Shown: positions 1-64,000 of the stretch, one piece after another | How positions within the stretch are numbered: the stretch's first letter is position 1 | How the letters are laid out: each line of letters opens with the position of its first letter | DNA from: a virus | Direction: 5' to 3' (one strand) | Virus record (IMG/VR): IMGVR_UViG_3300032265_000877 | Span: 1-64,000 of that record | Length of the DNA stretch: 64,000 bases | Made by a program: the position numbers and the translations under genes | The notes under the pieces: generated by a model | What the model saw: only the letters and a program-made list of their open reading frames with translations | Database searches by the model: none | What the model was told of the DNA's origin: nothing

Positions 1-42
1 GAGATCGGTCTTGGTGACGACCAGTATGTAATTGGAAACTAG
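1..42 (+). CDS. 3' end of a truncated gene
   Basis: An open frame enters from the left edge and ends at TAG 40-42. Only about 13 codons are visible, ending in QYVIGN, so no function can be given. The next gene appears to start at the GTG directly after this stop, which fits the tight packing of the + strand cluster. Confidence 0.45.
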   Translation, partial: EIGLGDDQYVIGN

Positions 43-198
43 GTGAACCCCAACGGATTTCAGCACGACTTTGGTGCTGATGAGTGGAGTTATGAGTGTT
101 CAGCCTGTGGCTCTATGCTCTATACCCCAACCCTATATGAAATGCAGAAAGCCCTACCCAAGCACACACAAGGAGAAGATTGCCTAAATGGTTACTAG
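43..198 (+). CDS. small zinc-ribbon-like protein (51 aa)
   Basis: This frame starts with GTG immediately after the preceding TAG and runs to TAG 196-198. The 51-residue product is hydrophilic and contains CSACG, with a His and another Cys near the C-terminus, which could bind zinc. It overlaps the start of the next gene by 11 bases. The ribosome binding site is weak (GGAAAC), so the start and the gene itself are moderately supported. No family is recognised. Confidence 0.45.
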   Translation: MNPNGFQHDFGADEWSYECSACGSMLYTPTLYEMQKALPKHTQGEDCLNGY

Positions 199-421
199 AG
201 AGATAACCTGCCCTACTTGCAACTCTAAACTAGAAGTCAAGAGTAGATTTGCCCACCTAGAACTAGCAAAACACAATGTTAAGGTGCATAAAACCACTCC
301 GGCAAAAACTCCGGCAAAGAAAGCCGTAGCAAAGAGAGCCGTAGCAAAGAGAGCCGTAGCAAAGAAGGCGACCCCACGCAGGAGAGCCCAACACAAACCC
401 ACGCTTGCCCCACAGGGCTAA
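188..421 (+). CDS. zinc-finger-like protein with lysine/alanine-repeat tail
   Basis: The 77-residue protein starts at ATG 188 behind an AAGGAG ribosome binding site. The N-terminal half contains CPTC, then two His residues in HNVKVH, spaced like a single C2H2-type finger. The C-terminal half is built from TPAK and AVAKR repeats followed by an RRR patch, giving a very basic, low-complexity tail like histone H1 or actinobacterial HU tails. DNA or RNA binding is therefore likely, but this is inference. It sits in a + strand cluster of short genes at the left edge, opposite to the main - strand. No specific family is recognised. Confidence 0.7.
   Translation: MVTREITCPTCNSKLEVKSRFAHLELAKHNVKVHKTTPAKTPAKKAVAKRAVAKRAVAKKATPRRRAQHKPTLAPQG
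323..367 (+). repeat. three 15-bp tandem repeats inside the basic-tail gene
   Basis: The unit GCCGTAGCAAAGAGA occurs at 323-337 and 338-352, and nearly completely at 353-367. It encodes the AVAKR pentapeptide repeats. Length variation by slippage would change the number of basic repeats without breaking the frame. Confidence 0.8.
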
Positions 422-461
422 GGCTAGTAAGATCACCCCACAGAGTAGAAAAGGATAGAAA

Positions 462-740
462 ATGGTTAAGAAAGTAACTCGTACATTTACCGCAACACTA
501 GAGAAGAACCTAGAAAAGGGTGGCTCTTGGCTATGCCGTGTCGCAGTTCGTGATGAAAATGGAGAGACAAACTCTAAAGTAAGCGCGTGGTCTAACGCCT
601 CTGCTGGTAAGCGGTGGGTCAAGGCTGAGTTAGTAGAGATTACAAAGAGAAAGAGCCTTAAGTTCAGCGTTGTCCAAGCAGACGCTAATGAGAAGCCAAC
701 CCTTATCGCTGGTTCTATTGACTATAAGGTAGCGCTTTAA
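462..740 (+). CDS. hypothetical protein (92 aa)
   Basis: Starts at ATG 462 with an AAGGA ribosome binding site. The basic N-terminus is followed by predicted beta-rich segments and the stretch SAGKRWVKAEL. No signal peptide, membrane segment or known motif is seen. Its TAA stop overlaps the ATG of the next gene (TAATG), so the two are probably translationally coupled. Function unknown. Confidence 0.7.
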   Translation: MVKKVTRTFTATLEKNLEKGGSWLCRVAVRDENGETNSKVSAWSNASAGKRWVKAELVEITKRKSLKFSVVQADANEKPTLIAGSIDYKVAL

Positions 741-1003
741 TGGAAGATAATCTCAACGCTGATTGGCACAACCCTTCAGGGAGAGATGTTGACGAGATTA
801 TGAATAGCGTCAAGGGTAGTAAAGACCACTTAGATGATTCTAAGTACGGCACTCCCAAAGCATTTGTAGAGAGATACGCGGTAGCCCTAGAGGAATATCT
901 AAATGACTCCGCTGGTAAAGGAGAGAGTCACATACACGACTTTGCTACCCTGACCCTATCTTTCACAGAGGCGTTCTTTCATACAGTAAATAACTTTAGT
1001 TGA
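740..1003 (+). CDS. hypothetical acidic protein (87 aa)
   Basis: Coupled to the preceding gene by a one-base stop/start overlap. The product is acidic and helical, with no cysteines and no recognisable motif. It is the last gene of the left + strand cluster and is followed by a possible structured RNA and a terminator. Function unknown. Confidence 0.7.
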   Translation: MEDNLNADWHNPSGRDVDEIMNSVKGSKDHLDDSKYGTPKAFVERYAVALEEYLNDSAGKGESHIHDFATLTLSFTEAFFHTVNNFS

Positions 1004-1007
1004 GAGC

Positions 1008-1097
1008 CTAGTAAGCGTTAAAGCGAATCTACCTTTCTAACGCTAAGGGCGGTCACGATGGCGCACTTTCACGCTTAGCCGTACCTGCGCTTACTAA
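1008..1097 (+). ncRNA. possible structured RNA (three-way junction) before a terminator
   Basis: TAGTAAGCG (1009-1017) pairs with CGCTTACTA (1088-1096), closing about 70 bases. Inside, GTTAAAG (1017-1023) pairs with the bulged CTTTCTAAC (1033-1041), and GCTAAG (from 1042) pairs with CTTAGC (ending 1079). The result is a closed multi-stem fold directly followed by an intrinsic terminator at 1101-1131. It lacks a T-loop or anticodon arrangement and is not a tRNA. It may be a small RNA or simply the structured 3' end of the + strand transcript. The strand is inferred from the terminator and the upstream genes. Confidence 0.35.
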
Positions 1098-1100
1098 GTT

Positions 1101-1131
1101 AAAAACCCCCTGCTACTCACAGGGGGTTTTT
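1101..1131. terminator. bidirectional intrinsic terminator
   Basis: AAAAACCCCC, a short loop, then GGGGGTTTTT makes a stem with a T-tract in both directions. It lies between the converging + strand cluster and the - strand nrdJ gene and can serve both. Confidence 0.9.
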
Positions 1132-1144
1132 CTATTGAGAGAGA

Positions 1145-3181
1145 TTACTGGTTGTCTTTAATCAACTTTACTTCGCAAGCGTCTGTGGTGCAGTAAGACT
1201 CACCAACCGCGTCAGAAGCCATACCAGCGTAAACGCCAACAAAGTCAATAGGAAAGAGAGTCATACGATAGCCTTCGTACTCTTCTTCTGTGATCTGTGT
1301 GTAAGGCATTTGTGGATAGATATGGTTTCCTGATGGTAGGAAAGAGATAGTCTTTAATTGACCGTCATACAAATGTAGAACAGTGCCAACATCTTTAGAC
1401 TCGGTTTCAGGGTCAAACGACACAGTAACCGATACAGAGTTGTCGCTCCAATAGCGCTGAGCAGTAGCGGCAAGAGCCACCTTCTCATAGATAGACACAT
1501 CTTTCTCTGATCGCTTAGCATCTGACTTTACTGGAAAGAACACAACAGAAGTACCAGTTGGGTCTTCGCTGGCAGGCTCTACTAGATACTGTGCCATTTT
1601 GAAGAGAGGTAGCATAGGGTCTTCGTTACGGAAACGAATAGCGCGCAAGAAGTATTGACCGCCAACAGTCCAATGCACTCCAGGACTTTCACCTGCAAGG
1701 ATAGACACAGTTCCCGAAGGCTTTACAGTTGTAGTCTTAATAGACTCACGAATACCAAGCCACTCAGAGTAAGTTTTATCATAACTTTGAACAGTAGCGT
1801 AGCCTTCATCCATCCATTGACGGAGAGCAGGAAGCCCCTTGTTATCTGCAAAGTTAGCCACACCCGACATAGAAGTACCGATACGGCGATTGCGTTGCAT
1901 AATCGCGTTGGTTTCTTCCCAGTGAGTTGGGAGAAGAGTAACTGTCTTGGCATAGAGATAAGCAAACTTGAGAGTCCGCTTATAGTCCTCAATAGAGTCG
2001 TGTCGATTGAGGTAAGTTTCGACCAAAGTACAGCACTCATAGGACTCTAAAGACTGTTCAGCGCACGGGTTGTAACCCGCAGCCCTCCAGTCTTTGTTGT
2101 TGATGGGGTCGGCTAAGCGACCATACTTACGAGTTACATCCATCCAAAGAACTCCAGGCTCACCATTGAGAGCAATGCCGTCAATAATAGAGTCTAGATT
2201 AGAACCTACATTTACCTCTACTGAGTTGTTAGACATCCAAGCCCATCCAGGAGCTTCAGGGTCGTAAGAGTTACGCTCAGGAAATACTGTAGAGTTCTTT
2301 AGGTTAAGGAAGTCTTGGTCATCCAAGCGACCCATAAGCAGCTCAGCTGAGCGGCGGACATTGCCGGATACTACGCAGACACCAATTAGATTGCCAATAT
2401 CTGCAATATCTACTCTAGTTAGCTTTTGACCAGCCCTACCCTTGAATATATTACGGATATAGGTGTGCAATTTAATAAGAGGATCTGGGCCCGCAGCCGT
2501 GCCGCCAAAGATCTTGATGGGTACGCCCGCTGGACGGATTATCGAGTAGTCAAACTCGCAGATGGTTTGTTCTGGGCGCAGATACGAGTTGATTAGCATA
2601 CATACTGACTCAACCCACCCTTCGCGGGTATCTGGAATCTGGTAGGTGACGGGAGGCAACTTAGGCTCGTAGATAGTAAAGTCTTTATCCGCACCCTTAT
2701 CGTCAAAACCTACACCCACACCAAGCATTGAGGCTTCCATCAAGAAGGCAAATGGCTTGGATGGGTTGTTTTTGGTCATAGACTCAGTTGATACAAACGA
2801 GCAGTTCTGCAAGGCGGCTGAGTTCTTCTGCTCATTAACTAGGGGAGTACCCATAACCCATAGACCGCGGCCTGGGGGAGTCCACTTTAGATTAAAAAGT
2901 CGATCAAAAGCTTCTTTAGCCGAGGCCTGAGCTTTGGCATCATTCCAAGGCAATCGCTGGCTCTTACAGTGCTCTTTCTGAATAGAGTACATACCGTTGA
3001 TTACGCGCTCGCATACATCAACCCAAGTCTCTTTAGTGCCATCTTCCTTTAGTCTAGAGTAGGTTCGTAGGAAGGTAATCTCGCCAACAGAGTTACCCGC
3101 AGCGTCTTGATAACCCCACGGGACTTTCTTTGACTTGTAGCCTGATACGAAGTCGTCTGCAAGACGGAAGGACAGAGCCAT
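1145..3181 (-). CDS. nrdJ: ribonucleoside-triphosphate reductase, adenosylcobalamin-dependent (class II)
   Basis: The 678-residue protein reduces ribonucleotides to deoxyribonucleotides for phage DNA synthesis. NPCAEQ carries the predicted thiyl-radical Cys373 and Glu375. C127 (QNCSFV) and C383/C384 are candidates for the substrate-reducing disulfide pair, and C664 and C669 near the C-terminus are the likely shuttle pair. The segments GEPGVLWMD and TTTVKPSGTVS are typical of monomeric B12-dependent enzymes. No small-subunit or activase gene is nearby, as expected for class II. The start has a GAGG ribosome binding site six bases upstream. It is the last gene on the - strand before the terminator. 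Cobalamin would have to come from the host. Confidence 0.93.
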   Translation of the reverse strand: MALSFRLADDFVSGYKSKKVPWGYQDAAGNSVGEITFLRTYSRLKEDGTKETWVDVCERVINGMYSIQKEHCKSQRLPWNDAKAQASAKEAFDRLFNLKWTPPGRGLWVMGTPLVNEQKNSAALQNCSFVSTESMTKNNPSKPFAFLMEASMLGVGVGFDDKGADKDFTIYEPKLPPVTYQIPDTREGWVESVCMLINSYLRPEQTICEFDYSIIRPAGVPIKIFGGTAAGPDPLIKLHTYIRNIFKGRAGQKLTRVDIADIGNLIGVCVVSGNVRRSAELLMGRLDDQDFLNLKNSTVFPERNSYDPEAPGWAWMSNNSVEVNVGSNLDSIIDGIALNGEPGVLWMDVTRKYGRLADPINNKDWRAAGYNPCAEQSLESYECCTLVETYLNRHDSIEDYKRTLKFAYLYAKTVTLLPTHWEETNAIMQRNRRIGTSMSGVANFADNKGLPALRQWMDEGYATVQSYDKTYSEWLGIRESIKTTTVKPSGTVSILAGESPGVHWTVGGQYFLRAIRFRNEDPMLPLFKMAQYLVEPASEDPTGTSVVFFPVKSDAKRSEKDVSIYEKVALAATAQRYWSDNSVSVTVSFDPETESKDVGTVLHLYDGQLKTISFLPSGNHIYPQMPYTQITEEEYEGYRMTLFPIDFVGVYAGMASDAVGESYCTTDACEVKLIKDNQ

Positions 3182-3285
3182 TTGTTTCCTCGGTTCTCTA
3201 GATGGTTTGTTAGTTTATTGATAAAAAACTTTGGGTTCAGCGGGAAGACGCTTTCTTACTCTGGTAGCGCCCTCTTATATGATAA

Positions 3286-4749
3286 CTACTCTTTGGTTAA
3301 GTTTTTAATTACCTCGGTAGTTTGCTCTTCATTAAGGCCGTTAGAGGGTAGTTCTTTAAGGACATTTGCCTTGTCTCCAAAGATAGAACTAAGGACTCCA
3401 GCACTACCTTGGCGCTCTACGGTCATCCTAATAAACTCCCGAGAATCATCCAATTCTTTAGTCGTCTTAATCAATTTGAAGAGCCGATCTATCTCTTTTG
3501 AAACGTTAGGGTCAGCGTATCCACCGTTCATTTCTTCAGCAAAACGCATAAAAGCGACCCTTTGACCTTGCATTTCAATGATGGCATTGATGAGGGACTT
3601 GAGTTGGTCTTTGGTCTTAACCTCAACTGGGAGCTTAAATGCGCACACAGATTGAGGCTTAAAAGCAGGGCAGTTAGCCGCTATAAAGCAGGTATCACAC
3701 ACCCGAAGACTGACTGATTGAGACTGAACAACAGGTACTTCTTTAAATACTTCTACCCCGTTTTCGAACTCAACTACCTGCTTCATCTCGTATCCAAAGA
3801 CAGGTAAATTGCCCATTTCTTCAGCGGTTCTAGGCTCTAACTTCCGCGCAGAAACACCCCTCTTATCACTATTAGCGGGGGCGATTTCTCCACTTTCATC
3901 ACTCACTGGTAAGTCGTTATTATCATATAACTTCTCGGTATCTTCTGGAATCACGCCGTTTAACCTCGCTTCATATTGCAGGTAAGACCACACTGCCAGA
4001 CGGCAGACTTCCTTATCATCATCTTCTAAAATCTTGTCTACATCTAACCCTGCTTTAAGGTAAGCGTTCCTATATCTAGGGCGCGCTTGATCTTTCATAC
4101 GGGCTGGGTAGCGTACCAGTTTTGTACCGTCCCAAACGATGGTTTCACCGTTACGCATAGGGGATAGCCAAGACATAGTGCTGGCGGTCTCAGCAGTAAT
4201 CTGCCGTAAAGTATCGGGCTTAGCCGACCCAAGTATATGAAAACGGGTGCCGTGCTTACGAACAAGTGTTCGCATTACAGTTATAAGCTGCTGGTTATCT
4301 TCTAGGGATTCGCCTGGAATAGCAATGTCTAAGTAGTTACTTCCGAGTAGATTAAGCTCAGCAAATCCAGATTCAGGGCTCCAAGCAGGTAAGAACTTAC
4401 TGGGCGGTACTTGAGACCAAGCTGACTTACGCTGCTGCGCTACAAACTCTTCATCCGCAGCTATTTCACTAAACATATTGATTCGGTCTATATTGTTTGC
4501 AATAAAGTCCTCATACTCAGCGGCAAAGTCCAGCAGAGCATCTGCTGTCAGCTCTTCTGATTTAGGTATGCCGGGGTATACATAGATGTAGAGGTGGTCT
4601 TTGAAGTAATTCTTCAGTAGATACGTCTTATTCTGGGGTAAACCGCGCTTAGTAAGCCCCCAAAAGCTGACTCCGACATGTGTAGCTGACGTGGACTCTA
4701 AAAGGGTACGGTTGCTTGGGACTTCTGCCCCGAGGTAGACAATCTTCAT
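3286..4749 (-). CDS. unknown, possible TGT/DpdA-like barrel fused to a Cys-rich domain
   Basis: The 487-residue protein overlaps the preceding gene by ATGA. The N-terminal ~260 residues alternate strands and helices. FHILGSAKPDTLRQI followed by SWLSPMRNGE resembles the glycine-rich phosphate-binding and Ser/Arg segments of tRNA-guanine transglycosylases and phage DpdA enzymes, which insert 7-deazaguanines. No queuosine-precursor gene is in the window. The C-terminal part holds four cysteines (CDTC, then two more within 18 residues), a possible metal site, then a helical region containing RFAEEMNGGYADP. The transglycosylase reading is weak; the C-terminal part is not recognised. Confidence 0.35.
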   Translation of the reverse strand: MKIVYLGAEVPSNRTLLESTSATHVGVSFWGLTKRGLPQNKTYLLKNYFKDHLYIYVYPGIPKSEELTADALLDFAAEYEDFIANNIDRINMFSEIAADEEFVAQQRKSAWSQVPPSKFLPAWSPESGFAELNLLGSNYLDIAIPGESLEDNQQLITVMRTLVRKHGTRFHILGSAKPDTLRQITAETASTMSWLSPMRNGETIVWDGTKLVRYPARMKDQARPRYRNAYLKAGLDVDKILEDDDKEVCRLAVWSYLQYEARLNGVIPEDTEKLYDNNDLPVSDESGEIAPANSDKRGVSARKLEPRTAEEMGNLPVFGYEMKQVVEFENGVEVFKEVPVVQSQSVSLRVCDTCFIAANCPAFKPQSVCAFKLPVEVKTKDQLKSLINAIIEMQGQRVAFMRFAEEMNGGYADPNVSKEIDRLFKLIKTTKELDDSREFIRMTVERQGSAGVLSSIFGDKANVLKELPSNGLNEEQTTEVIKNLTKE

Positions 4750-5210
4750 TGAACGCGGTGATCCTCTACGTAGGTCTCCTGCTGGCTTATAATCTCGCTC
4801 TTAATCTTTGCCCACGACTTTGCGCCCTGCCTGCCATCTGGACGGAACTTCTCATCCATATAAACTGGGTGAAGGAACATAAGGCTGGTTAAACCAATCT
4901 CGAGTAGTTTTGCGGCCAATGCAGGGTCAGCAGTTATTACTAGCTCGGCCCCGCTTTGTTGTCCACGACAGTACTCTACTTGGCGCAACTCAGGCCACTC
5001 GACACCCGCAGTCATCTCTAAACCAACCAAGTCATCTACTAAATTAACCTTGTTTTCACGCAACCAACGATCATCTTTTTCTTTGTGTGAGCAAAGCAGT
5101 AGAACGCGCCCTCTATCTTTTAAAATGCGATAAAGGGACATACCTTGCGGGATGGGGGCATTGGTTATGGGGTTACGGAGAACGCCATCAATAAACATAA
5201 GTGTTGCCAC
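4746..5210 (-). CDS. degenerate HAD-like protein
   Basis: The 154-residue product begins with FIDGVLRNP, like HAD motif I, but the first, nucleophilic Asp of the usual DxDGV is replaced by Phe. RVLLLCS fits motif II, and LVITADPALAAKLLEIG followed by HPVYMDEKFRPDG fits the later part of a phage HAD-like family. The fold assignment is reasonable, but phosphatase activity is doubtful without the nucleophile. The start is GTG. A TAGGGT element seven bases upstream and an AGGG site compete as start signals. It is coupled to the next gene by ATGA. Confidence 0.5.
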   Translation of the reverse strand: MATLMFIDGVLRNPITNAPIPQGMSLYRILKDRGRVLLLCSHKEKDDRWLRENKVNLVDDLVGLEMTAGVEWPELRQVEYCRGQQSGAELVITADPALAAKLLEIGLTSLMFLHPVYMDEKFRPDGRQGAKSWAKIKSEIISQQETYVEDHRVQ

Positions 5211-5243
5211 GAGTTGTACCCTACTACTAAATTACGATCTGTG

Positions 5244-6173
5244 TTATCTGCCGCCGACTGCGCGGCGTATTAAGGTATTAACGTCAGGTAGTTGCATACC
5301 GTATGTCTGTGCCTCAAAGTCTTTTTTACTCTTTGTTGCTATGTCTTTTAGTTTACGCAAGGCCTGGATAGACCCCGCTTCTTTACCCGCTTGCCAACGA
5401 TAATTAGACGGGTCTGTGTATCCTAAACCAGATGGGCTAAACGCGTAAGTTCTACCCTTATGTATTTCATCAAACAAAGCAACGCCTTGCTCTACGGCTA
5501 GCTTTAACGCAGCTTCTGCGTTTCTACGAGCAGTGTCGGTTGGGGCGCTACCAATAGCGGTTAGCGCGGCTGAGTAACGAGATAGGATGTCTGTAGTCAT
5601 AGAAACATCGCGAGCAACTTTCTGCTCTACCATCTTGTTTCTAGGTGGCGCTTTAACCTCAGGCTGAACAGTCCAGTCATCATTAGTTAATGAGTAGGCT
5701 GCGTAAGGCTTAATCTGACGAATATCAGACTTTACATTTACAAAGAAGGTAAGCTCGTAAGCATCTAAGAAGTTAGATGTAGCTGGATGCAAGTCTTTTC
5801 TAAAGTCTTCGTTAAACATATCTGCGATTTGTTTATCGCTAAGGGCTTTATACTCTGGATTAGACTGTCTAAACATAAGGTAGTTAATTCCTACCAAGCA
5901 ATCTAAGTCAGCTGGGGTACGAGCTGCCGTCCATTGGTAACTTACGCCAGAGCCAGCAATCCAAACAGAGGTATACCCCTCTGGGTTGTAGTAATGGTTG
6001 CGCAAGTGCTCGAATAGAATACGCAAGATGGCGGAGCGAACTGAAGGTACAAATTTATTATCCCTAAATAAGCGGGGATCTAGCCCTGCCCCAGGCGCAC
6101 TGAAGTATGAGGTCTCAGAGGGCTCTAAGGCTACAGGTGTGGCTTGTTTAGCAAGCGCTGCGTACAAGTCCAT
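5244..6173 (-). CDS. nucleotidyltransferase-fold protein
   Basis: The 309-residue protein carries the nucleotidyltransferase signature: GSG at residues 74-76, then DLD with Asp89 and Asp91 on the next strand, and a later acidic strand (FFVNVKSD) that could supply the third carboxylate. The substrate cannot be told; such proteins are common in actinophages and may transfer a nucleotide to RNA, protein or a small molecule. The start codon has no ribosome binding site. TATAAT lies six bases upstream of the ATG, overlapping the stop of the previous gene, so this mRNA may be leaderless. Confidence 0.65.
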   Translation of the reverse strand: MDLYAALAKQATPVALEPSETSYFSAPGAGLDPRLFRDNKFVPSVRSAILRILFEHLRNHYYNPEGYTSVWIAGSGVSYQWTAARTPADLDCLVGINYLMFRQSNPEYKALSDKQIADMFNEDFRKDLHPATSNFLDAYELTFFVNVKSDIRQIKPYAAYSLTNDDWTVQPEVKAPPRNKMVEQKVARDVSMTTDILSRYSAALTAIGSAPTDTARRNAEAALKLAVEQGVALFDEIHKGRTYAFSPSGLGYTDPSNYRWQAGKEAGSIQALRKLKDIATKSKKDFEAQTYGMQLPDVNTLIRRAVGGR

Positions 6174-6179
6174 TCAGAT

Positions 6180-6185
6180 ATTATA
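6180..6185 (-). promoter_or_regulatory. -10 box for a leaderless transcript
   Basis: TATAAT is read on the - strand, with six bases between it and the ATG at 6173. No Shine-Dalgarno sequence is present. This spacing would start the RNA at or next to the A of ATG. No clear -35 was found. Confidence 0.5.
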
Positions 6186-6384
6186 GTTCGTTTTCGCGTT
6201 GTTCTTTGTAGGTAATGTCATAGCGTTTGGTTTTTTCCTCTGATTCTTCTTGGGCTTTAACCATAAACCCACAGCCTGTGTGAGCAGTTGCAAATCTATG
6301 ACCCCACATTAACGCCAGGGTCTCATTTTCTTCTGAGTCGGATTGAAATGATGCTCCGCAAGAACAGGACATTTCTATAAACAT
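6181..6384 (-). CDS. hypothetical Cys-containing protein (67 aa)
   Basis: The short product contains CSCG near the N-terminus and HTGCG further on, possibly one zinc site. It resembles small host-like proteins that recognise zinc through C-x-C and H-x2-C pairs, but no family is assigned. A purine-rich GGCGGATGG site precedes the start. Upstream, 6416-6421 reads TATACT on the - strand and could be a -10 box. Confidence 0.6.
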   Translation of the reverse strand: MFIEMSCSCGASFQSDSEENETLALMWGHRFATAHTGCGFMVKAQEESEEKTKRYDITYKEQRENEL

Positions 6385-6452
6385 ACCATCCGCCTTTACT
6401 TAGCTGTGTATCTACAGTATACCTATTAAAACGGTCAGTAAAAGGGCAAAGG

Positions 6453-6998
6453 TTACTTATCTAGGCCTTTAGCTTTCATAGCTTTCTTTTGCACTTCCAT
6501 CTTTACAGGACAGAAATCGCATAGATAAACTTTAATTGTTGACTTACCAAGGCCTTCTGCTTTACGCTCTTTATTTGTTCCTGCGTCAAGTAATTTTCTA
6601 TCGTTTTTGTAATCACTGCAATCAGTGGTTCTATTGTGCAGTTGCCAACACTTCATAGCATCTTGGCTAAAGTTGTCTTTTGTCTCGTAGAAGTTAGTGC
6701 CAAAGGCATCAAGTCCGGCAGTTAGTGGGCTGCTCTTACCTGTGAACTGTTCTTTAATTTGAGCAATAATGGACGCTTTTACCTTTGGAGTCATCCAGTA
6801 AACAAAGTTAACGTCTGTAAGCATTCCCATATGGCCGCCACGCTCGTGGGGGGATACGGCAGCTTCTAGAAAAGGATTCTCTGATTGATCGTATTTGCCT
6901 TCACCAAGATACTTACCGTTCTTAGCGTAAGGAATCTCTTCAATGGTCTTACAAGTCTTGCAAACAAGCAGGTTAACGCGCTCTTCGTCCAGTTCCAT
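6453..6998 (-). CDS. hypothetical protein with three Cys pairs (181 aa)
   Basis: CKTC near the N-terminus, two cysteines around residue 130, and CDFC near the C-terminus suggest one or two metal sites. The middle is rich in aromatic and charged residues with no membrane segment. TAGGAT lies six bases before the ATG, and AGGA within it could equally be the ribosome binding site. Function unknown. Confidence 0.6.
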   Translation of the reverse strand: MELDEERVNLLVCKTCKTIEEIPYAKNGKYLGEGKYDQSENPFLEAAVSPHERGGHMGMLTDVNFVYWMTPKVKASIIAQIKEQFTGKSSPLTAGLDAFGTNFYETKDNFSQDAMKCWQLHNRTTDCSDYKNDRKLLDAGTNKERKAEGLGKSTIKVYLCDFCPVKMEVQKKAMKAKGLDK

Positions 6999-7024
6999 GT
7001 GGTGATCCTATCATATGCGCCGAT

Positions 7025-7390
7025 TTACTTTTTCTTTAGTTTTGCTGCTGCTTCCTTCTGTGCTTTTCTCTGTGCGTAGGCTTTAATATCACGCTCTGTG
7101 CGTTCTGCCTCAACCTTTTTCTTGTGTGCTTCAATCTCGTCAGCCTCACTAACAATAGTTTTCTTTTCGGCTGGTTTTTTGACTGGTTTTTCAGCGGCCT
7201 TTTTAGGGGAGGCTACTGCCTCGGCAGCAGGCTTCACTTCGTTATTTTTTTCAGGGGCGCCCACGTTCTCTAACTGACGTGGCATAGCCAAAGGCTGTGG
7301 TGCTGGGGGTGTGTATGAACCACCCGCTACGCGGTCAATGAGGGACATGCGGCCTTGAGGCGCAGTCTTACCTGATAGTGGACGACCCAT
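7025..7390 (-). CDS. lysine/alanine/proline-rich protein (121 aa)
   Basis: After an N-terminal GRPLSGKTAPQGR segment, the protein becomes low complexity with KKAAEKPVKKPAEKK-type runs and a long charged helix that is a probable coiled coil. It closes a nine-gene run (7025-9665) in which starts and stops touch or overlap. The composition suggests a nucleic-acid-binding or scaffold-like role, but this is inference only. Confidence 0.6.
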   Translation of the reverse strand: MGRPLSGKTAPQGRMSLIDRVAGGSYTPPAPQPLAMPRQLENVGAPEKNNEVKPAAEAVASPKKAAEKPVKKPAEKKTIVSEADEIEAHKKKVEAERTERDIKAYAQRKAQKEAAAKLKKK

Positions 7391-7611
7391 TAGTATTTAT
7401 CGTACTCGTTGGGTACGTGACGCACGTGACCTTCTCCTGGCAAAAAGCTTTCTTTATTGCCTGTAGTATCGTGAGCAACTGAATAGTTTGGCATACCGTG
7501 TGAGTCAGAAACGTTATTCCGCATCCAACCAGCCGCGCTTCCTAGTGCGCCCATCATTTTTTCATGTGAGCCTACAGAACGGCGATCGTCTCTTGCTCTA
7601 TCTTTAGCCAT
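7390..7611 (-). CDS. hypothetical protein (73 aa)
   Basis: A short hydrophilic protein with a charged N-terminus (AKDRARDDRR) and a His-rich second half. It overlaps the next gene by one base. No motif or membrane segment is seen. Function unknown. Confidence 0.55.
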   Translation of the reverse strand: MAKDRARDDRRSVGSHEKMMGALGSAAGWMRNNVSDSHGMPNYSVAHDTTGNKESFLPGEGHVRHVPNEYDKY

Positions 7612-7612
7612 G

Positions 7613-7813
7613 TTAGTCGTTTGACCTTCCTTTTTTACCTCTGCCTCGGTGGAAAACTATTTCTGGTTTACCTTCTGATTCAGGACCCACAGTACCTAGG
7701 TCTGTAACTTTTGTTATTTTAACGGCTGGCTTTGCAACTAATTTATCCTGCACGAAGTTGGGTAACCCTAGATTAGGTTTACGTGCAGGATCGTAAGCGC
7801 GGTCTTCAGCCAT
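7613..7813 (-). CDS. hypothetical protein (66 aa)
   Basis: A basic, proline- and lysine-rich short protein ending in RGRGKKGRSND. Its N-terminal AEDRAYDPARKP resembles the AKDRARDD start of its downstream neighbour, so the two may be distant paralogues. Function unknown. Confidence 0.55.
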   Translation of the reverse strand: MAEDRAYDPARKPNLGLPNFVQDKLVAKPAVKITKVTDLGTVGPESEGKPEIVFHRGRGKKGRSND

Positions 7814-8022
7814 TAGTTACCTGCTGGATTAACCTTAGAAGTGTCTTCAGAGTTGATGAAACCATAGTTGAAGTATGGATGGAGGCTAGCGCGGTTCTTG
7901 ACGACTAGTTCGTCACCCTGTCCAGCGGCTACCTCTGTGTTTGGACGGCGCTTACGGTACTTGCCGTCTGTTGCGCCCTCTTCCATAGAAGTGTTCTCAG
8001 AACGAAACTTATTAACGGTCAT
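7813..8022 (-). CDS. hypothetical protein (69 aa)
   Basis: A short hydrophilic protein with the basic patch RKRRP and a C-terminal HPYFNYGF segment. It overlaps both neighbours by one to four bases, so translation is probably coupled. No family recognised. Confidence 0.55.
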   Translation of the reverse strand: MTVNKFRSENTSMEEGATDGKYRKRRPNTEVAAGQGDELVVKNRASLHPYFNYGFINSEDTSKVNPAGN

Positions 8023-8249
8023 GCCATGCCGCCTTTCACGTGTGACTGCTTCATCCTACGGGAGCAGGATGGGCAGTGCTCTTGGTTCATCAATGATTGT
8101 ACTGGGTCAATACGCGAGCCACAGGCTTTACAGGCCTTATCTCCGTTATAAATGGTCTTGCTAAGGTCGCGTTGGGTTTGAAGGCCAACATCTTCTGCGC
8201 CAGCCATACCCTCACCTGTGCTGTCTGTGTATAGGCCTGGGTCTCTCAT
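8019..8249 (-). CDS. zinc-ribbon protein (76 aa)
   Basis: CKACG and CPSC, about 20 residues apart, form a classical four-cysteine zinc ribbon in the C-terminal half. The rest is polar. It lies in the run of short overlapping genes and may bind nucleic acid or a protein partner. Confidence 0.6.
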   Translation of the reverse strand: MRDPGLYTDSTGEGMAGAEDVGLQTQRDLSKTIYNGDKACKACGSRIDPVQSLMNQEHCPSCSRRMKQSHVKGGMA

Positions 8250-8536
8250 ACAACACCTTTACGAAGCTTGTTCACGGCCTTATTAATATCTCTTTTTCTA
8301 GTGGGAAGTGGGGCAGAGGCGCTCTTTTGACTCTTTCCGGCATAGGCGCGCAACTCAAATCCTTTTTTTGTTGTTCCAACTTCTTTTGGCGCAACGCGTA
8401 CTGAAGTAGACTCAGACCCTGTAGTTCGCGTACCAAGAGCGTTATCCAATTTGCTCTCAAACTTGTTGGGTGAGTACTGCAAACTATTAGCTGTTTGCTC
8501 ATGCCCAAACATAAAATCTGCTGTGTTACGGCCCAT
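8246..8536 (-). CDS. hypothetical protein (96 aa)
   Basis: A basic, Ser/Thr-rich protein without cysteines, ending in a lysine/arginine-rich helix (KRDINKAVNKLRKG). The stop overlaps the next start by ATGA. Function unknown. Confidence 0.55.
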   Translation of the reverse strand: MGRNTADFMFGHEQTANSLQYSPNKFESKLDNALGTRTTGSESTSVRVAPKEVGTTKKGFELRAYAGKSQKSASAPLPTRKRDINKAVNKLRKGVV

Positions 8537-8895
8537 TAAATTGTTCCTCCTAGTGAGTTAGTGCTGCTTGATTCCTGTGTATTAGGGGTCTGGCTAAAAT
8601 CAGACTCTACACGCTGAGCTGTAGCAATTTTGCGTGGCATCTTTGCCAAGTCTTCAATGGTAATTTCGTGTTCAGTATAACCAAAGCGCGCTGGGAATAG
8701 CTTAATCTGTGGCATAGGAGGGCGCACGTACTCTTGAATTTCTGCGCGCCCCATTGTCCATGCCGCCATTGATTGGCTTAATAGGCGTTCTTGATTAGAT
8801 TGAAATGGCCCGATGTATTCTTGCGGGGGATTGGCGGCCTCGGGCGGCGCTACCCACGGTCTACGTCCGTAGACTCCATCTGCGTACTTAGTCAT
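8536..8895 (-). CDS. hypothetical protein (119 aa)
   Basis: A proline-rich N-terminus is followed by a helical centre (QERLLSQSMAAWTMGRAEIQE) and a Ser/Thr-rich, probably disordered tail. It overlaps the following gene by one base and the preceding gene by eight. Function unknown; a structural role is possible. Confidence 0.55.
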   Translation of the reverse strand: MTKYADGVYGRRPWVAPPEAANPPQEYIGPFQSNQERLLSQSMAAWTMGRAEIQEYVRPPMPQIKLFPARFGYTEHEITIEDLAKMPRKIATAQRVESDFSQTPNTQESSSTNSLGGTI

Positions 8896-9136
8896 TTTTC
8901 ATTGGGTTGTTAGACCTAATATGTCGTAGCAGTGCTCCTACATCGCGAGCTTTGCCTTTAGCGGTCATCGTTAGTGGATTTGTTTTAGCAAGGGGTTCGG
9001 CGCCTGGAACGTGTAGGGTGCTAGCGCTTGCGTTTACGTTTAACTCAGCGGTGCCGTGCTTCATAGTCATAGTTGTGCTTTTATTAATTGAGTGTGGGCG
9101 AGCAGGCTGCGGAAATTGGCTTTCGTCTGTGTTCAT
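8888..9136 (-). CDS. hypothetical protein (82 aa)
   Basis: A polar, mostly disordered short protein with HSINKSTT and ASASTLHVPG segments. Part of the overlapping run of small genes. No recognisable motif. Confidence 0.5.
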   Translation of the reverse strand: MNTDESQFPQPARPHSINKSTTMTMKHGTAELNVNASASTLHVPGAEPLAKTNPLTMTAKGKARDVGALLRHIRSNNPMKND

Positions 9137-9137
9137 G

Positions 9138-9665
9138 CTATCTCCAAGGGGTTCTCATGCGGGCCATCTGGTCTACACGACGCTTATCTAATGCTAGTGG
9201 TGCGGTGCTTCTCATGTTGGCTTTACCATCATTAGGAAGATGAGGCGCGGGAGCCGCCATAGCGTTCTCTACCCCGCGCGGTACGCGGATTACATTTCCG
9301 TCTCTAACACCTGTCATTTGGCGACGGATTCCGCGCATTGCATCAAGACCTTCTGGATAGTAATAGTCTTGAACATCAATTCTTTCACCGCGATGGATAC
9401 CACGTTGATACGAGCGCTGTCCTACTCGTACCTTGAGTGCATTAAGAACGTTATCTGATGTATCACGCCCACGGTCATCGCGGCGTGTACGGATTGTGCC
9501 TAGGTAACCGTCAGGATATTCCGCCTGAGGCGCTCGACCAACTCCAAGACGTAGGAAATCAAGTTCACTGCGCGCAACGGGAACGCCTCCACCGCCGTAA
9601 ACGGTGTTAGTTCCATACATACCACCTGCGCCCAGGTTTTGTACGTTTTGATGCGGAGCGGTCAT
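9138..9665 (-). CDS. hypothetical Gly/Arg-rich protein (175 aa), first of the small-gene run
   Basis: The N-terminus is glycine-rich (NLGAGGMYGTNTVYGGGG), followed by arginine-rich segments and a C-terminal RRVDQMARMRTPWR. It has no Shine-Dalgarno sequence. TATCCT lies six bases before the ATG, so this gene may start a leaderless transcript that covers 7025-9665. Function unknown. Confidence 0.6.
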   Translation of the reverse strand: MTAPHQNVQNLGAGGMYGTNTVYGGGGVPVARSELDFLRLGVGRAPQAEYPDGYLGTIRTRRDDRGRDTSDNVLNALKVRVGQRSYQRGIHRGERIDVQDYYYPEGLDAMRGIRRQMTGVRDGNVIRVPRGVENAMAAPAPHLPNDGKANMRSTAPLALDKRRVDQMARMRTPWR

Positions 9666-9677
9666 ACCACAAGGATA
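9666..9677 (-). promoter_or_regulatory. -10 box for a leaderless transcript
   Basis: TATCCT followed by TGTGGT and the ATG at 9665, read on the - strand. It fits the TANNNT consensus at leaderless spacing. No -35 is evident. Confidence 0.35.
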
Positions 9678-9688
9678 CGCGGAATTAC

Positions 9689-10711
9689 TTAGAGGTTAGA
9701 CTTAAACTCTTTACCTTCGTAAATAGCCCACTTATCCATGATATGGATAGGCTGTAATGTGAAGTGCCCGTCCTCATGAACCCAACCGATCATGATGCCT
9801 TGTTGCCAGTCTTCCCAGTGCTTTACTGGACGACCATTGTCATTAAGGCCAGAACCGTAGGAAGGGACTGCACCATCTACGCGGCATAGGCAGCCAGGGC
9901 TGGCGCTAACGCTGCGGATAGGGCCATCTCCATTGGCTACAGTTTTGTATTGTAGTTCCTGCCTATGGGCATGCCCAAAGACCGTAGAAACGTGTGGATT
10001 CTTATTGACGTAAGCAGATGCAGTAGACCCATTAGAACGAACGGTAGTCCCGTGAATAGCACGAAGGTAAGGAGTAATCCAATACTCGCCCGCTGGATAC
10101 GCGCCAACATAGTTGATCCCTAACTCTTCTAAACGTAATAGGTATTGAATAGTCATGACTGGCCACTCTTCAGGGGCCGAGTTAGCGCGCTTAATGCCCT
10201 TAGATGCCATAGCGTTCATAGTTACATACTTCTGCATACGGCAATCGTGGTTACCTTCTAGCAAGGTTATCTTTGCATCTGGGCAGGTAGCTCGTTGTTT
10301 TGCTAATAGCGCGTGACCGTAATCGAGGGCTGGCTGTACTGTATGCGCAAACATTTCTTCCTGTGCATACTTACCCATTGTTGGTAGGTCTAGATAATCT
10401 CCAAGGTGGACAATTTCATCTACACCATAACGCTTCTCTAAATAAGCAAGCAACTGGAAGTGAACATCAATTGCTGCTTCATCGTGGAACGGATCTAGTG
10501 TTCCATCTTCATACTTACGATAACCAATCTGTGGATCTGGAACAAATACAAATAACTTAAAACCATTCTTACTTGCTTGACGCTCTTTATATTCTGCGGG
10601 CTTAATAACAGTGGGTTTTGCTTGCTGGATTGGGGGCCAAGCCCAACCGCTAGTATCAGTAGTAGTAACTGCGTTCTCTAATACATCAAGTAGGCTGGTC
10701 TTTATCGACAT
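9689..10711 (-). CDS. calcineurin-like metallophosphoesterase
   Basis: The protein shows the metallophosphoesterase metal-site blocks in order: PDPQIGY, VHLGDYLD, LEGNHD and VFGHAHRQ, with an intervening AIHGTTVR. These coordinate two metals for phosphoester hydrolysis. The substrate is unknown; phage members may act on nucleic acid ends or nucleotides. The ATG at 10711 is chosen because GAGG lies nine bases upstream; a TTG at 10717 is also possible. The gene overlaps the preceding small gene by ten bases. Confidence 0.8.
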   Translation of the reverse strand: MSIKTSLLDVLENAVTTTDTSGWAWPPIQQAKPTVIKPAEYKERQASKNGFKLFVFVPDPQIGYRKYEDGTLDPFHDEAAIDVHFQLLAYLEKRYGVDEIVHLGDYLDLPTMGKYAQEEMFAHTVQPALDYGHALLAKQRATCPDAKITLLEGNHDCRMQKYVTMNAMASKGIKRANSAPEEWPVMTIQYLLRLEELGINYVGAYPAGEYWITPYLRAIHGTTVRSNGSTASAYVNKNPHVSTVFGHAHRQELQYKTVANGDGPIRSVSASPGCLCRVDGAVPSYGSGLNDNGRPVKHWEDWQQGIMIGWVHEDGHFTLQPIHIMDKWAIYEGKEFKSNL

Positions 10712-10935
10712 GTGCAATATCCTCTGAGGTGGGAGCGGAAGGCGGTTAGTTTAAATGGAAGCTCAGTATCTTTATTTAGATCTTGGAATAGATGTGCAAC
10801 TTTTACAGCTGTATTGTTTGCTTTTATTTGCTCAAATAACTTCTGTTCATCTTTACCTAGAGTAGAAATCCACTGGGCTACTACACAACCGCTTAATGAA
10901 GTCCCGTCTAGGTGCTTGTTTAGCACTTCTAACAT
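10702..10935 (-). CDS. hypothetical helical protein (77 aa)
   Basis: The frame is open further upstream, but the ATG at 10935 has a perfect AAGGAG ribosome binding site and is taken as the start. The product is mostly helical (WISTLGKDEQKLFEQIK) and ends in CTCR. It is the first gene of the unit with the phosphoesterase. Function unknown. Confidence 0.65.
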   Translation of the reverse strand: MLEVLNKHLDGTSLSGCVVAQWISTLGKDEQKLFEQIKANNTAVKVAHLFQDLNKDTELPFKLTAFRSHLRGYCTCR

Positions 10936-11000
10936 GTCTCTCCTTGTGTTCGTCAAGCTGCGACGCGATAATCGTAACACACAGAGCGCACAAATCAAGC

Positions 11001-11026
11001 AAAAACCCCCGCCAATTTGACGGGGG
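11001..11026 (-). terminator. intrinsic terminator after hsp20
   Basis: Read on the - strand, CCCCCG and CGGGGG pair around a short loop and are followed by TTTTT. It lies 16 bases downstream of the Hsp20 stop. Confidence 0.9.
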
Positions 11027-11041
11027 CCGATGCTTAGTAAA

Positions 11042-11548
11042 TTACTTGATCTTAATTGTTTTTGGCTTTAACTCATCTGGAATTTCTCTATCCAGCTTTA
11101 CAGTTAAGATGCCGTCTTTCATCTCCGCGCCTTCTACTGTTACGTACTCAGCTAGTGGAAAGGACTGCTTAAATGCGCGAGCCGCAATCCCCTTGTGGAA
11201 GTACTCATCAATAGATTCATCATCCTTCTTGCCTTCAATGGTTAACACCTGGTCTTTAAAGGTGATATCCAAGTCTTCCTTGCTAAAACCTGCAAGGGCA
11301 ATACGGATTAGGTACTTGTTTTCCCCTGCCGAAAGGATGTCATACGGCGGGTAGGTTGAGCGTGTATCAAATTGATTGGCCAGCTCATTAAAGAAAGCGG
11401 CATGGGTGTTGAAGCCGATTCCTCGATTAATTAAGTGATTGGTTAGCTCTGTAACAATCTGAGCTGGGGTCTTGACTGTGACTGTCTTTGTTGATTCTTT
11501 AGTTGCCCACATCTCATGTGGACTACGTGTTGGGTAGCCTGAAGCCAT
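11042..11548 (-). CDS. small heat shock protein, Hsp20/alpha-crystallin family
   Basis: The 168-residue protein has an alpha-crystallin domain from about residue 55 to 150: PPYDIL, KYLIRIALAGFSKEDLDI, LTIEGKK and GILTVKLDRE. The C-terminal IKIK resembles the I-x-I anchor that links dimers into oligomers. It would act as an ATP-independent chaperone in the cytoplasm. T4-like and cyanomyophages also carry Hsp20 genes. The gene is a single transcription unit with its own extended -10 promoter, a two-hairpin leader and a terminator. Confidence 0.93.
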   Translation of the reverse strand: MASGYPTRSPHEMWATKESTKTVTVKTPAQIVTELTNHLINRGIGFNTHAAFFNELANQFDTRSTYPPYDILSAGENKYLIRIALAGFSKEDLDITFKDQVLTIEGKKDDESIDEYFHKGIAARAFKQSFPLAEYVTVEGAEMKDGILTVKLDREIPDELKPKTIKIK

Positions 11549-11551
11549 TGT

Positions 11552-11600
11552 TATATCTCCTTAGACGATATAGTTTAGTTAGGACCCGTTCGGCGTCCTA
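11552..11600 (-). promoter_or_regulatory. structured 5' leader of hsp20, possible RNA thermometer
   Basis: The leader can form two hairpins. TAGGAC pairs with GTCCTA (11580-11600), and an AU-rich stem TATATC/GATATA (11552-11572) places the AAGGAG ribosome binding site mostly in its nine-base loop, with one SD base in the stem. Weak AU stems at the SD of a heat-shock gene suggest temperature control, but most of the SD is not paired here. Confidence 0.35.
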
Positions 11601-11605
11601 CATCA

Positions 11606-11614
11606 ATTATAGCA
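11606..11614 (-). promoter_or_regulatory. extended -10 promoter of hsp20
   Basis: TGCTATAAT, read on the - strand, is an extended -10 element. It would start the RNA near 11599-11600, right at the first leader hairpin. No clear -35. Confidence 0.55.
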
Positions 11615-11616
11615 AA

Positions 11617-11647
11617 AAATAACCCCCGTGGACTAGAGTCCCGGGGG
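11617..11647 (-). terminator. intrinsic terminator
   Basis: On the - strand, CCCCCG plus GGACT pairs with AGTCC plus CGGGGG with one bulged base, followed by TTATTTTTT. It ends transcription from the 11663-11992 gene just before the hsp20 promoter. Confidence 0.9.
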
Positions 11648-11662
11648 CTATTTGTCTAGCTA

Positions 11663-11992
11663 TTAGTTATGGTCACCCATGCCTACGCTGAAGTTCTGCG
11701 AAGAACGCTTGATAGCTGAGGGAAGTAGGCGGCCGTTACCCTGTGTAGCGCCTGCCTCTGGTGCTTCTGCTTTCTGGAACTTAACGCGAACACCGTAACG
11801 GGCCCCGGATGTAGCCTTTACGAATGTGCGTGATGGCTTAGCCATCTTGTATGGGTCGCCAGCTGCCGTGTTCTTCTTTGGCATCAACTTAGTGTTGGCT
11901 GAAGGTGCAGCGGAAGCATTAACTACCTTCATATTTGGGGTAGCCGCACTGGTTGGTGCTAGTGGTGCTGGGTTGTTAAATGGGTTCTTCAT
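11663..11992 (-). CDS. hypothetical Ala/Pro-rich basic protein (109 aa)
   Basis: Starts behind an AAGGAG ribosome binding site. The N-terminal half is Asn/Pro/Ala-rich and probably disordered. The second half (SRTFVKATSGARYGVRVKFQ) has some beta character. The product is basic with no cysteines. Its own terminator follows. Function unknown; a virion or DNA-binding role is possible. Confidence 0.65.
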   Translation of the reverse strand: MKNPFNNPAPLAPTSAATPNMKVVNASAAPSANTKLMPKKNTAAGDPYKMAKPSRTFVKATSGARYGVRVKFQKAEAPEAGATQGNGRLLPSAIKRSSQNFSVGMGDHN

Positions 11993-12054
11993 GGTTCTCC
12001 TTGGCCGAGGAATTGTTCTTATAAATGTACGGTACTTACGCGCTTATTACAGGC

Positions 12055-12327
12055 TTAATTGGCTATAACTTGAAAAACAATAGCGCTGATATCCCCTGTG
12101 GTGCCTTTAATGCTGGCAAATCCTGGGATGCAGACTAGGTTGATTCCTCGTGGAGCTGTATAACCGCGAGCAATAGCAATGGCTTTTACAGCCTGATTGA
12201 CTGCTCCCGCGCCTACCGCACGAATAGACACCTGATGTTTTTCATAGATAGCATGGGCAATAGCTGATGCTACGGACTGAGGGTTGCTGCCTGCACCTAC
12301 GCGCAGTGGTTCCTGTTCTTGTGACAA
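12055..12327 (-). CDS. SpoVS-like protein
   Basis: The 90-residue protein matches the stage V sporulation protein S family along its length: LRVGAGSNPQSVASAIA, VGAGAVNQAVKAIAIARG and LVCIPGF. SpoVS-type proteins have an Alba-like fold and are thought to bind nucleic acid; in Bacillus the protein affects sporulation. In a phage it may be a small chromatin or RNA-binding factor. The start is TTG with an AAGGAG site seven bases upstream. It stands apart from both neighbours. Confidence 0.85.
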   Translation of the reverse strand: MSQEQEPLRVGAGSNPQSVASAIAHAIYEKHQVSIRAVGAGAVNQAVKAIAIARGYTAPRGINLVCIPGFASIKGTTGDISAIVFQVIAN

Positions 12328-12400
12328 TTTATGCTCCTTGGGTTACAAATAGTAATTCCCCGTGGCATAAAGTATGAAGCCTAAATTAGACAAAATAAGG

Positions 12401-12610
12401 TTAAACGTCTTGTTTCCAGTGCAGATAAGACCTAATGTAGGTAGCTGCGTAGGCTAAAGAAGCAAATATAAAACCGTACTGGTGGGTATCTATTGCATAC
12501 CCCATCCAAAGGCATTCATTAAATAGTAAAACAAACCAGCCCCAAATAGTTTTGCGGCCAACAAAATAAATGCCTGTTACTCCAACACAGGCCAGGATCC
12601 AAGACCACAT
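12401..12610 (-). CDS. small membrane protein (69 aa)
   Basis: Two to three hydrophobic helices cover most of the protein: WSWILACVGVTGIYFV, WFVLLFNECLWMGYAI and a third around residues 45-60. There is no signal-peptide cleavage site. A short basic C-terminus follows. The gene is coupled to the zinc-ribbon gene by TAATG. Holin or superinfection-exclusion roles are possible, but nothing in the sequence decides. Confidence 0.65.
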   Translation of the reverse strand: MWSWILACVGVTGIYFVGRKTIWGWFVLLFNECLWMGYAIDTHQYGFIFASLAYAATYIRSYLHWKQDV

Positions 12611-12822
12611 TATGGTCGGTCAAGCGGGGTAGGTGCTTTTGCGTACGTTCCGCAGATGGCACATTCCATGTCTATAAAATACTGGGATATTTCATAGTCC
12701 TCAAAGGAGGCTTTAATTAACCATATGCTTGATTCGCACTTAGGGCACTCATGGCAGATATGATCTGCGTACTCCATGGTGCCTGTGTAATCAGGCTTTA
12801 GTTCGCGGATCGACTTGCTCAT
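12610..12822 (-). CDS. zinc-ribbon protein (70 aa)
   Basis: CHECPKC and CAIC, about 30 residues apart, form a two-knuckle zinc ribbon. The start overlaps the end of the preceding gene by 32 bases, and no strong ribosome binding site is seen, so translation is probably coupled. Function unknown. Confidence 0.65.
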   Translation of the reverse strand: MSKSIRELKPDYTGTMEYADHICHECPKCESSIWLIKASFEDYEISQYFIDMECAICGTYAKAPTPLDRP

Positions 12823-13033
12823 GCAGCTTGTCCAATGCCGCTCTTTGTTCGGCCATCATCTTTTCTATCTGGTTAACCTCTTCAGGTGAAAGCGTGTCTT
12901 TTTGATCTAAGAAAAGCTTTACGCCAATCTCATAGTTTTGTTCTAACACCTGTAACTGAATAGCGCGGCGCTCTGAAATAAAAGAAGCAGCTTCACGAAG
13001 GCGTTCTTGTCGTTTATTTTGTGTCTTACTCAT
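12791..13033 (-). CDS. hypothetical coiled-coil protein (80 aa)
   Basis: The ATG at 13033 gives a four-base ATGA overlap with the ParB-like gene and is preferred to the longer frame. The product is almost wholly helical and highly charged, with heptad-like spacing (LREAASFISERRAIQLQVLEQ). No known domain. Confidence 0.65.
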   Translation of the reverse strand: MSKTQNKRQERLREAASFISERRAIQLQVLEQNYEIGVKLFLDQKDTLSPEEVNQIEKMMAEQRAALDKLHEQVDPRTKA

Positions 13034-13581
13034 TGTCCGCCCCAACCGCCGCCTCTAAATATAGCAGGCGTAGCCTCTTGTTGACCTGTTTCAAAATGTT
13101 TAGGTCTAGACATTTCTTTGTACTCTGTAGTATTTTGAGCAGTAGTCAGATGTTCATCTAACGCTCCTGCTGCTGTGCCTTCATCGGCTTCACCTGTTCT
13201 TTTCTGTTGCCATGGTTGCATGTCTTTATGAGTCACTATTCGTGCATTAATGCTTTTCATACCCTTTTCCAAAGCATTTTGGACTCTGTGGGTTCCATCA
13301 AGGAGGCTATGTGTACCATCTGGATGTTTAAGTACAACAATAGGGTGGCTCATATCTACCGCATTGGTTCGTGCTCTATTTTCTCCTGTGCTCTCTCCTA
13401 GACGTCCTTCTAGTTGAGGGGCAAATATCTGAGGATTAAAGGTATTTAACTTACTTTTACTAGCAGCCATATTAACAATATCCCCAACTTTAAATGACCA
13501 TTTACCATGTGGATTTTCAAATCCAGCAGTTTTTTCTAGAGGATTAAATTGTTTAGGGTTAAGGTTATTTGAGTCGCTCAT
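13030..13581 (-). CDS. ParB-like nuclease-fold protein with GGGWGG tail
   Basis: The 183-residue product contains HPIVVLKHPDGTHSLLDGTHR, the ParB/sulfiredoxin-like signature with the conserved DG-x-HR loop, around residues 78-100. Proteins with this domain bind or cut nucleic acid, or hydrolyse nucleotides. The C-terminus ends in ATPAIFRGGGWGGQ, nearly the same tail as in the unrelated FmdB-like protein 66 bases upstream. It is the first gene of a short coupled set. Confidence 0.65.
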   Translation of the reverse strand: MSDSNNLNPKQFNPLEKTAGFENPHGKWSFKVGDIVNMAASKSKLNTFNPQIFAPQLEGRLGESTGENRARTNAVDMSHPIVVLKHPDGTHSLLDGTHRVQNALEKGMKSINARIVTHKDMQPWQQKRTGEADEGTAAGALDEHLTTAQNTTEYKEMSRPKHFETGQQEATPAIFRGGGWGGQ

Positions 13582-13646
13582 GTTGTTTTACCTGTATTTC
13601 TAGTAGGTACTGTGGTCATAGTTAATCCTTTGTTGGGTCTTCCATA

Positions 13647-13832
13647 TTAATAATCTTCATTATAGTCCTTGCCGCCCCAACCTCCACCTTTAAAATGAGC
13701 AGGAGTTGCCTGCCACATACGGGTCATTGTTTTATTACAAGGAATACAGGTGGGAGTTCCCTCTTCATCAAAGGAACGCTGCACCTCTATGACTGAAGAA
13801 CAGGTGTCGCACTTAAAATCATAAGATGGCAT
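13647..13832 (-). CDS. FmdB-type zinc-ribbon protein (61 aa)
   Basis: MPSYDFKCDTC, then CIPCNK, is the standard FmdB-family zinc ribbon, found in many small putative regulators. The ATG at 13832 is used because the longer frame runs over the preceding gene and lacks gene-like composition. The C-terminal ATPAHFKGGGWGG is shared with the ParB-like protein downstream. It lies two bases after the stop of the proteasome-like gene. Confidence 0.8.
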   Translation of the reverse strand: MPSYDFKCDTCSSVIEVQRSFDEEGTPTCIPCNKTMTRMWQATPAHFKGGGWGGKDYNEDY

Positions 13833-13834
13833 CT

Positions 13835-14383
13835 TTATACCCCGTATTGTTCTACTTCTATAAATGGGCCGGATGTATAGGCGTCTAAAGACTCTGCAAT
13901 CTTTAGGGCATCTAAGATGGTAGCGCCCGCATGTAAGGCCCCTAGAGCGTAAGCTGCGCCGTTTCCTACCCCATAAAAGCCGCTGTCTGTACGGCATACG
14001 GATAGGTCATCTGAGATATCAAAAACTTTGCCGCTGACTGCAATCAAAAAGTTAAACCTAGGACCGCTGTCCGATTTGTCTCTTTCTTCTTCAAAGTTAT
14101 ACCCATTAGATTTGAGGCATTCACGCAAGGAAGACATGACTTTTGTAATAACAAAATGATGGATGTCCTTGCGGTCAGAGGCTGTAACGGCTGGCGGCTT
14201 CCAAATATGCTGAGCCACGTCACACGGCTGTACTTCGCCGCTGCCAGCAATCAAATAAGGGCCTTTTTCAGTAATTTTAGACATATCGGGATGCCTATAA
14301 ATGCGGCCAGTACCATCGGTTACTTGGTTATCTGCTCCAAATACGCAACGGTCTTCGTATTGTACGGCTACTATCGTAGTCAC
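13835..14383 (-). CDS. proteasome beta/HslV-like Ntn-hydrolase
   Basis: The 182-residue protein starts with MTTIVAV, so removal of Met would expose Thr1. Counting from that Thr, Asp17 falls in GADNQVT exactly as in HslV and 20S beta subunits, and a Lys follows at position 35 (MSKI) where Lys33 is expected. Later segments YLIAGSGE and GVGNGAAYALGALHAG fit the fold. No HslU-type ATPase is in the window. It could be a self-standing peptidase, could associate with host ATPases, or could be an altered binding protein. The start is GTG overlapping the RuvC-like stop. Confidence 0.75.
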   Translation of the reverse strand: MTTIVAVQYEDRCVFGADNQVTDGTGRIYRHPDMSKITEKGPYLIAGSGEVQPCDVAQHIWKPPAVTASDRKDIHHFVITKVMSSLRECLKSNGYNFEEERDKSDSGPRFNFLIAVSGKVFDISDDLSVCRTDSGFYGVGNGAAYALGALHAGATILDALKIAESLDAYTSGPFIEVEQYGV

Positions 14384-14919
14384 TACCGCTCCCTAAACTT
14401 TGGATCCTGAAGTTTAACATAGACTTCCTTTTCGTATGTACGCTTGCCTGTTCCAGATACTAGGTGGGCTAAGGCGTAGGAGTCTGCGGCGTTGTCGTCG
14501 TTAAACTCAGCATCCCAGTTTTTATAGGCGTACATGAGCATCTGGCTCTTGGATACCCCAGTGCCTTTGCCACACGTGTATTTTTTTAGGTTAGTGGGCG
14601 GGACTATAAGGGGGTAGATCCCAAATTCTAAGAGGGTTAGTTTTACCATACCACCCAGTTCGCCAAGCATATTGGCCATCTGTGACCCAAAGGCGTAGCC
14701 CTCTATGGCAACGTCCTTGATATCGTCAAACTCATGGAGCCAGTTCATAACGTGGGATTGAATATCCCGCAGGCGCTCTATGCCCCGCTTATCAGACTTG
14801 TATACCTCTGTGTAGTAGTTGTCTTGATCTTTAAATGCCGTAATAGCAAACCCGCTATATGACTGGTCTATGCCTAAATAGACCGGGCCATCTACAGCGC
14901 CCTTGCTAAACACCTTCAT
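14383..14919 (-). CDS. RuvC-like Holliday junction resolvase
   Basis: The 178-residue protein has the RNase H-fold resolvase layout: YLGIDQSYSGFAI with the first catalytic Asp, VAIEGYAFG with the Glu, and DDNAADSYALAHL with the last acidic pair. It would cut branched recombination or replication intermediates before packaging. It is coupled by TAATG to the preceding gene and lies in the recombination block with the Cas4-like nuclease and RecA. Confidence 0.88.
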   Translation of the reverse strand: MKVFSKGAVDGPVYLGIDQSYSGFAITAFKDQDNYYTEVYKSDKRGIERLRDIQSHVMNWLHEFDDIKDVAIEGYAFGSQMANMLGELGGMVKLTLLEFGIYPLIVPPTNLKKYTCGKGTGVSKSQMLMYAYKNWDAEFNDDNAADSYALAHLVSGTGKRTYEKEVYVKLQDPKFRER

Positions 14920-15395
14920 TAGTAACCGCGTGCTTTTAGAACAGATGTTCGACGGGTTAATTCACGGCTAGTCAATTGGTAGTAGCGCTCAAGGTTGTCC
15001 ATAGAGGTCTTCAACAACTTGTGATAAGCCTCAGCGTGCATACGATCAGCAGCTAAGCTTTGCATATCTGGGTCTGTAAGAATCATGGCTTTAACAGTTG
15101 TAGCTTTTACCTTTGGATCCGAAGACTTCTGGATAAGAAGTTTGGCCTCTTCCTGCTTGTAGTAATTCTCAGCCTCGGTGACCGCCAACTCAGCGCAGGC
15201 TACCTGTGTCAATAAGAAGTTGTAGTTCTCCATATAAGAACGAGCCATCTCCATAAGCTGTTGATCATCAACGCCAGTAATATCTGCTGGAAAAGGCTTG
15301 ATATCAATGTCCAGGCTTCGCTTAACAGGTAGACCCTGCTTCTCTAATACTTTTAATAGGTCTTCACTAATACCTGTAGCGACGATGTTAATCAT
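14919..15395 (-). CDS. hypothetical helical protein (158 aa) in the recombination block
   Basis: The ATG at 15395 is chosen for its AAGGGG ribosome binding site seven bases upstream. After a short N-terminal beta segment, the protein is long and helical with many charged residues (AELAVTEAENYYKQEEAKLL), a likely coiled coil. Its place between the Cas4-like nuclease and the RuvC-like resolvase suggests an accessory recombination role. No family recognised. Confidence 0.65.
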   Translation of the reverse strand: MINIVATGISEDLLKVLEKQGLPVKRSLDIDIKPFPADITGVDDQQLMEMARSYMENYNFLLTQVACAELAVTEAENYYKQEEAKLLIQKSSDPKVKATTVKAMILTDPDMQSLAADRMHAEAYHKLLKTSMDNLERYYQLTSRELTRRTSVLKARGY

Positions 15396-16218
15396 TTGTA
15401 TACCCCTTACATTTAGCGCAACCATCTGTGCTTAGGTTACATGACGGCGGCGTATTAGTTTTTAGTGCTTTTACAATCATAGCGGCTGCATCAAATAAAT
15501 GCGAGATGCCAAAGTCGCTCTTCTTTATTACAAACTCTTTGGCCTCTTGGTTAGCCTTATTTTCATAGATAATTACTGCTTCTTGTGGGTAGTTCTCATA
15601 GTTAAGAAGATCTGCTAACTTCATATAAATCTGTACCTGCATAATGTGCTTCATAAAAGGCGCGTTAATAGCTTTCCATGCCTTATCAAAGTCATTGTCA
15701 TTATCCATTAAAAGCTCTGGAGCCTCCCAGCGCAGGGTACCGACCCCTACAGACTTTATCTCTAGCATCATTGGGTCGCCAAGCCCCGTTAACCAACCAT
15801 CTGAGTGTCCGTATATTCGCAAAGGCTCGTAGAATAACGGCACTTCTCTGTAGGCAAGAGGACCATCGTGACAGTCCGACCCGCCCCAGAAAAACTCTTC
15901 ACATTCATAGCAATACCACTTACCAAACAATACGCCCATATCTTGTAGCCAGCTCTGCCACTTAGCATGAATGGCATGGCCTTCAGCAAACACTGAGGCT
16001 AAACGAAAGCTGTTTGTACGTGTGCTAATGGGTTCTTCGCCCTGCAGTTGAAAGTAAGACGCACGGTGACACCAGTCAGATCCAACCATCTCTGATGGGT
16101 GTAAAACGTCTGTCCTGCGAGATCTGTCTTTAGGCTTAGCCATTAAATGGCGTTCTAGAGAACCAAGTACACGTGTGTTCTTTTTACCCACGTCTACAAA
16201 CTTCTTTAACTGACTCAT
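15388..16218 (-). CDS. Cas4-like PD-(D/E)XK exonuclease
   Basis: The 276-residue protein has GHSDGW followed by MMLEIKSV, the D and E-x-K of the PD-(D/E)XK site, and the QVQIYM helix of RecB-type nucleases. One Cys near residue 50 (SDWCHRASYF) and three near the C-terminus (CNLSTDGCAKC) have the spacing of a Cas4-type iron-sulfur cluster. It would process DNA ends for recombination with the nearby RecA. TAAGTT lies six bases before the ATG, and no strong SD is seen. Confidence 0.82.
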   Translation of the reverse strand: MSQLKKFVDVGKKNTRVLGSLERHLMAKPKDRSRRTDVLHPSEMVGSDWCHRASYFQLQGEEPISTRTNSFRLASVFAEGHAIHAKWQSWLQDMGVLFGKWYCYECEEFFWGGSDCHDGPLAYREVPLFYEPLRIYGHSDGWLTGLGDPMMLEIKSVGVGTLRWEAPELLMDNDNDFDKAWKAINAPFMKHIMQVQIYMKLADLLNYENYPQEAVIIYENKANQEAKEFVIKKSDFGISHLFDAAAMIVKALKTNTPPSCNLSTDGCAKCKGYTND

Positions 16219-16230
16219 GCAGGTAACTTA

Positions 16231-16548
16231 TCATAGATCTTTATCTAGTACCCATTCTTCAAGTGTCATACCTGAACGTGTTGCTTTACGTTTAAGCGCG
16301 TTACGCTCACGGTGACTCATGCCTCCCCAGATACCATGGGTATCGTCCATGCTCTCTGCGTAAAGTAAACACTCTTTACGAACAGGGCATTCTGGAAGAC
16401 CGTCTCTGCCGTAGCAAACAGCTTTTGCTATATCAGCTATGTCTTTATATTGGTCTTTATCTCTTGGTGGGTACCAAGTGTTGGTACTCATTCCTCGGCA
16501 TTTTGCTCTATATCGCCAAGGTTCTGGTCCGAAGTCTTCATCGTACAA
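16231..16548 (-). CDS. WhiB-family transcription factor
   Basis: The 105-residue protein has the four WhiB cysteines (about residues 17, 45, 54 and 60), CPVRKEC, and the GIWGG turn. These bind a 4Fe-4S cluster and contact the host principal sigma factor. WhiB proteins are confined to actinobacteria and their phages, so this gene strongly indicates the host. Unlike the usual C-x2-C, eight residues (YGRDGLPE) separate the second and third cysteines. The gene overlaps the resolvase gene by 61 bases. Confidence 0.88.
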   Translation of the reverse strand: MYDEDFGPEPWRYRAKCRGMSTNTWYPPRDKDQYKDIADIAKAVCYGRDGLPECPVRKECLLYAESMDDTHGIWGGMSHRERNALKRKATRSGMTLEEWVLDKDL

Positions 16549-16868
16549 GATTGATGCTCCTGGAAGCTCTGGCGCATTTCCAGAAAGTCATCTTCAGTTA
16601 ACAATACATAGTTTTCACTATTAAGGCTTACGCCTAAAACAGGCATACGGCTCTCAAGTATTGCTTCCTTAACAATCTTCTCTAGCACTGCGGCTTTGAC
16701 AGTAAAGGAGGCTTTGCCTGTGTACTTATGTTCTAAAAGAATATCAGCACTACGGACATCACCTTTACGACTCCAGAAAGCTCCGCTTCCAGCGTTGCGT
16801 TTCCCGTCTAGAACTCCTGCTAGTCGTGCCTCGTGCTTCTGTGACTTCTTTAAGCCCTCACTCTTCAT
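16488..16868 (-). CDS. Hjc-like Holliday junction resolvase/endonuclease
   Basis: The 126-residue product fits the archaeal-type PD-(D/E)XK resolvase pattern: early KHEARLAG with Glu, GSGAFWSRKGDVRSADILLEHK with the Asp and E-x-K, then a helical segment. It is a second candidate junction resolvase two kilobases from the RuvC-like one. It overlaps recA by 11 bases and whiB by 61. Confidence 0.7.
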   Translation of the reverse strand: MKSEGLKKSQKHEARLAGVLDGKRNAGSGAFWSRKGDVRSADILLEHKYTGKASFTVKAAVLEKIVKEAILESRMPVLGVSLNSENYVLLTEDDFLEMRQSFQEHQSCTMKTSDQNLGDIEQNAEE

Positions 16869-17910
16869 GTGCGCGCTTGGATGTTGCTCTAATAGAGTCT
16901 AACACTTCACGCTCAAGGACTTCTCGAAGGTCAATATCTTCCCGTATTGCCTGAAGCATACCATCTTGGCCCTGCCATTGCGACTCACCATACCGATAGT
17001 AGGCACCTGCTCTAGTGATGACCTTGTTCAAGATACCAATGGCTACAATCTCTTTGGCAAAATCAAACTCACCTGCGGCAAGCTCACCGCCATTAGAGAA
17101 GTAAAAGTCCACAATAGCTATTTGACCTGGGGCTGCTGACTTGTTCTTAATGACTCTAACCTTAATTGACTGGCCTACCTTGCGCTTTTCCTGACCAGTG
17201 CCTGCCTCAATCCATTCATCGCGGCGGACCTCCATACGGGTAAAGAAAGCATAATCTTTACCTAGACCGCCGGGGGTAGTGCGTGGATCGCCATACATAA
17301 CACCTACCTTTGAGCGCCATTGGTTAATGATTAAGCCAATAAAAGGGCGTTCTGGGCGAATCAATGAGCGCTTAGACGCCTTGCCTACCTTACGGAAGAA
17401 CTTGTTAGTAAGAAGCGCTCCGCGCCCTACTGTTGCTTCTTCCATTTCCTTCTCGTCCTCTGCTCCAGGCACCAGAGCAGGAAGTGAGTCAAGGACAATG
17501 CAATCAATAGCTTTACTTTCCACGATCCGAATAACCGCTTCATACGCTTCCTCCATGATATTTGTAGACACTACATATACGCGGGAAACATCTACGCCGC
17601 ACATCTCTGCGTAACCTGGCACCCACTCTTCTGCTGCAATCCATACAGTCGTAAACTCTGGATCGCGACGTTGATTAGCAGCAATAGTCTTAAGAGCAAG
17701 CGCGGTCTTGCCATTGCTTGCCTCTCCAATAATTTCGTGCCACTGATTAGACGGCCATCCGCCACCTAAAGCAACGTCTACCGCAATTGAGCCCGTTGTT
17801 AAACGACTACCAGTTTGAGTAATATCTGAACCAAGAACGATGGTGTCATCGCCCATTTTCTTGTTGATTGCACTAAATACTTTTGCTAGATCGCCTGTTA
17901 ATGTACTCAT
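16858..17910 (-). CDS. RecA/UvsX-type recombinase
   Basis: The 350-residue protein has the Walker A GEASNGKTA (residues 62-70), a Walker B strand around 135-146 (DCIVLDSLPAL), and an L2-like segment with NQWRSK and TTPGGLG. It would form filaments on ssDNA for strand exchange and recombination-dependent replication. It overlaps the preceding gene by four bases and lies in one run with the polymerase and nucleases. Confidence 0.9.
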   Translation of the reverse strand: MSTLTGDLAKVFSAINKKMGDDTIVLGSDITQTGSRLTTGSIAVDVALGGGWPSNQWHEIIGEASNGKTALALKTIAANQRRDPEFTTVWIAAEEWVPGYAEMCGVDVSRVYVVSTNIMEEAYEAVIRIVESKAIDCIVLDSLPALVPGAEDEKEMEEATVGRGALLTNKFFRKVGKASKRSLIRPERPFIGLIINQWRSKVGVMYGDPRTTPGGLGKDYAFFTRMEVRRDEWIEAGTGQEKRKVGQSIKVRVIKNKSAAPGQIAIVDFYFSNGGELAAGEFDFAKEIVAIGILNKVITRAGAYYRYGESQWQGQDGMLQAIREDIDLREVLEREVLDSIRATSKRAHEE

Positions 17911-18290
17911 CCTAAGAATCCTCCGTCTGCTCCGATTGCTGGCTTAGTGCCATTAAAAGTACCTGTAGGTATCTGGCGTGCTGGTGTTGCTGGGCCTGCT
18001 GAAGATTGACCAGGATTGATAATCCCTTTACCTAAGCCACTACCTGATTGCTGAAGTGGGTAACCGCAATCGTAGCACCGAGGCTTTGCGCCTTGAACAC
18101 TGCCATAATTTCCGCTACCGCATCCCGGACATCGAGGTGCTTGAGGGGTTGCCTGTTGTGAAGGTGGATACTGTGGCTGTTGCGGTTGAGCATATGTAGC
18201 GGGCTGAGGAGCGGCGTACTGAGGCTGCGCCTGTGGCTGCTGAGGAACTGGGTTACCTAATCTGCGTGAAAACCAGTCTGAATTACTCAT
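17907..18290 (-). CDS. Pro/Gln-rich protein with zinc ribbon (127 aa)
   Basis: The N-terminal half is low complexity (QPQAQPQYAAPQPA-like). The centre has CPGCG and CYDCG, a four-cysteine ribbon, and the tail is Gly/Pro-rich. It overlaps recA by four bases and the next gene by eight. The layout suggests a flexible adaptor that binds nucleic acid or a replisome protein. Confidence 0.65.
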   Translation of the reverse strand: MSNSDWFSRRLGNPVPQQPQAQPQYAAPQPATYAQPQQPQYPPSQQATPQAPRCPGCGSGNYGSVQGAKPRCYDCGYPLQQSGSGLGKGIINPGQSSAGPATPARQIPTGTFNGTKPAIGADGGFLG

Positions 18291-18759
18291 CTATTTCTCC
18301 AAACTCAAGAACATCAGAGTTAACTGTGTTCGTCTCAATCATACCCAAGTGAAGCCCAATTGAAAAGGCGCCCATTAAAGTAGACAGGGCTACCGCTTTA
18401 TAAACAGCCATTATTGCATCGCCATGTTGTTCTAGCTCATGGTCTTCCATATCATCTGAGCTCAAGGCCTCAGCTAAATGAAGAGCTACCAAAGACTTGG
18501 CGCTTATATCTGCAATAGACTCCAAGAAAGGGAACAAAGGTGCAACAGATTTTACTCTGTCTTCGCTGTCTTCTAGCTCTTTGCACTCCCCTTCTTCACT
18601 TATGCGACTAAGCCCAACCATCTCAGCAAGGTCATTTACGTTATCTACTAACTCGGTGTCGTATAAATACCAACGATAAACCGTACTCAGAGGAATCTCT
18701 TGAGTACTAATCTCCTCATCATCTGAGTTGCCTTTAAATACGTTTGTCCACCATGCCAT
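18283..18759 (-). CDS. hypothetical acidic helical protein (158 aa)
   Basis: The ATG at 18759 overlaps the polymerase stop (TAATG) and is preferred to the longer frame. The protein is acidic (DDEEISTQE, SEEGECKELEDSEDR), mostly helical, and contains a hydrophobic segment near residues 125-145 that may be a core helix. No recognisable family. Placed after DNA polymerase, it may be a replication accessory protein. Confidence 0.65.
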   Translation of the reverse strand: MAWWTNVFKGNSDDEEISTQEIPLSTVYRWYLYDTELVDNVNDLAEMVGLSRISEEGECKELEDSEDRVKSVAPLFPFLESIADISAKSLVALHLAEALSSDDMEDHELEQHGDAIMAVYKAVALSTLMGAFSIGLHLGMIETNTVNSDVLEFGEIDE

Positions 18760-20744
18760 TAGTCTTTTGCCTCTCCCCAACGCTGGACAACTTTAATGTC
18801 CGCAATCAGTGGAACGTCTAGAAATTTAATCTCTTCCATAGCCTCGCGTATAGCTGCATAGGTTTGATCTACTAAGTGGTCTGGGGTCAAGGTAACAATT
18901 TCATCGTGTACGGTTAAGATGATCTTTGCCTCGGCGGGAACTCTTTCGTAGGCCCTAATCATAGCAAGTTTAATTATGTCAGCAGCCGAGCCCTGGATGC
19001 GCGTGTTAAAAGCCTGACGCTCAGCGCTAGACCTAAAAGCGGGCACCTTAGACTTGATATCTGGCAAGTAACGGCGGCGCTTTAAGATGGTTGAGACGTA
19101 CCCAGTGTTGCGGGCCACCCCAATAACCTTGGCTTTGTAAAGATCTACGGAAGGGAACTTGGCAGCAAAGTCAGTTAATAGCTGCTTAGCCTCTTGTATG
19201 GTGCAGCCAATCTGACGAGAGATCTTGTCGGGGCCAACGCCATAGGCAATAGCCAATACCAAGACCTTACCTGCCTTGCGGTCTACACCCATAGTCTTAC
19301 CCACAGTTGTGTAGATATCTCCGCCAGTATTGTAGTTGTCAATCATAATTGGGTCGCCAGACATAGAGGCAATAATGCGAGGCTCAATCTGTGAGTAGTC
19401 AGCTACAACCAATTTATGTCCCTCTGGGGCATAGAAGAGGTCACGAATCATCTTGCCGTAGTTCTTGTTATCAGGCACCTTGTCATTAGGCGCGGGTATG
19501 TTCTGCAAATTGGGGTTAGAGCTAGAGAAACGTCCTGTCTCTGTGCCCCAAGGCTTGAAGTCTCCGTAGATCTTTCCGTTGATAAGTAGGCTTTCCCGCT
19601 CTTCAATCTTCTCTTTACCGTTAACGGACTTAACTACCTCACCGCCAATGTAAGGGACGATATAGGTGCTGAGTAACTTATTAATCTCAGCGTATTGGAG
19701 GATAGCAGCCACTAACTCATCGTCTGGATGAACCTCAAGAGCCTCTGCGGAAACGGAGTAGTCTGAATATGTTCTCTTATCTGGGGGCGTCTTCTCACCT
19801 TTGCCCGTAAGAATAGTGGGCTTTAGACCTCTGTTGCCTTCAGAGATTGGGCCGTACAAAAGCTCTTGCTTTTCAGCGTTAGAGTTAAGGTTAAATACCT
19901 TGCCAGCAATTGAGTAGATATTGGACTTGATTACCTCTATCTCTTCCTCAAGTTTTACGTGTAGTTCTTTAAGGTGTTCAACGTCAATAATTGCGCCTGT
20001 AAGTTTCATTTGGCACAACACCTTAAGCAAATCCATCTCAAGACCCATTACAGTTTCTACATCTGATTCGGTAATCTTAGCGGCAACTATCTGCCAAAGT
20101 AAGAATGTGTACTTAGAGTCAAGGTATGAGTACTTAGCTACCTCATCAAAAGAATACTCTTCAACCTTATGACCTATGCCTTTCTCCATGCTAAAGCCTA
20201 AGTCTCTTTGTAAACAGTCGTCTAAGCCAAGCTTTCCGCTGTTACGACTATCGTATAAAAATGAACCGATAAGCGTGTCAAAGTACGGGCCTACAGGAAT
20301 TACTCCGTCATAGTGTTTAGCTACAGAACATAGGTCAAAGATAAGGTTGTGACCAATAGTAAGTATGTTCTCGTTAAACATTAAAGGCTCTAATGCTTTA
20401 AATACTTCAGCGGGAAAGAGCTGTTTTGGGGCTGGACCAAACTTCTTTACGTGCTTCTTTTTATCACGCGAGTAGTCATAGTCACGGGCTTCCAAACCAG
20501 CATCTACGCGCTTTTGTCCTTGACCTGTTAAAGGCCTAATTGCTTCTAAGAAATCACCGTTGGGATGACCCATAGGAATAACATCTCCACGGCCACGTGT
20601 AGCAAAAGATATCCAGAGAACTTCGTTTACTGCGGGTATGCCTCTATGTTGTCCAACAGTTTCTACGTCAAAAGCAAAAGCATCTTGCTTGAGGTAGTAA
20701 GCAACCATCTCATCCAGTTGCTTTTTAGTCGTAATAATATTCAA
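18759..20744 (-). CDS. polA: DNA polymerase I (family A) with 3'-5' exonuclease
   Basis: The 661-residue protein combines an N-terminal 3'-5' proofreading exonuclease (D26 and E28 in FDVETV, D137, and D209 in YSYLD) with a family A polymerase: TGRFSSSNPNLQNIP (403-417), motif A VVADYSQIEPR with D449, motif B R489 to Y501, and motif C VHDEIV (613-615). It lacks the 5' nuclease domain of cellular Pol I. The start is TTG with AGGGGA upstream; an in-frame TAA lies just above, so no earlier start exists. It is the replicative polymerase of the phage. Confidence 0.95.
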   Translation of the reverse strand: MNIITTKKQLDEMVAYYLKQDAFAFDVETVGQHRGIPAVNEVLWISFATRGRGDVIPMGHPNGDFLEAIRPLTGQGQKRVDAGLEARDYDYSRDKKKHVKKFGPAPKQLFPAEVFKALEPLMFNENILTIGHNLIFDLCSVAKHYDGVIPVGPYFDTLIGSFLYDSRNSGKLGLDDCLQRDLGFSMEKGIGHKVEEYSFDEVAKYSYLDSKYTFLLWQIVAAKITESDVETVMGLEMDLLKVLCQMKLTGAIIDVEHLKELHVKLEEEIEVIKSNIYSIAGKVFNLNSNAEKQELLYGPISEGNRGLKPTILTGKGEKTPPDKRTYSDYSVSAEALEVHPDDELVAAILQYAEINKLLSTYIVPYIGGEVVKSVNGKEKIEERESLLINGKIYGDFKPWGTETGRFSSSNPNLQNIPAPNDKVPDNKNYGKMIRDLFYAPEGHKLVVADYSQIEPRIIASMSGDPIMIDNYNTGGDIYTTVGKTMGVDRKAGKVLVLAIAYGVGPDKISRQIGCTIQEAKQLLTDFAAKFPSVDLYKAKVIGVARNTGYVSTILKRRRYLPDIKSKVPAFRSSAERQAFNTRIQGSAADIIKLAMIRAYERVPAEAKIILTVHDEIVTLTPDHLVDQTYAAIREAMEEIKFLDVPLIADIKVVQRWGEAKD

Positions 20745-20761
20745 ATTGTGTCCCCTATAAA

Positions 20762-20798
20762 GTTAGAGACCGATGGAAGGGGGTCATCGGCCTCTAAC
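20762..20798 (-). terminator. strong hairpin, probable terminator
   Basis: GTTAGAG and CCGATG pair with CATCGG and CTCTAAC, a 13-bp stem with one internal mismatch. Read on the - strand it is followed by TTTAT. It lies between the putative ssDNA-binding protein gene and the polymerase and may reduce read-through. Confidence 0.7.
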
Positions 20799-20811
20799 AG
20801 CTATGTGTGTT

Positions 20812-21474
20812 TTAGAGCAAAGAGTCTGCGATAGCCTCTAGCTCATCCCAAGTAGGTGTCTTGATGTCAGCGCGTGTATACGGCTGAACTGATGCAACGA
20901 AAGCGTCTGAAGCAGCCTCGTCAATCTGCCAGTCTTCCATCAAGTCACGGCCCTTTACTGGGTTAATGTGATAAGCAGTTGTCTGTTGCTTACCTGTGCG
21001 ACTTACTGCCCAATAGTTACGGGTCAATGGACCTTGTGGGGAGAAGTGTGCTGCATGTAGTGCCTTCCACAAACGTGGAGATGCAATAAGCATCTGACGT
21101 TGCGGTCCGCCCTCAGCAGATAGGTTGACAATAGAGAAAGCACGCTTCTCTTCTGGCTTGCTACCAAGCTTGATGCAGAGAGGATCATTAGACCCAAGGG
21201 AGATGTAGGACTTCTGTCCTTCTTTGTTGGTAAGAAAGTGTTGCTTGTAGACAGCGAACGGACCGTCTTGATCAAGGAACTTAACTACCTGGAAGCCGCC
21301 ATCGGTAAACTTAAAGTCTTTGGCGTATCCCTGTGATACAGGTGTGATCTTTTCTCCAGCTTCCCAACCTGATTGGATTGCTGTTGAGGTTGACTGCGCT
21401 GGGCGGTCATTGATTGCAGATGCACTGAACTCGTCAGTGGCTGGTAGGTATTCTTCTGTGCGATTTACTGACAT
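20812..21474 (-). CDS. putative ssDNA-binding protein
   Basis: The ATG at 21474 has an AAAGGA ribosome binding site. The 220-residue product is polar, with beta-rich central segments (GGFQVVKFLDQDGPFAVYKQHF) and an acidic C-terminus (TWDELEAIADSLL) typical of ssDNA-binding proteins that recruit partners. It sits between a MerR-like gene and DNA polymerase. The assignment rests on context and composition; no OB-fold motif is diagnostic. Confidence 0.4.
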   Translation of the reverse strand: MSVNRTEEYLPATDEFSASAINDRPAQSTSTAIQSGWEAGEKITPVSQGYAKDFKFTDGGFQVVKFLDQDGPFAVYKQHFLTNKEGQKSYISLGSNDPLCIKLGSKPEEKRAFSIVNLSAEGGPQRQMLIASPRLWKALHAAHFSPQGPLTRNYWAVSRTGKQQTTAYHINPVKGRDLMEDWQIDEAASDAFVASVQPYTRADIKTPTWDELEAIADSLL

Positions 21475-21487
21475 TGTTTTTCCTTTG

Positions 21488-21961
21488 TTAGTTTGATTTT
21501 GTTTCATCAGCCCGGATGTTACTCCACGCTTCAGCGATCTCATTACTGAGGTGCTGATGTTGAGACCAGTCTATACGTTTTGTCTCTAAGATTCCAGCCT
21601 TGTCAAAGCGCTCAATAACCGCTTCAATCATGGCTCGAGAGTAGAGCCTACGTCCTTGATGGTCTTTCCCATTAATGTCTTTTTTAACGGGAAGTCTGTA
21701 GGGTGCTGAGGGTAGGTAACCCTCTTTAATCCATGTACGAATTGTAATGATAGGCCTGCCTAAGGCAGATGCTAGAGACCCAATAAGAAACAACTCAACG
21801 TCTTTACCATTAGGCAGCGTGCGCTTAGTTGGATTAGAGTCCCAGTTCTTAGACACAACAATCTCTGGGTCTTTCTTGGCTACTGCCTTGCGCTTCTTTT
21901 TACTGCCTGGGTAGTACTCATCAAGGTCAGCAAAAGCCTGATCAATAAAGTCGTCTGTCAT
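21488..21961 (-). CDS. MerR/excisionase-like DNA-binding protein
   Basis: After a basic N-terminus (KKKRKAVAKK), residues 55-115 form a MerR-type winged helix: LIGSLASALGRPIITIRTWIK, then GYLPSAPYRLP and RRLYSRAMIEAV. It probably binds phage DNA as a regulator or replication accessory. It overlaps the preceding gene by four bases and is separated by 13 bases from the putative ssDNA-binding gene. Confidence 0.7.
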   Translation of the reverse strand: MTDDFIDQAFADLDEYYPGSKKKRKAVAKKDPEIVVSKNWDSNPTKRTLPNGKDVELFLIGSLASALGRPIITIRTWIKEGYLPSAPYRLPVKKDINGKDHQGRRLYSRAMIEAVIERFDKAGILETKRIDWSQHQHLSNEIAEAWSNIRADETKSN

Positions 21962-22362
21962 TTATTCTCTACAATAAACGCAAAGGTCTCCTTTGCAGGA
22001 AACATTGTGTCAATGTCAGATTCAGTTAGGTAACCTTCGTAAAAGGCGGCCATAATTGCGGCCTCATCTAGCACAGGAACCATCTTGATACAGGTGTTCT
22101 TTATACCTTTATCGGTGAGGATCTGCTCTGCAACGTTCATGTCTAAGTTCTTGGATACACGGCGCTGCTTAGTGACCTTTATATTGCCCATAGTGGCGTC
22201 CTCAAAAGATATAACCCTATGGCCTTTATCATCAGGTTCAAGAGTGTCTATGTCTTGAGTCATGCGGCTCTTAAGTTCGCTTTGGCGATCTGCCAGCATG
22301 CCCATCTCAGTCTTTAATGCTAGAAACTGACGAGCGTTTTTCTTTAACTCTTCTATATTCAT
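21958..22362 (-). CDS. hypothetical protein with N-terminal coiled coil (134 aa)
   Basis: Residues 1-40 form a charged coiled coil, followed by a beta segment (HRVISFEDATMGNIKVTKQRR) and a helical C-terminus. An AGGGGG site precedes the start. No family recognised. It lies in the replication run between the RHH regulator and the MerR-like gene. Confidence 0.65.
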   Translation of the reverse strand: MNIEELKKNARQFLALKTEMGMLADRQSELKSRMTQDIDTLEPDDKGHRVISFEDATMGNIKVTKQRRVSKNLDMNVAEQILTDKGIKNTCIKMVPVLDEAAIMAAFYEGYLTESDIDTMFPAKETFAFIVENK

Positions 22363-22385
22363 TAGTACCCCCTAGGGGCACCACA

Positions 22386-22550
22386 TTAGTTATCTTCTAG
22401 AGGCTTGTCAACCTTGATGTAGATTTCTAGCGCCTTGATAATAATGCTAGTAACTGTAACGCCCTCTTTAGCGGCCTTTTTCTGAACGGCAAGCCAAATA
22501 TCATCCGAGACGCGGATGGTACGGGTTGGTGTCTTAGGTGCGTTAGGCAT
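22386..22550 (-). CDS. ribbon-helix-helix DNA-binding protein (54 aa)
   Basis: This short frame encodes a complete RHH domain: TRTIRVSDDIWLAVQKKAAKEG followed by VTSIIIKALEIYIK, the usual strand-helix-helix with a conserved Gly at the turn. Such proteins dimerise and bind operators. It lies seven bases after the SNF2 stop and 23 bases before the next start. It may regulate the replication run. Confidence 0.75.
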   Translation of the reverse strand: MPNAPKTPTRTIRVSDDIWLAVQKKAAKEGVTVTSIIIKALEIYIKVDKPLEDN

Positions 22551-22557
22551 TCATCAA

Positions 22558-24147
22558 TTATACAATAGAACTCTGTAAGAACTGCTTTAAGCTACCAGCG
22601 CTCATTTCTACTCCGCCGTCCTCAGTTATACCCTCACCATCAATAACAGCATTGGCTAAGGCGTTCTTCTGCTGTAAAACCTCCCATTGGCGCTGCTCAA
22701 TAGAGCCTGTAGCAATGATGTCAGTAATAACAATAGAAGGCCACAGACTAGAGGCGCGCTTGATACGACCATTGCGTTGGACGGCTGTGCCTGAGCTCCA
22801 TGGCAGGTCATAGTTAATCAGTAGATTAGCGGCAGGTAGATCCACCCCATAACCACCAGCGTCACTAGATATAAGAACACGCACAGCGGGGTCTGTATTA
22901 AAAACAATCTTGTTAGTCTCTTTAGTCTTAGCGTCTAACTTGCCTGAATAAAGGCGGCATTGTTCTCGGCCCAAAGCGTCAGCAATCATGTCCAGCATGT
23001 ATACATAGGTAGCAAAGATAACTACCTTATTCTCGTCATTCTGCTCTAGAAAGTCTTTTACATACTGAACTAGGTAGTCAAGCTTAGGTGAGCTAGTAAC
23101 ACCCTCAAGGGCACCTCCAATAACCAGCTCATTTGCGTATGCAGAGCCTTCTCCATTCATCAACTCAAACTTACTAGAGCTAGTACGGAGCAGGTCTGGG
23201 TGAGAGCAGAGCATCTTTAGGCAACCAATCTTAGACATGATCTTGCCACGCATCTCGTCTTCAGGGCCTCCTCGTGAAGACTCTAAACCGTAATGCGAAA
23301 AAACATTAAAAGATGCTCCAAATAAAGTCTGAGCTTCTTCTAAGTCAAACAAAAGATCATTTACAATCTTGGAGTAAAGCTTGCTTGTTTTACGATCAAA
23401 GCTAATCTTGATTGGGTCTTGATGAATGGTCTCTGGAAGGTAAGGAGCTACATCTGGATCTTTCTGAGCTTTACGAACAGAGGCGGCCTTCATAGTGGTG
23501 TGCAGGGTGGACAAGTTTCTATAGTAATCAACGCCACCCCAGCTATTTCTTACAATAAAAGCTGAGTCAAAGATGTCAAAGCGACCAAGAACAGAAGGGT
23601 CAACAAATTGCATGATGGAGTACAGCTCTTCAGGCTTACCATTTTCAATAGGGGTACCCGTAAGAGCAAAGCGATAAGGGGTCTGAATTAGCTTCTTAAC
23701 TTGCTTGGAGCGCTTAGACTTAAATGATTTAATGGCCGTAGCCTCATCAAGGACTACAAATCCTCTAGGGAGTCCTTCAACAAACTTCCAGTCGTTGACC
23801 ACTTGTTCGTAGTTAAGAATAATGTAATCAACCCCAGAGTTACGCCAATCATAAGCCTCTTGGTATTGCTTTTCTCTTTTAGACGGGGTTCCATCAATGA
23901 CCAAAGCGTGTGAAGTGCCATCTGTAAACTTCTCAATCTGGTTAGCCCACTGGTATTTAAGTGAGGATAAGCAAATGATAAGGCCTGGCTCATCTATTTT
24001 CCGCTCATCCATCAAGCGTTCTATAGCGGCTATGGTAATAACAGTCTTACCCAAACCCAAGTCATAGGCAACCAGCATGCTAGAGCGGTCACACATGCGA
24101 TCTACTGCCTCAGGTTGATAAGGGAGAAGCGTCCCTGTAAAGGTCAT
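22558..24147 (-). CDS. SNF2-family DNA helicase/translocase
   Basis: The 529-residue protein has the superfamily 2 motifs: LGLGKT (I), LDEATAIKS (II), ALTGTP (III), then the C-terminal lobe with VIFATYVYMLD, SSDAGGYGVDL and NGRIKRASS (VI, arginine finger). It is an ATP-driven DNA translocase that could remodel forks or remove proteins. It overlaps the dNMP kinase gene by four bases. Confidence 0.9.
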   Translation of the reverse strand: MTFTGTLLPYQPEAVDRMCDRSSMLVAYDLGLGKTVITIAAIERLMDERKIDEPGLIICLSSLKYQWANQIEKFTDGTSHALVIDGTPSKREKQYQEAYDWRNSGVDYIILNYEQVVNDWKFVEGLPRGFVVLDEATAIKSFKSKRSKQVKKLIQTPYRFALTGTPIENGKPEELYSIMQFVDPSVLGRFDIFDSAFIVRNSWGGVDYYRNLSTLHTTMKAASVRKAQKDPDVAPYLPETIHQDPIKISFDRKTSKLYSKIVNDLLFDLEEAQTLFGASFNVFSHYGLESSRGGPEDEMRGKIMSKIGCLKMLCSHPDLLRTSSSKFELMNGEGSAYANELVIGGALEGVTSSPKLDYLVQYVKDFLEQNDENKVVIFATYVYMLDMIADALGREQCRLYSGKLDAKTKETNKIVFNTDPAVRVLISSDAGGYGVDLPAANLLINYDLPWSSGTAVQRNGRIKRASSLWPSIVITDIIATGSIEQRQWEVLQQKNALANAVIDGEGITEDGGVEMSAGSLKQFLQSSIV

Positions 24148-24677
24148 ACAAACAAACCTACCATACGAGCTTTAATCATTGCCTCAAGATCTTCAAGAGC
24201 GCTATCGTTAATAAAGATGCAATCAACAGGGTAATCGTTTAACTCGTTCTCGGATACATGGTTATTTATTGGACCAACTCCTGGGCGTTCTACCCGCCAA
24301 ATCGGCCCACCAAACACATCCTTTACCCACACGGCTTCATTTATAAATCGCACGTCAGTAATAACATAGTTGGCAGTTCTATCTAAATTCTTTGTGGCTT
24401 CTAAAACCCAATGATTGTCGCCAAAGATCTTACGAGCGCCTACGCCCAACGACTGTAATAACCTTCTAACCTCAGGCTTTGCTTTAGTAAGTTCCCAGCC
24501 ATAGTCTTCAAGCATAGAGCTTAAGTGATGGCCATTCTCAAGAATAGGGTCCATCTCAACCAGTAGGTCTTTTATCTTGTCCGCAAAAGCTACGCGCGTA
24601 AAACCATAATGCTCAACAAGAACTTTAGCTACTGAGTCTTTACCGCTTCTAGCAAACCCTGTAAGACCGATGATCAT
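24144..24677 (-). CDS. deoxynucleoside monophosphate kinase
   Basis: The 177-residue protein has the P-loop GFARSGKDS, a FADKIKDLL segment, and VITDVRFINEA, matching the T4 gp1-type dNMP kinase family. It phosphorylates dNMPs to dNDPs and complements the ribonucleotide reductase for nucleotide supply. It is coupled to the primase and SNF2 genes by four-base overlaps. Confidence 0.85.
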   Translation of the reverse strand: MIIGLTGFARSGKDSVAKVLVEHYGFTRVAFADKIKDLLVEMDPILENGHHLSSMLEDYGWELTKAKPEVRRLLQSLGVGARKIFGDNHWVLEATKNLDRTANYVITDVRFINEAVWVKDVFGGPIWRVERPGVGPINNHVSENELNDYPVDCIFINDSALEDLEAMIKARMVGLFV

Positions 24678-25600
24678 GCAATAGCCTTCTCTCCACGAAT
24701 CATGTGCTGTGCGTTCTGTAACCCCATCAAGACCTCTGCGCGACTCATGGCGCCTACATCTTTTACATCAATGTCTTTGTAGTTAAAAAACCAAGCCTCA
24801 GCTTTTAGTTCTCGGCATCGTGTAATCATATCTCTAGAGGCTACTTTGCCAGCCTCATCGTTGTCAAAAGCAAAAATGATGCGGTCTGCCCCACGAATAG
24901 CGCTTAACTGCTCAATGCTAATAGCGCAGCCAAAAGTAGCAACGCCTCCTGTAATTCCTATTGAGGCTAAGCGAACAACATCTAAAGGAGACTCAACAAC
25001 AATCATGTCGTCCGATTTGTACTGTTGATACCCAAAAAGAGCTTTGCCCTTTTTCATACCTTTTGGATGGTTATTAAAGTAACGAGTACTGAAGCCTTTT
25101 TCTTGCCACCCTAGTAACGTTCCGTAGACATGGCGTACAGGGATGATCCAGTTACCACGATGACGATCCCATCTAATCCCATATAAGTTAGCGGCTTCAC
25201 GGGTTAATCCCCTAGCCTGTAAAGCCTCAGCAGGGACATCTACAAAGGCACCGAGCATTGACTCAGTAACTCTAACTGCCTCTTCTTCCTGCTTCTTCTC
25301 TGGCTCAGTCAAACGCATAAGACGCGCTACCAAGTTGAGGTTGGTGTTAGCCCAGTCAGTTGCTTGGTCTAACGGAACACCACGAACATATGCAACTAAC
25401 GAGTAAAGGTTGCCCTTAAACCCACAAGAAAAACAGATGTGAGCGCCGGAATCGGCGTTGATATACCAAGAGGGGTTACGATCTGGATGCCCTGTTCGCT
25501 CCTCATGTGCTGGGCATTCCCCTTGCACTTCCCAACCACGAGTTCCAATGACCTTAATGCCAAGGTCGGCAAGAGTCTCCTGCATCTCTTCTACTGTCAT
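24674..25600 (-). CDS. DNA primase (CHC2 zinc finger plus Toprim)
   Basis: The 308-residue protein has an N-terminal zinc finger (C29, H32, C56, C59) and a central Toprim domain with VVESPLDVV (Glu) and FAFDNDEAGK (Asp pair). It would make RNA primers for lagging-strand synthesis and pairs with the DnaB-type helicase encoded next to it, as two separate proteins rather than a T7-like fusion. Confidence 0.9.
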   Translation of the reverse strand: MTVEEMQETLADLGIKVIGTRGWEVQGECPAHEERTGHPDRNPSWYINADSGAHICFSCGFKGNLYSLVAYVRGVPLDQATDWANTNLNLVARLMRLTEPEKKQEEEAVRVTESMLGAFVDVPAEALQARGLTREAANLYGIRWDRHRGNWIIPVRHVYGTLLGWQEKGFSTRYFNNHPKGMKKGKALFGYQQYKSDDMIVVESPLDVVRLASIGITGGVATFGCAISIEQLSAIRGADRIIFAFDNDEAGKVASRDMITRCRELKAEAWFFNYKDIDVKDVGAMSRAEVLMGLQNAQHMIRGEKAIA

Positions 25601-26829
25601 AGGTCGTTGTTATCCATCTCTCTAAAAGCGCCAGTGTTCCAATCCCACATTAGTGACACCTCACTAAGGCCTGAGTTACGGCTGGCAATAACACGAAGCA
25701 ATCGGGTGTCATCTACGTTCTCATCCTCGCGCTGAAGACCAAAGATAACGTCAGCATCTTGGTGGAAAGATGAAGAGTAACCGATAGAGTCTGCGCTAAC
25801 CTGACCCTTTTTCATCTTCCATGCAAGAGCCTGAGTAGAGATAACAACAGGCTTGTTAATCTTCATAGCCAATCGCTTAAGGCTACGAGTGATCTGAGTG
25901 ATGGCTTGTGGGGTATTGGACTCGCCTGTAACCTCATCAAACATAAGGTAGGTACCATCGATAAACACAATGTCTGGGTTCTTACCTTGAATCTTGCTGG
26001 CTACAGCGCTAACAGTCAAACCGCTGGAGGAGTCTGTAAACCAAAAGTCATCGTTCATAGACTGAATGCTGGTAACAATACGTTCGTATCGTTGCTCTTC
26101 TTCGTCTGTAAGCGTTCCTGTCATAAGGCGCTTGTGTGAGATGCGAGCGCGCATAGCGTAGTAACGAGTCTTCTGCTCGTTGTTGCTCATCTCAAAAGAC
26201 ATAAACATAGGCTTGTGACCGTTAAGGTGACAGTTAATAGCTATCTGCAAAGCAAGCGTTGACTTACCTGTCTTAGGGGGTGCAACAATAACTACTAGCT
26301 GACCTGGTTGTAGGCCTGAGGTAGAAGCATCCATAGTTGGAAAGCCGGTAGGTAGACCTAGTAACCCTGGACTGTTCTTACGGTTTATGTACTCTTCCAT
26401 AGCAGACTTAGCTGCTTTTCTAATCTCAAGGTCGGTAGTAGAGCCAAGGCCTGTTTGTTCTAAAAGGGCAAAGCCTTGCTGCAACTTAAGAAGTGCGTCT
26501 TCGTGAGAGTTAGGCTTCTTAGACTCAAGTGACTGACTAGCATCAATCATCGTATTAATAATTAAAGACTTACGCCGTCCTTCTACTAACCTGTCAATGA
26601 AGTAGTCAATGTGGTCTTCAACAACTGGTGGCGTGTAGTTTCTAAAGTTGGACTGAATGACTTCTAGGCTTGGGCACTCTTGATACTCAGTGTAGTGATG
26701 TTGTAAAAACCTATACAGATTCTTCTCTTCAGTGTCAGAGAACCACTCTTCAGTAATACCGCGCTCAAGGGCATAGCCAATGCTCTTATCAGTAACGATC
26801 TTGCTTAATAGATAAGCTTCATTATTCAT
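25597..26829 (-). CDS. DnaB-like replicative helicase
   Basis: The 410-residue protein has an N-terminal helical domain, then a RecA-like core with Walker A APPKTGKST (183-191), Walker B around 287-297 (DIVFIDGTYLM), and SSSFHQDADVIFGLQR near the arginine-finger region. It unwinds DNA as a hexamer ahead of the polymerase. It overlaps the primase gene by four bases. Confidence 0.9.
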   Translation of the reverse strand: MNNEAYLLSKIVTDKSIGYALERGITEEWFSDTEEKNLYRFLQHHYTEYQECPSLEVIQSNFRNYTPPVVEDHIDYFIDRLVEGRRKSLIINTMIDASQSLESKKPNSHEDALLKLQQGFALLEQTGLGSTTDLEIRKAAKSAMEEYINRKNSPGLLGLPTGFPTMDASTSGLQPGQLVVIVAPPKTGKSTLALQIAINCHLNGHKPMFMSFEMSNNEQKTRYYAMRARISHKRLMTGTLTDEEEQRYERIVTSIQSMNDDFWFTDSSSGLTVSAVASKIQGKNPDIVFIDGTYLMFDEVTGESNTPQAITQITRSLKRLAMKINKPVVISTQALAWKMKKGQVSADSIGYSSSFHQDADVIFGLQREDENVDDTRLLRVIASRNSGLSEVSLMWDWNTGAFREMDNNDL

Positions 26830-27233
26830 AAGTAGTTGAAGTCCATTCCCCAGTGTCCGTACCGTAACAGATTTTTTGGCATGTCTATAACGCCAAGAAC
26901 TTCAGGTCTGTAAGGCAAGTCTTGCATTACAGCCTCTATAGAATCGTAGGCTCTGGAGTAACGAAATGGGTTAGTCCCCATTGCATCTAAAGTAAGCATC
27001 AACTCTTCAAGGTCCTCTGAGTTAATCTCATATGAAATCATCTCAAGGGTGACCCCTTTGCGCGTGGTGTACAAGTAAAACTTACTAAGGATGTCTTTAC
27101 GGAGCTTTAGCTCCCGATTAACCTTAGGGATGATTTTAAACCGTTTTGTAACACTGGATTCCACAATTGAAAACGCGTCTGTTGTAACGAGTATTCTCTT
27201 GGGGAGCTCATTGCTGATGTCCCCGTTCTTCAT
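26826..27233 (-). CDS. hypothetical protein (135 aa)
   Basis: A mixed alpha/beta protein without cysteines or known motifs; the second half contains MLTLDAMGTNPFRYSRAY. It overlaps the helicase gene by four bases, so it is probably a replisome accessory protein. No family recognised. Confidence 0.65.
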   Translation of the reverse strand: MKNGDISNELPKRILVTTDAFSIVESSVTKRFKIIPKVNRELKLRKDILSKFYLYTTRKGVTLEMISYEINSEDLEELMLTLDAMGTNPFRYSRAYDSIEAVMQDLPYRPEVLGVIDMPKNLLRYGHWGMDFNYL

Positions 27234-27539
27234 TTAGTAGACCTCAATCCTTCCGTACTTAATGACAAACTCTCTAAAGTTTTGAGCCGACTTCTTAGCC
27301 TTATCTGCGTCTTCTTCTGTAGCCCTACTAGATATCTCTAGCGGGTAAGTCCCATTGTTACTGTCAATGCGGGACTTAACAAAACGTGAATGCTTACAAG
27401 TACTACGCCCTCTAAACCCAGGGCAGGTGCAGAATAGAGTACCTTGCTCATCCCCTGATACCTCATAGATACCTGGTCCAGGGCTTTGAGTCTGACTCAA
27501 AAAGACCTGAATAAGCTTGGTAGTCATTGCTCTACTCAC
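27234..27539 (-). CDS. SWIM-type zinc finger protein (101 aa)
   Basis: CTCPGFRGRSTCKH matches the SWIM zinc finger (C-x-C-xn-C-x-H), a fold that binds DNA or proteins. Two starts are possible: GTG at 27539, giving a GTGA overlap with the loader gene, and ATG at 27527. It lies in the replication run. Confidence 0.7.
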   Translation of the reverse strand: MSRAMTTKLIQVFLSQTQSPGPGIYEVSGDEQGTLFCTCPGFRGRSTCKHSRFVKSRIDSNNGTYPLEISSRATEEDADKAKKSAQNFREFVIKYGRIEVY

Positions 27540-28219
27540 TTTCTTAGATCCGATGTCTTGATAACTACGCTCATGAAAGACTCGTGAGCAAAACTCTCAG
27601 TTGCATCCCCATATACAGAGCCCCAATTTTTTAACAAGATATTTGTAGTAACAATAGTAGGCAGTCCATTGTTAAATCGTGTGCGCAACACATGATGCAA
27701 CATACTTTTTTGCCATCCAGATAAAGATGCGTGTTCTTTACCTAGATCATCAATGATCAGTACACGTATGTTGTAAGAGTCGTTTGGACAGTCACCCAAG
27801 AGGCCTTGATATAAAATCTGACTGTCGTCATCAGCGTCTTCCATTAGATCGCCTTTAAGATTAAGTATGTCGTTAAAGGTAATGAAGTAGCAAGGACGTA
27901 TAAGCACACGACCCTCTTTAACGTCAAAAGCCTCAATAGGGAACCGCGTCATAATCTCTTGAATGATGGAAAGCGCTAACGTAGTTTTACCGTGACCAGG
28001 CTCTCCACAGAGAAGTAACCCTCTACCGCATCTAGAGTTGCCTACAGAACGAACAACCTCTCCGTTCTCTAACGCATCCATCCAAACGTCAATTGAGTCA
28101 CGAGCAGCTGTTGTTATAACGGTGCAGTCATCTAGTAACCAGCCAAGGCGGTTTGGATTTATGTTTGCAGCCTTTACCCAAGCCTTGCGTCGTATCTTTA
28201 ACTCATCAAGATTAAACAC
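27536..28219 (-). CDS. DnaC/IstB-like AAA+ helicase loader
   Basis: The 227-residue protein has Walker A GEPGHGKT, Walker B VLIIDDLGKEH, and TIVTTNI as the sensor 1 region. It resembles DnaC-type loaders, and with the DnaB-like helicase two genes downstream it probably loads the helicase at the phage origin. Confidence 0.85.
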   Translation of the reverse strand: MFNLDELKIRRKAWVKAANINPNRLGWLLDDCTVITTAARDSIDVWMDALENGEVVRSVGNSRCGRGLLLCGEPGHGKTTLALSIIQEIMTRFPIEAFDVKEGRVLIRPCYFITFNDILNLKGDLMEDADDDSQILYQGLLGDCPNDSYNIRVLIIDDLGKEHASLSGWQKSMLHHVLRTRFNNGLPTIVTTNILLKNWGSVYGDATESFAHESFMSVVIKTSDLRK

Positions 28220-29040
28220 TAGAACCTTTCCAACTGCCGCTTAGATATCTCTTTAGCTTTTTCTACATCTTCAGAGGTGATAGTGCTTTGTTGAGCCGCT
28301 ATCTGCAGGCTACCAAAGTCACGAAGGAACAATCGCCAGACCATATCAGAGTCCTTGATCTTCTTCTCATGATCTAGCCGACCGAAGAAGATATCCATCA
28401 TCTTGACCTCAACGTCTCCTGTAGTGCCATAACTCTTTCGCGCCTTTGCGTACGCCGTTTTAAATACCGCTCGAGAACCCTCCCACGGAGTTATGTCCCA
28501 CCTGACCATGCGGTTGGCGAACTCAAAGACTGCGTTGTCTATAGACCAATGGTTTGGATCGCGATTGATATTGGCGGCCATAGCCTTTTCAGCCTTAGCG
28601 TTGCGAGCCTCGCGGTACTCGCGGTCACGGAGTTCTTTATCTCGGCGCTTGAGCTCGGCCATCTCCTCGGGGTCTTGCTCTATTTGACCTAATGAGTTCC
28701 ATTCATCATTCATCGCTTCTTCTCCCCGTTTGGCTTCGCCAAACCCTATTTTTTTACTTATAAATGTATTAGTATTTAGTACTAAATTGCTATACAGCTG
28801 TGACTGCTGTATCAGAAGTGCCGATTTGGGACTCCCATCGGTTAGCCGCGAAACGGTAATGTACTTGCCGTTGATAACCTCCCGAGTGGTTTTAATGTAG
28901 CCAGCCTCTCGGAGCTCCTTTAAGACAGCCAGCATGGTTTTGCGACCCTCTGAAAAAATCCGAGCAAGGTTCTCAGCGCTGATATTAGCCTCTGATTCTT
29001 GTAGATACATGTAGACCCCTAGGGCACGGGCTGAAATCAC
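28219..29040 (-). CDS. winged-helix replication initiation-like protein
   Basis: The N-terminal ~80 residues form a winged helix (ARALGVYMYLQESE, LARIFSEGRKTMLAVLKELREAG, KYITVSRL). The rest is highly charged and helical. Its position just upstream of the helicase loader suggests an origin-binding or DnaD-like initiation role. The start is GTG, overlapping the preceding stop (GTGA). Confidence 0.65.
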   Translation of the reverse strand: MISARALGVYMYLQESEANISAENLARIFSEGRKTMLAVLKELREAGYIKTTREVINGKYITVSRLTDGSPKSALLIQQSQLYSNLVLNTNTFISKKIGFGEAKRGEEAMNDEWNSLGQIEQDPEEMAELKRRDKELRDREYREARNAKAEKAMAANINRDPNHWSIDNAVFEFANRMVRWDITPWEGSRAVFKTAYAKARKSYGTTGDVEVKMMDIFFGRLDHEKKIKDSDMVWRLFLRDFGSLQIAAQQSTITSEDVEKAKEISKRQLERF

Positions 29041-29699
29041 TCCCTAGACCCCTTCTTGGGCGTTTCTGTGGCCTTCAGGAGTTCGGCTGCCACCTCTCTG
29101 GCGATCATTTTAGCTAAAGCTTGGACACCTAGATAAAAGTCCTCAGCCAGCTCCTCATCCTCTAGGTCTTCGTCGTCAAAGTCCTCAAGGTCCTCAAGGT
29201 CCTCTTCGACTTCCTCCTCTGGCTTAAAGAACTCTTCCAGCTCAGGGATAGACGGGTTCAATATAACCTCAGACGCGCCTGGGTTGAACTTAATCGGCAT
29301 CAAGCCCTCGGTCAGATCAAAAGAAGGCACCTTATGCTTGTCAAAGATGCTTAAGAGGTTATTGGTGCCTTGATCCTCATCATCTACCAATATAAAGGCT
29401 ATGACGTTGGTGCCTTTTAATTTAGTGCACGCAGTATCAAACGGAGTGTCGGAGTGGCTTACCGATGAAGAGGGTATGCCCTCATAGTTAGCGTCTTCTC
29501 TGCAGAAGAGCAGTATGTCTTTGCTCTTGTCTTTAGCAAGTTGCGCAGCAAAGATCTGCCCTTGACTTGGGCGCTTCTCATACGGGAATACAAAGGTAAC
29601 GTCTTGTCCGTGCCCGTATACGTAGTCTTCAATTAGTGCTTCTACATTTGCGCGGCTGGTCTGTCCATCACCGGCAACTATTACGTAGTATTTGTCCAT
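29037..29699 (-). CDS. hypothetical protein with acidic segment (220 aa)
   Basis: The first ~140 residues alternate strands and helices in a Rossmann-like way (YYVIVAGDGQTSR, DILLFCRED, VIAFILVDDEDQG). A run of about 40 almost wholly Glu/Asp residues follows, then a helical tail. It heads the replication run. No family recognised; the acidic run may mimic DNA or bind basic partners. Confidence 0.65.
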   Translation of the reverse strand: MDKYYVIVAGDGQTSRANVEALIEDYVYGHGQDVTFVFPYEKRPSQGQIFAAQLAKDKSKDILLFCREDANYEGIPSSSVSHSDTPFDTACTKLKGTNVIAFILVDDEDQGTNNLLSIFDKHKVPSFDLTEGLMPIKFNPGASEVILNPSIPELEEFFKPEEEVEEDLEDLEDFDDEDLEDEELAEDFYLGVQALAKMIAREVAAELLKATETPKKGSRE

Positions 29700-29703
29700 A
29701 GGA

Positions 29704-29727
29704 CCCCCTGACTTAGGGGGCCTACGC
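29704..29727 (-). other. hairpin overlapping a ribosome binding site
   Basis: CCCCCT and AGGGGG pair across a short loop. On the - strand the 3' arm AGGGGG is also the ribosome binding site four bases before the ATG at 29699. There is no T-tract, so it looks more like a translational control hairpin than a terminator for the tail operon that ends at 29735. Confidence 0.4.
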
Positions 29728-29734
29728 TAGCACA

Positions 29735-32700
29735 TCAGGTTTGCGGTTGTGCAAGATACACGGCGGCGGTACTTCCAAGAGGCAGTACTGCCGCTAATGT
29801 TGACCCAAATAGACGGGTTTGAACTGCGTACTTGTTTTTATAGTAATGGCTACGCGCGGCATTTGCAGACCCCCCTTCCCATACAAAGTCTGAAGCGTCT
29901 CCTGGACCACCTGAGCCGTCAAAGTATGCAAGGACTTGTCCGTAATTTTCAAAGAGAGCTTGGTCAATATAAAGCACGTCGCTATTGGCTACAGAACTCC
30001 AGTTAATTTCTGCACTTGCGTATGCCGCGTTAGTTGGGGCCGCTCCAGTTACATATGGACGCGAGTAAGGTGCAGTGGCTGAGACAGGTGTTCCTATTAC
30101 GGTACTGATTAATGTGTATGACGAGTCGTACCAGTTGATCTTTGTGGTAACAGTTTCAGTAGTTCCGCCTGTCCACGCGTAGCAACTAAATGTGTAGGAC
30201 GTGTTTGGGTAGTAGATATTAAGTAGTTGACTGGTGGTTGACCCGTCCCAAGACTTTACTACCACCGAAGTTGTTCCTGTACCAGTCAAGATAAGAGAGT
30301 GGCCAGTTTGATAAGCAGAACCTGATGTAGCAAGTGATGCTTGGTCAGCAGCCGTTACTGCATATGAGAATGTATACAGTGTTACTGCTGTGATAGTGCG
30401 GTTACCGTTGTAGTTGGAAGAGGTAACTCCAGAGCCAGTTATGTTCGCAAGTGTTACTGAGCTGCCCACTTGTAGAGTGTGAGGGGTTGACACAGTTACA
30501 GTAGCTACGTTAGAGCTTATAGACGTAGCAGTTACTGTGTAAGCAATTGTATTTGGCTGCTTTACTGAAGAGTTTACAGCGGCAGTTGCTGACCCAGTAG
30601 TTGTCCAGGGAGCAGTGGTGCTAGCAAAGTTAGGGTTAGTTAGTTCGTTAATTCTGTTGGCACGTAGTGTCAAGTGGATCTGACGAGCGTCATCAAACGA
30701 GGTTGGAGTGCCTGCTATTTCAAATTGACCGGCATCAAAGAAATGGTGCTCATTAGTTGCTGAGCCACCAATGGATGCAATTGATACTCCAGGGCAAGCA
30801 TAAACCGCACCAGTCGGTGCGACATCCGATACATAAAATCTATAAGAACTGAAGAAAGTGGCAGTGTTATCTGTTGTTCCAGTGGTGCCCGTAGCAGTTC
30901 CTGAACTTGGAGTTGAGGTGCTAAGTAAAGCACCAAAACGGTCAAACCATTTAATCTTTGTGGTTATCGTTCTTGCAGTTGACCCAGATCCTTTAGCCGC
31001 ATAAATACTAAAACAGTAAGTTGTTCCCGCTACTACAGGAATTCCGTTAGTTACTGGCGCATCGTCACCACAGTATGCGTTAATGGTTTGCTGGCTTGTA
31101 GAAGTGTTGTATAGAGCAAAAATTCCATTAGCTTTGTTAGGAAATAGTGTAGGTGCCGTCGACTCTACCCAAGGACTTGGGTACGGAGTTATTAACCCGT
31201 ACTGCCCCGTAACAGGGTTGTACCCTGAACTTGCGGGTAAGTTGGTTGCGCTTGTAAGAGCAAAGCTGATAGAGGTTGGTGTAACCGCTGTAATGGTGTA
31301 AGGGGTTACAGAGTTAAAGAGAGGATAAGGCAAACCACTTACGGTGATGTAGTTACCTACGTCGTACTGTTGGTTGTAACTTGCGCTAAATGTCAGGGTA
31401 GCTACGTTAGAGGTTACCGCAGCGGTAAGAATAGGCAATACAGGTAGCTGGTCATAGTCAGCGGTGCCGTCAATAGATATCCAGTGACCCGTGCTTTCTT
31501 CAAAAGATGAGTCGTTGTAGTCAAGCATTAAGTTATGGCCAATTTGCACGCCCGCAACACTTGGGTTTGGCGTTACTGGGATAACCGTGTAACTTCCAGA
31601 GGCTTTGGCAAACAAGTATGTGGACAGGGTTAATGTGCGAGTAGTAGTGCTGGTATTAGCCACATTTGTAATAAGGGTATTTGGCTGAACACCATTGCCA
31701 AGTATCTCTGATCCAATGGCTATAGCGGTTCCAGCAAGCACAGAAACTACTATGGTGTTAGTTCCCACAGCTCCACCAGAAGAATAGGTGTATAGAGTTG
31801 AACCAACAGGTTGAACTGGGTAATACTGCCCAGACTTTGTGCTTAGATTAAACGTCTCAGCCCCAAGAGGGTCCGGCACTCCCCACCCAGTAAATGATTT
31901 AATAAAAGCAACTAACCCGTTGAGCGAGCCCTTTTGTTTTGTTAGGGTTACTGCTTCTCTAAGAAGAATGCGGTTCTGTTGTAAGCCGATTGCGGGTTCG
32001 TATGTTTGACCAAACTGATTTAACATAGTAGGGATCAGTGTGCCGCTTACAGTCTCTGTGTTGTACTTATTCTCTAAAAGATCGGAGAGAGTTCGAGTAT
32101 AGTCAAGCTGGAAACCAAAATTACTTAAGAAGCTGTATAGATCTGGGTTGTCCCAGTCAGACGTGGCGACATAAGGCTGCGAGATCTTATAGATCTCAGG
32201 CAAATAGTTATACAAGTTATCGGTGTTGCCATAGTTTTTTACGGACAAACCAATTGCGTTACCTGCGTTAGTCCACCTGTACTGTGTTAAGTTATACACA
32301 AAAATTGAGTAGTAATAGAACTGTCCTTGTGTTAATCCCGCAATTACAAATGTTCCTGTTCCGTTTACTACCGAGGAAGATTCAGCATTAATTACTGTAA
32401 AAGAGTAAGAGGATCCAGGTATCACCGTTGCCACAGACGCTACTATAAATAACCCGCTGTAGCCTGTGGGTAAAATACCAGAAATGTTTACGCTGGCTCC
32501 GGGAGAAACTTGTTGATAAGACGAAGAGTAAGTATAGGTTGAATATAGTGCCGTACTAGTTACTGAGGTAATTGAAAATGTAGGTGATGTTGAGTTGACC
32601 CCAGAGTCAATAAAAGTAACAGGATCTTTGCCATTGGCTGCAGTTAATACTTGTACTCCGTCGTATACGTTTACTGGAAAGCCGTAGCTGTTTCTAGTAA

Positions 32701-32857
32701 TAGTTAAGTTAGCCCAACTACCGCTTGGGTCTGTCCAGTTTAGTAAAATGCTTCCGTAGTTATATGGAATGGCCGTAAAGGGGGTGGCGTCAAACTTAAT
32801 TGGGTTGTCGCTACCGTAGTAGTCGACTCCATAGTAACTTAATCCGTAGCGCGACAT
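29735..32857 (-). CDS. tail protein I-like baseplate protein with Ig-like and carbohydrate-binding modules
   Basis: The 1040-residue protein contains a tail-protein-I-type core around residues 215-330: YLPEIYK, DLYSFLSNFGFQLDYTRTL, LIPTMLNQFGQTY. Around it are Ig-like beta modules (TSNVATLTF-type, near residues 85-190, 475-560 and 780-860) and carbohydrate-binding-like segments (KIKWFDRFGALLSTS; KINWYDSSYTL). It probably links the baseplate wedge to fibres or binds cell-surface glycan. It ends the tail operon. Confidence 0.8.
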   Translation of the reverse strand: MSRYGLSYYGVDYYGSDNPIKFDATPFTAIPYNYGSILLNWTDPSGSWANLTITRNSYGFPVNVYDGVQVLTAANGKDPVTFIDSGVNSTSPTFSITSVTSTALYSTYTYSSSYQQVSPGASVNISGILPTGYSGLFIVASVATVIPGSSYSFTVINAESSSVVNGTGTFVIAGLTQGQFYYYSIFVYNLTQYRWTNAGNAIGLSVKNYGNTDNLYNYLPEIYKISQPYVATSDWDNPDLYSFLSNFGFQLDYTRTLSDLLENKYNTETVSGTLIPTMLNQFGQTYEPAIGLQQNRILLREAVTLTKQKGSLNGLVAFIKSFTGWGVPDPLGAETFNLSTKSGQYYPVQPVGSTLYTYSSGGAVGTNTIVVSVLAGTAIAIGSEILGNGVQPNTLITNVANTSTTTRTLTLSTYLFAKASGSYTVIPVTPNPSVAGVQIGHNLMLDYNDSSFEESTGHWISIDGTADYDQLPVLPILTAAVTSNVATLTFSASYNQQYDVGNYITVSGLPYPLFNSVTPYTITAVTPTSISFALTSATNLPASSGYNPVTGQYGLITPYPSPWVESTAPTLFPNKANGIFALYNTSTSQQTINAYCGDDAPVTNGIPVVAGTTYCFSIYAAKGSGSTARTITTKIKWFDRFGALLSTSTPSSGTATGTTGTTDNTATFFSSYRFYVSDVAPTGAVYACPGVSIASIGGSATNEHHFFDAGQFEIAGTPTSFDDARQIHLTLRANRINELTNPNFASTTAPWTTTGSATAAVNSSVKQPNTIAYTVTATSISSNVATVTVSTPHTLQVGSSVTLANITGSGVTSSNYNGNRTITAVTLYTFSYAVTAADQASLATSGSAYQTGHSLILTGTGTTSVVVKSWDGSTTSQLLNIYYPNTSYTFSCYAWTGGTTETVTTKINWYDSSYTLISTVIGTPVSATAPYSRPYVTGAAPTNAAYASAEINWSSVANSDVLYIDQALFENYGQVLAYFDGSGGPGDASDFVWEGGSANAARSHYYKNKYAVQTRLFGSTLAAVLPLGSTAAVYLAQPQT

Positions 32858-32859
32858 GG

Positions 32860-34857
32860 TTAGCTTAGAATTCCGCCAGTAGCATTAAGAGTGACGCTTC
32901 CAATACCTGTAGCAGAAGGACTAGCTACAGTTCCTAGTTCGTATAGGGTAGGGATCTCATTAGAAGCGCAAACAATGTCCTTGACTGTAAGCGCTGTTAC
33001 GGATCCCCCAGAAGAAACAGAAGATACGTTTGTTGCCACAAGTGCGTACGAGAAAGTGTTACTAGTTACTGCGGTAACAACATAAGTTCCATTAAAGGTA
33101 GTATCTACCCCAGTAACCGACATTGTTTCTCCTACTGTAAGGGTATGGGTAACGGAGGTTGTTAGGGTAGCTACGTTTGAAGTAAGAGCCTTATTAGTAA
33201 TTGTATAGGTCTGGTCTTGATCGGCTCGCACCATCTTTAGCACTTGCTGGTATGCAACCCCGTTTACATTACCGATGGCGTAGTGCAGGTCAGAGATGCT
33301 GATAGTCTGACCAAAGAATACGTTATCAATATAGAACACGTTATTAATAGCTGAGGTAACGTTAGCTATCACAGATGACTGACGGTATTGTGGGGCCACC
33401 GTTATGTTAACAACAATATACACTCCAACATACTTAGGTGGTTGGAACGTAAGAGTTGTATTAGCGGGAGCTTTATTTGTAAGGTAATTTAAAACATTTG
33501 TTGCTGTTGTGTTAAAAACAGTAGTTGCTGTTGAGTTATCGGCCGCTACTCCCGGGTCACCCGCTGGAGCAATGTACAAAGTAACAGCACTATAAGTATT
33601 TGCTGTTGCTATTGCTTTTGACACACCCGTAACTTGAACCGCTAAAGCCGCGTAATCGGATAAAGATACAGCCCTGTTAATCGCTCTAATGCTAAGAGGC
33701 GCGTTGATTCTAATAGAGTCAGTTGATTCAGGATCCGCACCGCCGGAAGCGGCACCGTCTCCTTGGGTTACTATGTCTTGGTTAGATACAGAAAGCCCTG
33801 AAGGGATAGCAGATAGTGAAGGTACCTTAATAACATATTTAATGGTATTTGAAGCAACGTTGCCGACTACTCCTCCACCAATACGGTAATTAACGTAGAT
33901 TGTTGCTCCATTTGGCGGAATAATTCCGCTGATGCCGTCGCCAAAAGTTAGATAGGTAATGTTGTTAGCGTTTGTAAACGCTGAAAACACAGGGTCATAG
34001 CTACCATAGTCAACTAAATAATCTACCTGTGTATAAGCAGTTCCATTAATAGTTACTTGAACGCTGTTGCTAATAACTGACTGATTTAGTAGTGCAAAGG
34101 TTTGGTTAGCTGAGCCATTAGAAGTTCCTACAGGCTCATTTGAAATGGTTTCGCCTTGAGTGGCTAGAACAGCCATTGTTCCAGAGAACGTACCAAAAGA
34201 AGACCCTGTACCTGAAGGGGTAAAGCTTGCGCTTGGGTTGGCTACGGTAAATGTGTAGGCGCCAGAAGATCCGCCTATAGCTGTGACACTAAAGGTTCCG
34301 TTAAAGTAAGAAGGAGTAACTCCAGATACAGTAACCGAGCTCCCTACTTGAACTCCTTGAGTTGTAAGGCTGTATGTGTATGTGGCTACTGTTGTAGAAG
34401 ACGCTGACGCTGCAGTTAGTGCGGCCCCAGTTGGAGGAACAATGATTGCTGAGTTAGTCTCAAACACAACCTGAGCTGTGGTTGCGTTAGCTACAAGCGA
34501 GGTTGCTGCCTGAGTAAGTGCTGGAAGAGAAATAGGCGTAGCACTTGAGTTCTGGAAGGTAAGATTTACCGTTGATGCAGTGCTGGTAGTAGGGGTATAA
34601 CCTAATAGGTTAGCTAACTGAAGCACGCTTGAACGCTGAGTGGCCGTAGTAATAAACGACTCATTGGCTGCTCGGTCAATGTAGTAATTGAGGATGTCAC
34701 CCATGTAAGAGAACAGTTCTACAAGGGTCATACCAAAGTCGGCGGGATCACGGTTAGTCCACTGTGGGGCAAAATTAGGGATAAGCGTGGTCATATCCAA
34801 CAAAATAGACGCGTAGTCTCTTGATGTATAGTTGATTGATGGCACGTAGTTAGCCAC
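32860..34857 (-). CDS. baseplate J-like wedge protein
   Basis: The 665-residue protein matches baseplate J: RDPADFGMTLVELFSYMGD, then NYYIDRAANE near the N-terminus, and a central INAPLSIRAINRAVSLSDY. It forms the baseplate wedge with the gp25-like protein, which it overlaps by eight bases. Two Ig-like inserts are seen, at about residues 152-220 (34198-34404) and 553-621 (32994-33201), not part of the usual J core. Confidence 0.85.
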   Translation of the reverse strand: MANYVPSINYTSRDYASILLDMTTLIPNFAPQWTNRDPADFGMTLVELFSYMGDILNYYIDRAANESFITTATQRSSVLQLANLLGYTPTTSTASTVNLTFQNSSATPISLPALTQAATSLVANATTAQVVFETNSAIIVPPTGAALTAASASSTTVATYTYSLTTQGVQVGSSVTVSGVTPSYFNGTFSVTAIGGSSGAYTFTVANPSASFTPSGTGSSFGTFSGTMAVLATQGETISNEPVGTSNGSANQTFALLNQSVISNSVQVTINGTAYTQVDYLVDYGSYDPVFSAFTNANNITYLTFGDGISGIIPPNGATIYVNYRIGGGVVGNVASNTIKYVIKVPSLSAIPSGLSVSNQDIVTQGDGAASGGADPESTDSIRINAPLSIRAINRAVSLSDYAALAVQVTGVSKAIATANTYSAVTLYIAPAGDPGVAADNSTATTVFNTTATNVLNYLTNKAPANTTLTFQPPKYVGVYIVVNITVAPQYRQSSVIANVTSAINNVFYIDNVFFGQTISISDLHYAIGNVNGVAYQQVLKMVRADQDQTYTITNKALTSNVATLTTSVTHTLTVGETMSVTGVDTTFNGTYVVTAVTSNTFSYALVATNVSSVSSGGSVTALTVKDIVCASNEIPTLYELGTVASPSATGIGSVTLNATGGILS

Positions 34858-35263
34858 TTGTTACCTCCGTAATTACATCTCCAGACTGGTTAAGGATATC
34901 AGTTTTAACCACTAGAGTCTCGGCTGTTGCCGATACACCGTACTTATAACTTATAATTACATTTAAATGGCCGTCTTGCTGGTCTACTGATCCGTTTACA
35001 GATAGCAGCGTTAAATAGCTCAACCATCTGGCAAATCCGCTTGCTACTTCTTGGCTGATTAAGGCCATAGCAGCATCCAAATTTTCAAAGCTGGCGGCCC
35101 TGGTCTTTGTTCCAAAACTTGGGCGCATAACCCGTTCGCTTAGTAGAGTCATGATCACTAGGACAATACGATCTTGGATAATCTTCTTCTGGTCATTTGA
35201 GTAGGCCACGGCCCCATTTGCATCAAAGCCAAACGGAAGAGAGATAGCGCTTGGTGTTGTCAT
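34850..35263 (-). CDS. gp25/W-like baseplate wedge protein
   Basis: The 137-residue protein has the gp25-type core: FDANGAVAYSNDQKKIIQDRIVLVIMTLLSERVMRPSFG, then an I/V-rich beta domain. gp25-family proteins join the wedge to the sheath and are present in contractile injection systems. Coupled to the spike gene by four bases. Confidence 0.88.
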   Translation of the reverse strand: MTTPSAISLPFGFDANGAVAYSNDQKKIIQDRIVLVIMTLLSERVMRPSFGTKTRAASFENLDAAMALISQEVASGFARWLSYLTLLSVNGSVDQQDGHLNVIISYKYGVSATAETLVVKTDILNQSGDVITEVTSG

Positions 35264-35937
35264 AGTTCAACTCCTAACCAGACGGGGTAATTTGGGTCTC
35301 CAGCAGTAAACATAACCCAGACTTTTTGCCCAATACTAGGGACTAATCTGTGAGGTGTATGCTCTAAAGTGCTGGTTAAATCATTAAATGCAGAACCCGA
35401 AGAGGCATTCCAAAGGTTAGATTGGTTTACTGTTTTTACATGTGGGTGGGCCAATGTGTTACTTGATTGAGGAACTATGGGCTGGTATGACAAGTAGGCT
35501 GTGCTGGTTCCAGCGGCTAAAGACGTGGCGGCATACGGAGTGTTTGGGCAAGTAAATGAATAAGAACTTCCTGCTACCACTGTGGCAATAGCAAAGATGG
35601 TGTAAATGCCTCCGTTTACCGCAACCCCCGCACCAACAACGGCTTTTTGAGTTGTTGATGAGTATGTATAAATAGTTGATGTTCCAGAGGTAGTAACGTT
35701 AGTAACAGTCACGCCAGCGGGCGTTGCAAGTAGTGCAGCCACTTGAACTGCTGTGTGTGGGATGTGGTCGGGATGGTTAGAGTTAGAGGTTACTGGAAGG
35801 CAAGGTTTAGCCCAGTCAGTTTCAGCCGTCCCTAGAACTTGTGGGACCTGAAGTTTGATCTTGTGCTTATTATCGGGGTCTACATTGTTAGTGCAGACTC
35901 CTTCGTATACCCCATAAAAGCGCTTGTCTTCGTTCAT
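35260..35937 (-). CDS. baseplate spike (gpV/gp5-like) with an Ig-like insert
   Basis: The 225-residue protein begins with an OB-fold spike domain (FYGVYEGVCTNNVDPDNKHK, LQVPQVLG) and ends with KVWVMFTAGDPNYPVWLGVEL, as in gpV/VgrG proteins. Between them, about residues 75-150 (35490-35715), lies a module with TSTIYTYSS and SYSFTCPN that resembles the Ig-like modules in the two neighbouring baseplate proteins. The spike pierces the cell envelope. Confidence 0.8.
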   Translation of the reverse strand: MNEDKRFYGVYEGVCTNNVDPDNKHKIKLQVPQVLGTAETDWAKPCLPVTSNSNHPDHIPHTAVQVAALLATPAGVTVTNVTTSGTSTIYTYSSTTQKAVVGAGVAVNGGIYTIFAIATVVAGSSYSFTCPNTPYAATSLAAGTSTAYLSYQPIVPQSSNTLAHPHVKTVNQSNLWNASSGSAFNDLTSTLEHTPHRLVPSIGQKVWVMFTAGDPNYPVWLGVEL

Positions 35938-37265
35938 AGCACACTCGGTATCTTAGACAGTGCGGGGTTACTATAAGAAGCAGTGCTGCCAGCTGGTTGA
36001 GAGATAGGATCTAATGTCAGCGTACCCGTCACCCAAACAGGGCCATTTGCCACGCCTTTAGCTCTATTAGTTTGTACTCCAAATACCCCGTTTGATTGAG
36101 GACCTAGGTTTGGGGTAGTCCTTCTAAGTACAGTTGTAGGGACAATCACTGTTTGAGCTACGCCAGGAATGATAGTTCTAGAAGGTGTGGTATTTGGTTT
36201 AACTATGTTTTTACCGTCAATCCAAGTAGTAGTTGTTCCTAAAGAATCTGTGCCCACATGAAGAATTGTTGTGTACGTCTGTGTGTTTCTTTCGGTTTCA
36301 CGTACACGGTGCTCTGTACCCAATACAGTCCAGTATCCTGAATAGTAGTTCCCTAAACCATCTAAATACACTGGAGCATCCGGTCTAACATCTGGCGCCC
36401 CAAGCACTTCAACGGTAGCTCTATATGGGAATACGGTTCTATCTTCTGCGGCTTTAGCCTCATATGCAGCGACTGTGGCGTCGAGAACAACTACATCTGT
36501 AGCGTGTTTATCAAAGAACTCTGGAGTTGTTTTATATTTAGTGTTTGCCGCACGCTTCTGTTGGGTAATAGACATAGAACTAACTGAGTTAGTATCTAGT
36601 CCATTAACTGCAATGGCGGCTTTAGTCTCATTGTCTTGCGGCATAGAATCACTAATAACGGGCTCAAATGAGTAAATGGTTGATCCGCTAGGGTTGTTTG
36701 CCTCATTCATGTAGAAGTAACTGGCCTCTGAGCGCTTATTTGTAAACTCATAAAGCATAGGTTGAAAGTAGATCTCTGTGTTTTCTGTTCGTAGGCTATA
36801 GCCAGACTGCTTTGCTAGTCTGACCATTATTTCCCAATCAGTGTGTCCTGCTTGGGCTACTTGTGGATAAATGCGCGGGTGAGCTACGGTAAAACAAGCA
36901 AAGTTATTGCGCTTAGCTATTTGTTTAATAATGCCATCTGCCGATAGCCCTTTATAGACCTGCTGTGATTCATTCTTCATGACCATAGAGGCGCCAACAA
37001 CCACAATCTCTGTTAAGAAGGTGCTTGGGGTTCTATTCACATTTACATGGTGGATATACCCATAGAAAGATCTAGACTTCTTAACCGTAGATACAGTGAA
37101 CTTAACAGGTGACCCAGTAGAGACGACATCATAGTTAACGTTCCAGTCTCTAAACTGTATAGTTGCAATCTCATGTTGGTACCTATTTTGATAGAAGGTC
37201 ATAGAGTACACATGCGCTGGCGGCAAAGTTGTATTAGGGAACTCAACAGTTACGTAATTAAACAT
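35934..37265 (-). CDS. baseplate hub protein (gpD/late control D-like)
   Basis: The 443-residue protein has the hub-type layout: an N-terminal beta domain (IATIQFRDWN, GSPVKFTVST), HTDWEIMVRLAKQSGYSLRT, and a later domain with RATVEVLGAPDVRPDAPVYLDGLG. It would form the hub on which the spike sits. It overlaps the LysM-like gene by eight bases and the spike gene by four. Confidence 0.8.
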   Translation of the reverse strand: MFNYVTVEFPNTTLPPAHVYSMTFYQNRYQHEIATIQFRDWNVNYDVVSTGSPVKFTVSTVKKSRSFYGYIHHVNVNRTPSTFLTEIVVVGASMVMKNESQQVYKGLSADGIIKQIAKRNNFACFTVAHPRIYPQVAQAGHTDWEIMVRLAKQSGYSLRTENTEIYFQPMLYEFTNKRSEASYFYMNEANNPSGSTIYSFEPVISDSMPQDNETKAAIAVNGLDTNSVSSMSITQQKRAANTKYKTTPEFFDKHATDVVVLDATVAAYEAKAAEDRTVFPYRATVEVLGAPDVRPDAPVYLDGLGNYYSGYWTVLGTEHRVRETERNTQTYTTILHVGTDSLGTTTTWIDGKNIVKPNTTPSRTIIPGVAQTVIVPTTVLRRTTPNLGPQSNGVFGVQTNRAKGVANGPVWVTGTLTLDPISQPAGSTASYSNPALSKIPSVL

Positions 37266-37539
37266 TAGGTATCCTGATTACAGTACCTGGGGTTATGTTA
37301 TTAAAGTCAGCAATCTGAGGATTAAACTCAGGAATAATCCACCAGTACTGCGGGTTTTTGTAGTACGTCTGGGCTAATTGATCTAAGCGTTCACCCTCTA
37401 AGTAGACATGCTCATAGTAGTTAAGATTGCCTAGTGAAGAGAACTGATAAAACACAATAGGGTTTAAAGGCCCATTAATAGTGGTAGAGACAAAATCAAT
37501 AGTAGAGTACTCGTAGCGAGAGCCTTTATAGATAGCCAT
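37258..37539 (-). CDS. LysM-like tail protein (93 aa)
   Basis: The second half, ERLDQLAQTYYKNPQYWWII then ITPGTVIRIP, is a LysM-type repeat as in gp53 or gpX-like tail proteins that seat the hub or baseplate. The short N-terminal part has a tyrosine-rich strand. It lies between the hub gene and the next tail gene. Confidence 0.78.
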   Translation of the reverse strand: MAIYKGSRYEYSTIDFVSTTINGPLNPIVFYQFSSLGNLNYYEHVYLEGERLDQLAQTYYKNPQYWWIIPEFNPQIADFNNITPGTVIRIPNV

Positions 37540-37551
37540 GATTACCCTTTC

Positions 37552-38718
37552 TTACTTAGTTGTGCTCTTAGACACATTGCTTGTTAGTGCGACTCGTGAG
37601 AATACATTAAATGACACAACAACTTCTGTGTGAAGCGGGATCATATTTTTATTAAAGACTGAGTGGTTAATGGCAAGACTATCTACCCATCCAATGTACG
37701 AAAGATTATTGGTTGCATCTGGGCCCAGTTGAAGGGCGATTGCGTTTGGTGACAAGAATCCAATATCAGCCGTCTCTCTTCCAAGAGAGTTATGCCAAGT
37801 CTTATTAGAGTCTGAGCCATTTCCAGAGCCATTAATTGCTCTAAACAAGTACTCAAGGTCATGCAGAGTACCCTTCTTCAGTAGATCTTGTAACAAAAGC
37901 TGTGGGTTTTGAGTGGCCCCAATAAACCCGCCCGGTGTGTAATCGTTGTAATTAAGAGCCGCAACCATGTTAAGACCACTCGAAGCCGCAGCTGCTGCTG
38001 CAAAGTCATTTATTCGGTCAATAACAATAGTAAATTGAACCGTCTCCATAGCAGTAAACTGCCCGTAAAGAGCTGCCATGGAATCAATAGAGCTCGGAGT
38101 AAAGTTGGCGTTTCTACTAACACCCACTTGAATATTTTGTGGATTCCACAAGAACTGAAAGCCCCAATAGCTTTGATCAGCAGTTAGTACATAGTTTGTA
38201 CCTATTGCTGTTGTGCCAGTTGAAGTAGAGGCTGAACTAGTATCTAAGACTAAGTTTGTACTAGTTGGGGTAGTAGCATCAAAAGCAAACCATAACTTTG
38301 CTCTACGTAATCCGTGGTTAGTCCCTACATAAGTATGGCCTGAGTTAGTTGAGTCTAGAGCAGCCGTGTTTAATGGCAAGCTTCGAACATGTGGGGGCAA
38401 ATTAAATTTAATTTTGCTTGGATCTAAGGGTATAGCGTCAACCCCGTTCCCTCCCCCTCCCCCACCAGCGGACGGGGCAGGCTTAATGATCGTTCCAGTA
38501 ATTTGCTGATTAAACTGTCCTTGCGTAGGCGCTGTTGCTCTTGGGGTGTTGCCCGCGGTATTTAAGTAGTCACGCAATTCACTATAGAAGAAGTTTCTTT
38601 GCGCTAAGCTGAGCTTAGCAACGTTTAACGCTGTTTGATGAACCGTTTTTAAAAATGCTTGTCCCTTAGGGGTAGCAAGAAAGTTTGCTGTACCTTGAAT
38701 GATTGTGTTATCTGCCAT
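37552..38718 (-). CDS. tail/baseplate protein of unknown family (388 aa)
   Basis: The N-terminus is helical (AFLKTVHQTALNVAKLSLAQRNFF), then a glycine-rich linker (GGGGGGNG), then a large mixed domain with SYWGFQFLWNPQNIQVGVSR. The segment FLWNPQNI and its place between tape measure and LysM-like gene are typical of baseplate proteins in this kind of tail. It overlaps the tape-measure gene by one base. The family is not identified. Confidence 0.65.
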   Translation of the reverse strand: MADNTIIQGTANFLATPKGQAFLKTVHQTALNVAKLSLAQRNFFYSELRDYLNTAGNTPRATAPTQGQFNQQITGTIIKPAPSAGGGGGGNGVDAIPLDPSKIKFNLPPHVRSLPLNTAALDSTNSGHTYVGTNHGLRRAKLWFAFDATTPTSTNLVLDTSSASTSTGTTAIGTNYVLTADQSYWGFQFLWNPQNIQVGVSRNANFTPSSIDSMAALYGQFTAMETVQFTIVIDRINDFAAAAAASSGLNMVAALNYNDYTPGGFIGATQNPQLLLQDLLKKGTLHDLEYLFRAINGSGNGSDSNKTWHNSLGRETADIGFLSPNAIALQLGPDATNNLSYIGWVDSLAINHSVFNKNMIPLHTEVVVSFNVFSRVALTSNVSKSTTK

Positions 38719-40820
38719 TACTTAACCCCTACAGTAGTTACAGTAGTTTTATTCTTAAGAGCTTTTTGCATAGCATCCACAGTAGCTTGAGGGTTTTTGT
38801 CTGCTTGGATAGTAACGCTAACCCCTCCATAATTATACGTTGTTTGGCTTGTAGTATTGCCTGCAGGAGCAACACTTGAGCCTCCAAATGCAGAGGCAAG
38901 CAAGGCACTTAACGATTGACGTTGGCTATCTGCCGTAGTACTAAATGGTAAAGCTGTAACTATCTTTCCAGAACTACTAACCGCCGTAGATCCCCCACTG
39001 CTTCCACTGCCTCCACTACCCGGAGAGTACTGTGTTCTTTTAGGATCTACTTTACCTGTAACCCAGCCAGACTCTACAATTGAAGACCAAATCTGATCAG
39101 CGCTTTTACCGCTGCGGAAAGCTGCAAGAATTTTATCGTAGCCCTCGCCTTTAGTATTAAGCAAGGTGGCCGCATCTGCCTGAGATCCTTGAGCTATATT
39201 TAAATATTTTTGAACGCCCACTTTGTTTTCGCTTACAGACCCCTTCATACGAAGCGTACTGTTTAGTGGGTTATTAAAACGCATAGGGTTATTGCCGCTC
39301 TCATAACGCATCCACTGCTCTAAAATGTTTCTGTTAGTGGGTGTATTAGGAGCGCTAATGTCTTTAAAGAAGTTTGACTCAAAAGCTTTTACGTCACCGC
39401 CCATGTCTCTGTGCATATTGTTGAGCACATTATTAGGAATAACATACCCGTCGGTCTTAGGCACAAACAGCTCTGGACCAACTTCACCCACGATGTAAGG
39501 TTGCTTAGCGTCTGCGGGGCCGCCATCAGCAAGGAATCCAGCTAATAAGAAAGGAAGGATCTCACCTAAAACGCTTCCAGCAGCAATCTTTCCTCCAGCT
39601 TTTAAAGCAGATTTAGCAGCAAATCCTGCTCCAAGTTTTGCTATAGAACCCAGAGACCCGTTTCCAAGTCCACCAAGCCCACCAAGTAACCCTTTACCGC
39701 CAGAAAGTACTGCAGTTAAATCGCTCATTTTAATTGCAAGATTGTTCATGCCAGCGCCAATATCAGCAGCTCCTGCATAACCTCCGGCTTGAGCAGAGGC
39801 GGTAGATGTAAGTAGCCCTGTTTGATAGGCAGTTTGGTTAGCCATTGCTTGAATGGTGCTTGACTGAATACCTGCGGCCTTTAGCTGAGTCTTACTAATG
39901 TCGCTTAGCGCTTCTCCGCCGTACTGTGCTTTAGCAATAAGTGCGTTGCTAATAATAGTAAACATAGTCGGGTCATTGCTAAATAGCCCCATTAACATCC
40001 CGTATAACCCGTTACCTGGAGCTAAAGATATCTGCACTTCTCTTTTAGAAGGCTTTTTGCCCTGAAAACGGGTTATGTAATTCCAAATTTGATCAGCCAA
40101 TTTATCAACTGGCATGATATTTCCTTGAGCATCACGGATGTTAATTCCAATAGTTTTTGCTAAATTAATTGTATTTGGGGCGTTCATAGTGCCCGTTACA
40201 GCTTGAGCAATAGCAGTCTGCCCTAAACCAGGAGTGTAATTAGATATTTCAGCTACACCTTTTGCAACAGAACCAAAGTTATTTGCGTAACCTAAGGGTT
40301 GAAGCGCCGCTAAAGCATTAGTTGTGTCCATACTGTTATTAGCAATGCCAACGCGAGCCATCATATTTTGAAGGGCTCTAACGTTTCCAGTCTGACTTTG
40401 TAAAGATCCTGTGTAACCGCCCTGACCAAAGAAAGCGGAACGCTGCGTGAGGAAGTCCTGCATAACAGCCGTGTTAGTTCCTGGTAGAGCATTAGATGCA
40501 GCTCTTATTGCTTGAAGCCCGTAAGCCGCAGCCATTCCGCCAGCCATTCCGCCAGCCATTTCGCCCCTACTGCCGCCGCCACCAGACTGTGTAACGCCGT
40601 TAGGAGCCACCTTAAACTTGCTACTTCCACCTGCGGTGCTTGATCCAGTTCCGCCAAGTATGTTAGCGGCCTTTTCACTAGCATCATTTAAAGCGCTAAC
40701 AAGGCTATTGATTTTTGGCAACACTGTGTTCTCAATGATGTTGCCAAGATGTAAGAAGTCTTTTTGAAGATTGGTAACAGAAGTGGAGGCGTTACCGATT
40801 AGACCACCGTTGGGTTCCAT
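38718..40820 (-). CDS. tape measure protein with a C-terminal muralytic-like domain
   Basis: The 700-residue protein has an N-terminal helical segment, a hydrophobic glycine-rich middle (GLGGLGNGSLGSIAKLGAGF), and the segment YIVGEVGPELFVPKTDGYVI typical of tape measures. Residues ~500-590 contain NPMRFNNPLNS, GVQKYLNIAQGSQADAATLL and YDKILAAFRSG, like the lysozyme-type domain of actinophage endolysins and tape measures. Tail length is set by such proteins. An AGGAGG ribosome binding site precedes the start. Confidence 0.82.
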   Translation of the reverse strand: MEPNGGLIGNASTSVTNLQKDFLHLGNIIENTVLPKINSLVSALNDASEKAANILGGTGSSTAGGSSKFKVAPNGVTQSGGGGSRGEMAGGMAGGMAAAYGLQAIRAASNALPGTNTAVMQDFLTQRSAFFGQGGYTGSLQSQTGNVRALQNMMARVGIANNSMDTTNALAALQPLGYANNFGSVAKGVAEISNYTPGLGQTAIAQAVTGTMNAPNTINLAKTIGINIRDAQGNIMPVDKLADQIWNYITRFQGKKPSKREVQISLAPGNGLYGMLMGLFSNDPTMFTIISNALIAKAQYGGEALSDISKTQLKAAGIQSSTIQAMANQTAYQTGLLTSTASAQAGGYAGAADIGAGMNNLAIKMSDLTAVLSGGKGLLGGLGGLGNGSLGSIAKLGAGFAAKSALKAGGKIAAGSVLGEILPFLLAGFLADGGPADAKQPYIVGEVGPELFVPKTDGYVIPNNVLNNMHRDMGGDVKAFESNFFKDISAPNTPTNRNILEQWMRYESGNNPMRFNNPLNSTLRMKGSVSENKVGVQKYLNIAQGSQADAATLLNTKGEGYDKILAAFRSGKSADQIWSSIVESGWVTGKVDPKRTQYSPGSGGSGSSGGSTAVSSSGKIVTALPFSTTADSQRQSLSALLASAFGGSSVAPAGNTTSQTTYNYGGVSVTIQADKNPQATVDAMQKALKNKTTVTTVGVK

Positions 40821-40822
40821 AA

Positions 40823-40987
40823 CTACCTCCTACCTCTTTGGGCTCTTTCAAGCCAGTTCATTCGTTCTCTAACAGATAAATTTTTTATATCTGCCAGTGT
40901 CCATCCGGTAAAAGACCTAGTAAGAACCTCGTACTGGTCTAGTAAATTTTCGTAATCCGTGTCCTTATATGCGAAACAAGTCAACAA
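40823..40987 (-). CDS. small protein upstream of tape measure; TTG start or frameshift product
   Basis: An open frame, +1 relative to the end of the gp26-like gene, encodes about 54 residues including YENLLDQYEVLTRSFTGWTL and RERMNWLERAQRGRR, clearly protein-like with Trp and charged helices. It has no ATG; TTG at 40987 or 40984 is possible, just after an in-frame TAA. It overlaps the gp26-like gene by 23 bases. It may be read by frameshifting, as tail assembly chaperones often are, or from TTG. It ends two bases before the tape-measure ATG. Confidence 0.6.
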   Translation of the reverse strand: MLTCFAYKDTDYENLLDQYEVLTRSFTGWTLADIKNLSVRERMNWLERAQRGRR

Positions 40988-41756
40988 GACTTAGTGGTAA
41001 AGCAATTCCTTCACCACATGCCTTGCACATCTTGCTCACCTCCCCAAGGCGTGGGCCCGGGTTCTTCTCAATAATCTGTTCTACAATCTTTGAGCGATCA
41101 GACATACTTAAGTTAAGTGCTGTACTGGCGCCCATAGAAGGCATTCCATTTACTGAAGCTACGCAGCCAGATAGTAGAAGAGTGTTAATCTCTGCAACTG
41201 TTTTGTCTGAGTTTTCTAACAATTTTCTCTGGGTAATGCCCGTTGGAAGGTTTACTACTACATACCCCTGCTTTGTCTCTACTTGCCAAGTGCGATCAGC
41301 GATAGGGTCGTCAAGGGTCTTTACAGGAATATCATCAACTAGGTCAATAGATGTTTCCTGCTCCTGTCCGCAACTTCCACATTGAACTTTAAGATCAAGA
41401 GTTTCGCCAAAGGTAATGCGGCGGATTCCTACAAGAATAGCGTCACGGTCTCCCGAAAGAAGGTTATCAAAGTCTTCTTTGTTAACATCCCTTGATCCGA
41501 TCTTTATAAGACCGCGTTGTAAAAGGACATTAATAGCTTTACCTGTGTTAGATGCTTTAGCAATAGCTTCTTCATCCACACCATTAAGCTCTCGAACTTC
41601 TACTGTCGTTACAAGATCAGTTCCATCAATAAATCCACCAGGAAGCTTTACTTCAGGTCCTGGAGGAGCCTTGGTCTCAATGACCTTCTCTGGCTCCTCC
41701 ATCGCCTTCTTTGCATACTGGTTTACGAGTTCTGCGTCAGTAATAACTGTTGCCAC
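40965..41756 (-). CDS. T4 gp26-like baseplate/tail assembly protein
   Basis: The 263-residue protein has LLQRGLIKIGSRDV, GDRDAILVGIRRITFGE and CGSCGQEQ, followed near the end by CKACGEG, like the family of T4 baseplate hub assembly proteins with two Cys pairs. It would help assemble the hub around the tape measure. Its end overlaps the small +1 frame described above. Confidence 0.65.
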   Translation of the reverse strand: MATVITDAELVNQYAKKAMEEPEKVIETKAPPGPEVKLPGGFIDGTDLVTTVEVRELNGVDEEAIAKASNTGKAINVLLQRGLIKIGSRDVNKEDFDNLLSGDRDAILVGIRRITFGETLDLKVQCGSCGQEQETSIDLVDDIPVKTLDDPIADRTWQVETKQGYVVVNLPTGITQRKLLENSDKTVAEINTLLLSGCVASVNGMPSMGASTALNLSMSDRSKIVEQIIEKNPGPRLGEVSKMCKACGEGIALPLSLVDLFRI

Positions 41757-41780
41757 GTTTTATTCTCCTAGTTGTTAGTC

Positions 41781-42428
41781 TTAGTATGTCTTGCCGTCTA
41801 CTGGGTTACCCTTAGAATCTGTGAAGAATACAGAGATTCCTTCGTGAACTAGCTGCATAGTCTCAAACAAGATTGCTCCATTTGTAGCGTCTAGATCGGT
41901 GTAGTTTAGCCCAGTAATCCACGCATTGTGGACTTTAAAGGCCATCTGTGGGTAATCGGTTGTTGCGTTTGTATTTGGATGTTCATTTACATTGATAGTA
42001 ATATCAACGCGGAAGTTAGTTCCAAATGGTGATGCAACTGATGGGTCATTAAGACCTGACCCAGCGGCTGCTGTAAAAATCCCACGCATCCATGACATTG
42101 CTTGATCATTTCCATAAAGAACTCCACGAGTGAACGATATAGGCTGGAAAGTAGTCATTCCAGGGATTTGATGCACAGTGGTGTTGTAGCCGCCCTCACG
42201 GTAAGGGATAGCTTGAGTAGAAACAGATAGACCAGAGATGTTAGTAAAGCCGCCCACCCAACCGTTTGATTGACCGGTAGCAGGTGTTCCACTGCCATCA
42301 GTAATCTTTGGAATAGTAGTTGCTGCGGTAAACGCTCCTGCTGGTGCAAAGCTAGCAGTGAACCTAAATCCGCGAATTGGATCAGTTGCAATGCTAGAAT
42401 TAAACTGGCTAATTGTTGAGCTTGCCAT
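41781..42428 (-). CDS. tail tube protein (gp19-like)
   Basis: The 215-residue protein has the tube signature: DPIRGFRFTASF, FTNISGLSV, YREGGYNTTVHQIPG, ISFTRGVLYGN. It stacks as rings inside the sheath. It lies directly downstream of the sheath gene, the normal order in myoviruses. Confidence 0.88.
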   Translation of the reverse strand: MASSTISQFNSSIATDPIRGFRFTASFAPAGAFTAATTIPKITDGSGTPATGQSNGWVGGFTNISGLSVSTQAIPYREGGYNTTVHQIPGMTTFQPISFTRGVLYGNDQAMSWMRGIFTAAAGSGLNDPSVASPFGTNFRVDITINVNEHPNTNATTDYPQMAFKVHNAWITGLNYTDLDATNGAILFETMQLVHEGISVFFTDSKGNPVDGKTY

Positions 42429-42442
42429 TGTTGTTTATCTCC

Positions 42443-43957
42443 TTAAGATACAGTTACAGTGGTACCACCGCTGTACTGGCCGATGTTGATGACTACAAAT
42501 TCAGCTGGACGTTGTAGAGCAACACCAACCTGGATATTTACAATTCCGTTATCAATCGATGACTGAGGATTGTTATCAGAATCGCACTTTACAAAGTATG
42601 CAGCTTGTGGGCTAGTGCCTGTCAAGCCCCCTTGAGCCCAGTAACTTGTCAAGAAGGTACTAACGCTTGCGTTAATACGGTTCCATAGACGCTGGTCATT
42701 TGGCTCAAAGACTGCAAATTGAGTAAGGTCACGAAGAGCTTTCTCAAGGTAGATAAGGCTACGACGCACTGGTACATAGCGATCTACATATCCTGGCTTT
42801 AGGGTGCGAGATCCAAAGACCACAATCCCTGAACCTGAGATATAGCGGATTGCGTTAACAGGGGCTGCAGATGAGTTAAGAGAGTCAAGGTCAGCCATTG
42901 ACAGTGACGGTACAGAGACAACACCTGCAAGGCGGGCTTGTAGTCCTGCTGGGGCTTTGAATACTCCGCGGCTAGCGTCAGTTGCGGCGTATAAACCAAC
43001 AACTGCTGCTCCCGCTCCTACAGTCTTTATCGCTCCTGTAGAGGCGCCTACACCAACTGTTGGGTCAGCAATTGTAAGGGATGGGTAGTAGACAGCTGCG
43101 TATGAAGTAGGTGTGTAAGTGGCCGATAGTGTTAGCTGATTAGGGGCTGTGTCATTTACGCCATCAATAACTACAAAAGCATCGTTTGGACGAGTTGTAC
43201 CAGTTGCATATGAGATAGCACCATTGATAGTAGTTGCATCTGTATATCCTGGAATATTGATTACCAAAGACTGACGGATATTATCGTACAGGCTAAGAGC
43301 AGATACAATGCCGGTTCCGGTAACTGCTGATCCGTCTGATCCAGTGCTTAAAGCTGCGTTAGCAACCGATGATGGGTTACGAGTAGCTCCAGTGCCAGCT
43401 GCGCCTAAGTCAGTTGCAACAATCCAGATTGAGTTGTTGTTAATGACGTTAATTGCGTAGCGAGCATCTGTAGCAATCATTGAGATGTCTGTCCACTGTT
43501 CAACGATGTTTCCAGCGCTAGAACCTCCGTAGTAGACCACAAGGTTGAAGTAGCCTGTAGTAGACCCAGCAGTGATGCTGATATTGATGCTGTTACCCCA
43601 AGTTCCAGAACTAGCTGCGCTGATCTTAAGGGTAGCTGCAGGTGTTCCTTCAGTATCGTTGAAAGAACGGGTAGCTGCTACAGCAGAGGCGCCTGGTACA
43701 CGAGTGACATAGGCTTGCTGTCCACCGTTTGCAAAGTACATGTACAAAGCAAGTGGAAGGTTATTGTTCTGTACAGTGTTCCAAGAGCCAAATAAGTTTA
43801 CATACTGGCTCCAAGAAGTAACCAATGTAGGGATCGTTGGGCCACGATCGTTAGCGCCTAGAAAGGCAGCAACGGTGTTAGATGCCGGACCGACTACTGG
43901 TTGAATAGGGTTCAACGTCTCTTGAACGTATACCCCAGGACGTAGGTAGGTTGCCAT
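42443..43957 (-). CDS. contractile tail sheath protein
   Basis: The 504-residue protein begins YLRPGVYVQE and has GANDRGP near the N-terminus and, at the C-terminus, ALRDLTQFAVFEPNDQRLWNRI, typical of sheath proteins. The middle part is a variable beta domain. It proves that the phage is a myovirus. A ribosome binding site AAGGAGATAA precedes the start. Confidence 0.93.
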   Translation of the reverse strand: MATYLRPGVYVQETLNPIQPVVGPASNTVAAFLGANDRGPTIPTLVTSWSQYVNLFGSWNTVQNNNLPLALYMYFANGGQQAYVTRVPGASAVAATRSFNDTEGTPAATLKISAASSGTWGNSINISITAGSTTGYFNLVVYYGGSSAGNIVEQWTDISMIATDARYAINVINNNSIWIVATDLGAAGTGATRNPSSVANAALSTGSDGSAVTGTGIVSALSLYDNIRQSLVINIPGYTDATTINGAISYATGTTRPNDAFVVIDGVNDTAPNQLTLSATYTPTSYAAVYYPSLTIADPTVGVGASTGAIKTVGAGAAVVGLYAATDASRGVFKAPAGLQARLAGVVSVPSLSMADLDSLNSSAAPVNAIRYISGSGIVVFGSRTLKPGYVDRYVPVRRSLIYLEKALRDLTQFAVFEPNDQRLWNRINASVSTFLTSYWAQGGLTGTSPQAAYFVKCDSDNNPQSSIDNGIVNIQVGVALQRPAEFVVINIGQYSGGTTVTVS

Positions 43958-43981
43958 TAAATTATCTCCTTATTAATTTAC

Positions 43982-44620
43982 TTAGTTAACAGATGATGGA
44001 AGAGGTGTTTTACCGGACGGGATAGACGAAGTAGTAGCGTTGATATCAACATATTGAACGGTTTTAATAGACGCAGCTGCCTGAGGAGACATCTGGCTAA
44101 TTACTCTGACCGTAAATACATTTCTTAAAAGACGACGATTTCCAGTTTCACCTTCAACCGTATCTCTTTTAACAAATCCATCAAGTATCATTGTGCGGCT
44201 GCTGCTCTCTGTACCTAACTGGTTAGGCACAATAAGAAAGCCATACTTTGATGGAAATTTATTTAGTAGTTGATACATAAGCGCTCGATCATGACGTGGA
44301 TTACGTGCATACGAGGTGATCTGATAAACAAGATCATAAGCTATTGGAATTAAATAATCATAAACAAGCCCATTTACTGGGGCGATCGTTCCTTGATAGT
44401 CTGTATCAACTAGGTACCCATAAGTTTGACGGTCATTGCCGGGTAAAATATCGATAAGGTCGATAGTGATGTATGGAAACGCTTGATCACGAATTTCAAC
44501 GTCTGGAAACCCAAACCAGGTCTTTACAGCGCGGTTAGCATTAACATCGTCTGAAACTTTTATACCATTTAGTAAAGTTTTAAGCGCTAAGTCTTCAGCA
44601 ATAATAAACGGATTGCCCAT
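43982..44620 (-). CDS. putative tail terminator/neck protein (212 aa)
   Basis: A mixed alpha/beta protein with PYITIDLIDILPGND and LMYQLLNKFPSKYGFL segments. Its place immediately before the sheath gene and after an HK97-gp10-like gene suggests tail completion or head-tail joining. No motif is decisive. Confidence 0.55.
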   Translation of the reverse strand: MGNPFIIAEDLALKTLLNGIKVSDDVNANRAVKTWFGFPDVEIRDQAFPYITIDLIDILPGNDRQTYGYLVDTDYQGTIAPVNGLVYDYLIPIAYDLVYQITSYARNPRHDRALMYQLLNKFPSKYGFLIVPNQLGTESSSRTMILDGFVKRDTVEGETGNRRLLRNVFTVRVISQMSPQAAASIKTVQYVDINATTSSIPSGKTPLPSSVN

Positions 44621-44958
44621 TAAATGATCCCCAACCCTTTAAAAAGATTTGTAAGAGCTATTTTTTCTAAGACCGGCTCAATTAAATTATGAGCTCGTGC
44701 TTTAAATGGGCGTATAACTGCATTAGGAATGCCTCCAGAGGTTCCGTACTCTAAGTCTTCAATTTCAGTAGCGTACTCTGACGGATAACTTACATACACC
44801 TCATAATCAGCGCCAACCTCTATAGACATCTTTGAGGTAAGCCCCTTTGGCCAACCAGAAGAGTCAGCTAAAGAGTTAAGAAGGATAGTAAGTTTAGGGA
44901 TAAGTTCTACTGCGGCTTTATTTGCGGCCTGGGTAATATCAGCGCTTTTTAATGACAC
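44620..44958 (-). CDS. putative tail completion protein, HK97 gp10-like (112 aa)
   Basis: YEVYVSYPSEYATEIEDLEYG followed by AVIRPFKARAHNLIEPVLEK fits the HK97 gp10-like neck protein pattern, with a basic helix near the C-terminus. It overlaps the next gene by one base and lies before the putative tail terminator. Confidence 0.55.
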   Translation of the reverse strand: MSLKSADITQAANKAAVELIPKLTILLNSLADSSGWPKGLTSKMSIEVGADYEVYVSYPSEYATEIEDLEYGTSGGIPNAVIRPFKARAHNLIEPVLEKIALTNLFKGLGII

Positions 44959-45091
44959 GCTTCACCACTTTGCCTACTAAGTATGTTGCTACTACTCCTG
45001 TGAGTATATGCGGTTTACCTGCCTCAGGGATGTTCTGAACAATAGCTTGAGCAAACTCGATATCCGAGGGCTTATCTATGTTGTTAGGCAC
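44939..45091 (-). CDS. small membrane-like protein (50 aa), first gene of tail operon
   Basis: Starts at GTG 45091 with an AAGGAG ribosome binding site. The product MPNNIDKPSDIEF... has a C-terminal hydrophobic segment (ILTGVVATYLVGKVV) followed by a basic tail, as in a single-pass membrane peptide. It overlaps the neck gene by 20 bases. Function unknown. Confidence 0.6.
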   Translation of the reverse strand: MPNNIDKPSDIEFAQAIVQNIPEAGKPHILTGVVATYLVGKVVKRVIKKR

Positions 45092-45135
45092 GGCAAATCT
45101 CCTTAAGGAGGCAAGATACTTCGCAAGGGTGGTGC

Positions 45136-45159
45136 TTAATTATCCGCACGGATAATTAA
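45136..45159. repeat. perfect 24-bp palindrome
   Basis: TTAATTATCCG and CGGATAATTAA flank a two-base centre, giving 11-bp perfect arms. It lies between a terminator and the start of the tail operon, where a promoter or operator is expected. It lacks a T-tract on the - strand, and may bind a dimeric regulator. Confidence 0.75.
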
Positions 45160-45171
45160 TATAAGGATAAA

Positions 45172-45194
45172 GCAAAAAGCGCCCTTGCGGGCGC
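45172..45194 (-). terminator. intrinsic terminator
   Basis: GCGCCC and GGGCGC pair around TTGC and, read on the - strand, are followed by TTTTTGC. It ends the small-protein cluster eight bases after the 45202 stop. Confidence 0.9.
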
Positions 45195-45201
45195 TAATCG
45201 C

Positions 45202-45456
45202 TTACTTACTCTTCTTTACTTTTTTGGCTAGAGCCTTGTCCATCTTCATATCGGCTTTAGCAGATGGGTTCTTCTTATCCATCTTTTTATCCGCCTTCTC
45301 AAAGGCCGCCTTCTGCTTAGGGCTCATACCCTTTTCAATCTTAGCGTCAGACTTCTTATCAGCCTTCATACGTGCTGACTTACAGGTAGCACAGGTGCAC
45401 TTGCAACCTGCTGCTGGCTTGCCAGCCTTACATCCACAGCCACACTTAGCGCACAT
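45202..45456 (-). CDS. metallothionein-like Cys- and Lys-rich protein (84 aa)
   Basis: Eight cysteines occur in the first 25 residues (CAKCGCGC, then CKCTCATC), as in small metal-binding proteins. The rest is very lysine-rich and helical (KKMDKKNPSAKADMKMDKALAKK). It has an AAGGG ribosome binding site and shares a SPKQK motif with the gene before it. Metal binding is likely; DNA or protein binding through the basic tail is possible. Confidence 0.7.
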   Translation of the reverse strand: MCAKCGCGCKAGKPAAGCKCTCATCKSARMKADKKSDAKIEKGMSPKQKAAFEKADKKMDKKNPSAKADMKMDKALAKKVKKSK

Positions 45457-45615
45457 TTACTTACCCTTCTTCTTAAGAGCCTTGAAGTCAGCTCCGGTGA
45501 TCTTATCTTTTGGGGCAGCAGCTGAAGCAATCTTCTTCTGCTTAGGGGACATGCTCTTTCCTTTGCCGTATCCGGCTTCACCCTTTTTCTTCTTGCATCC
45601 ACAAGTCATGCACAT
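45457..45615 (-). CDS. small Cys/Lys-rich protein (52 aa)
   Basis: The ATG at 45615 follows the preceding TAA by one base. MCMTCGCKKKKG has three cysteines in a shortened version of the metallothionein-like head next door, followed by KSMSPKQKKIA, shared with it. Probably a paralogue. Function unknown. Confidence 0.65.
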   Translation of the reverse strand: MCMTCGCKKKKGEAGYGKGKSMSPKQKKIASAAAPKDKITGADFKALKKKGK

Positions 45616-45616
45616 A

Positions 45617-45787
45617 TTACTTACCTTTTTTCTTACGGGCGGCTGCGAGGTTGTCAACCGCATTTGGGTATGGGCGACCAGCGGCTTTGGCTTTAGCACG
45701 GGCTGAGGCCTTCTGGCTCTTGCTTAGTTTACTATGCTTACCCCCGTCAGGGTCCTTCTTATCCCAAAGAGGTTTTTCTTTAGCCAT
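45617..45787 (-). CDS. small Lys-rich protein (56 aa)
   Basis: Starts at ATG 45787, overlapping the preceding TAA. Contains DKKDPDGGKHSKLSKSQKAS and AAGRPYPNAVDNLAAARKKK; highly basic, no cysteines. Similar small basic proteins occur in actinobacterial genomes. Function unknown; DNA condensation is possible. Confidence 0.65.
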   Translation of the reverse strand: MAKEKPLWDKKDPDGGKHSKLSKSQKASARAKAKAAGRPYPNAVDNLAAARKKKGK

Positions 45788-45888
45788 TATTTATCTTTCT
45801 TTGCTTGCTTTGCAGCGCGCTTCTCTTTAAGAGTCATCTTTGGCTCTTTCTTCTGATTTGTATTGCCTTTTTGCTCTTTATTCGCCAT
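45787..45888 (-). CDS. small Lys-rich peptide (33 aa)
   Basis: The frame MANKEQKGNTN... with MTLKEKRAAKQAKKDK is short but has an AAGGA ribosome binding site and a TAATG junction to the next gene. One third of its residues are lysine. Function unknown. Confidence 0.6.
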   Translation of the reverse strand: MANKEQKGNTNQKKEPKMTLKEKRAAKQAKKDK

Positions 45889-45899
45889 ATTTTTATCCT

Positions 45900-45986
45900 T
45901 TACTTCTTAATTACAATCTTGGTTGACTTCTTAGGTGTTGCCTTAATAGAGATGCTCTCACCTTTTTTAGTCACGCGGATGCTCAT
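45900..45986 (-). CDS. small basic peptide (28 aa)
   Basis: A 28-residue frame, MSIRVTKKGESISI..., overlaps the preceding gene by ATGA and has a coherent basic beta-like sequence. Its small size makes it less certain, but the coupling and composition match its neighbours. Confidence 0.5.
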   Translation of the reverse strand: MSIRVTKKGESISIKATPKKSTKIVIKK

Positions 45987-46291
45987 GCAGTAGTAACCAT
46001 CAAAGTAGCTACTTTAGGTGTGCCAGATGCGGCAATTGCATAGACTTTCTCTGATGGGCTAAGGCTATCAAGGGTGATAGATGCGCCAGCAGCAAGTGCT
46101 ACGCCATAAGAGGTAGAAGTAACGTTAGATGCGCCTATGTAGACAACAATAGATGCGTCTGTGTTCTGAATAGATACGCTTCCATACTGCCAAACATTAC
46201 GAACCTCTGGGCCAACAGTAACCTCAGGATCATTATTAAGTAGGGTTGCGGTTGAGGCGTTAAGAGTAAAAACCGAGTGTGTGAGTGCCAT
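45983..46291 (-). CDS. putative beta-rich virion protein (102 aa)
   Basis: The protein is beta-rich and small-residue-rich (SVSIQNTDASIVVYIGASNV, GVALAAGASITLDSLS), as in decoration or head fibre domains. It lies after the 46300 gene and before the small basic cluster. A virion role is inferred. Confidence 0.55.
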   Translation of the reverse strand: MALTHSVFTLNASTATLLNNDPEVTVGPEVRNVWQYGSVSIQNTDASIVVYIGASNVTSTSYGVALAAGASITLDSLSPSEKVYAIAASGTPKVATLMVTTA

Positions 46292-46299
46292 GTGGCTCC

Positions 46300-46824
46300 T
46301 TAGTTAGCGTAGCTAGCAAATTGAACGTCGTTCTGCATCTCTTCTGGCATGACCTGAACTAGGTCAACAGTTAGAAGGATGAAGTCCTCACTAATAATAC
46401 CTTCTTGTTGGGACTTATAGGGGCGGAATACTTCGCCTTTCCAGACAACACGGTCGCGATCGCGGGAGTCTGGGTTTGCCATAGTTCCTGGAGCCACTTT
46501 TTCAATATCTAACGCATTAAGGGTTAGGTGGAGGTAGTCAGCGTTATAGAAACCCTGCTGGCTAATCTTGGTATCGCCTTGCTTGATAATGGCCCGAATG
46601 ACCTGAATCTGATAAGGTCCCGTCCACATTTTGCCGCCTGATCCATTGTAGTAAGAGTCGCCCACATCATAGATAGGGTCTACTGCGGTAGCGGTTGGGT
46701 TATAAAGCCACCATTGAGCGTGGGTACCTACAGGGTTAGTAAGGTCATTAGTAATACCTGTAGATATAGATCCGCGCTCAAAATCCGAATTAAACCTGCC
46801 GCCAGGGGTATACGCTCTACTCAT
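46300..46824 (-). CDS. putative minor virion protein (174 aa)
   Basis: Contains AQWWLYNPTATAVDPIYDVGDSYY and ILLTVDLVQVMPEEMQND, with mixed beta structure and no cysteines. Position before the tail genes suggests a head-tail or neck component. No family is assigned. Confidence 0.5.
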   Translation of the reverse strand: MSRAYTPGGRFNSDFERGSISTGITNDLTNPVGTHAQWWLYNPTATAVDPIYDVGDSYYNGSGGKMWTGPYQIQVIRAIIKQGDTKISQQGFYNADYLHLTLNALDIEKVAPGTMANPDSRDRDRVVWKGEVFRPYKSQQEGIISEDFILLTVDLVQVMPEEMQNDVQFASYAN

Positions 46825-46834
46825 AGTATCTACC

Positions 46835-46909
46835 TTAGTTGGTTGTCACGGCGTTTGAGGCGCCAGAATAAGATGAAGTTCCCTCTTCACTAGCATGCCG
46901 AATACTCAT
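46835..46909 (-). CDS. possible 24-aa peptide
   Basis: An ATG with a TAAGGTG ribosome binding site opens a 24-residue frame (MSIRHASEEG...) that fills the gap between two coupled genes. It starts like the 28-aa peptide at 45900 (MSIR). Too short to be sure. Confidence 0.35.
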   Translation of the reverse strand: MSIRHASEEGTSSYSGASNAVTTN

Positions 46910-46918
46910 TACGACACC

Positions 46919-47308
46919 TTACTGTTGAGGTAGTTCTACTACCTGCCAATTTAGATCTGCTTCTACCCATCGGTATATTTTGCCATCTGTGGGCATTGGT
47001 GTAGGTGCTTCCCATGTAAAGTTAGTCGTGTTCAATTTCCAAGAAGGATACATGCATGGGTAGTAAAAAACATCGTACTGCTCATCGTAGTAAAACCCTA
47101 TACCAGCGTAGGTATGTCTAAAAGGAGTTCCACCTTCACGAGTACTTATTCCATTTAGTGTGTTGTAAGAAGTACGCTTGCAAACTTGTCCACGAAAATT
47201 TTCATACCAAGTTTCAGGATCTAAACCTTCAATAAGTTCAGTTTCATCTTTCCCAACGATTACCTCTGTAACGAGGTTGTTTTCATCAAGGAATGCGTAA
47301 TGAGCCAT
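46919..47308 (-). CDS. virion-associated protein, MAH[FY] family (129 aa)
   Basis: MAHYAFLDENNLVTEVIVG, then RTSYNTLNG and GGTPFRHTYAGIGFYYDE, closely resembles the 56198-56635 protein (MAHFAELDENN, SINTLNNKH, GGTPFRANVAVPGIYFD). Such proteins are widespread beside phage tail-fibre genes. Each copy here directly follows a fibronectin/Gly-rich fibre gene, so it may be a partner or adaptor of that fibre. Overlaps the fibre gene by one base. Confidence 0.7.
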   Translation of the reverse strand: MAHYAFLDENNLVTEVIVGKDETELIEGLDPETWYENFRGQVCKRTSYNTLNGISTREGGTPFRHTYAGIGFYYDEQYDVFYYPCMYPSWKLNTTNFTWEAPTPMPTDGKIYRWVEADLNWQVVELPQQ

Positions 47309-48795
47309 TAGATAGTCACCGTACCTGTTCCAGCAGTGAATGTGTAGACCTTATTGCCTCCAGTATTGACTGGCCCCGAATAAGTTAGACCACCGCTAAT
47401 AGATGTAATGTTAGAGTAAGTGTTTGGGTAAGAGAGAATGACTACTCCAGAACCTCCATTAGAACCTGCTATGTTTCTAAATGGTCCACTGTAGTAATAT
47501 GAAAAGGCGCCCCCGCCACCTCCGCCCAAGTTTGTTCCTCCAGCAGTACCGCTGCCTGTAGCGTTTGATCCTCCTGTACCACCTCCACCAGATCCACCAG
47601 ATCCACCAGTACCAGTACCACTAGAACCAGTAGTATTGCCACCGCCACCTCCGCCACCTGCATACGTTACAGAAGAGCCTGAGATACTGGAACTTGAACC
47701 ATTTCCACCGCTTCCTGCTGTGTACGTAGTAGTAGTAGTAGCATTGCCACCTACAGCACCTGCACCTCCTCCACCGCCGCCGCCTAAGTAACCTGCACCG
47801 CCATTGTTTCCTTGTCCCGAAGTTCCCGTACCAACAGAAGTGCCATTGTTAGAAGAACCACCTCCAGAACCTCCGCTAAGACCGTAGTTTGTATGAAAAG
47901 TATTAGAGTTTCCATCAGTACCGCCACCGCCGCCGCCACCCGTTGAGGTAATAGATGAGAAGACGCTGTTAGATCCTACAACACCTCGAACTTGCTCATA
48001 TGGATCACCATTTGCCGAGATTCCTCCAGCACCACCAGCACCGACAGTCAGAGTCAAAGGAGTACCGGCAGTCACTGAAAAACTTGAACCCGTTCTCATG
48101 CCACCAGCACCGCCACCAGCACCAGCAGAAGTGTAGTCCGCTATGTTTCCGCCACCGCCGCCACCGCCAGCAACTACAAGATAAGTAACTGGTACAGTAA
48201 AGGAAGATGTGACGGAGTTGCTTGCACTTGAAGCAACAGAAGTTCCCTGTGCATTAGTAGCAGTGACTGTATACGTGTAAGTACCAGCAACAGTTTCGTT
48301 AATTGTGATTGGGCTTGATGTGCCTGTGGCAGTTACAGTAGATGAAGATGTGACTAGGTAACTAGTGATTGTTGATCCACCAGTACCGTTAGCAGTAAAT
48401 GATACAGAAACAACTCCGCTAGTACCTCCAGAGGCTGTACCAATAGTAGGAGCCTGTGGAATTGTTGTTGCTGTAATTGAGTTAGAAGCAGATGATGCAG
48501 GAGAAGTTCCGCGCGAGTTTGCTGCTGTAACTGTAAAGGTGTAAGCAGTGTTGCTTTGAAGACCTGCAACAGTTACTGGGCTAGATGAACCTGTTCCTGT
48601 GTAACCGCCAGGGCTAGAAGTTACTGTAAATGAAGTTGCAACCGCACCTTTTGAAGCAGGGGTAAATGTAACGGTGGCAGCACCATTATTGTAAGCGCGA
48701 GAAGTGCCTACGTTAGTAGCGGTACCAATGGTTGGGGTATTAGGTGCTACGTTCCCCGAAACCTGTGATGTTAAGATTCCTAGGTTTGGCGCCAT
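47308..48795 (-). CDS. tail fibre/adhesin: fibronectin III repeats plus Gly-rich domain (495 aa)
   Basis: After a short N-terminus, two FN3-type repeats (SRAYNNGAATVTFTP, TAYTFTVTAANSRGTSPASS; SITSYLVTSSSTVTATG) precede a glycine-rich domain with long GGGGGGG loops, like the polyglycine receptor-binding domains of myophage adhesins. It is paralogous to the longer 56635-59109 protein and probably binds a cell-surface receptor. Confidence 0.75.
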   Translation of the reverse strand: MAPNLGILTSQVSGNVAPNTPTIGTATNVGTSRAYNNGAATVTFTPASKGAVATSFTVTSSPGGYTGTGSSSPVTVAGLQSNTAYTFTVTAANSRGTSPASSASNSITATTIPQAPTIGTASGGTSGVVSVSFTANGTGGSTITSYLVTSSSTVTATGTSSPITINETVAGTYTYTVTATNAQGTSVASSASNSVTSSFTVPVTYLVVAGGGGGGGNIADYTSAGAGGGAGGMRTGSSFSVTAGTPLTLTVGAGGAGGISANGDPYEQVRGVVGSNSVFSSITSTGGGGGGGTDGNSNTFHTNYGLSGGSGGGSSNNGTSVGTGTSGQGNNGGAGYLGGGGGGGAGAVGGNATTTTTYTAGSGGNGSSSSISGSSVTYAGGGGGGGNTTGSSGTGTGGSGGSGGGGTGGSNATGSGTAGGTNLGGGGGGAFSYYYSGPFRNIAGSNGGSGVVILSYPNTYSNITSISGGLTYSGPVNTGGNKVYTFTAGTGTVTI

Positions 48796-49274
48796 TATGC
48801 AACGTCACCTAAAATCGTAAATGTGTTAGAGCCTGTGCAAATAACTGTTGCTGCAGAGTACTGGGCGCGAAGCTTAGGGGCTGCAGTTGTTGCACCTGTT
48901 GAGGTGATTGTGACACCAGATCCCGCAGCAAAGGTAACCTGACCGGCGCCGATCTGTTGGATATCAATAGTCTGTCCTGCGCTGAATACTGAAGGCGGAA
49001 CTGTTACTGTAATCGCGCTTGCATTAGATGCTGTAACAAATGTACGAGCGGCATCAGAGAGGGCAAGTGTGTAAGAGGTGCCTGTTTGAGCGTTAAAAGA
49101 GTTATAGTTATACTGCCAGGCAACGCCGTTAGAAGCGCCTGAGCTAGCTACTAATGTTTGACCATTAGTTCCCACAGATACAGTGGTGGGGGTCTGCGCA
49201 GCAGAGGCGGCAATGAGGTCGCCTTTAGCGGTAAGGGCATCAATTAAGGCTGCCTCGGAACGAGCTGATGTCAT
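48795..49274 (-). CDS. short fibre protein with shared C-terminal domain (159 aa)
   Basis: AKGDLIAA near the N-terminus and APKLRAQYSAATVICTGSN followed by GDVA at the C-terminus are shared with the 59109-62195 fibre. It looks like a shortened paralogue keeping the C-terminal half. A GGAGG ribosome binding site precedes it. It is followed by the FN3/Gly-rich fibre gene, the same order as at 59109. Confidence 0.65.
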   Translation of the reverse strand: MTSARSEAALIDALTAKGDLIAASAAQTPTTVSVGTNGQTLVASSGASNGVAWQYNYNSFNAQTGTSYTLALSDAARTFVTASNASAITVTVPPSVFSAGQTIDIQQIGAGQVTFAAGSGVTITSTGATTAAPKLRAQYSAATVICTGSNTFTILGDVA

Positions 49275-49287
49275 TTACTTACCTCCA

Positions 49288-49521
49288 CTAGAAGATGTCT
49301 CCAAAGACATACCAGGTGTCTGTTGCTATCTTTAAACAAGTAGCTGTTGAGTACTGGGCGCGTAGTTTAGGCGCGCTTGCAGTAGCTGCAGTTGAAGCTA
49401 CAGTTGTGGTACCAGATGTGACCGCCTGAATGGTTGTCTGTCCAGTTCCCGCTTGGATAATAGTAATGGAAGAACCCACAGGAAATCCCGCTGAACTGTT
49501 TGTGGGAATTGAGGGAGTTAG
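49288..49521 (-). pseudogene. truncated 3' end of a tail-fibre gene
   Basis: An open frame without a proper start encodes SIPTNSSAGFPVGSSITIIQ through APKLRAQYSTATCLKI to GDIF, aligning with the last ~80 residues of the 59109 fibre. A GTG at 49479 could start only the last 63 residues. Upstream, homology stops at about 49521, next to the methyltransferase stop (49526). It looks like the remnant of a fibre gene cut by insertion or recombination of the neighbouring cassette. Confidence 0.65.
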
Positions 49522-49525
49522 ACTC

Positions 49526-50245
49526 TTACCGAACCCAAATCATTCCCACATCTGCCGATGAGCGCAGTCCCGCACCTTTCCAACCACCATTTTCCCACGC
49601 AGGCGCGGTCTCTTCAATCCACTTAGGCAGCTCTCTAGCAGTAGTAATTGGGCGATATTCTGTAGGTTCATCGAGATGGTGTTCAATATATTGGAGCGCA
49701 AACTCTGTATAGCCATTGACCATACTCAAGCGCTCCAGCTGCTTAATGTGCTTTGGCACATCCTCTAGCGTCCACTCAAAGCAAAGCTTAGGGGCTTTAC
49801 CTGTGTAGCCTGCAAAGACTAGATCTTCTCCACCCTCAACATCGATCTTGATTAGCTCAGGGGTTCCATACTCGTAGATAAGGTCGTCAAGCTTTACTGT
49901 GGTTGCCTTGATGATTTCGTACTCTTTGCCTTTATATCTGTACAGATCTCCAGTAAGCCACTCCTCATTAAGAGTAGATAACCCATCTTCAACGCACTCA
50001 TAGAAGTCCACAACATCCCCAGTAGTGCTGGAAGCTGCCAAGCGATATGGGATTACTCTAGGGTCATCTTTATAGTTAAAGACTAGTTGATAAAATACTT
50101 TAGGCGCTGGCTCTAGCGCGATTACATTAGTAAAGCCCTTAAGGAAAAGAGCCGCCCAAGTTGCTTCGCCTTTGTTAGCACCGATGTCAAAGAAGACCCG
50201 ACTGCTTATCTCTACTGGTTTATGATGAACTGCGTGCGGGATCAT
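49526..50245 (-). CDS. FkbM-family methyltransferase
   Basis: The 239-residue protein has the SAM-binding motif FDIGANKGE, then VIALEPAP, LDDLIYEYG and LIKIDVEGGE, the FkbM signature. These enzymes O-methylate glycans or metabolites. With the TPR protein and glycosidase-like neighbour it forms a cassette that may modify glycans of the virion or host surface. Confidence 0.85.
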   Translation of the reverse strand: MIPHAVHHKPVEISSRVFFDIGANKGEATWAALFLKGFTNVIALEPAPKVFYQLVFNYKDDPRVIPYRLAASSTTGDVVDFYECVEDGLSTLNEEWLTGDLYRYKGKEYEIIKATTVKLDDLIYEYGTPELIKIDVEGGEDLVFAGYTGKAPKLCFEWTLEDVPKHIKQLERLSMVNGYTEFALQYIEHHLDEPTEYRPITTARELPKWIEETAPAWENGGWKGAGLRSSADVGMIWVR

Positions 50246-50254
50246 AGGTTCTCC

Positions 50255-50812
50255 TTATACGTGCTTGAGGTTGCTCTTGATGCCTTTTCTATAGGCCTCA
50301 GAGATAGGATAGTTTTCTAATAGATCAGTAAAGAGTTCTTTGCTCTCATCTTTGCGTCCAAGCCACCAACCGCTTACGGCCTTCTCAAAGAGCAGGGCGT
50401 ACTCTCCAGGATACTCAACATCTACAGGTAGAGATTCTTGGCGACCAACGTGGGTAAGGCCAATTTCTGCAAAGGTATAGGCCTCTTGCCAATTACCCAT
50501 GCGCTCGTTGTAGCGCGAAAGGTAGAAGTAACCCTCAGGTCGGTTAGGCATATAAGAGATGGCTTGAAGAATACAAGTTACACTGCTATGACCGCGCCCC
50601 TGTTGTTTATCAAAGCAAAGGGCAATTCTTAACAAAGATGTGTAGACAATGTTTTGATGAGTCTCGTGCCCATACTCAGCCGCACGTAGGTAAAAAGAAA
50701 CCGCCGAGGCCGTCTGATCTATCTTTAGATACTCTTCCCCAATCCAGAAGTTTGTGTTGGGATCAAATGGTTGAAAAGAAGCCTTCTCAATTAAGTCCTT
50801 AATAGAGTTCAC
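50255..50812 (-). CDS. TPR-like repeat protein (185 aa)
   Basis: GTG at 50812 with an AGGAGG site nine bases upstream is preferred; the frame is open to ATG 50830. Helical repeats such as NFWIGEEYLKIDQTASAVSF and EGYFYLSRYNERMGNWQEAY fit tetratricopeptide repeats, often found beside glycosyltransferases or methyltransferases in phage. Overlaps the glycosidase-like gene. Confidence 0.65.
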   Translation of the reverse strand: MNSIKDLIEKASFQPFDPNTNFWIGEEYLKIDQTASAVSFYLRAAEYGHETHQNIVYTSLLRIALCFDKQQGRGHSSVTCILQAISYMPNRPEGYFYLSRYNERMGNWQEAYTFAEIGLTHVGRQESLPVDVEYPGEYALLFEKAVSGWWLGRKDESKELFTDLLENYPISEAYRKGIKSNLKHV

Positions 50813-51806
50813 TGTTCTCTGCCTCCTCAATCATCTCTTCTACAACGGTCTCTGGCACGCGCAAAACAAAGGCGCAGTTATCTTGGAAGCCAAAGGAGAT
50901 TAGTAGATCTTTGCCTAATACAGCCAATCCAGCAGCAAACTCAATACGCGCATCTAAGAAGGAGAACTCCTCTGGAGATACGCCGATGATATTAAGGTCT
51001 TTATCCCAGACAATAAGGCGGTGGCGGTAGAAACCGTCTTTCTGATTAAGATAGTTTTTGAATAGCCCTACCTCATGGGTTACTGATAGGTAGACATCCC
51101 CATAGGGAACTAGGTGGGATCCGCCACGCTGATCAGATAGCGGTATTCTATTGTACTTTTGAATAACGGCCTCAGACTTAGGCTTAGTTGGATCTGCCTT
51201 TACAATCTCAGTTGGGCTAGTCCACTTAACAAAATGATAAGGCCTATCTAAGATTGGGTACCAGTTCTTCTCACAGTAGGTATCGTCTTTGCCTGGAGCA
51301 GGGATGCGAACGCGCTTAACCTCTTTAGCGCTCCACTTCTTCTTATCAATCTTTAGCTTGGAGTACTCCATACGGCCTTCGCCGTTCTCCTTAGTATCGC
51401 GGCGAACACCGATAGCGTAGTAGTCACCGTCCCACTGGACTAGGCGCGCATCCTCTTGACCTACAAACTCCCAGACCGCGGGAACGTCTAAATCAGAGGT
51501 ATCTATGCGGCAGTAGTCCGTGACATTGAGGTCTTTATCTAGGCGGCATAGGTAGTTAATTGTTACTAAGCGCTGGTCTTTCTCTGGGTGCAAATAGGAG
51601 AGCGGCCCCCAATTAGAAGGAAACTTCTGCATATGCTCAGAGTGGTAGAGGGTGTAGTTTACGTGGCGCAGGATGCAGAGGATATCGCCGTCATCATCTA
51701 TAAAGATAGATGGGTTCATCAACCCGGTGCCCTCAGTCAAACCTTTTTCAATAATAAGTGGGGCTAATTTGCCGCCTTTTTGTACCGAACGTTGCACCAA
51801 ATTCAT
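50799..51806 (-). CDS. GH130/GH43-like five-bladed propeller protein
   Basis: ATG 51806 is preferred because TACACT lies six bases upstream and the family alignment starts there; ATG 51836 is the longer option. GLMNPSIFIDDDGDILCI, GQEDARLVQWDGDYYAIGV, EKNWYPI and GGSHLVPYGDVYLSVTHE match mannoside phosphorylase or glycosidase-type propellers. It may bind or cleave a glycan of the host surface. Confidence 0.65.
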   Translation of the reverse strand: MNLVQRSVQKGGKLAPLIIEKGLTEGTGLMNPSIFIDDDGDILCILRHVNYTLYHSEHMQKFPSNWGPLSYLHPEKDQRLVTINYLCRLDKDLNVTDYCRIDTSDLDVPAVWEFVGQEDARLVQWDGDYYAIGVRRDTKENGEGRMEYSKLKIDKKKWSAKEVKRVRIPAPGKDDTYCEKNWYPILDRPYHFVKWTSPTEIVKADPTKPKSEAVIQKYNRIPLSDQRGGSHLVPYGDVYLSVTHEVGLFKNYLNQKDGFYRHRLIVWDKDLNIIGVSPEEFSFLDARIEFAAGLAVLGKDLLISFGFQDNCAFVLRVPETVVEEMIEEAENSELY

Positions 51807-51875
51807 ACCTGAAGTGTACAACACTGACGTGTACATACCGGGCGTAACTACGCATAGCTCTGCTATTATTACACT
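51807..51875. promoter_or_regulatory. divergent leaderless promoters
   Basis: On the + strand TATTAT (51864-51869) lies six bases before ATG 51876. On the - strand TACACT lies six bases before ATG 51806. Neither start has a good ribosome binding site. This is the divergent start of the + strand cupin and the - strand cassette. Confidence 0.5.
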
Positions 51876-52214
51876 ATGGAAAAGCGCCCTTGGGGTACCT
51901 ACGAGGTACTAGCAGAAGATGGTTCATATAAGGTTAAGCGCATAATTGTTAAGCCTAACCACCGACTCTCATATCAGACTCATGAGCAGCGCGTTGAGTA
52001 TTGGACTGTTGTTCAAGGTCATGGGGTTATCACACTAGAAGATAAAGAGCAACCAATCAAGGTTGGCGACGCTGTTTACATTGATAAGGGCGACCCACAT
52101 CGTATCCAGAACCTAGGAGAAGCAGACCTAGTATTCATTGAGGTACAACTAGGAGACTACCTAGGCGAAGATGACATCGTTCGTCTAGAGGATGACTACA
52201 ACCGCGCAGACTAA
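51876..52214 (+). CDS. cupin, mannose-6-phosphate isomerase type II-like
   Basis: The 112-residue + strand protein is a single cupin: RPWGTYEVL, YKVKRIIVKPNHRLSYQTH, EYWTVVQGHGVI, then GDPHRIQN. This matches the isomerase half of mannose-1-phosphate guanylyltransferase/phosphomannose isomerase proteins, including the metal-binding His and Glu pattern. It would act on sugar phosphates for nucleotide-sugar synthesis, in keeping with the glycan cassette opposite. The transcript appears leaderless. Confidence 0.75.
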   Translation: MEKRPWGTYEVLAEDGSYKVKRIIVKPNHRLSYQTHEQRVEYWTVVQGHGVITLEDKEQPIKVGDAVYIDKGDPHRIQNLGEADLVFIEVQLGDYLGEDDIVRLEDDYNRAD

Positions 52215-52234
52215 CTCTCTGTGGAGTGTTCCAG

Positions 52235-52387
52235 TCAGGCTTGTGGGGCTTCTAGGCTGGCTAGGTAGGCTTGGTAGTCCGAGTTGGCAGGGTCTGTTGG
52301 GATATAAGTACCATCTGACCTGAGAACTACTTTTGTTGACAAAGCACTGGTCAAATTATCAATAGGTATTTCGTATGTGTATTCCAT
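52235..52387 (-). CDS. small fibre-partner protein (50 aa)
   Basis: Coupled to the fibre gene above by the TAA/ATG junction. The product contains IPTDPANSDYQAYLA, shared exactly with the 53353-53535 protein (60 aa). Each copy directly follows a carbohydrate-binding fibre gene, so it may be a fibre-specific chaperone or tip protein. Confidence 0.6.
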   Translation of the reverse strand: MEYTYEIPIDNLTSALSTKVVLRSDGTYIPTDPANSDYQAYLASLEAPQA

Positions 52388-53353
52388 TTACAACTCCGCA
52401 CTTGCTGTCAACCCAGAATTGGTTGAAGATTGAAAATAAGACCTTTGACCACTACCACTTGCTGTAAAATTCAAATATGTATAAGAAGGTTGTATTGCAT
52501 TTACACCCAAAGCAGAACCAAATGAATATGTAAATGTACCAACAAGATTTACAGATGGTGTTGTTCGCATTGTCACTGGGAATGGAATTAGTATTGTTGG
52601 GTAGGTTCCCGAAGCGGCAAAGTAATCACCATAAATTGCAGCATTACTATTTACATTTTGCCAGTAGTACCTCTGACACAAGGCTAACTCTCCTTGGAGT
52701 GTGCCTGATGCGGTGGTGAATGGAGTGGCTACGCTACCAACTTCAACCTGAACATTTGCAAATTCAAATTGCGCTCCCGAAACAGTACTGTTTGTGGTAC
52801 CGAATTGAATGGCAAATGATGTTGCCGTGCTTGGAACTGAGAAGGTTATGGATTTTGAAGTCCACGATGAACTGTTTGTAAGAGAAACAGAAGTGATTGT
52901 GGTTGGTGAATTTGCAGGCTTGAGGTTGCCATCCGTTGCCGTGCTATAAACTGCAGAAGCAGACCAAGTGTTTGTAAAATTGACAACATTTCTATACTGG
53001 AATGAAAGCGTTACTGTCTGTCCAGCAAAACGAATCACATCAGTAGTTTCCATATTGTAAAGCACAAAGATATTTGTAGAATTTGCTGAAGATTGAACAA
53101 TTCTTTGGTAATACCTTGCTCCAGTTGGCGCAGTTGATGTTTGCTGAGATGCGACAAATGACTGACCTGAGCCGTAGCCTGATAGATACCAACGGTCTAA
53201 GCCGTATGCATCGGTTCCGCTATAAGTAACGGAACTACCACGCTGCGCGATGGACATATCTCCGTTGATTATGCGATTCTTTCCCGCTACTACTGGAGCC
53301 GCTGCTCCTGCCGAGTTCTGCTCTACCGTACTTGTAAGTTGTGCGCGACTCAT
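52388..53353 (-). CDS. tail fibre with carbohydrate-binding-like domain (321 aa)
   Basis: NRIINGDMSIAQRG near residue 26 and GSVATPFTTASGTLQGELAL further on are shared with the 53535 fibre (NKIINGAFDVWQRG, GSVATSFQTATGTLQGELQA). Between them lies a beta-sandwich like those that bind carbohydrate. The C-terminus ends in TASAEL. It lacks the collagen-like stalk of its paralogue. Likely a receptor-binding protein. Confidence 0.7.
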   Translation of the reverse strand: MSRAQLTSTVEQNSAGAAAPVVAGKNRIINGDMSIAQRGSSVTYSGTDAYGLDRWYLSGYGSGQSFVASQQTSTAPTGARYYQRIVQSSANSTNIFVLYNMETTDVIRFAGQTVTLSFQYRNVVNFTNTWSASAVYSTATDGNLKPANSPTTITSVSLTNSSSWTSKSITFSVPSTATSFAIQFGTTNSTVSGAQFEFANVQVEVGSVATPFTTASGTLQGELALCQRYYWQNVNSNAAIYGDYFAASGTYPTILIPFPVTMRTTPSVNLVGTFTYSFGSALGVNAIQPSYTYLNFTASGSGQRSYFQSSTNSGLTASAEL

Positions 53354-53535
53354 TATTCACCTGCCTGTGGGATAGAAGAGTTGGATGGGAGTGTGTCGCC
53401 ATTGGCTACATATGCCAAGTACGCCTGATAGTCAGAATTGGCTGGGTCTGTAGGAATCCACCAAACTGTGCCGTCAAAATCTGTTTTTTTAATAACTTTT
53501 TCTTGTGATGCGTTTGTGACTATTTCATAATTCAT
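53353..53535 (-). CDS. small fibre-partner protein (60 aa)
   Basis: One-base overlaps with both neighbouring fibres. Contains WIPTDPANSDYQAYLA, shared with the 52235 protein. Position suggests a partner of the 53535 fibre. Function unknown. Confidence 0.6.
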   Translation of the reverse strand: MNYEIVTNASQEKVIKKTDFDGTVWWIPTDPANSDYQAYLAYVANGDTLPSNSSIPQAGE

Positions 53536-55307
53536 TATAATTCCGCCGATGCTAAGTAGTTTCCGCCTCTAATTCGTCCTGCTTGACCTGCAACTAACGA
53601 AGTTGTCGTCATTTCAATTTGTACATAATTTGGGTCTATTGTGCTTGTTGCCATCGCCGAACTAGCCGTATCGACACCATTAATTGTATAAGTCCAAGTA
53701 CCACCAAATGTAACACTAGGAGAAGTTCTCATTGTTACAGGATGTGCTGGGAAAGCAATTGCAGTTGTTGTGCTTTGCGCTTGAAATAAAATTCCAATAG
53801 CGTTACCGCTTTGTGGCATACGGTACGCATACCTCTGGCAGGCTTGTAACTCCCCCTGAAGTGTGCCAGTAGCAGTTTGGAATGAAGTGGCAACCGAACC
53901 TGCTTCAAGTTGCATACCCCAAATATCCAAGACCGAACCTGATGCACAGGCTTGACGAATAACCGCATAGAGCGATGAGTTAGCGCCAATGGTAAATCCT
54001 GAAACCGAGCCAAGAGTAAATGTAAATGAGTAACGCTGCCAAGAAGTAGTTACATTGAGGGTTGGCGTTGATGAGTATGCCGAGCCTGTACCAGCAGAAT
54101 TTTGGAAAAGATAAACAATGCTAGAACGAGCCGAATCAGCCTTAGCCCAGAAAGAAAGGGTTACGGTTTGACCAGCGAAAGTTCGGACATTCTCAATGCG
54201 TTGCTGGATTTCTGTAACTGTGGTTGAGCCTACGGTTGTAATGGTTGAGCGTAGGAAGTAGGTACTGTTGTAGCCTGAGATTGGCAATTTATCCGATGCT
54301 GGAGAAGATGCGTAGTCAAAGGCCACCTGAGTAACTGATGCTGATGATGGAGCATTATCGTAGGAAATAACAAATCGGTCAGCCGTATATGAGCCAGCGG
54401 CAGGGTTGGTGAAAGAAGTACCGCGTTGCCAAACATCAAAGGCTCCGTTGATAATCTTGTTTTTACCAGCGACATAGTTTCCTGCCCACGATACGCCTGT
54501 GCTGGCAGAAGAGTTTGCAACGAGTGTTGAGCCGTCAGCTCCTACTGCGAGGTTGGTGACGGTTGATGCGCCAGTAGCAGCAATAAGATCGCCCTTGGCG
54601 GTTACTGTGCTAACAGGTATGGCATTAGCAAATGAAAAAGAGCTATGAGAGACGATTGTAGCTACGTCTCCCGCTACCAAGGCTGTTAGACCTGTAATAG
54701 AGGTTCCTGTTGTTGCTGCGTAGTCCACGCCACGCTCTAAAAGGACACCATTAACAAATACCTGTTCTGCGCCAACTGTATAGGTAAGAGTTGTAGAGAA
54801 GCCATCTGTTCCGCTTAAAGTTGTTTCTCCACCAGATGCGGTATAGCGCCACATTAAGAAGACGCCAGCGCCGCTAACTCCTTGGATACCCTGGATACCC
54901 TGACCCATTGTGTACTGGACTACATCTACAGTGTCTCCAGCATTAAGCGCGGTTGCGATAACAACAGATGTGCCATTCGTGGCTGTGTAGTCTGCGCCAC
55001 TTAAGCGAACGCCGTTAAGGTAGACGTCAATGTAGCCAACTGTGTAAGAAGTGGTAAAGGTTGTCTGTCCTGCAGTTGCGGTAAAGGTAGCAACTGTCTT
55101 AGCAGCAGTTGGGTTAAATGGTCCTTGAATACCCTGTAGACCAGTAGGGCCTTGAATACCCTGTAGGCCTTGAACTCCTTGAAATCCTTGCGCACCATTA
55201 GCGCCATTTGAGCCAACAAAGCCAGCAGTACCTTGAGCGCCTTGAGCACCAACAATAGCTGCCACCCATTGACTGGAGCCAGTGTCGTAATACTTAACTT
55301 GAGACAT
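53535..55307 (-). CDS. tail fibre with collagen-like stalk and carbohydrate-binding head (590 aa)
   Basis: MSQVKYYDTGSSQWVAAIVGAQ starts it, as in the 59109 fibre, followed by ~15 collagen-type Gly-x-y triplets, two copies of a fibre knot-like module (VDVYLNGVRL..., EQVFVNGVLL...), AKGDLIAA, and a C-terminal carbohydrate-binding domain. The ribosome binding site is GAGG. A TATAAATA element lies upstream. Confidence 0.78.
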   Translation of the reverse strand: MSQVKYYDTGSSQWVAAIVGAQGAQGTAGFVGSNGANGAQGFQGVQGLQGIQGPTGLQGIQGPFNPTAAKTVATFTATAGQTTFTTSYTVGYIDVYLNGVRLSGADYTATNGTSVVIATALNAGDTVDVVQYTMGQGIQGIQGVSGAGVFLMWRYTASGGETTLSGTDGFSTTLTYTVGAEQVFVNGVLLERGVDYAATTGTSITGLTALVAGDVATIVSHSSFSFANAIPVSTVTAKGDLIAATGASTVTNLAVGADGSTLVANSSASTGVSWAGNYVAGKNKIINGAFDVWQRGTSFTNPAAGSYTADRFVISYDNAPSSASVTQVAFDYASSPASDKLPISGYNSTYFLRSTITTVGSTTVTEIQQRIENVRTFAGQTVTLSFWAKADSARSSIVYLFQNSAGTGSAYSSTPTLNVTTSWQRYSFTFTLGSVSGFTIGANSSLYAVIRQACASGSVLDIWGMQLEAGSVATSFQTATGTLQGELQACQRYAYRMPQSGNAIGILFQAQSTTTAIAFPAHPVTMRTSPSVTFGGTWTYTINGVDTASSAMATSTIDPNYVQIEMTTTSLVAGQAGRIRGGNYLASAEL

Positions 55308-55350
55308 TGAACCTCACTGGGCTTAGGGGAAGGGTGCTTTTATTATCCCT

Positions 55351-55358
55351 TATTTATA
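55351..55358 (-). promoter_or_regulatory. TATAAATA element, late-promoter-like
   Basis: TATAAATA on the - strand, 44 bases upstream of the fibre start at 55307, equals the T4 late promoter core. No gp55-like sigma factor is visible. The nearby GATAAT is an alternative ordinary -10. Confidence 0.35.
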
Positions 55359-55392
55359 TCTTTTTGGCGCCCGAAACTAAGAGGGGAACTCG

Positions 55393-55421
55393 TTGTGTAA
55401 AGGCGCGCTAACCACTATGAT
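55393..55421 (+). promoter_or_regulatory. sigma70-type promoter of the + strand gene
   Basis: TTGTGT (55393-55398), 17 bases, then TATGAT (55416-55421). It would start RNA near 55428, about 60 bases before ATG 55488. Confidence 0.5.
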
Positions 55422-55487
55422 TAGTCAGTAGGTCAGCAAAAAGGTAGCGATAGGTAGCCATAGAGATACTTTACACGAGGAGGCAAT

Positions 55488-56207
55488 ATGAAACAGATTA
55501 TTAAGTTTGAGGCTCGAGATGAGTATGGCTGGGAAGTAGCTGAGCGCCCATATCCTGCAAGTCAGGCTATTCCTGATTGGTGGCGGGCTATGACACCATA
55601 CGATAAAACGCCCGATAACCCTGATGGTAAAAAACTTATAGTTGAAAACTATGTGTCTAACGCTTCGCCTAAAAAATGCAATCCTATGCTTGACGCTTTG
55701 ACTAGTGGCTATGTAATACCGCTATGGTCAGACGTTCAAGTACAGAATGTCAATGATGATAAGCGCATTACTTGGAGAGTTAGTGGGAATGTATTCCAAG
55801 AGCACGGTCATAGTGCGCGTGAAGTGGAAACCCCAGTTGGATACAATGAACAAGTTTTTAAGTTTATGAACAAATGGAGAATCATTACCCCTAAGGGTTA
55901 TTCTTGTTTGATTACTCAGCCTTTTGGGTATCGTCAAACACCAACTCAAGCCATTCCAGCAGTTATTGATACTGATAATAGTAGTTTAGAAATACTACCA
56001 CCAGTTTGGTTCAGGTCAGATTTTGAGGGAATACTTGAAAAAGGTACGCCTATGGCGCAGGTCATACCCTTTAAACGTTCTGACTGGAGGGCTGAATACT
56101 CTTATCTTAAAGATGGAGAGTATCAAAGGCTAGAAGATAAAAACTTTAACTCAACTATTGTCAATCATTACATTAAAAAAGTTTGGTCTAAGAAAAATTA
56201 CTCTTGA
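55488..56207 (+). CDS. conserved phage protein of unknown function, possibly DUF6065-like
   Basis: The 239-residue + strand protein starts behind GAGGAGG. Segments such as PYPASQAIPDWWRAM, TSGYVIPLWSDV, WRIITPKGYSCLITQPFG and FEGILEKGTPMAQVIPFKR fit a conserved phage family, possibly the one called DUF6065, sometimes near glycan genes. The biochemical role is not known. It is a + strand island with its own promoter inside the - strand fibre region, as expected for an added cargo gene. Confidence 0.6.
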   Translation: MKQIIKFEARDEYGWEVAERPYPASQAIPDWWRAMTPYDKTPDNPDGKKLIVENYVSNASPKKCNPMLDALTSGYVIPLWSDVQVQNVNDDKRITWRVSGNVFQEHGHSAREVETPVGYNEQVFKFMNKWRIITPKGYSCLITQPFGYRQTPTQAIPAVIDTDNSSLEILPPVWFRSDFEGILEKGTPMAQVIPFKRSDWRAEYSYLKDGEYQRLEDKNFNSTIVNHYIKKVWSKKNYS

Positions 56208-56635
56208 TTATCGAGGTATTCGTCCCAAGATAAAGTTTCCTCATTCCACTTAAATTGCCATTGCCAATGTTCTGGTGAATGTATGTCATAAGGATTTGTA
56301 GGTTCAGGTACGGGTGGCTCCCATACATACCCTGCACTTAAAGTCCAAGATGGGTAAGGGCTAGGCGCGTCTTTCCAGTAAAAGGCATTTTTTTCTTTAT
56401 CAAAATAAATGCCTGGCACTGCTACATTGGCGCGGAAAGGAGTTCCTCCAAATACGTGTTTATTGTTTAGAGTGTTGATTGAAAATTGTTTCCAGTTTCC
56501 ACCAAAAAGTTCTTTACAAAAATCACTACCAAGTTGTTCTTGCTCATTATTGTTTTCATCAAGCAAAACTTCATTGTTAACAACGATTGTACGGATAACA
56601 ATATTGTTTTCGTCTAGTTCTGCAAAGTGTGCCAT
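56198..56635 (-). CDS. virion-associated protein, MAH[FY] family (145 aa)
   Basis: MAHFAELDENNIVIRTIVVN, a DFCKELFGG segment, GGTPFRANVAVPGIYFDKE and YPSWTL define the same family as the 46919 protein. It follows the FN3/Gly-rich fibre gene by one base. Its end overlaps the convergent + strand gene end by ten bases. Confidence 0.7.
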   Translation of the reverse strand: MAHFAELDENNIVIRTIVVNNEVLLDENNNEQEQLGSDFCKELFGGNWKQFSINTLNNKHVFGGTPFRANVAVPGIYFDKEKNAFYWKDAPSPYPSWTLSAGYVWEPPVPEPTNPYDIHSPEHWQWQFKWNEETLSWDEYLDNQE

Positions 56636-59109
56636 CAGTAAGTAATACTCCCGCTTCCAGTAAAACGATAAACGGTATTTCCGCCGTTGGTATAAACTTG
56701 TGGCGAACCTGTAGTGGACGCAGCCGCAGCATTTGTACTAAGAATCACTACGCCTGAACCAGAAGTACCGTAAGTGCCACCGCCACCGCCACCTGTGTTG
56801 GCTACTGCTGGTGATGCCGTAACACTTGGTGAACTGAAACCACCATAACCGCCACCGTAATCAGTATAAAGGGTGCCAGCATAAGTATAACCACCTGAAG
56901 TTCCACCACCAGCCAATTTCAAACTTGTTCCAGTTAGCGTTTCAATAATTCCAATACCGCCAGTGCCTGTTGGGTTGAAGGATGCTCCAGTGCCAGCGTT
57001 ACCTACACCGCCTGCACCGCCGCCTCCCCCTGGACCACCAGTAGAAGCACCACCATCATAACCTTGCCCTGAAGTTCCAGCGCCACCAACGCCAGGTGAT
57101 GCGCCAGCACCACCACCACTTCCACCTGAGCCTCCACTATTTGTACTAAGAGCCCCGTACCCACCACCAACAGTAGTAATGCCATTAAAGGTTGATGGAT
57201 TTCCTTGAAGGTTTGCATATGTAGGAGCAACTGTTGTTACTGCGGCTCCAATTGTAACTGTGTAAGTTGTTCCTACTGTGCAAGTTGTTGACCCCTGAAG
57301 AACACCACCTGCTCCACCTGGTGCGTGGGCAGTTGGCGCAGTGTTTGTACTGTATGTTCCACCTGATGCAACAATCACATAAGATACTGTTCTTGTAGGA
57401 GTGACTGGAGTTACTGAGTTAGAAGCAGAAGATGTTGCTGAACCATTGGAGTTAGCAGCAGTTACCGTAAAGGTATAAGCGGTTCCATTTGATAGTCCTG
57501 AAACGGTAATGGGGCTTGCACCAGTACCAGTAAATGAACCTGGGCTAGATGTCGCTGTGTAAGTATTTGTTAAACCACCAGTATTATTGGCTGTGTAGGC
57601 AACAGTTGCACTTGCATTTCCAGCAGTAGCAGTACCAATGGTAGGTGCTTGTGGAAGTGTAGTTGCTGTAACCAAATTAGAGAATCCGCTTTCAGCGCCA
57701 CTTCCCACATTGTTAGTTGCATAGACTGTGTACTTATAAGCAGTGTTAGAAGACAAACCAGTAATGGTGATAGGAGAACCAGCACCTGATGAGGCGTTAG
57801 ATTGATATACGCCAGCGCTGTTATACACCTTTACTGTGTATGAGGTAATTGTTGACCCACCATTAGATGCAGGAGCGCTAAATGTTACATCAGCACGACC
57901 GTTATTGTAAGTACGTCCTGAGCCCACATCTGTAGCAGTACCAATAGTAGGTGCACCAGGAACGGTAACTGGAGTTACCGAGTTAGAAGCAGAAGATGCG
58001 GAAGAGGTTCCATAACCATTGGTTGCGGTGACTGTAAATGTATACGCAGTTCCATTAGACAAGCCTGAAACTGTAATTGGACTTGATGTCCCTGTTCCTG
58101 TAAATCCTCCTGGTGAGGATGTCATCGTATAACCAGTAATACTTGAGTTGTTATTGGTGCTACTTCCAGTAAACGTAATAGATGCAGTAGCGTTTCCTGC
58201 AGTTGCTGTACCAATGGTAGGGGCTGAAGGCACATTGTATACATAAGAACCAGAGGTATTAGAAGCTACCGAAGTTCCATAATTGTTTGTTGCGGTTACA
58301 GTGTAGGTGTACGTGCCAGCAGTGGTCTCTGTAATAGAAAGAGGGCTTGAACTACCAGAGGCAGAACGTCCAGAAGATGATGTTGCTGTAAAACTTGAGA
58401 TAGGTGAACCGCCTGTTGCGTTTGAACTGAACGCTACTGAGGCAATCTTTTCTCCTCCATTAGAGACGCTGCTTAAAGTTGGGGCTTGAGGAACTGTTGC
58501 TGGGGTTACCGCACTTGAAGAGGATGAAGCTGAAGAAGTATTGTTGGCATTAGTGGCAGTTACTGTATAGGTACGAGATGTTCCTGCAGCATCAGAAATT
58601 GTAATAGGTGAAGAAGAGCCAGTTGCAGTATTTCCTGAAGAAGAGGTTACGGTGTAGCTAGTAATTGGTGAACCACCAGTTGCATTTGCAGTGAATGGCA
58701 CAGAAACGTTGGCATTTGACCCGTAGGACTGACCTGTAGCAACTGTTGGGGTGCCAATAGTTGGTGCCTGTGGAATTGTGGTAGCAGTAATTGAGTTAGA
58801 GGCAGAAGAGGCAGAAGATGTGCCCTGCGTATCTGTAGCGGTAACTGCAAATGTATAAGATGTAGCGCTCTGTAAACCTGAAACGGTAATGGGGCTAGAA
58901 GAAGCTGAGCCTGTTAACGATCCAGGTGTAGAGGTAGCTGTAAAGCTAGTAGCTTTACCACCAGATGTTGATGGAGTAAATGTAACCGTAGCCGCACCAT
59001 TGTTGTAGGCACGAGATGTGCCTACGTCAGTAGCGGTACCAATGGTAGGCGGCTGTGGAGTGAAGAAGTTATCTCCACTCGAAGCCGTTGTTCCAAAGAT
59101 GATTGGCAT
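56635..59109 (-). CDS. tail fibre/adhesin: about seven fibronectin III repeats plus Gly-rich domain (824 aa)
   Basis: The ATG at 59109 overlaps the previous stop (TAATG) and is preferred to 59136. About seven FN3-type repeats, each with a VPxAPTIGTA-like linker and a YTFTVTATN-like strand, form a stalk of some 570 residues, followed by a Gly-rich C-terminal domain (GGSGGSGGGAG). It is a longer paralogue of the 47308 protein. The repeats are similar enough to recombine. Confidence 0.78.
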   Translation of the reverse strand: MPIIFGTTASSGDNFFTPQPPTIGTATDVGTSRAYNNGAATVTFTPSTSGGKATSFTATSTPGSLTGSASSSPITVSGLQSATSYTFAVTATDTQGTSSASSASNSITATTIPQAPTIGTPTVATGQSYGSNANVSVPFTANATGGSPITSYTVTSSSGNTATGSSSPITISDAAGTSRTYTVTATNANNTSSASSSSSAVTPATVPQAPTLSSVSNGGEKIASVAFSSNATGGSPISSFTATSSSGRSASGSSSPLSITETTAGTYTYTVTATNNYGTSVASNTSGSYVYNVPSAPTIGTATAGNATASITFTGSSTNNNSSITGYTMTSSPGGFTGTGTSSPITVSGLSNGTAYTFTVTATNGYGTSSASSASNSVTPVTVPGAPTIGTATDVGSGRTYNNGRADVTFSAPASNGGSTITSYTVKVYNSAGVYQSNASSGAGSPITITGLSSNTAYKYTVYATNNVGSGAESGFSNLVTATTLPQAPTIGTATAGNASATVAYTANNTGGLTNTYTATSSPGSFTGTGASPITVSGLSNGTAYTFTVTAANSNGSATSSASNSVTPVTPTRTVSYVIVASGGTYSTNTAPTAHAPGGAGGVLQGSTTCTVGTTYTVTIGAAVTTVAPTYANLQGNPSTFNGITTVGGGYGALSTNSGGSGGSGGGAGASPGVGGAGTSGQGYDGGASTGGPGGGGGAGGVGNAGTGASFNPTGTGGIGIIETLTGTSLKLAGGGTSGGYTYAGTLYTDYGGGYGGFSSPSVTASPAVANTGGGGGGTYGTSGSGVVILSTNAAAASTTGSPQVYTNGGNTVYRFTGSGSITY

Positions 59110-62100
59110 TAAACGATATCTCCTACTACTTGCCATATGTCCGTATCGATTTTGATACAGGTGGCTGATGAGTTCTGCGCTCTTAACTTAGGGGTAGCTG
59201 AGGTAGCACCAGTTGAGTTAATTGTAGTTGTACCTGATGTTACAGCTGCAATTGTAATCTGTCCTACGCCAGTTTGGATAATCGTAATTGAAGATCCAAT
59301 TGGGTAAGCAACTGATGCGTTAGTTGGGATTGAGACCGTAAACGCTGAGCCAGAGCTTGCAGTAATAATTGCCGCAGCATCCGCTAGAACAGTTGTGTAA
59401 GCACCAGTTTTAGGATTGATGTTGTAGGAAATTGAAGGCGCTACAATTACTGAGTTGTAGGTGTTTGGTGATTGTAGGCTTAAACCTGATAGGTTTGTTG
59501 TCCACTTAACACCTGTTGTTTGTGTTGAGTCGGCTGTGAGGATAGTGTTATTAGCACCAACTGGGAGAGTAGAAAAGGTTCCTGAGCCAGTTCCCGCAAT
59601 TGTGTCACCCTTAGCAGTGAAGTTTGCAGAGGAGAGGCCGACCACGCCAGCTACTGAGGTATCAAGCCATAGTACGCCCTGGTTTGCTGGAGCAGTATTT
59701 CCTACAGCAAGTCCCTGTACACCGATCTGACCCTGTAGACCTTGGAGACCTTGTAGCCCCTGCAGTCCTTGAGTGCCCTGAACACCTTGTAGACCTTGTA
59801 CACCTTGTGCACCAAGACCGAGAGTGATGTTCTGTACGACAACGATATCTCCGGCTACTGCCCCAACCGCTAGAACAACAGATGTTCCGTTAGTTGCTGT
59901 GTAGTCTGCTGAACTTAGGCGGACACCATTGAGGAAGACGTTGATATAACCTGGGTTATATGTAACGCTGAAGGTTGTCTGACCAGAGGTGGCGGTGAAC
60001 TCAGTAGTTGTGAATACTGGAGCGTTTGTTACGCCACCCTGTACACCCTGAGTACCCTGTACACCCTGGATAGATTGTCCCTGGAGACCCTGGATACCTT
60101 GAGTACCTTGTGTACCTGTTAGACCCTGGGTACCAGTGGTTCCCTGAACACCCTGAAGACCCTGTAGTCCTTGAGTTCCCTGTGTACCCTGCGTACCGGT
60201 TGTGCCTTGAGCACCTTGTGTTCCCTGCACGCCCTGTAGTCCTTGGGTGCCTTGGGTACCTTGTGTACCCTGAACTCCTTGAGTTCCCTGGGTTCCCTGA
60301 ACTCCTTGAATTCCTTGAGTGCCCTGGATGCCCTGTGTACCTTGTGTACCTTGTGCGCCAGTTGTTCCCTGTACGCCAGATGTAGAGAAGGTCCACTGTG
60401 AGAATGTTCCTGAGCCACCAGTGTTAGTTACATTTACAGTAATGCTTGTGTCTGTAGTGATCGCTGTGATCTGACCAAAGACATAGTTGGCAGGAGTTAC
60501 TGTGTAGGCAACTGTTACAAACTGACCGAGCGCAAATGCGCCAGAGTTTGCTACGGCAAAGGTTAGTGAACCAGTACCAATTGCATTAGAGGTGGTTGAG
60601 GTTACGCCAGTGTAAGAACGTCCCTGAATACCTTGGAGGCCTTGAATACCCTGGATTCCTTGTGTTCCCTGAACACCTTGTACTCCCTGGGTTCCCTGAG
60701 TACCTTGGATACCAGTGGTTCCCTGTACGCCCTGCGTACCCTGAGTTCCCTGTGGTCCCTGTACACCCTGTAGGCCTTGAACGCCCTGAGTTCCTTGAAC
60801 TCCCTGGGTTCCTTGAGGACCTTGAACTCCTTGGAGTCCCTGTAATCCCTGAGTTCCCTGGGTTCCTTGTGTTCCTTGGAGACCCTGTGTTCCCTGAACA
60901 CCCTGAGTACCCTGGGCACCAGTTGTACCCTGGTTACCAACGGCAGAGGTCTGAGAGAAATTGATGTTATCGATACCAATTTTAATGGTGCCGTTTGTAT
61001 TAGTGCCAAGCTGGTATTGAATCCATGAGGTACCGACGTTAGTTGAACCAGCAACTGTGTATACATAGTCGCCAGGCTCTACCTGATCTGCAAGATGGTT
61101 GTCATAGTCAGTTGCGCGAGTAAGTTTCCAGGTAGTAGATGCAGAGCCTGCACTTGTAACTGTATAGATACCGTTTTGTTTAGCATCGGCCTGGTTCTTA
61201 ACAAGTACGCGAGTATCTGCTGGTAGTGGTCCAGAGTATGTGTAACCGTCAACTACCAAATAACCGTTAGTTGTTGCTTGAAGGTAAGCGCCTACACCAA
61301 GACCGTTAGAGGCATCTGCTGTTCCTGCAGTGTATGAAGGTGAACCAGCAAGCGCGGTTGTTGTTGTAGTGTAAACAGCTGCGTGTGCGTTCTGTGAACC
61401 GGAAGCACCCTGTAGACCCTGTAGGCCTTGTAGGCCTTGAATTCCTTGAATTCCCTGTGTGCCCTGAACACCTTGGACGCCCTGCGTACCTTGGGTACCA
61501 TCATGTCCTTGGATACCTTGAATTCCTTGGGTACCTTGAACACCTTGTGTTCCCTGCGTTCCTTGTGTTCCCTGGATACCAGTTGTACCCTGCACACCTT
61601 GTGTTCCTTGAACACCCTGCGTGCCTTGAGTTCCTTGTAGACCAGTTGTTCCTTGTACACCTTGTGTACCTTGAACTCCCTGTAGTCCTTGAACTCCTTG
61701 TGTACCCTGTGAACCAGTTTGACCAGTGGTTCCTTGGATACCTTGCGTTCCTTGAACGCCTTGGATTCCTTGAGTACCCTGATTACCTTGTACGCCTTGA
61801 AGACCTTGTGTGCCTTGTACTCCTTGAGTACCTTGGACACCTTGTGTGCCCTGCACACCTTGAATGCCCTGAATGCCTTGCGTACCCTGAACACCCTGTG
61901 TTCCCTGTGTACCTTGAGTTCCTTGTACACCCTGGATGCCTTGTATGCCTTGAATACCTTGAGTGCCTTGTACGCCTTGTAGTCCCTGTGTACCTTGTAC
62001 ACCCTGCGTACCCTGCACACCTTGTGTTCCCTGTGTTCCTGTTGTTCCCTGAACGCCCTGCGTTCCTTGGATACCTTGCGTGCCTTGTACACCCTGGGTA

Positions 62101-62195
62101 CCTTGAATACCTGTTGTTCCTTGGGTGCCTTGCGCGCCAACAATGGCCGCGATCCACTGACCGGATCCGGTGTCATAATACTTTAATTGGGACAT
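59109..62195 (-). CDS. long collagen-like tail fibre (1028 aa)
   Basis: After MSQLKYYDTGSGQWIAAIVGAQ, several hundred residues of Gly-x-Gln triplets (mostly GTQGVQG, GIQG) form three blocks, interrupted by two beta domains (AHAAVYTTTTTALAG... and RSYTGVTSTTSN...). A knot-like module, AKGDTIAG, and a C-terminal KLRAQNSSATCIKIDTDIW ... GDIV follow. Collagen-like triple helices give long trimeric fibres. The ribosome binding site is AGGAG. Confidence 0.8.
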   Translation of the reverse strand: MSQLKYYDTGSGQWIAAIVGAQGTQGTTGIQGTQGVQGTQGIQGTQGVQGTTGTQGTQGVQGTQGVQGTQGLQGVQGTQGIQGIQGIQGVQGTQGTQGTQGVQGTQGIQGIQGVQGTQGVQGTQGVQGTQGLQGVQGNQGTQGIQGVQGTQGIQGTTGQTGSQGTQGVQGLQGVQGTQGVQGTTGLQGTQGTQGVQGTQGVQGTTGIQGTQGTQGTQGVQGTQGIQGIQGHDGTQGTQGVQGVQGTQGIQGIQGLQGLQGLQGASGSQNAHAAVYTTTTTALAGSPSYTAGTADASNGLGVGAYLQATTNGYLVVDGYTYSGPLPADTRVLVKNQADAKQNGIYTVTSAGSASTTWKLTRATDYDNHLADQVEPGDYVYTVAGSTNVGTSWIQYQLGTNTNGTIKIGIDNINFSQTSAVGNQGTTGAQGTQGVQGTQGLQGTQGTQGTQGLQGLQGVQGPQGTQGVQGTQGVQGLQGVQGPQGTQGTQGVQGTTGIQGTQGTQGVQGVQGTQGIQGIQGLQGIQGRSYTGVTSTTSNAIGTGSLTFAVANSGAFALGQFVTVAYTVTPANYVFGQITAITTDTSITVNVTNTGGSGTFSQWTFSTSGVQGTTGAQGTQGTQGIQGTQGIQGVQGTQGTQGVQGTQGTQGTQGLQGVQGTQGAQGTTGTQGTQGTQGLQGLQGVQGTTGTQGLTGTQGTQGIQGLQGQSIQGVQGTQGVQGGVTNAPVFTTTEFTATSGQTTFSVTYNPGYINVFLNGVRLSSADYTATNGTSVVLAVGAVAGDIVVVQNITLGLGAQGVQGLQGVQGTQGLQGLQGLQGLQGQIGVQGLAVGNTAPANQGVLWLDTSVAGVVGLSSANFTAKGDTIAGTGSGTFSTLPVGANNTILTADSTQTTGVKWTTNLSGLSLQSPNTYNSVIVAPSISYNINPKTGAYTTVLADAAAIITASSGSAFTVSIPTNASVAYPIGSSITIIQTGVGQITIAAVTSGTTTINSTGATSATPKLRAQNSSATCIKIDTDIWQVVGDIV

Positions 62196-62268
62196 GGCTC
62201 TCCTAGGTTGGCTACAGCATTAATGTTAAGTGCTAAAGGCTTTTCTGTGTGGCTAAATTCCATCACCG

Positions 62269-63168
62269 TTATCCCAAGACCACTACTTTGTAGTTGTTTA
62301 AGGCTGGTGGGGAGGCAAAAGTTAGTGTTGCGGTATTCACAGTTGAGTAGACCAAAGATGACGGGATAATTACCGCGTAAGTAGTCTGATTGTAAACAGT
62401 GACTTCGATATCTCTGGTGCCCAAATTGTGTGTGACTGTATAAGTAGTGTTGGCTCCATCACCAATTAAGAAGGTGAGCTTTTGAGTACCAACAATGCCG
62501 CCTACAGATGTGTCTAGCCATAGAACTCCAGTGTTGGCAGGGGCTGAAGAACCAGAGATAATTCCCTGACTACCTGTTGTTCCTTGAACACCCTGCAACT
62601 GTGCGTAACCAAAACCTTGGACACCCTGCAAACCTTGGGTACCAGTTGTACCTTGTGCACCAACTCCGGTTGCTCCTTGAAAACCAACAAGGCCTTGAAT
62701 ACCCCTAAATCCTTGAAGACCTATAAGTCCTTGTAGTCCTTGCGAGCCCGTTGACCCTTGAAAACCAATAAATCCTTGAATACCATTTACACCTTGCAAA
62801 CCAATAAGGCCTTGTAAACCTTGAACACCCTGCAACTGTGCGTAGCCAAAGCCTTGAATACCTTGCAAACCTTGGGTACCGAGTCTACCTTGTGCCCCTG
62901 TAAATCCTTGAACACCACTTTGTCCAACTTGACCTTGTAATCCATTAGCGCCCTGTATGCCTTTAGCGCCTTGTAAACCTTGTATGCCTTGAGCGCCAGT
63001 GCCCTGTGACCCGCCGCTACCAGAGCCTGCTGGTCCTTGAGTACCTTGAACACCTTGTACTCCATAGCCAGGATTTTGTGGCACAACTGTAATAGCAATT
63101 GGTGCTTGAGGCACCACTACAATTGGGCAAGTGCACGGCCAGTTGCCGCAGGTATTACAAGTGTTCAC
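62269..63168 (-). CDS. collagen-like fibre protein with Cys-rich N-terminus (299 aa)
   Basis: MNTCNTCGNWPCTCP gives four closely spaced cysteines, perhaps a metal or disulfide tip. About 60 collagen-type triplets follow, with GFGYAQLQGVQG twice. The C-terminal part has SSAPANTGVLWLDTSVGGIVG, nearly identical to a segment of the 59109 fibre, and ends in a small beta domain. Probably a fibre or fibre-linking protein. Confidence 0.7.
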   Translation of the reverse strand: MNTCNTCGNWPCTCPIVVVPQAPIAITVVPQNPGYGVQGVQGTQGPAGSGSGGSQGTGAQGIQGLQGAKGIQGANGLQGQVGQSGVQGFTGAQGRLGTQGLQGIQGFGYAQLQGVQGLQGLIGLQGVNGIQGFIGFQGSTGSQGLQGLIGLQGFRGIQGLVGFQGATGVGAQGTTGTQGLQGVQGFGYAQLQGVQGTTGSQGIISGSSAPANTGVLWLDTSVGGIVGTQKLTFLIGDGANTTYTVTHNLGTRDIEVTVYNQTTYAVIIPSSLVYSTVNTATLTFASPPALNNYKVVVLG

Positions 63169-63171
63169 CTA

Positions 63172-64000
63172 CTACCAACTTCCGTAGGTGCCGACGTCAA
63201 GGCTTACAGCTTGAGTCGTAAATACTTGTCCTTTGATATACGTTGTGACTTGGTTAGCGTCTGTCTTTAATGTAGCCGTTAGGTCCCAAAAAGCACGTGT
63301 AGGTAAATACTGAGTGTCTTTAGGCTGTAGGGTTAAAACTACCTTACTGAGCGTGGACGAAGCTGATGTCACATTTATACCAAAGTTTGCGTATAAGGAT
63401 GGTGCGTTTGGATATGTTCTAATCTGAGCAGCCCAGTTGTACAGGGAAGCGTCAAATGGGAAATCAAACTCAATAGAGAAATTGTTACCCTGATAGAGAA
63501 TAATGTCGTAGTTCTGTGCGTTAGTTGGAAGAGGGTTACGGCCCGTTAAGTTATTTGCAATATAAACGCGCTCTGGTTTGCGGGCGTCATCAATCTCTTG
63601 ACCAACATAGATAGGTACGTACTTGTTGGTTGTGCGAGATGTGCGGATAAGGGTTCCGACCTCAATCTTCCACAAGCCCACGTTAAGCTGAGCGCAGAGG
63701 GTCTTGTATTGTTCCCAGCGCTGCTGAATGATAGAAGATAGCTGCTGATAACGCTGTGCTCTTGGGATCATAACCCCGTCTGGGGCGGTGATATTGATAT
63801 CAAATGCAGCGTCTGTAGCAAGAGCCCAAAGCGCCTCAATGGTTGCCAAAATAGCAATAGGATAAGTTTCAACTGGCGGGATGTTTGCCAGGGTAACCTG
63901 GGTGCCATAAGAGTCAACGCGGTTAAATGTGTGCTCTGTTACGGCGTCATTAATAAAGACGCAGAGCTCTGAGTCTAAAAAGTATCGGTCTTGAACGCCC
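63172..64000 (-). CDS. virion protein, 5' part outside the window
   Basis: The frame is open to the right edge without a convincing start: GVQDRYFLDSELCVFINDAV, then VETYPIAILATIEALWALATD, so the TTG at 63849 is probably internal. The visible part has helical RAQRYQQLSSIIQQRWEQYKTL and a beta-rich C-terminus with FSIEFDFPFD. It lies upstream of the collagen fibres and may be a virion or baseplate protein. No family assigned. Confidence 0.6.
   Translation of the reverse strand, partial: GVQDRYFLDSELCVFINDAVTEHTFNRVDSYGTQVTLANIPPVETYPIAILATIEALWALATDAAFDINITAPDGVMIPRAQRYQQLSSIIQQRWEQYKTLCAQLNVGLWKIEVGTLIRTSRTTNKYVPIYVGQEIDDARKPERVYIANNLTGRNPLPTNAQNYDIILYQGNNFSIEFDFPFDASLYNWAAQIRTYPNAPSLYANFGINVTSASSTLSKVVLTLQPKDTQYLPTRAFWDLTATLKTDANQVTTYIKGQVFTTQAVSLDVGTYGSW

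What the first reader, a model, noticed from the sequence alone, without database searches (positions are those of the whole stretch)
13835..14383. Phage-encoded proteasome/HslV-like subunit with apparently intact Thr1 and Asp17
The MTTIVAV start would expose Thr1, and GADNQVT puts Asp at position 17 as in HslV. The likely Lys falls at 35 instead of 33. No ATPase partner is nearby. In an actinobacterial host with its own proteasome and Mpa-type ATPase, a phage subunit could redirect degradation or act alone.
Basis: partly seen in the sequence, partly recalled or inferred. Interest (0 to 1): 0.55.

Follow-up and report, generated by a model that had tools for sequence, protein, structure and literature searches.

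The report
Phage proteasome-like threonine peptidase
An uncultured virus of bacteria carries an intact-looking, simplified relative of the protein-shredding proteasome, a known type of phage gene, and a small neighbouring protein that may be its working partner.

Summary
Thr1, Asp17 and the Lys are unchanged in 96 of 96 aligned copies, 62 distinct. The predicted fold (pLDDT 91) is the proteasome/HslV Ntn sandwich; the nearest solved sequence is BPH. It misses the curated HslV and 20S-beta cut-offs. The 87.6 kb record shows no Clp/HslU-type ATPase, Pup or Pup ligase. It belongs to the known group I proteasome-like homologues: a new member of a known kind.

New here is a candidate partner, a small predicted helical hairpin beginning MSKTQ. 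All 80 kept loci found with its profile carry the peptidase upstream, 37 of them new to the session. In the 6 related genomes read, both genes are missing from the replication cassette and lie together elsewhere; one has a 29%-identical peptidase with the triad intact. Some clades lack MSKTQ, so it is not indispensable. Best reading: an ATP-independent, self-compartmentalising peptidase, perhaps steered by MSKTQ. Activity, oligomer and substrates are untested; redirecting a host Pup-proteasome is unsupported.

The parts
13835..14383 (-). Proteasome-like (group I) Ntn threonine peptidase, 182 aa, GTG start; Thr1, Asp17, Lys35
12791..13033 (-). 'MSKTQ' protein, 80 aa from its ATG (an in-frame TTG at 13045 would add 4 residues), predicted helical hairpin; candidate partner; no Pfam, PHROG or NCBIfam match
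14383..14919 (-). RuvC-like resolvase immediately upstream; its TAG stop overlaps the peptidase GTG (TAGTG), with AGGGAG as a likely ribosome-binding site
13647..13832 (-). FmdB-family zinc ribbon, 61 aa; its ATG follows the peptidase stop after 2 bases
13030..13581 (-). ParB-like protein between FmdB and MSKTQ; no tblastn relative at 1e-6 in the loci held at that call
16231..16548 (-). WhiB regulator (host hint: actinobacterium)
11042..11548 (-). Hsp20 small heat-shock protein in the same run of genes

Best explanation
It is an active N-terminal-threonine peptidase of the group I proteasome-like class (BPH/AAH-like), made by a myophage, probably of an actinobacterium, from a run of DNA-metabolism genes. 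Removal of the initiator Met exposes Thr1; Thr1, Asp17 and Lys35 form the proteasomal triad, with no propeptide. By analogy with BPH it should assemble into a homo-oligomeric double ring with inward-facing active sites, and admit unfolded or specific proteins without an ATPase, past a modestly acidic pore loop (about residues 92-108). The nearby helical MSKTQ protein is the best candidate for a partner: adaptor, gate, inhibitor or substrate. Shown by computation: sequence, conservation, predicted fold, no Clp/HslU-type ATPase match in the record, gene linkage. Inferred: Met removal, activity, ring, ATP-independence, role of MSKTQ, timing (middle genes), targets (host or phage proteins during takeover).
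For: Triad invariant in 96/96 copies, down to about 27% identity, and T/D/K in 84/84 copies with that region found through the neighbour. Model pLDDT 91.0, pTM 0.87; VIA Z 18.0 to epoxomicin-bound BPH 5ovt (162 aligned, 2.7 A), 17.6 to HslV 4hnz and 17.6 to 20S 6z46, which are ties. A long loop before strand 110-116, on average 2.4 more acidic than basic residues, range 0-3, milder than BPH's acidic pore loop (PMC5777263, passages). No PF07724 in the record. Partner: 80/80 kept loci retrieved by the MSKTQ profile carry the peptidase upstream on the same strand, 37 of them with sequence not already fetched through the peptidase; in the 6 CHAP-clade genomes read RuvC runs into SpoVS with the slot empty and the two genes lie together elsewhere; L119 carries a 29%-identical peptidase beside MSKTQ.
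Against: No activity, oligomer or substrate data. The passages read of PMC5777263 imply that even BPH, which epoxomicin labels, was inactive on the model substrates tried. The Ser129 equivalent is Asn in the window clade (N in 22, S in 37 of 62 distinct) and the Asp166 equivalent is Asp in only 34 of 62. MSKTQ is not universal: 15/24 loci in the RuvC context, 34/37 in the CHAP context, 0/4 in the portal context, 1/4 elsewhere; none was found by tblastn in 18 loci of other peptidases, flanks only. Of the 86 loci found through MSKTQ, 49 repeat sequence already fetched through the peptidase, all 6 window-type ones among them. The RuvC and CHAP clades are one phage family, so these counts are few independent events, and the 6 genomes were picked because they hold the peptidase or MSKTQ. 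An FmdB gene also lies near the moved pair in 5 of the 6.
Confidence: 0.55

Rival explanations
1. Stand-alone, highly specific Ntn enzyme (processing protease or peptide ligase, as connectase is) acting on one or a few phage or host proteins; MSKTQ is only a neighbour or is the substrate.
For: No unfoldase match in the record; the gene moves between contexts (RuvC, near RNR, lysin, portal), so no fixed machine is needed; MSKTQ is missing in several clades.
Against: Linkage to MSKTQ survives relocation and replacement of the peptidase. Connectase's two-helix insertion between S3 and S4 (PMC8665760) has no counterpart in the model, which has no helix before residue 51.
Confidence: 0.25
2. Virion morphogenesis protease: it cleaves scaffold, portal or internal virion proteins.
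For: In 5 loci of another phage group (L029, L031, L076, L077, L094) the gene directly follows the portal gene; no prohead protease was recognised among the 6 head-region proteins of G000 given to Pfam or the 3 of them given with the terminase to PHROGs.
Against: In the window lineage the gene lies in the DNA-metabolism cluster, about 50 kb from the head genes in L096. Microbacterium phages WaterT and BarnCat carry a separate annotated capsid maturation protease.
Confidence: 0.08
3. Subunit that enters or redirects the host's Pup-20S proteasome.
For: A WhiB gene suggests an actinobacterial host, and Actinobacteria are the main bacterial group with a 20S proteasome (PMC8665760).
Against: 12.3 of 191.9 bits to bacterial 20S beta, no propeptide; no Pup or ligase match in the record; nearest solved kin are homo-oligomeric BPH; homologues occur in phages of Vibrio, Pantoea, Geobacillus and Moorella, hosts not known to me to have a 20S proteasome (recalled).
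Confidence: 0.04
4. Catalytically dead relic or scaffold protein.
For: Changes at the Ser129 and Asp166 equivalents.
Against: Invariant Thr1/Asp17/Lys and purifying selection.
Confidence: 0.05

Closest known systems
BPH (betaproteobacterial proteasome homologue, PDB 5ovs/5ovt/5ovu)
   Same: Fold, Thr1/Asp17/Lys, Lys a few places after the proteasome's 33, long loop at the pore-loop place, no unfoldase partner known
   Different: 23-25% identity over the structural alignments; loop less acidic; phage-borne; linked to MSKTQ
AAH / CPH / PPH, group I proteasome-like homologues with phage members (Fuchs, Alva, Lupas 2021, PMC8665760)
   Same: Phage-encoded, compact, triad intact, no AAA+ partner
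   Different: PPH is about 140 residues and lacks helix H2, unlike this protein; AAH could not be compared by sequence; that paper found no Actinobacteria-specific phage with AAH and no suggestive gene context
HslV (ClpQ)
   Same: Fold, TTI..V start, Asp17
   Different: Far below equivalog cut-offs; no HslU-type ATPase match in the record
'protease' of Microbacterium phages WaterT, BarnCat, Pumpernickel and Arthrobacter phage Pitbull; 'ATP-dependent protease subunit' of Actinomycetia phage DSL-LC01
   Same: Same type of protein in actinobacterial phages, already in GenBank
   Different: 27-35% identity to the query used (window or L029); no MSKTQ relative by tblastn in the flanks fetched

Membership tests
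Group I proteasome-like homologues | Proteasome-type Ntn sandwich | tested here: met
   AF2 pLDDT 91.0; Foldseek best 2.3e-10 to BPH; VIA Z 18.0
Group I proteasome-like homologues | Thr/Ser1, Asp17, Lys33 equivalent | tested here: met
   96/96 copies, starts set at Met-Thr-Thr/Cys
Group I proteasome-like homologues | Compact, no propeptide, no C-terminal S12/H5 | tested here: met
   Gene starts at MTT; model ends with strand 174-180 and no helix after it
PPH | About 140 residues, lacks helix H2 | tested here: not met
   182 aa; helices 51-60, 68-72 and 74-92 precede strand 110-116
AAH | Clusters with AAH sequences | not testable with these tools
   No AAH reference sequences on hand; two genome-contig scans gave no relative
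BPH | Closest solved sequence; acidic pore loop | tested here: inconclusive
   Profile E 2.1e-8 to 5ovu; loop only modestly acidic; Z tied with HslV and 20S
HslV | NCBIfam equivalog cut-off | tested here: not met
   21.7 of 137 and 20.8 of 157.75 bits
HslV | HslU partner encoded in the phage record | tested here: not met
   No PF07724 match; 14 of 14 control genomes rang. Host HslU not testable
Bacterial 20S beta | Equivalog cut-off and propeptide | tested here: not met
   12.3 of 191.9 bits; gene starts at MTT
Group I proteasome-like homologues | Double-ring oligomer with peptidase activity | not testable with these tools
   Needs protein

The most novel reading that the evidence does not exclude
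Peptidase and MSKTQ protein form a two-component, ATP-independent phage proteolytic machine: a proteasome-like ring whose substrate choice, gate or inhibition is set by a phage-made helical hairpin, kept together through relocation and exchange of the peptidase.
Probability: 0.3. Interest if true: 0.7.

Novelty: new member of a known kind. Interest (0 to 1): 0.42.

Why it matters
Fuchs et al. 2021 report for the newly found proteasome-like proteins no gene context or co-occurrence that suggests a function and no AAA+ partner. A small protein that stays with the peptidase when both change place gives a concrete, cheap test of how such rings might work. The find also adds phages with an actinobacterial mark (WhiB), a host group in which that paper found no AAH-carrying phage; whether this protein is AAH is open.

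Tried and rejected
Pup-related reading: the ParB-like gene 13030-13581 ends in GGQ, as Pup does (recalled). The FmdB protein beside it ends in nearly the same GGGWGG tail, no relative was found in the loci held, and PF05639 and PF03136 do not match the record. Dropped as chance.

Capsid protease: considered because of the portal-adjacent loci; rejected for the window (gene place; WaterT and BarnCat have both proteins). A PHROG scan of 10 ct2KA10 proteins named no other protease, but 4 of them matched only families of unknown function, so it stays open there.

FmdB as partner: an FmdB gene lies near the moved pair in 5 of the 6 genomes, on the other strand, but in G002 it stays beside RuvC although the peptidase has left; weaker case than MSKTQ.

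Host relatives: two genome-contig scans and one plasmid search with the Pumpernickel protein gave none; they reach close kin only and do not show that bacterial homologues are absent. Host proteasome content stayed untested.

Fold of MSKTQ against PDB: nothing at E 0.001 or better; says nothing on function. Hsp20 as partner: in 23 loci, window included, mostly 5-8 genes away; not pursued. Nearness of relatives to nucleotide-metabolism genes (5 of 11 annotated regions looked at; not) was not tested against chance.

Papers: PMC8665760 abstract, Results and Discussion read; PMC5777263 passages and section 6; PMC6802176, PMC10202952 and PMC10914622 term look-ups only, no occurrence of 'proteas' or 'HslV'; other papers search listings only. 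No search for the MSKTQ protein in print was made, so I do not claim that its linkage is unreported beyond PMC8665760's own statement.

Rows and limits: L040 (inverted double copy) and contig-cut loci were kept, with denominators stated; dN/dS pairs outside pS 0.02-0.7 were not printed (11 of 105 shown); the MSKTQ scan kept 80 of 114 relatives; of 7 CHAP-clade records tested for the polymerase 6 were read at the cassette (G014 left out). The tree used 61 rows, its bootstrap had not settled, and it splits the CHAP-context peptidases into two groups among portal-context ones with modest support.

Full report
OBSERVATION. The reported stretch holds an ORF on the minus strand: 182 codons, GTG start, MTTIVAVQYEDRCVFGADNQVT. 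Counting from the Thr that Met removal would expose, Asp is at 17 and the aligned Lys at 35. Its start overlaps the stop of a RuvC-like gene (TAGTG) behind AGGGAG, and its stop is followed after 2 bases by the ATG of an FmdB zinc ribbon, so it looks like an ordinary operon gene. The window is part of an 87,610-base virus record with tail sheath, portal, major head protein and terminase, RecA, family A polymerase, DnaB-type helicase and WhiB: a myophage, probably of an actinobacterium.

WHAT IT IS. PHROG 1040 'peptidase HslV family' matches at 2.6e-25; Pfam Proteasome gives 14.7 bits, under its cut-off of 22.4. The closest solved chains are BPH, 3.8e-7 alone and 2.1e-8 with a 26-sequence profile. 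AlphaFold2 with 26 sequences gives pLDDT 91.0 and pTM 0.87. Foldseek ranks BPH first, then HslV and 20S beta; VIA Z is 18.0 for BPH, 17.6 for HslV and 17.6 for 20S, too close to separate. Among predicted viral proteins 44 match at E 0.001 or better, some named HslV or proteasome. Fold and class are thus clear, subfamily is not.

CATALYTIC RESIDUES. In 96 copies (62 distinct; window, 89 IMG/VR loci with one double copy, 5 GenBank phage loci) Thr1, Asp17 and Lys35 are invariant; the glycines at 46 and 48 near the oxyanion hole are kept in 92 and 93. Starts were set at Met-Thr-Thr/Cys: the longest-ORF start in 68 copies, 2-15 codons inside it in 27, no Met before the Thr in 1. The Ser129 equivalent is Ser in 37 and Asn in 22 of 62 distinct, and the Asp166 equivalent is Asp in 34; these assignments follow the sequence alignment. 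dN/dS in the 11 pairs printed is 0.02-0.22, with most dS near saturation. The Lys offset is shared with BPH. The loop before strand 110-116 is long and modestly acidic (mean 2.4 more acidic than basic residues, range 0-3), at the place of BPH's much more acidic pore loop (PMC5777263).

WHAT IT IS NOT. It misses the HslV equivalog cut-offs (21.7 of 137; 20.8 of 157.75 bits) and the bacterial 20S-beta cut-off (12.3 of 191.9). The record has no PF07724 match (controls 14 of 14). PF00004 matches twice over its cut-off, in an IstB/DnaC-type ATPase gene and a DnaB-type helicase gene, neither an unfoldase. There is no match to Pup or Pup ligase. Redirecting a host Pup-proteasome is therefore unsupported.

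RELATIVES. GenBank phage records: 7 with the window protein, 34 with a divergent member, among them Microbacterium, Arthrobacter, Vibrio, Caulobacter, Geobacillus and Moorella phages. WaterT and BarnCat carry a separate annotated capsid maturation protease. Two scans of 84,980 bacterial and archaeal genomes found no close relative, which does not exclude distant ones. Fuchs et al. (PMC8665760) already describe phage-borne group I homologues (PPH, AAH, CPH) and note the lack of partner ATPases and of telling gene contexts.

CONTEXTS. The gene's place varies: directly after RuvC in 30 loci counting the window, after a lysin-like protein in 52 (CHAP and peptidoglycan-binding domains in the representative tested), after the portal in 5, and four genes from ribonucleotide reductase in 2 near-identical loci (L011, L012). 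The first two contexts belong to one phage family: of 12 records tested, 10 share the polymerase at 55-82%, and 10 match the major head protein, nine at 69-96% and one at 29%.

A LINKED SMALL PROTEIN. A gene whose product begins MSKTQ (window 12791-13033) lies 1-4 genes downstream on the same strand in 61 loci. Where at least 2.5 kb of downstream sequence is held it is found in 15 of 24 RuvC-context loci, 34 of 37 CHAP-context loci, 0 of 4 portal-context loci and 1 of 4 others; L089, one of the three CHAP loci counted as lacking it, has a divergent form. The two clades' versions are related by profile comparison (96.9%, 1.6e-10), over 63 columns and from shallow alignments. In reverse, all 80 kept loci (of 114) found with the CHAP-clade MSKTQ profile have the peptidase upstream on the same strand, and so have the 6 found with the window's. 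Of the 80, 43 repeat sequence already fetched through the peptidase and 37 do not; the 6 all repeat it. So the independent part of this test is 37 of 37.

A NATURAL EXPERIMENT. Of 7 CHAP-clade records that carry the polymerase, 6 were read at the replication cassette (G010-G013, G015, G016). In all 6, RecA, resolvase, WhiB, Cas4-like, g14, RuvC and SpoVS are in place, but neither peptidase nor MSKTQ is between RuvC and SpoVS. Both lie together 30-66 kb away by contig coordinates. These genomes were picked because they hold the peptidase or MSKTQ, so their presence together is partly by choice; the empty slot is not. In these genomes most of the peptidase's cassette neighbours stay behind; an FmdB gene is near the moved pair in 5 of the 6, on the other strand, while in G002 an FmdB gene stays beside RuvC without the peptidase. 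In G012 (L119) the peptidase is only 29% identical to the window's yet keeps T, D and K, while its MSKTQ is 91% identical to that of L091. Of 86 loci found through MSKTQ, 84 hold the triad region and all 84 read T, D, K; in the other 2 (L149, L171) the peptidase is cut by the contig end. Against a strict requirement: G009 has the peptidase in the slot and G002 has it near RNR, with no MSKTQ found in either record (the search reached the CHAP-clade form only at 3e-4, so a divergent one could be missed). Because the genomes are related, all this reflects few events.

MECHANISM. Most likely an ATP-independent, self-compartmentalising threonine peptidase that acts on unfolded or chosen proteins during takeover, with MSKTQ, predicted as a helical hairpin (helices 7-51 and 54-78, pLDDT 88.8), as adaptor, gate, inhibitor or substrate. 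Activity, ring and partnership are inferred.

VERDICT. The protein is a new member of a known kind; the linkage to MSKTQ is the part worth a bench test.

Noticed in passing
L119 (IMG/VR contig 3300032334_000488), about 3307-4261: Peptidase only 29% identical to the window's beside an MSKTQ gene 91% identical to that of L091: looks like replacement of the enzyme with the neighbour kept.
   Followed up: yes
L029, L031, L076, L077, L094: In a second phage group the peptidase gene directly follows the portal gene, with the terminase 2-4 genes upstream; ct2KA10 (L107) also carries WhiB.
   Followed up: partly
L033:5004-5561 (Moorella phage MTATph1, CDS0188): GenBank start at 5046 (MGADS...) lies 14 codons inside an in-frame ORF beginning MTCIAGL; the annotated start would hide the catalytic Thr1.
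   Followed up: partly
window 13030-13581 and 13647-13832: A ParB-like protein and an FmdB zinc ribbon, neighbours, end in nearly the same tail (ATPAxFxGGGWGG); the first ends in GGQ.
   Followed up: partly
window 11042-11548: Hsp20 small heat-shock protein in the same run of genes; its family is in 23 loci, window included.
   Followed up: no
L034, L101, L103, L104, L105: Distant peptidase relatives sit near nucleotide-metabolism genes (RNR, thyA/thyX, DHFR, PhoH, MazG) in 5 of 11 annotated phage regions looked at; not tested against chance.
   Followed up: no
L040: Contig with two inverted copies of the peptidase gene, probably an assembly artefact.
   Followed up: no
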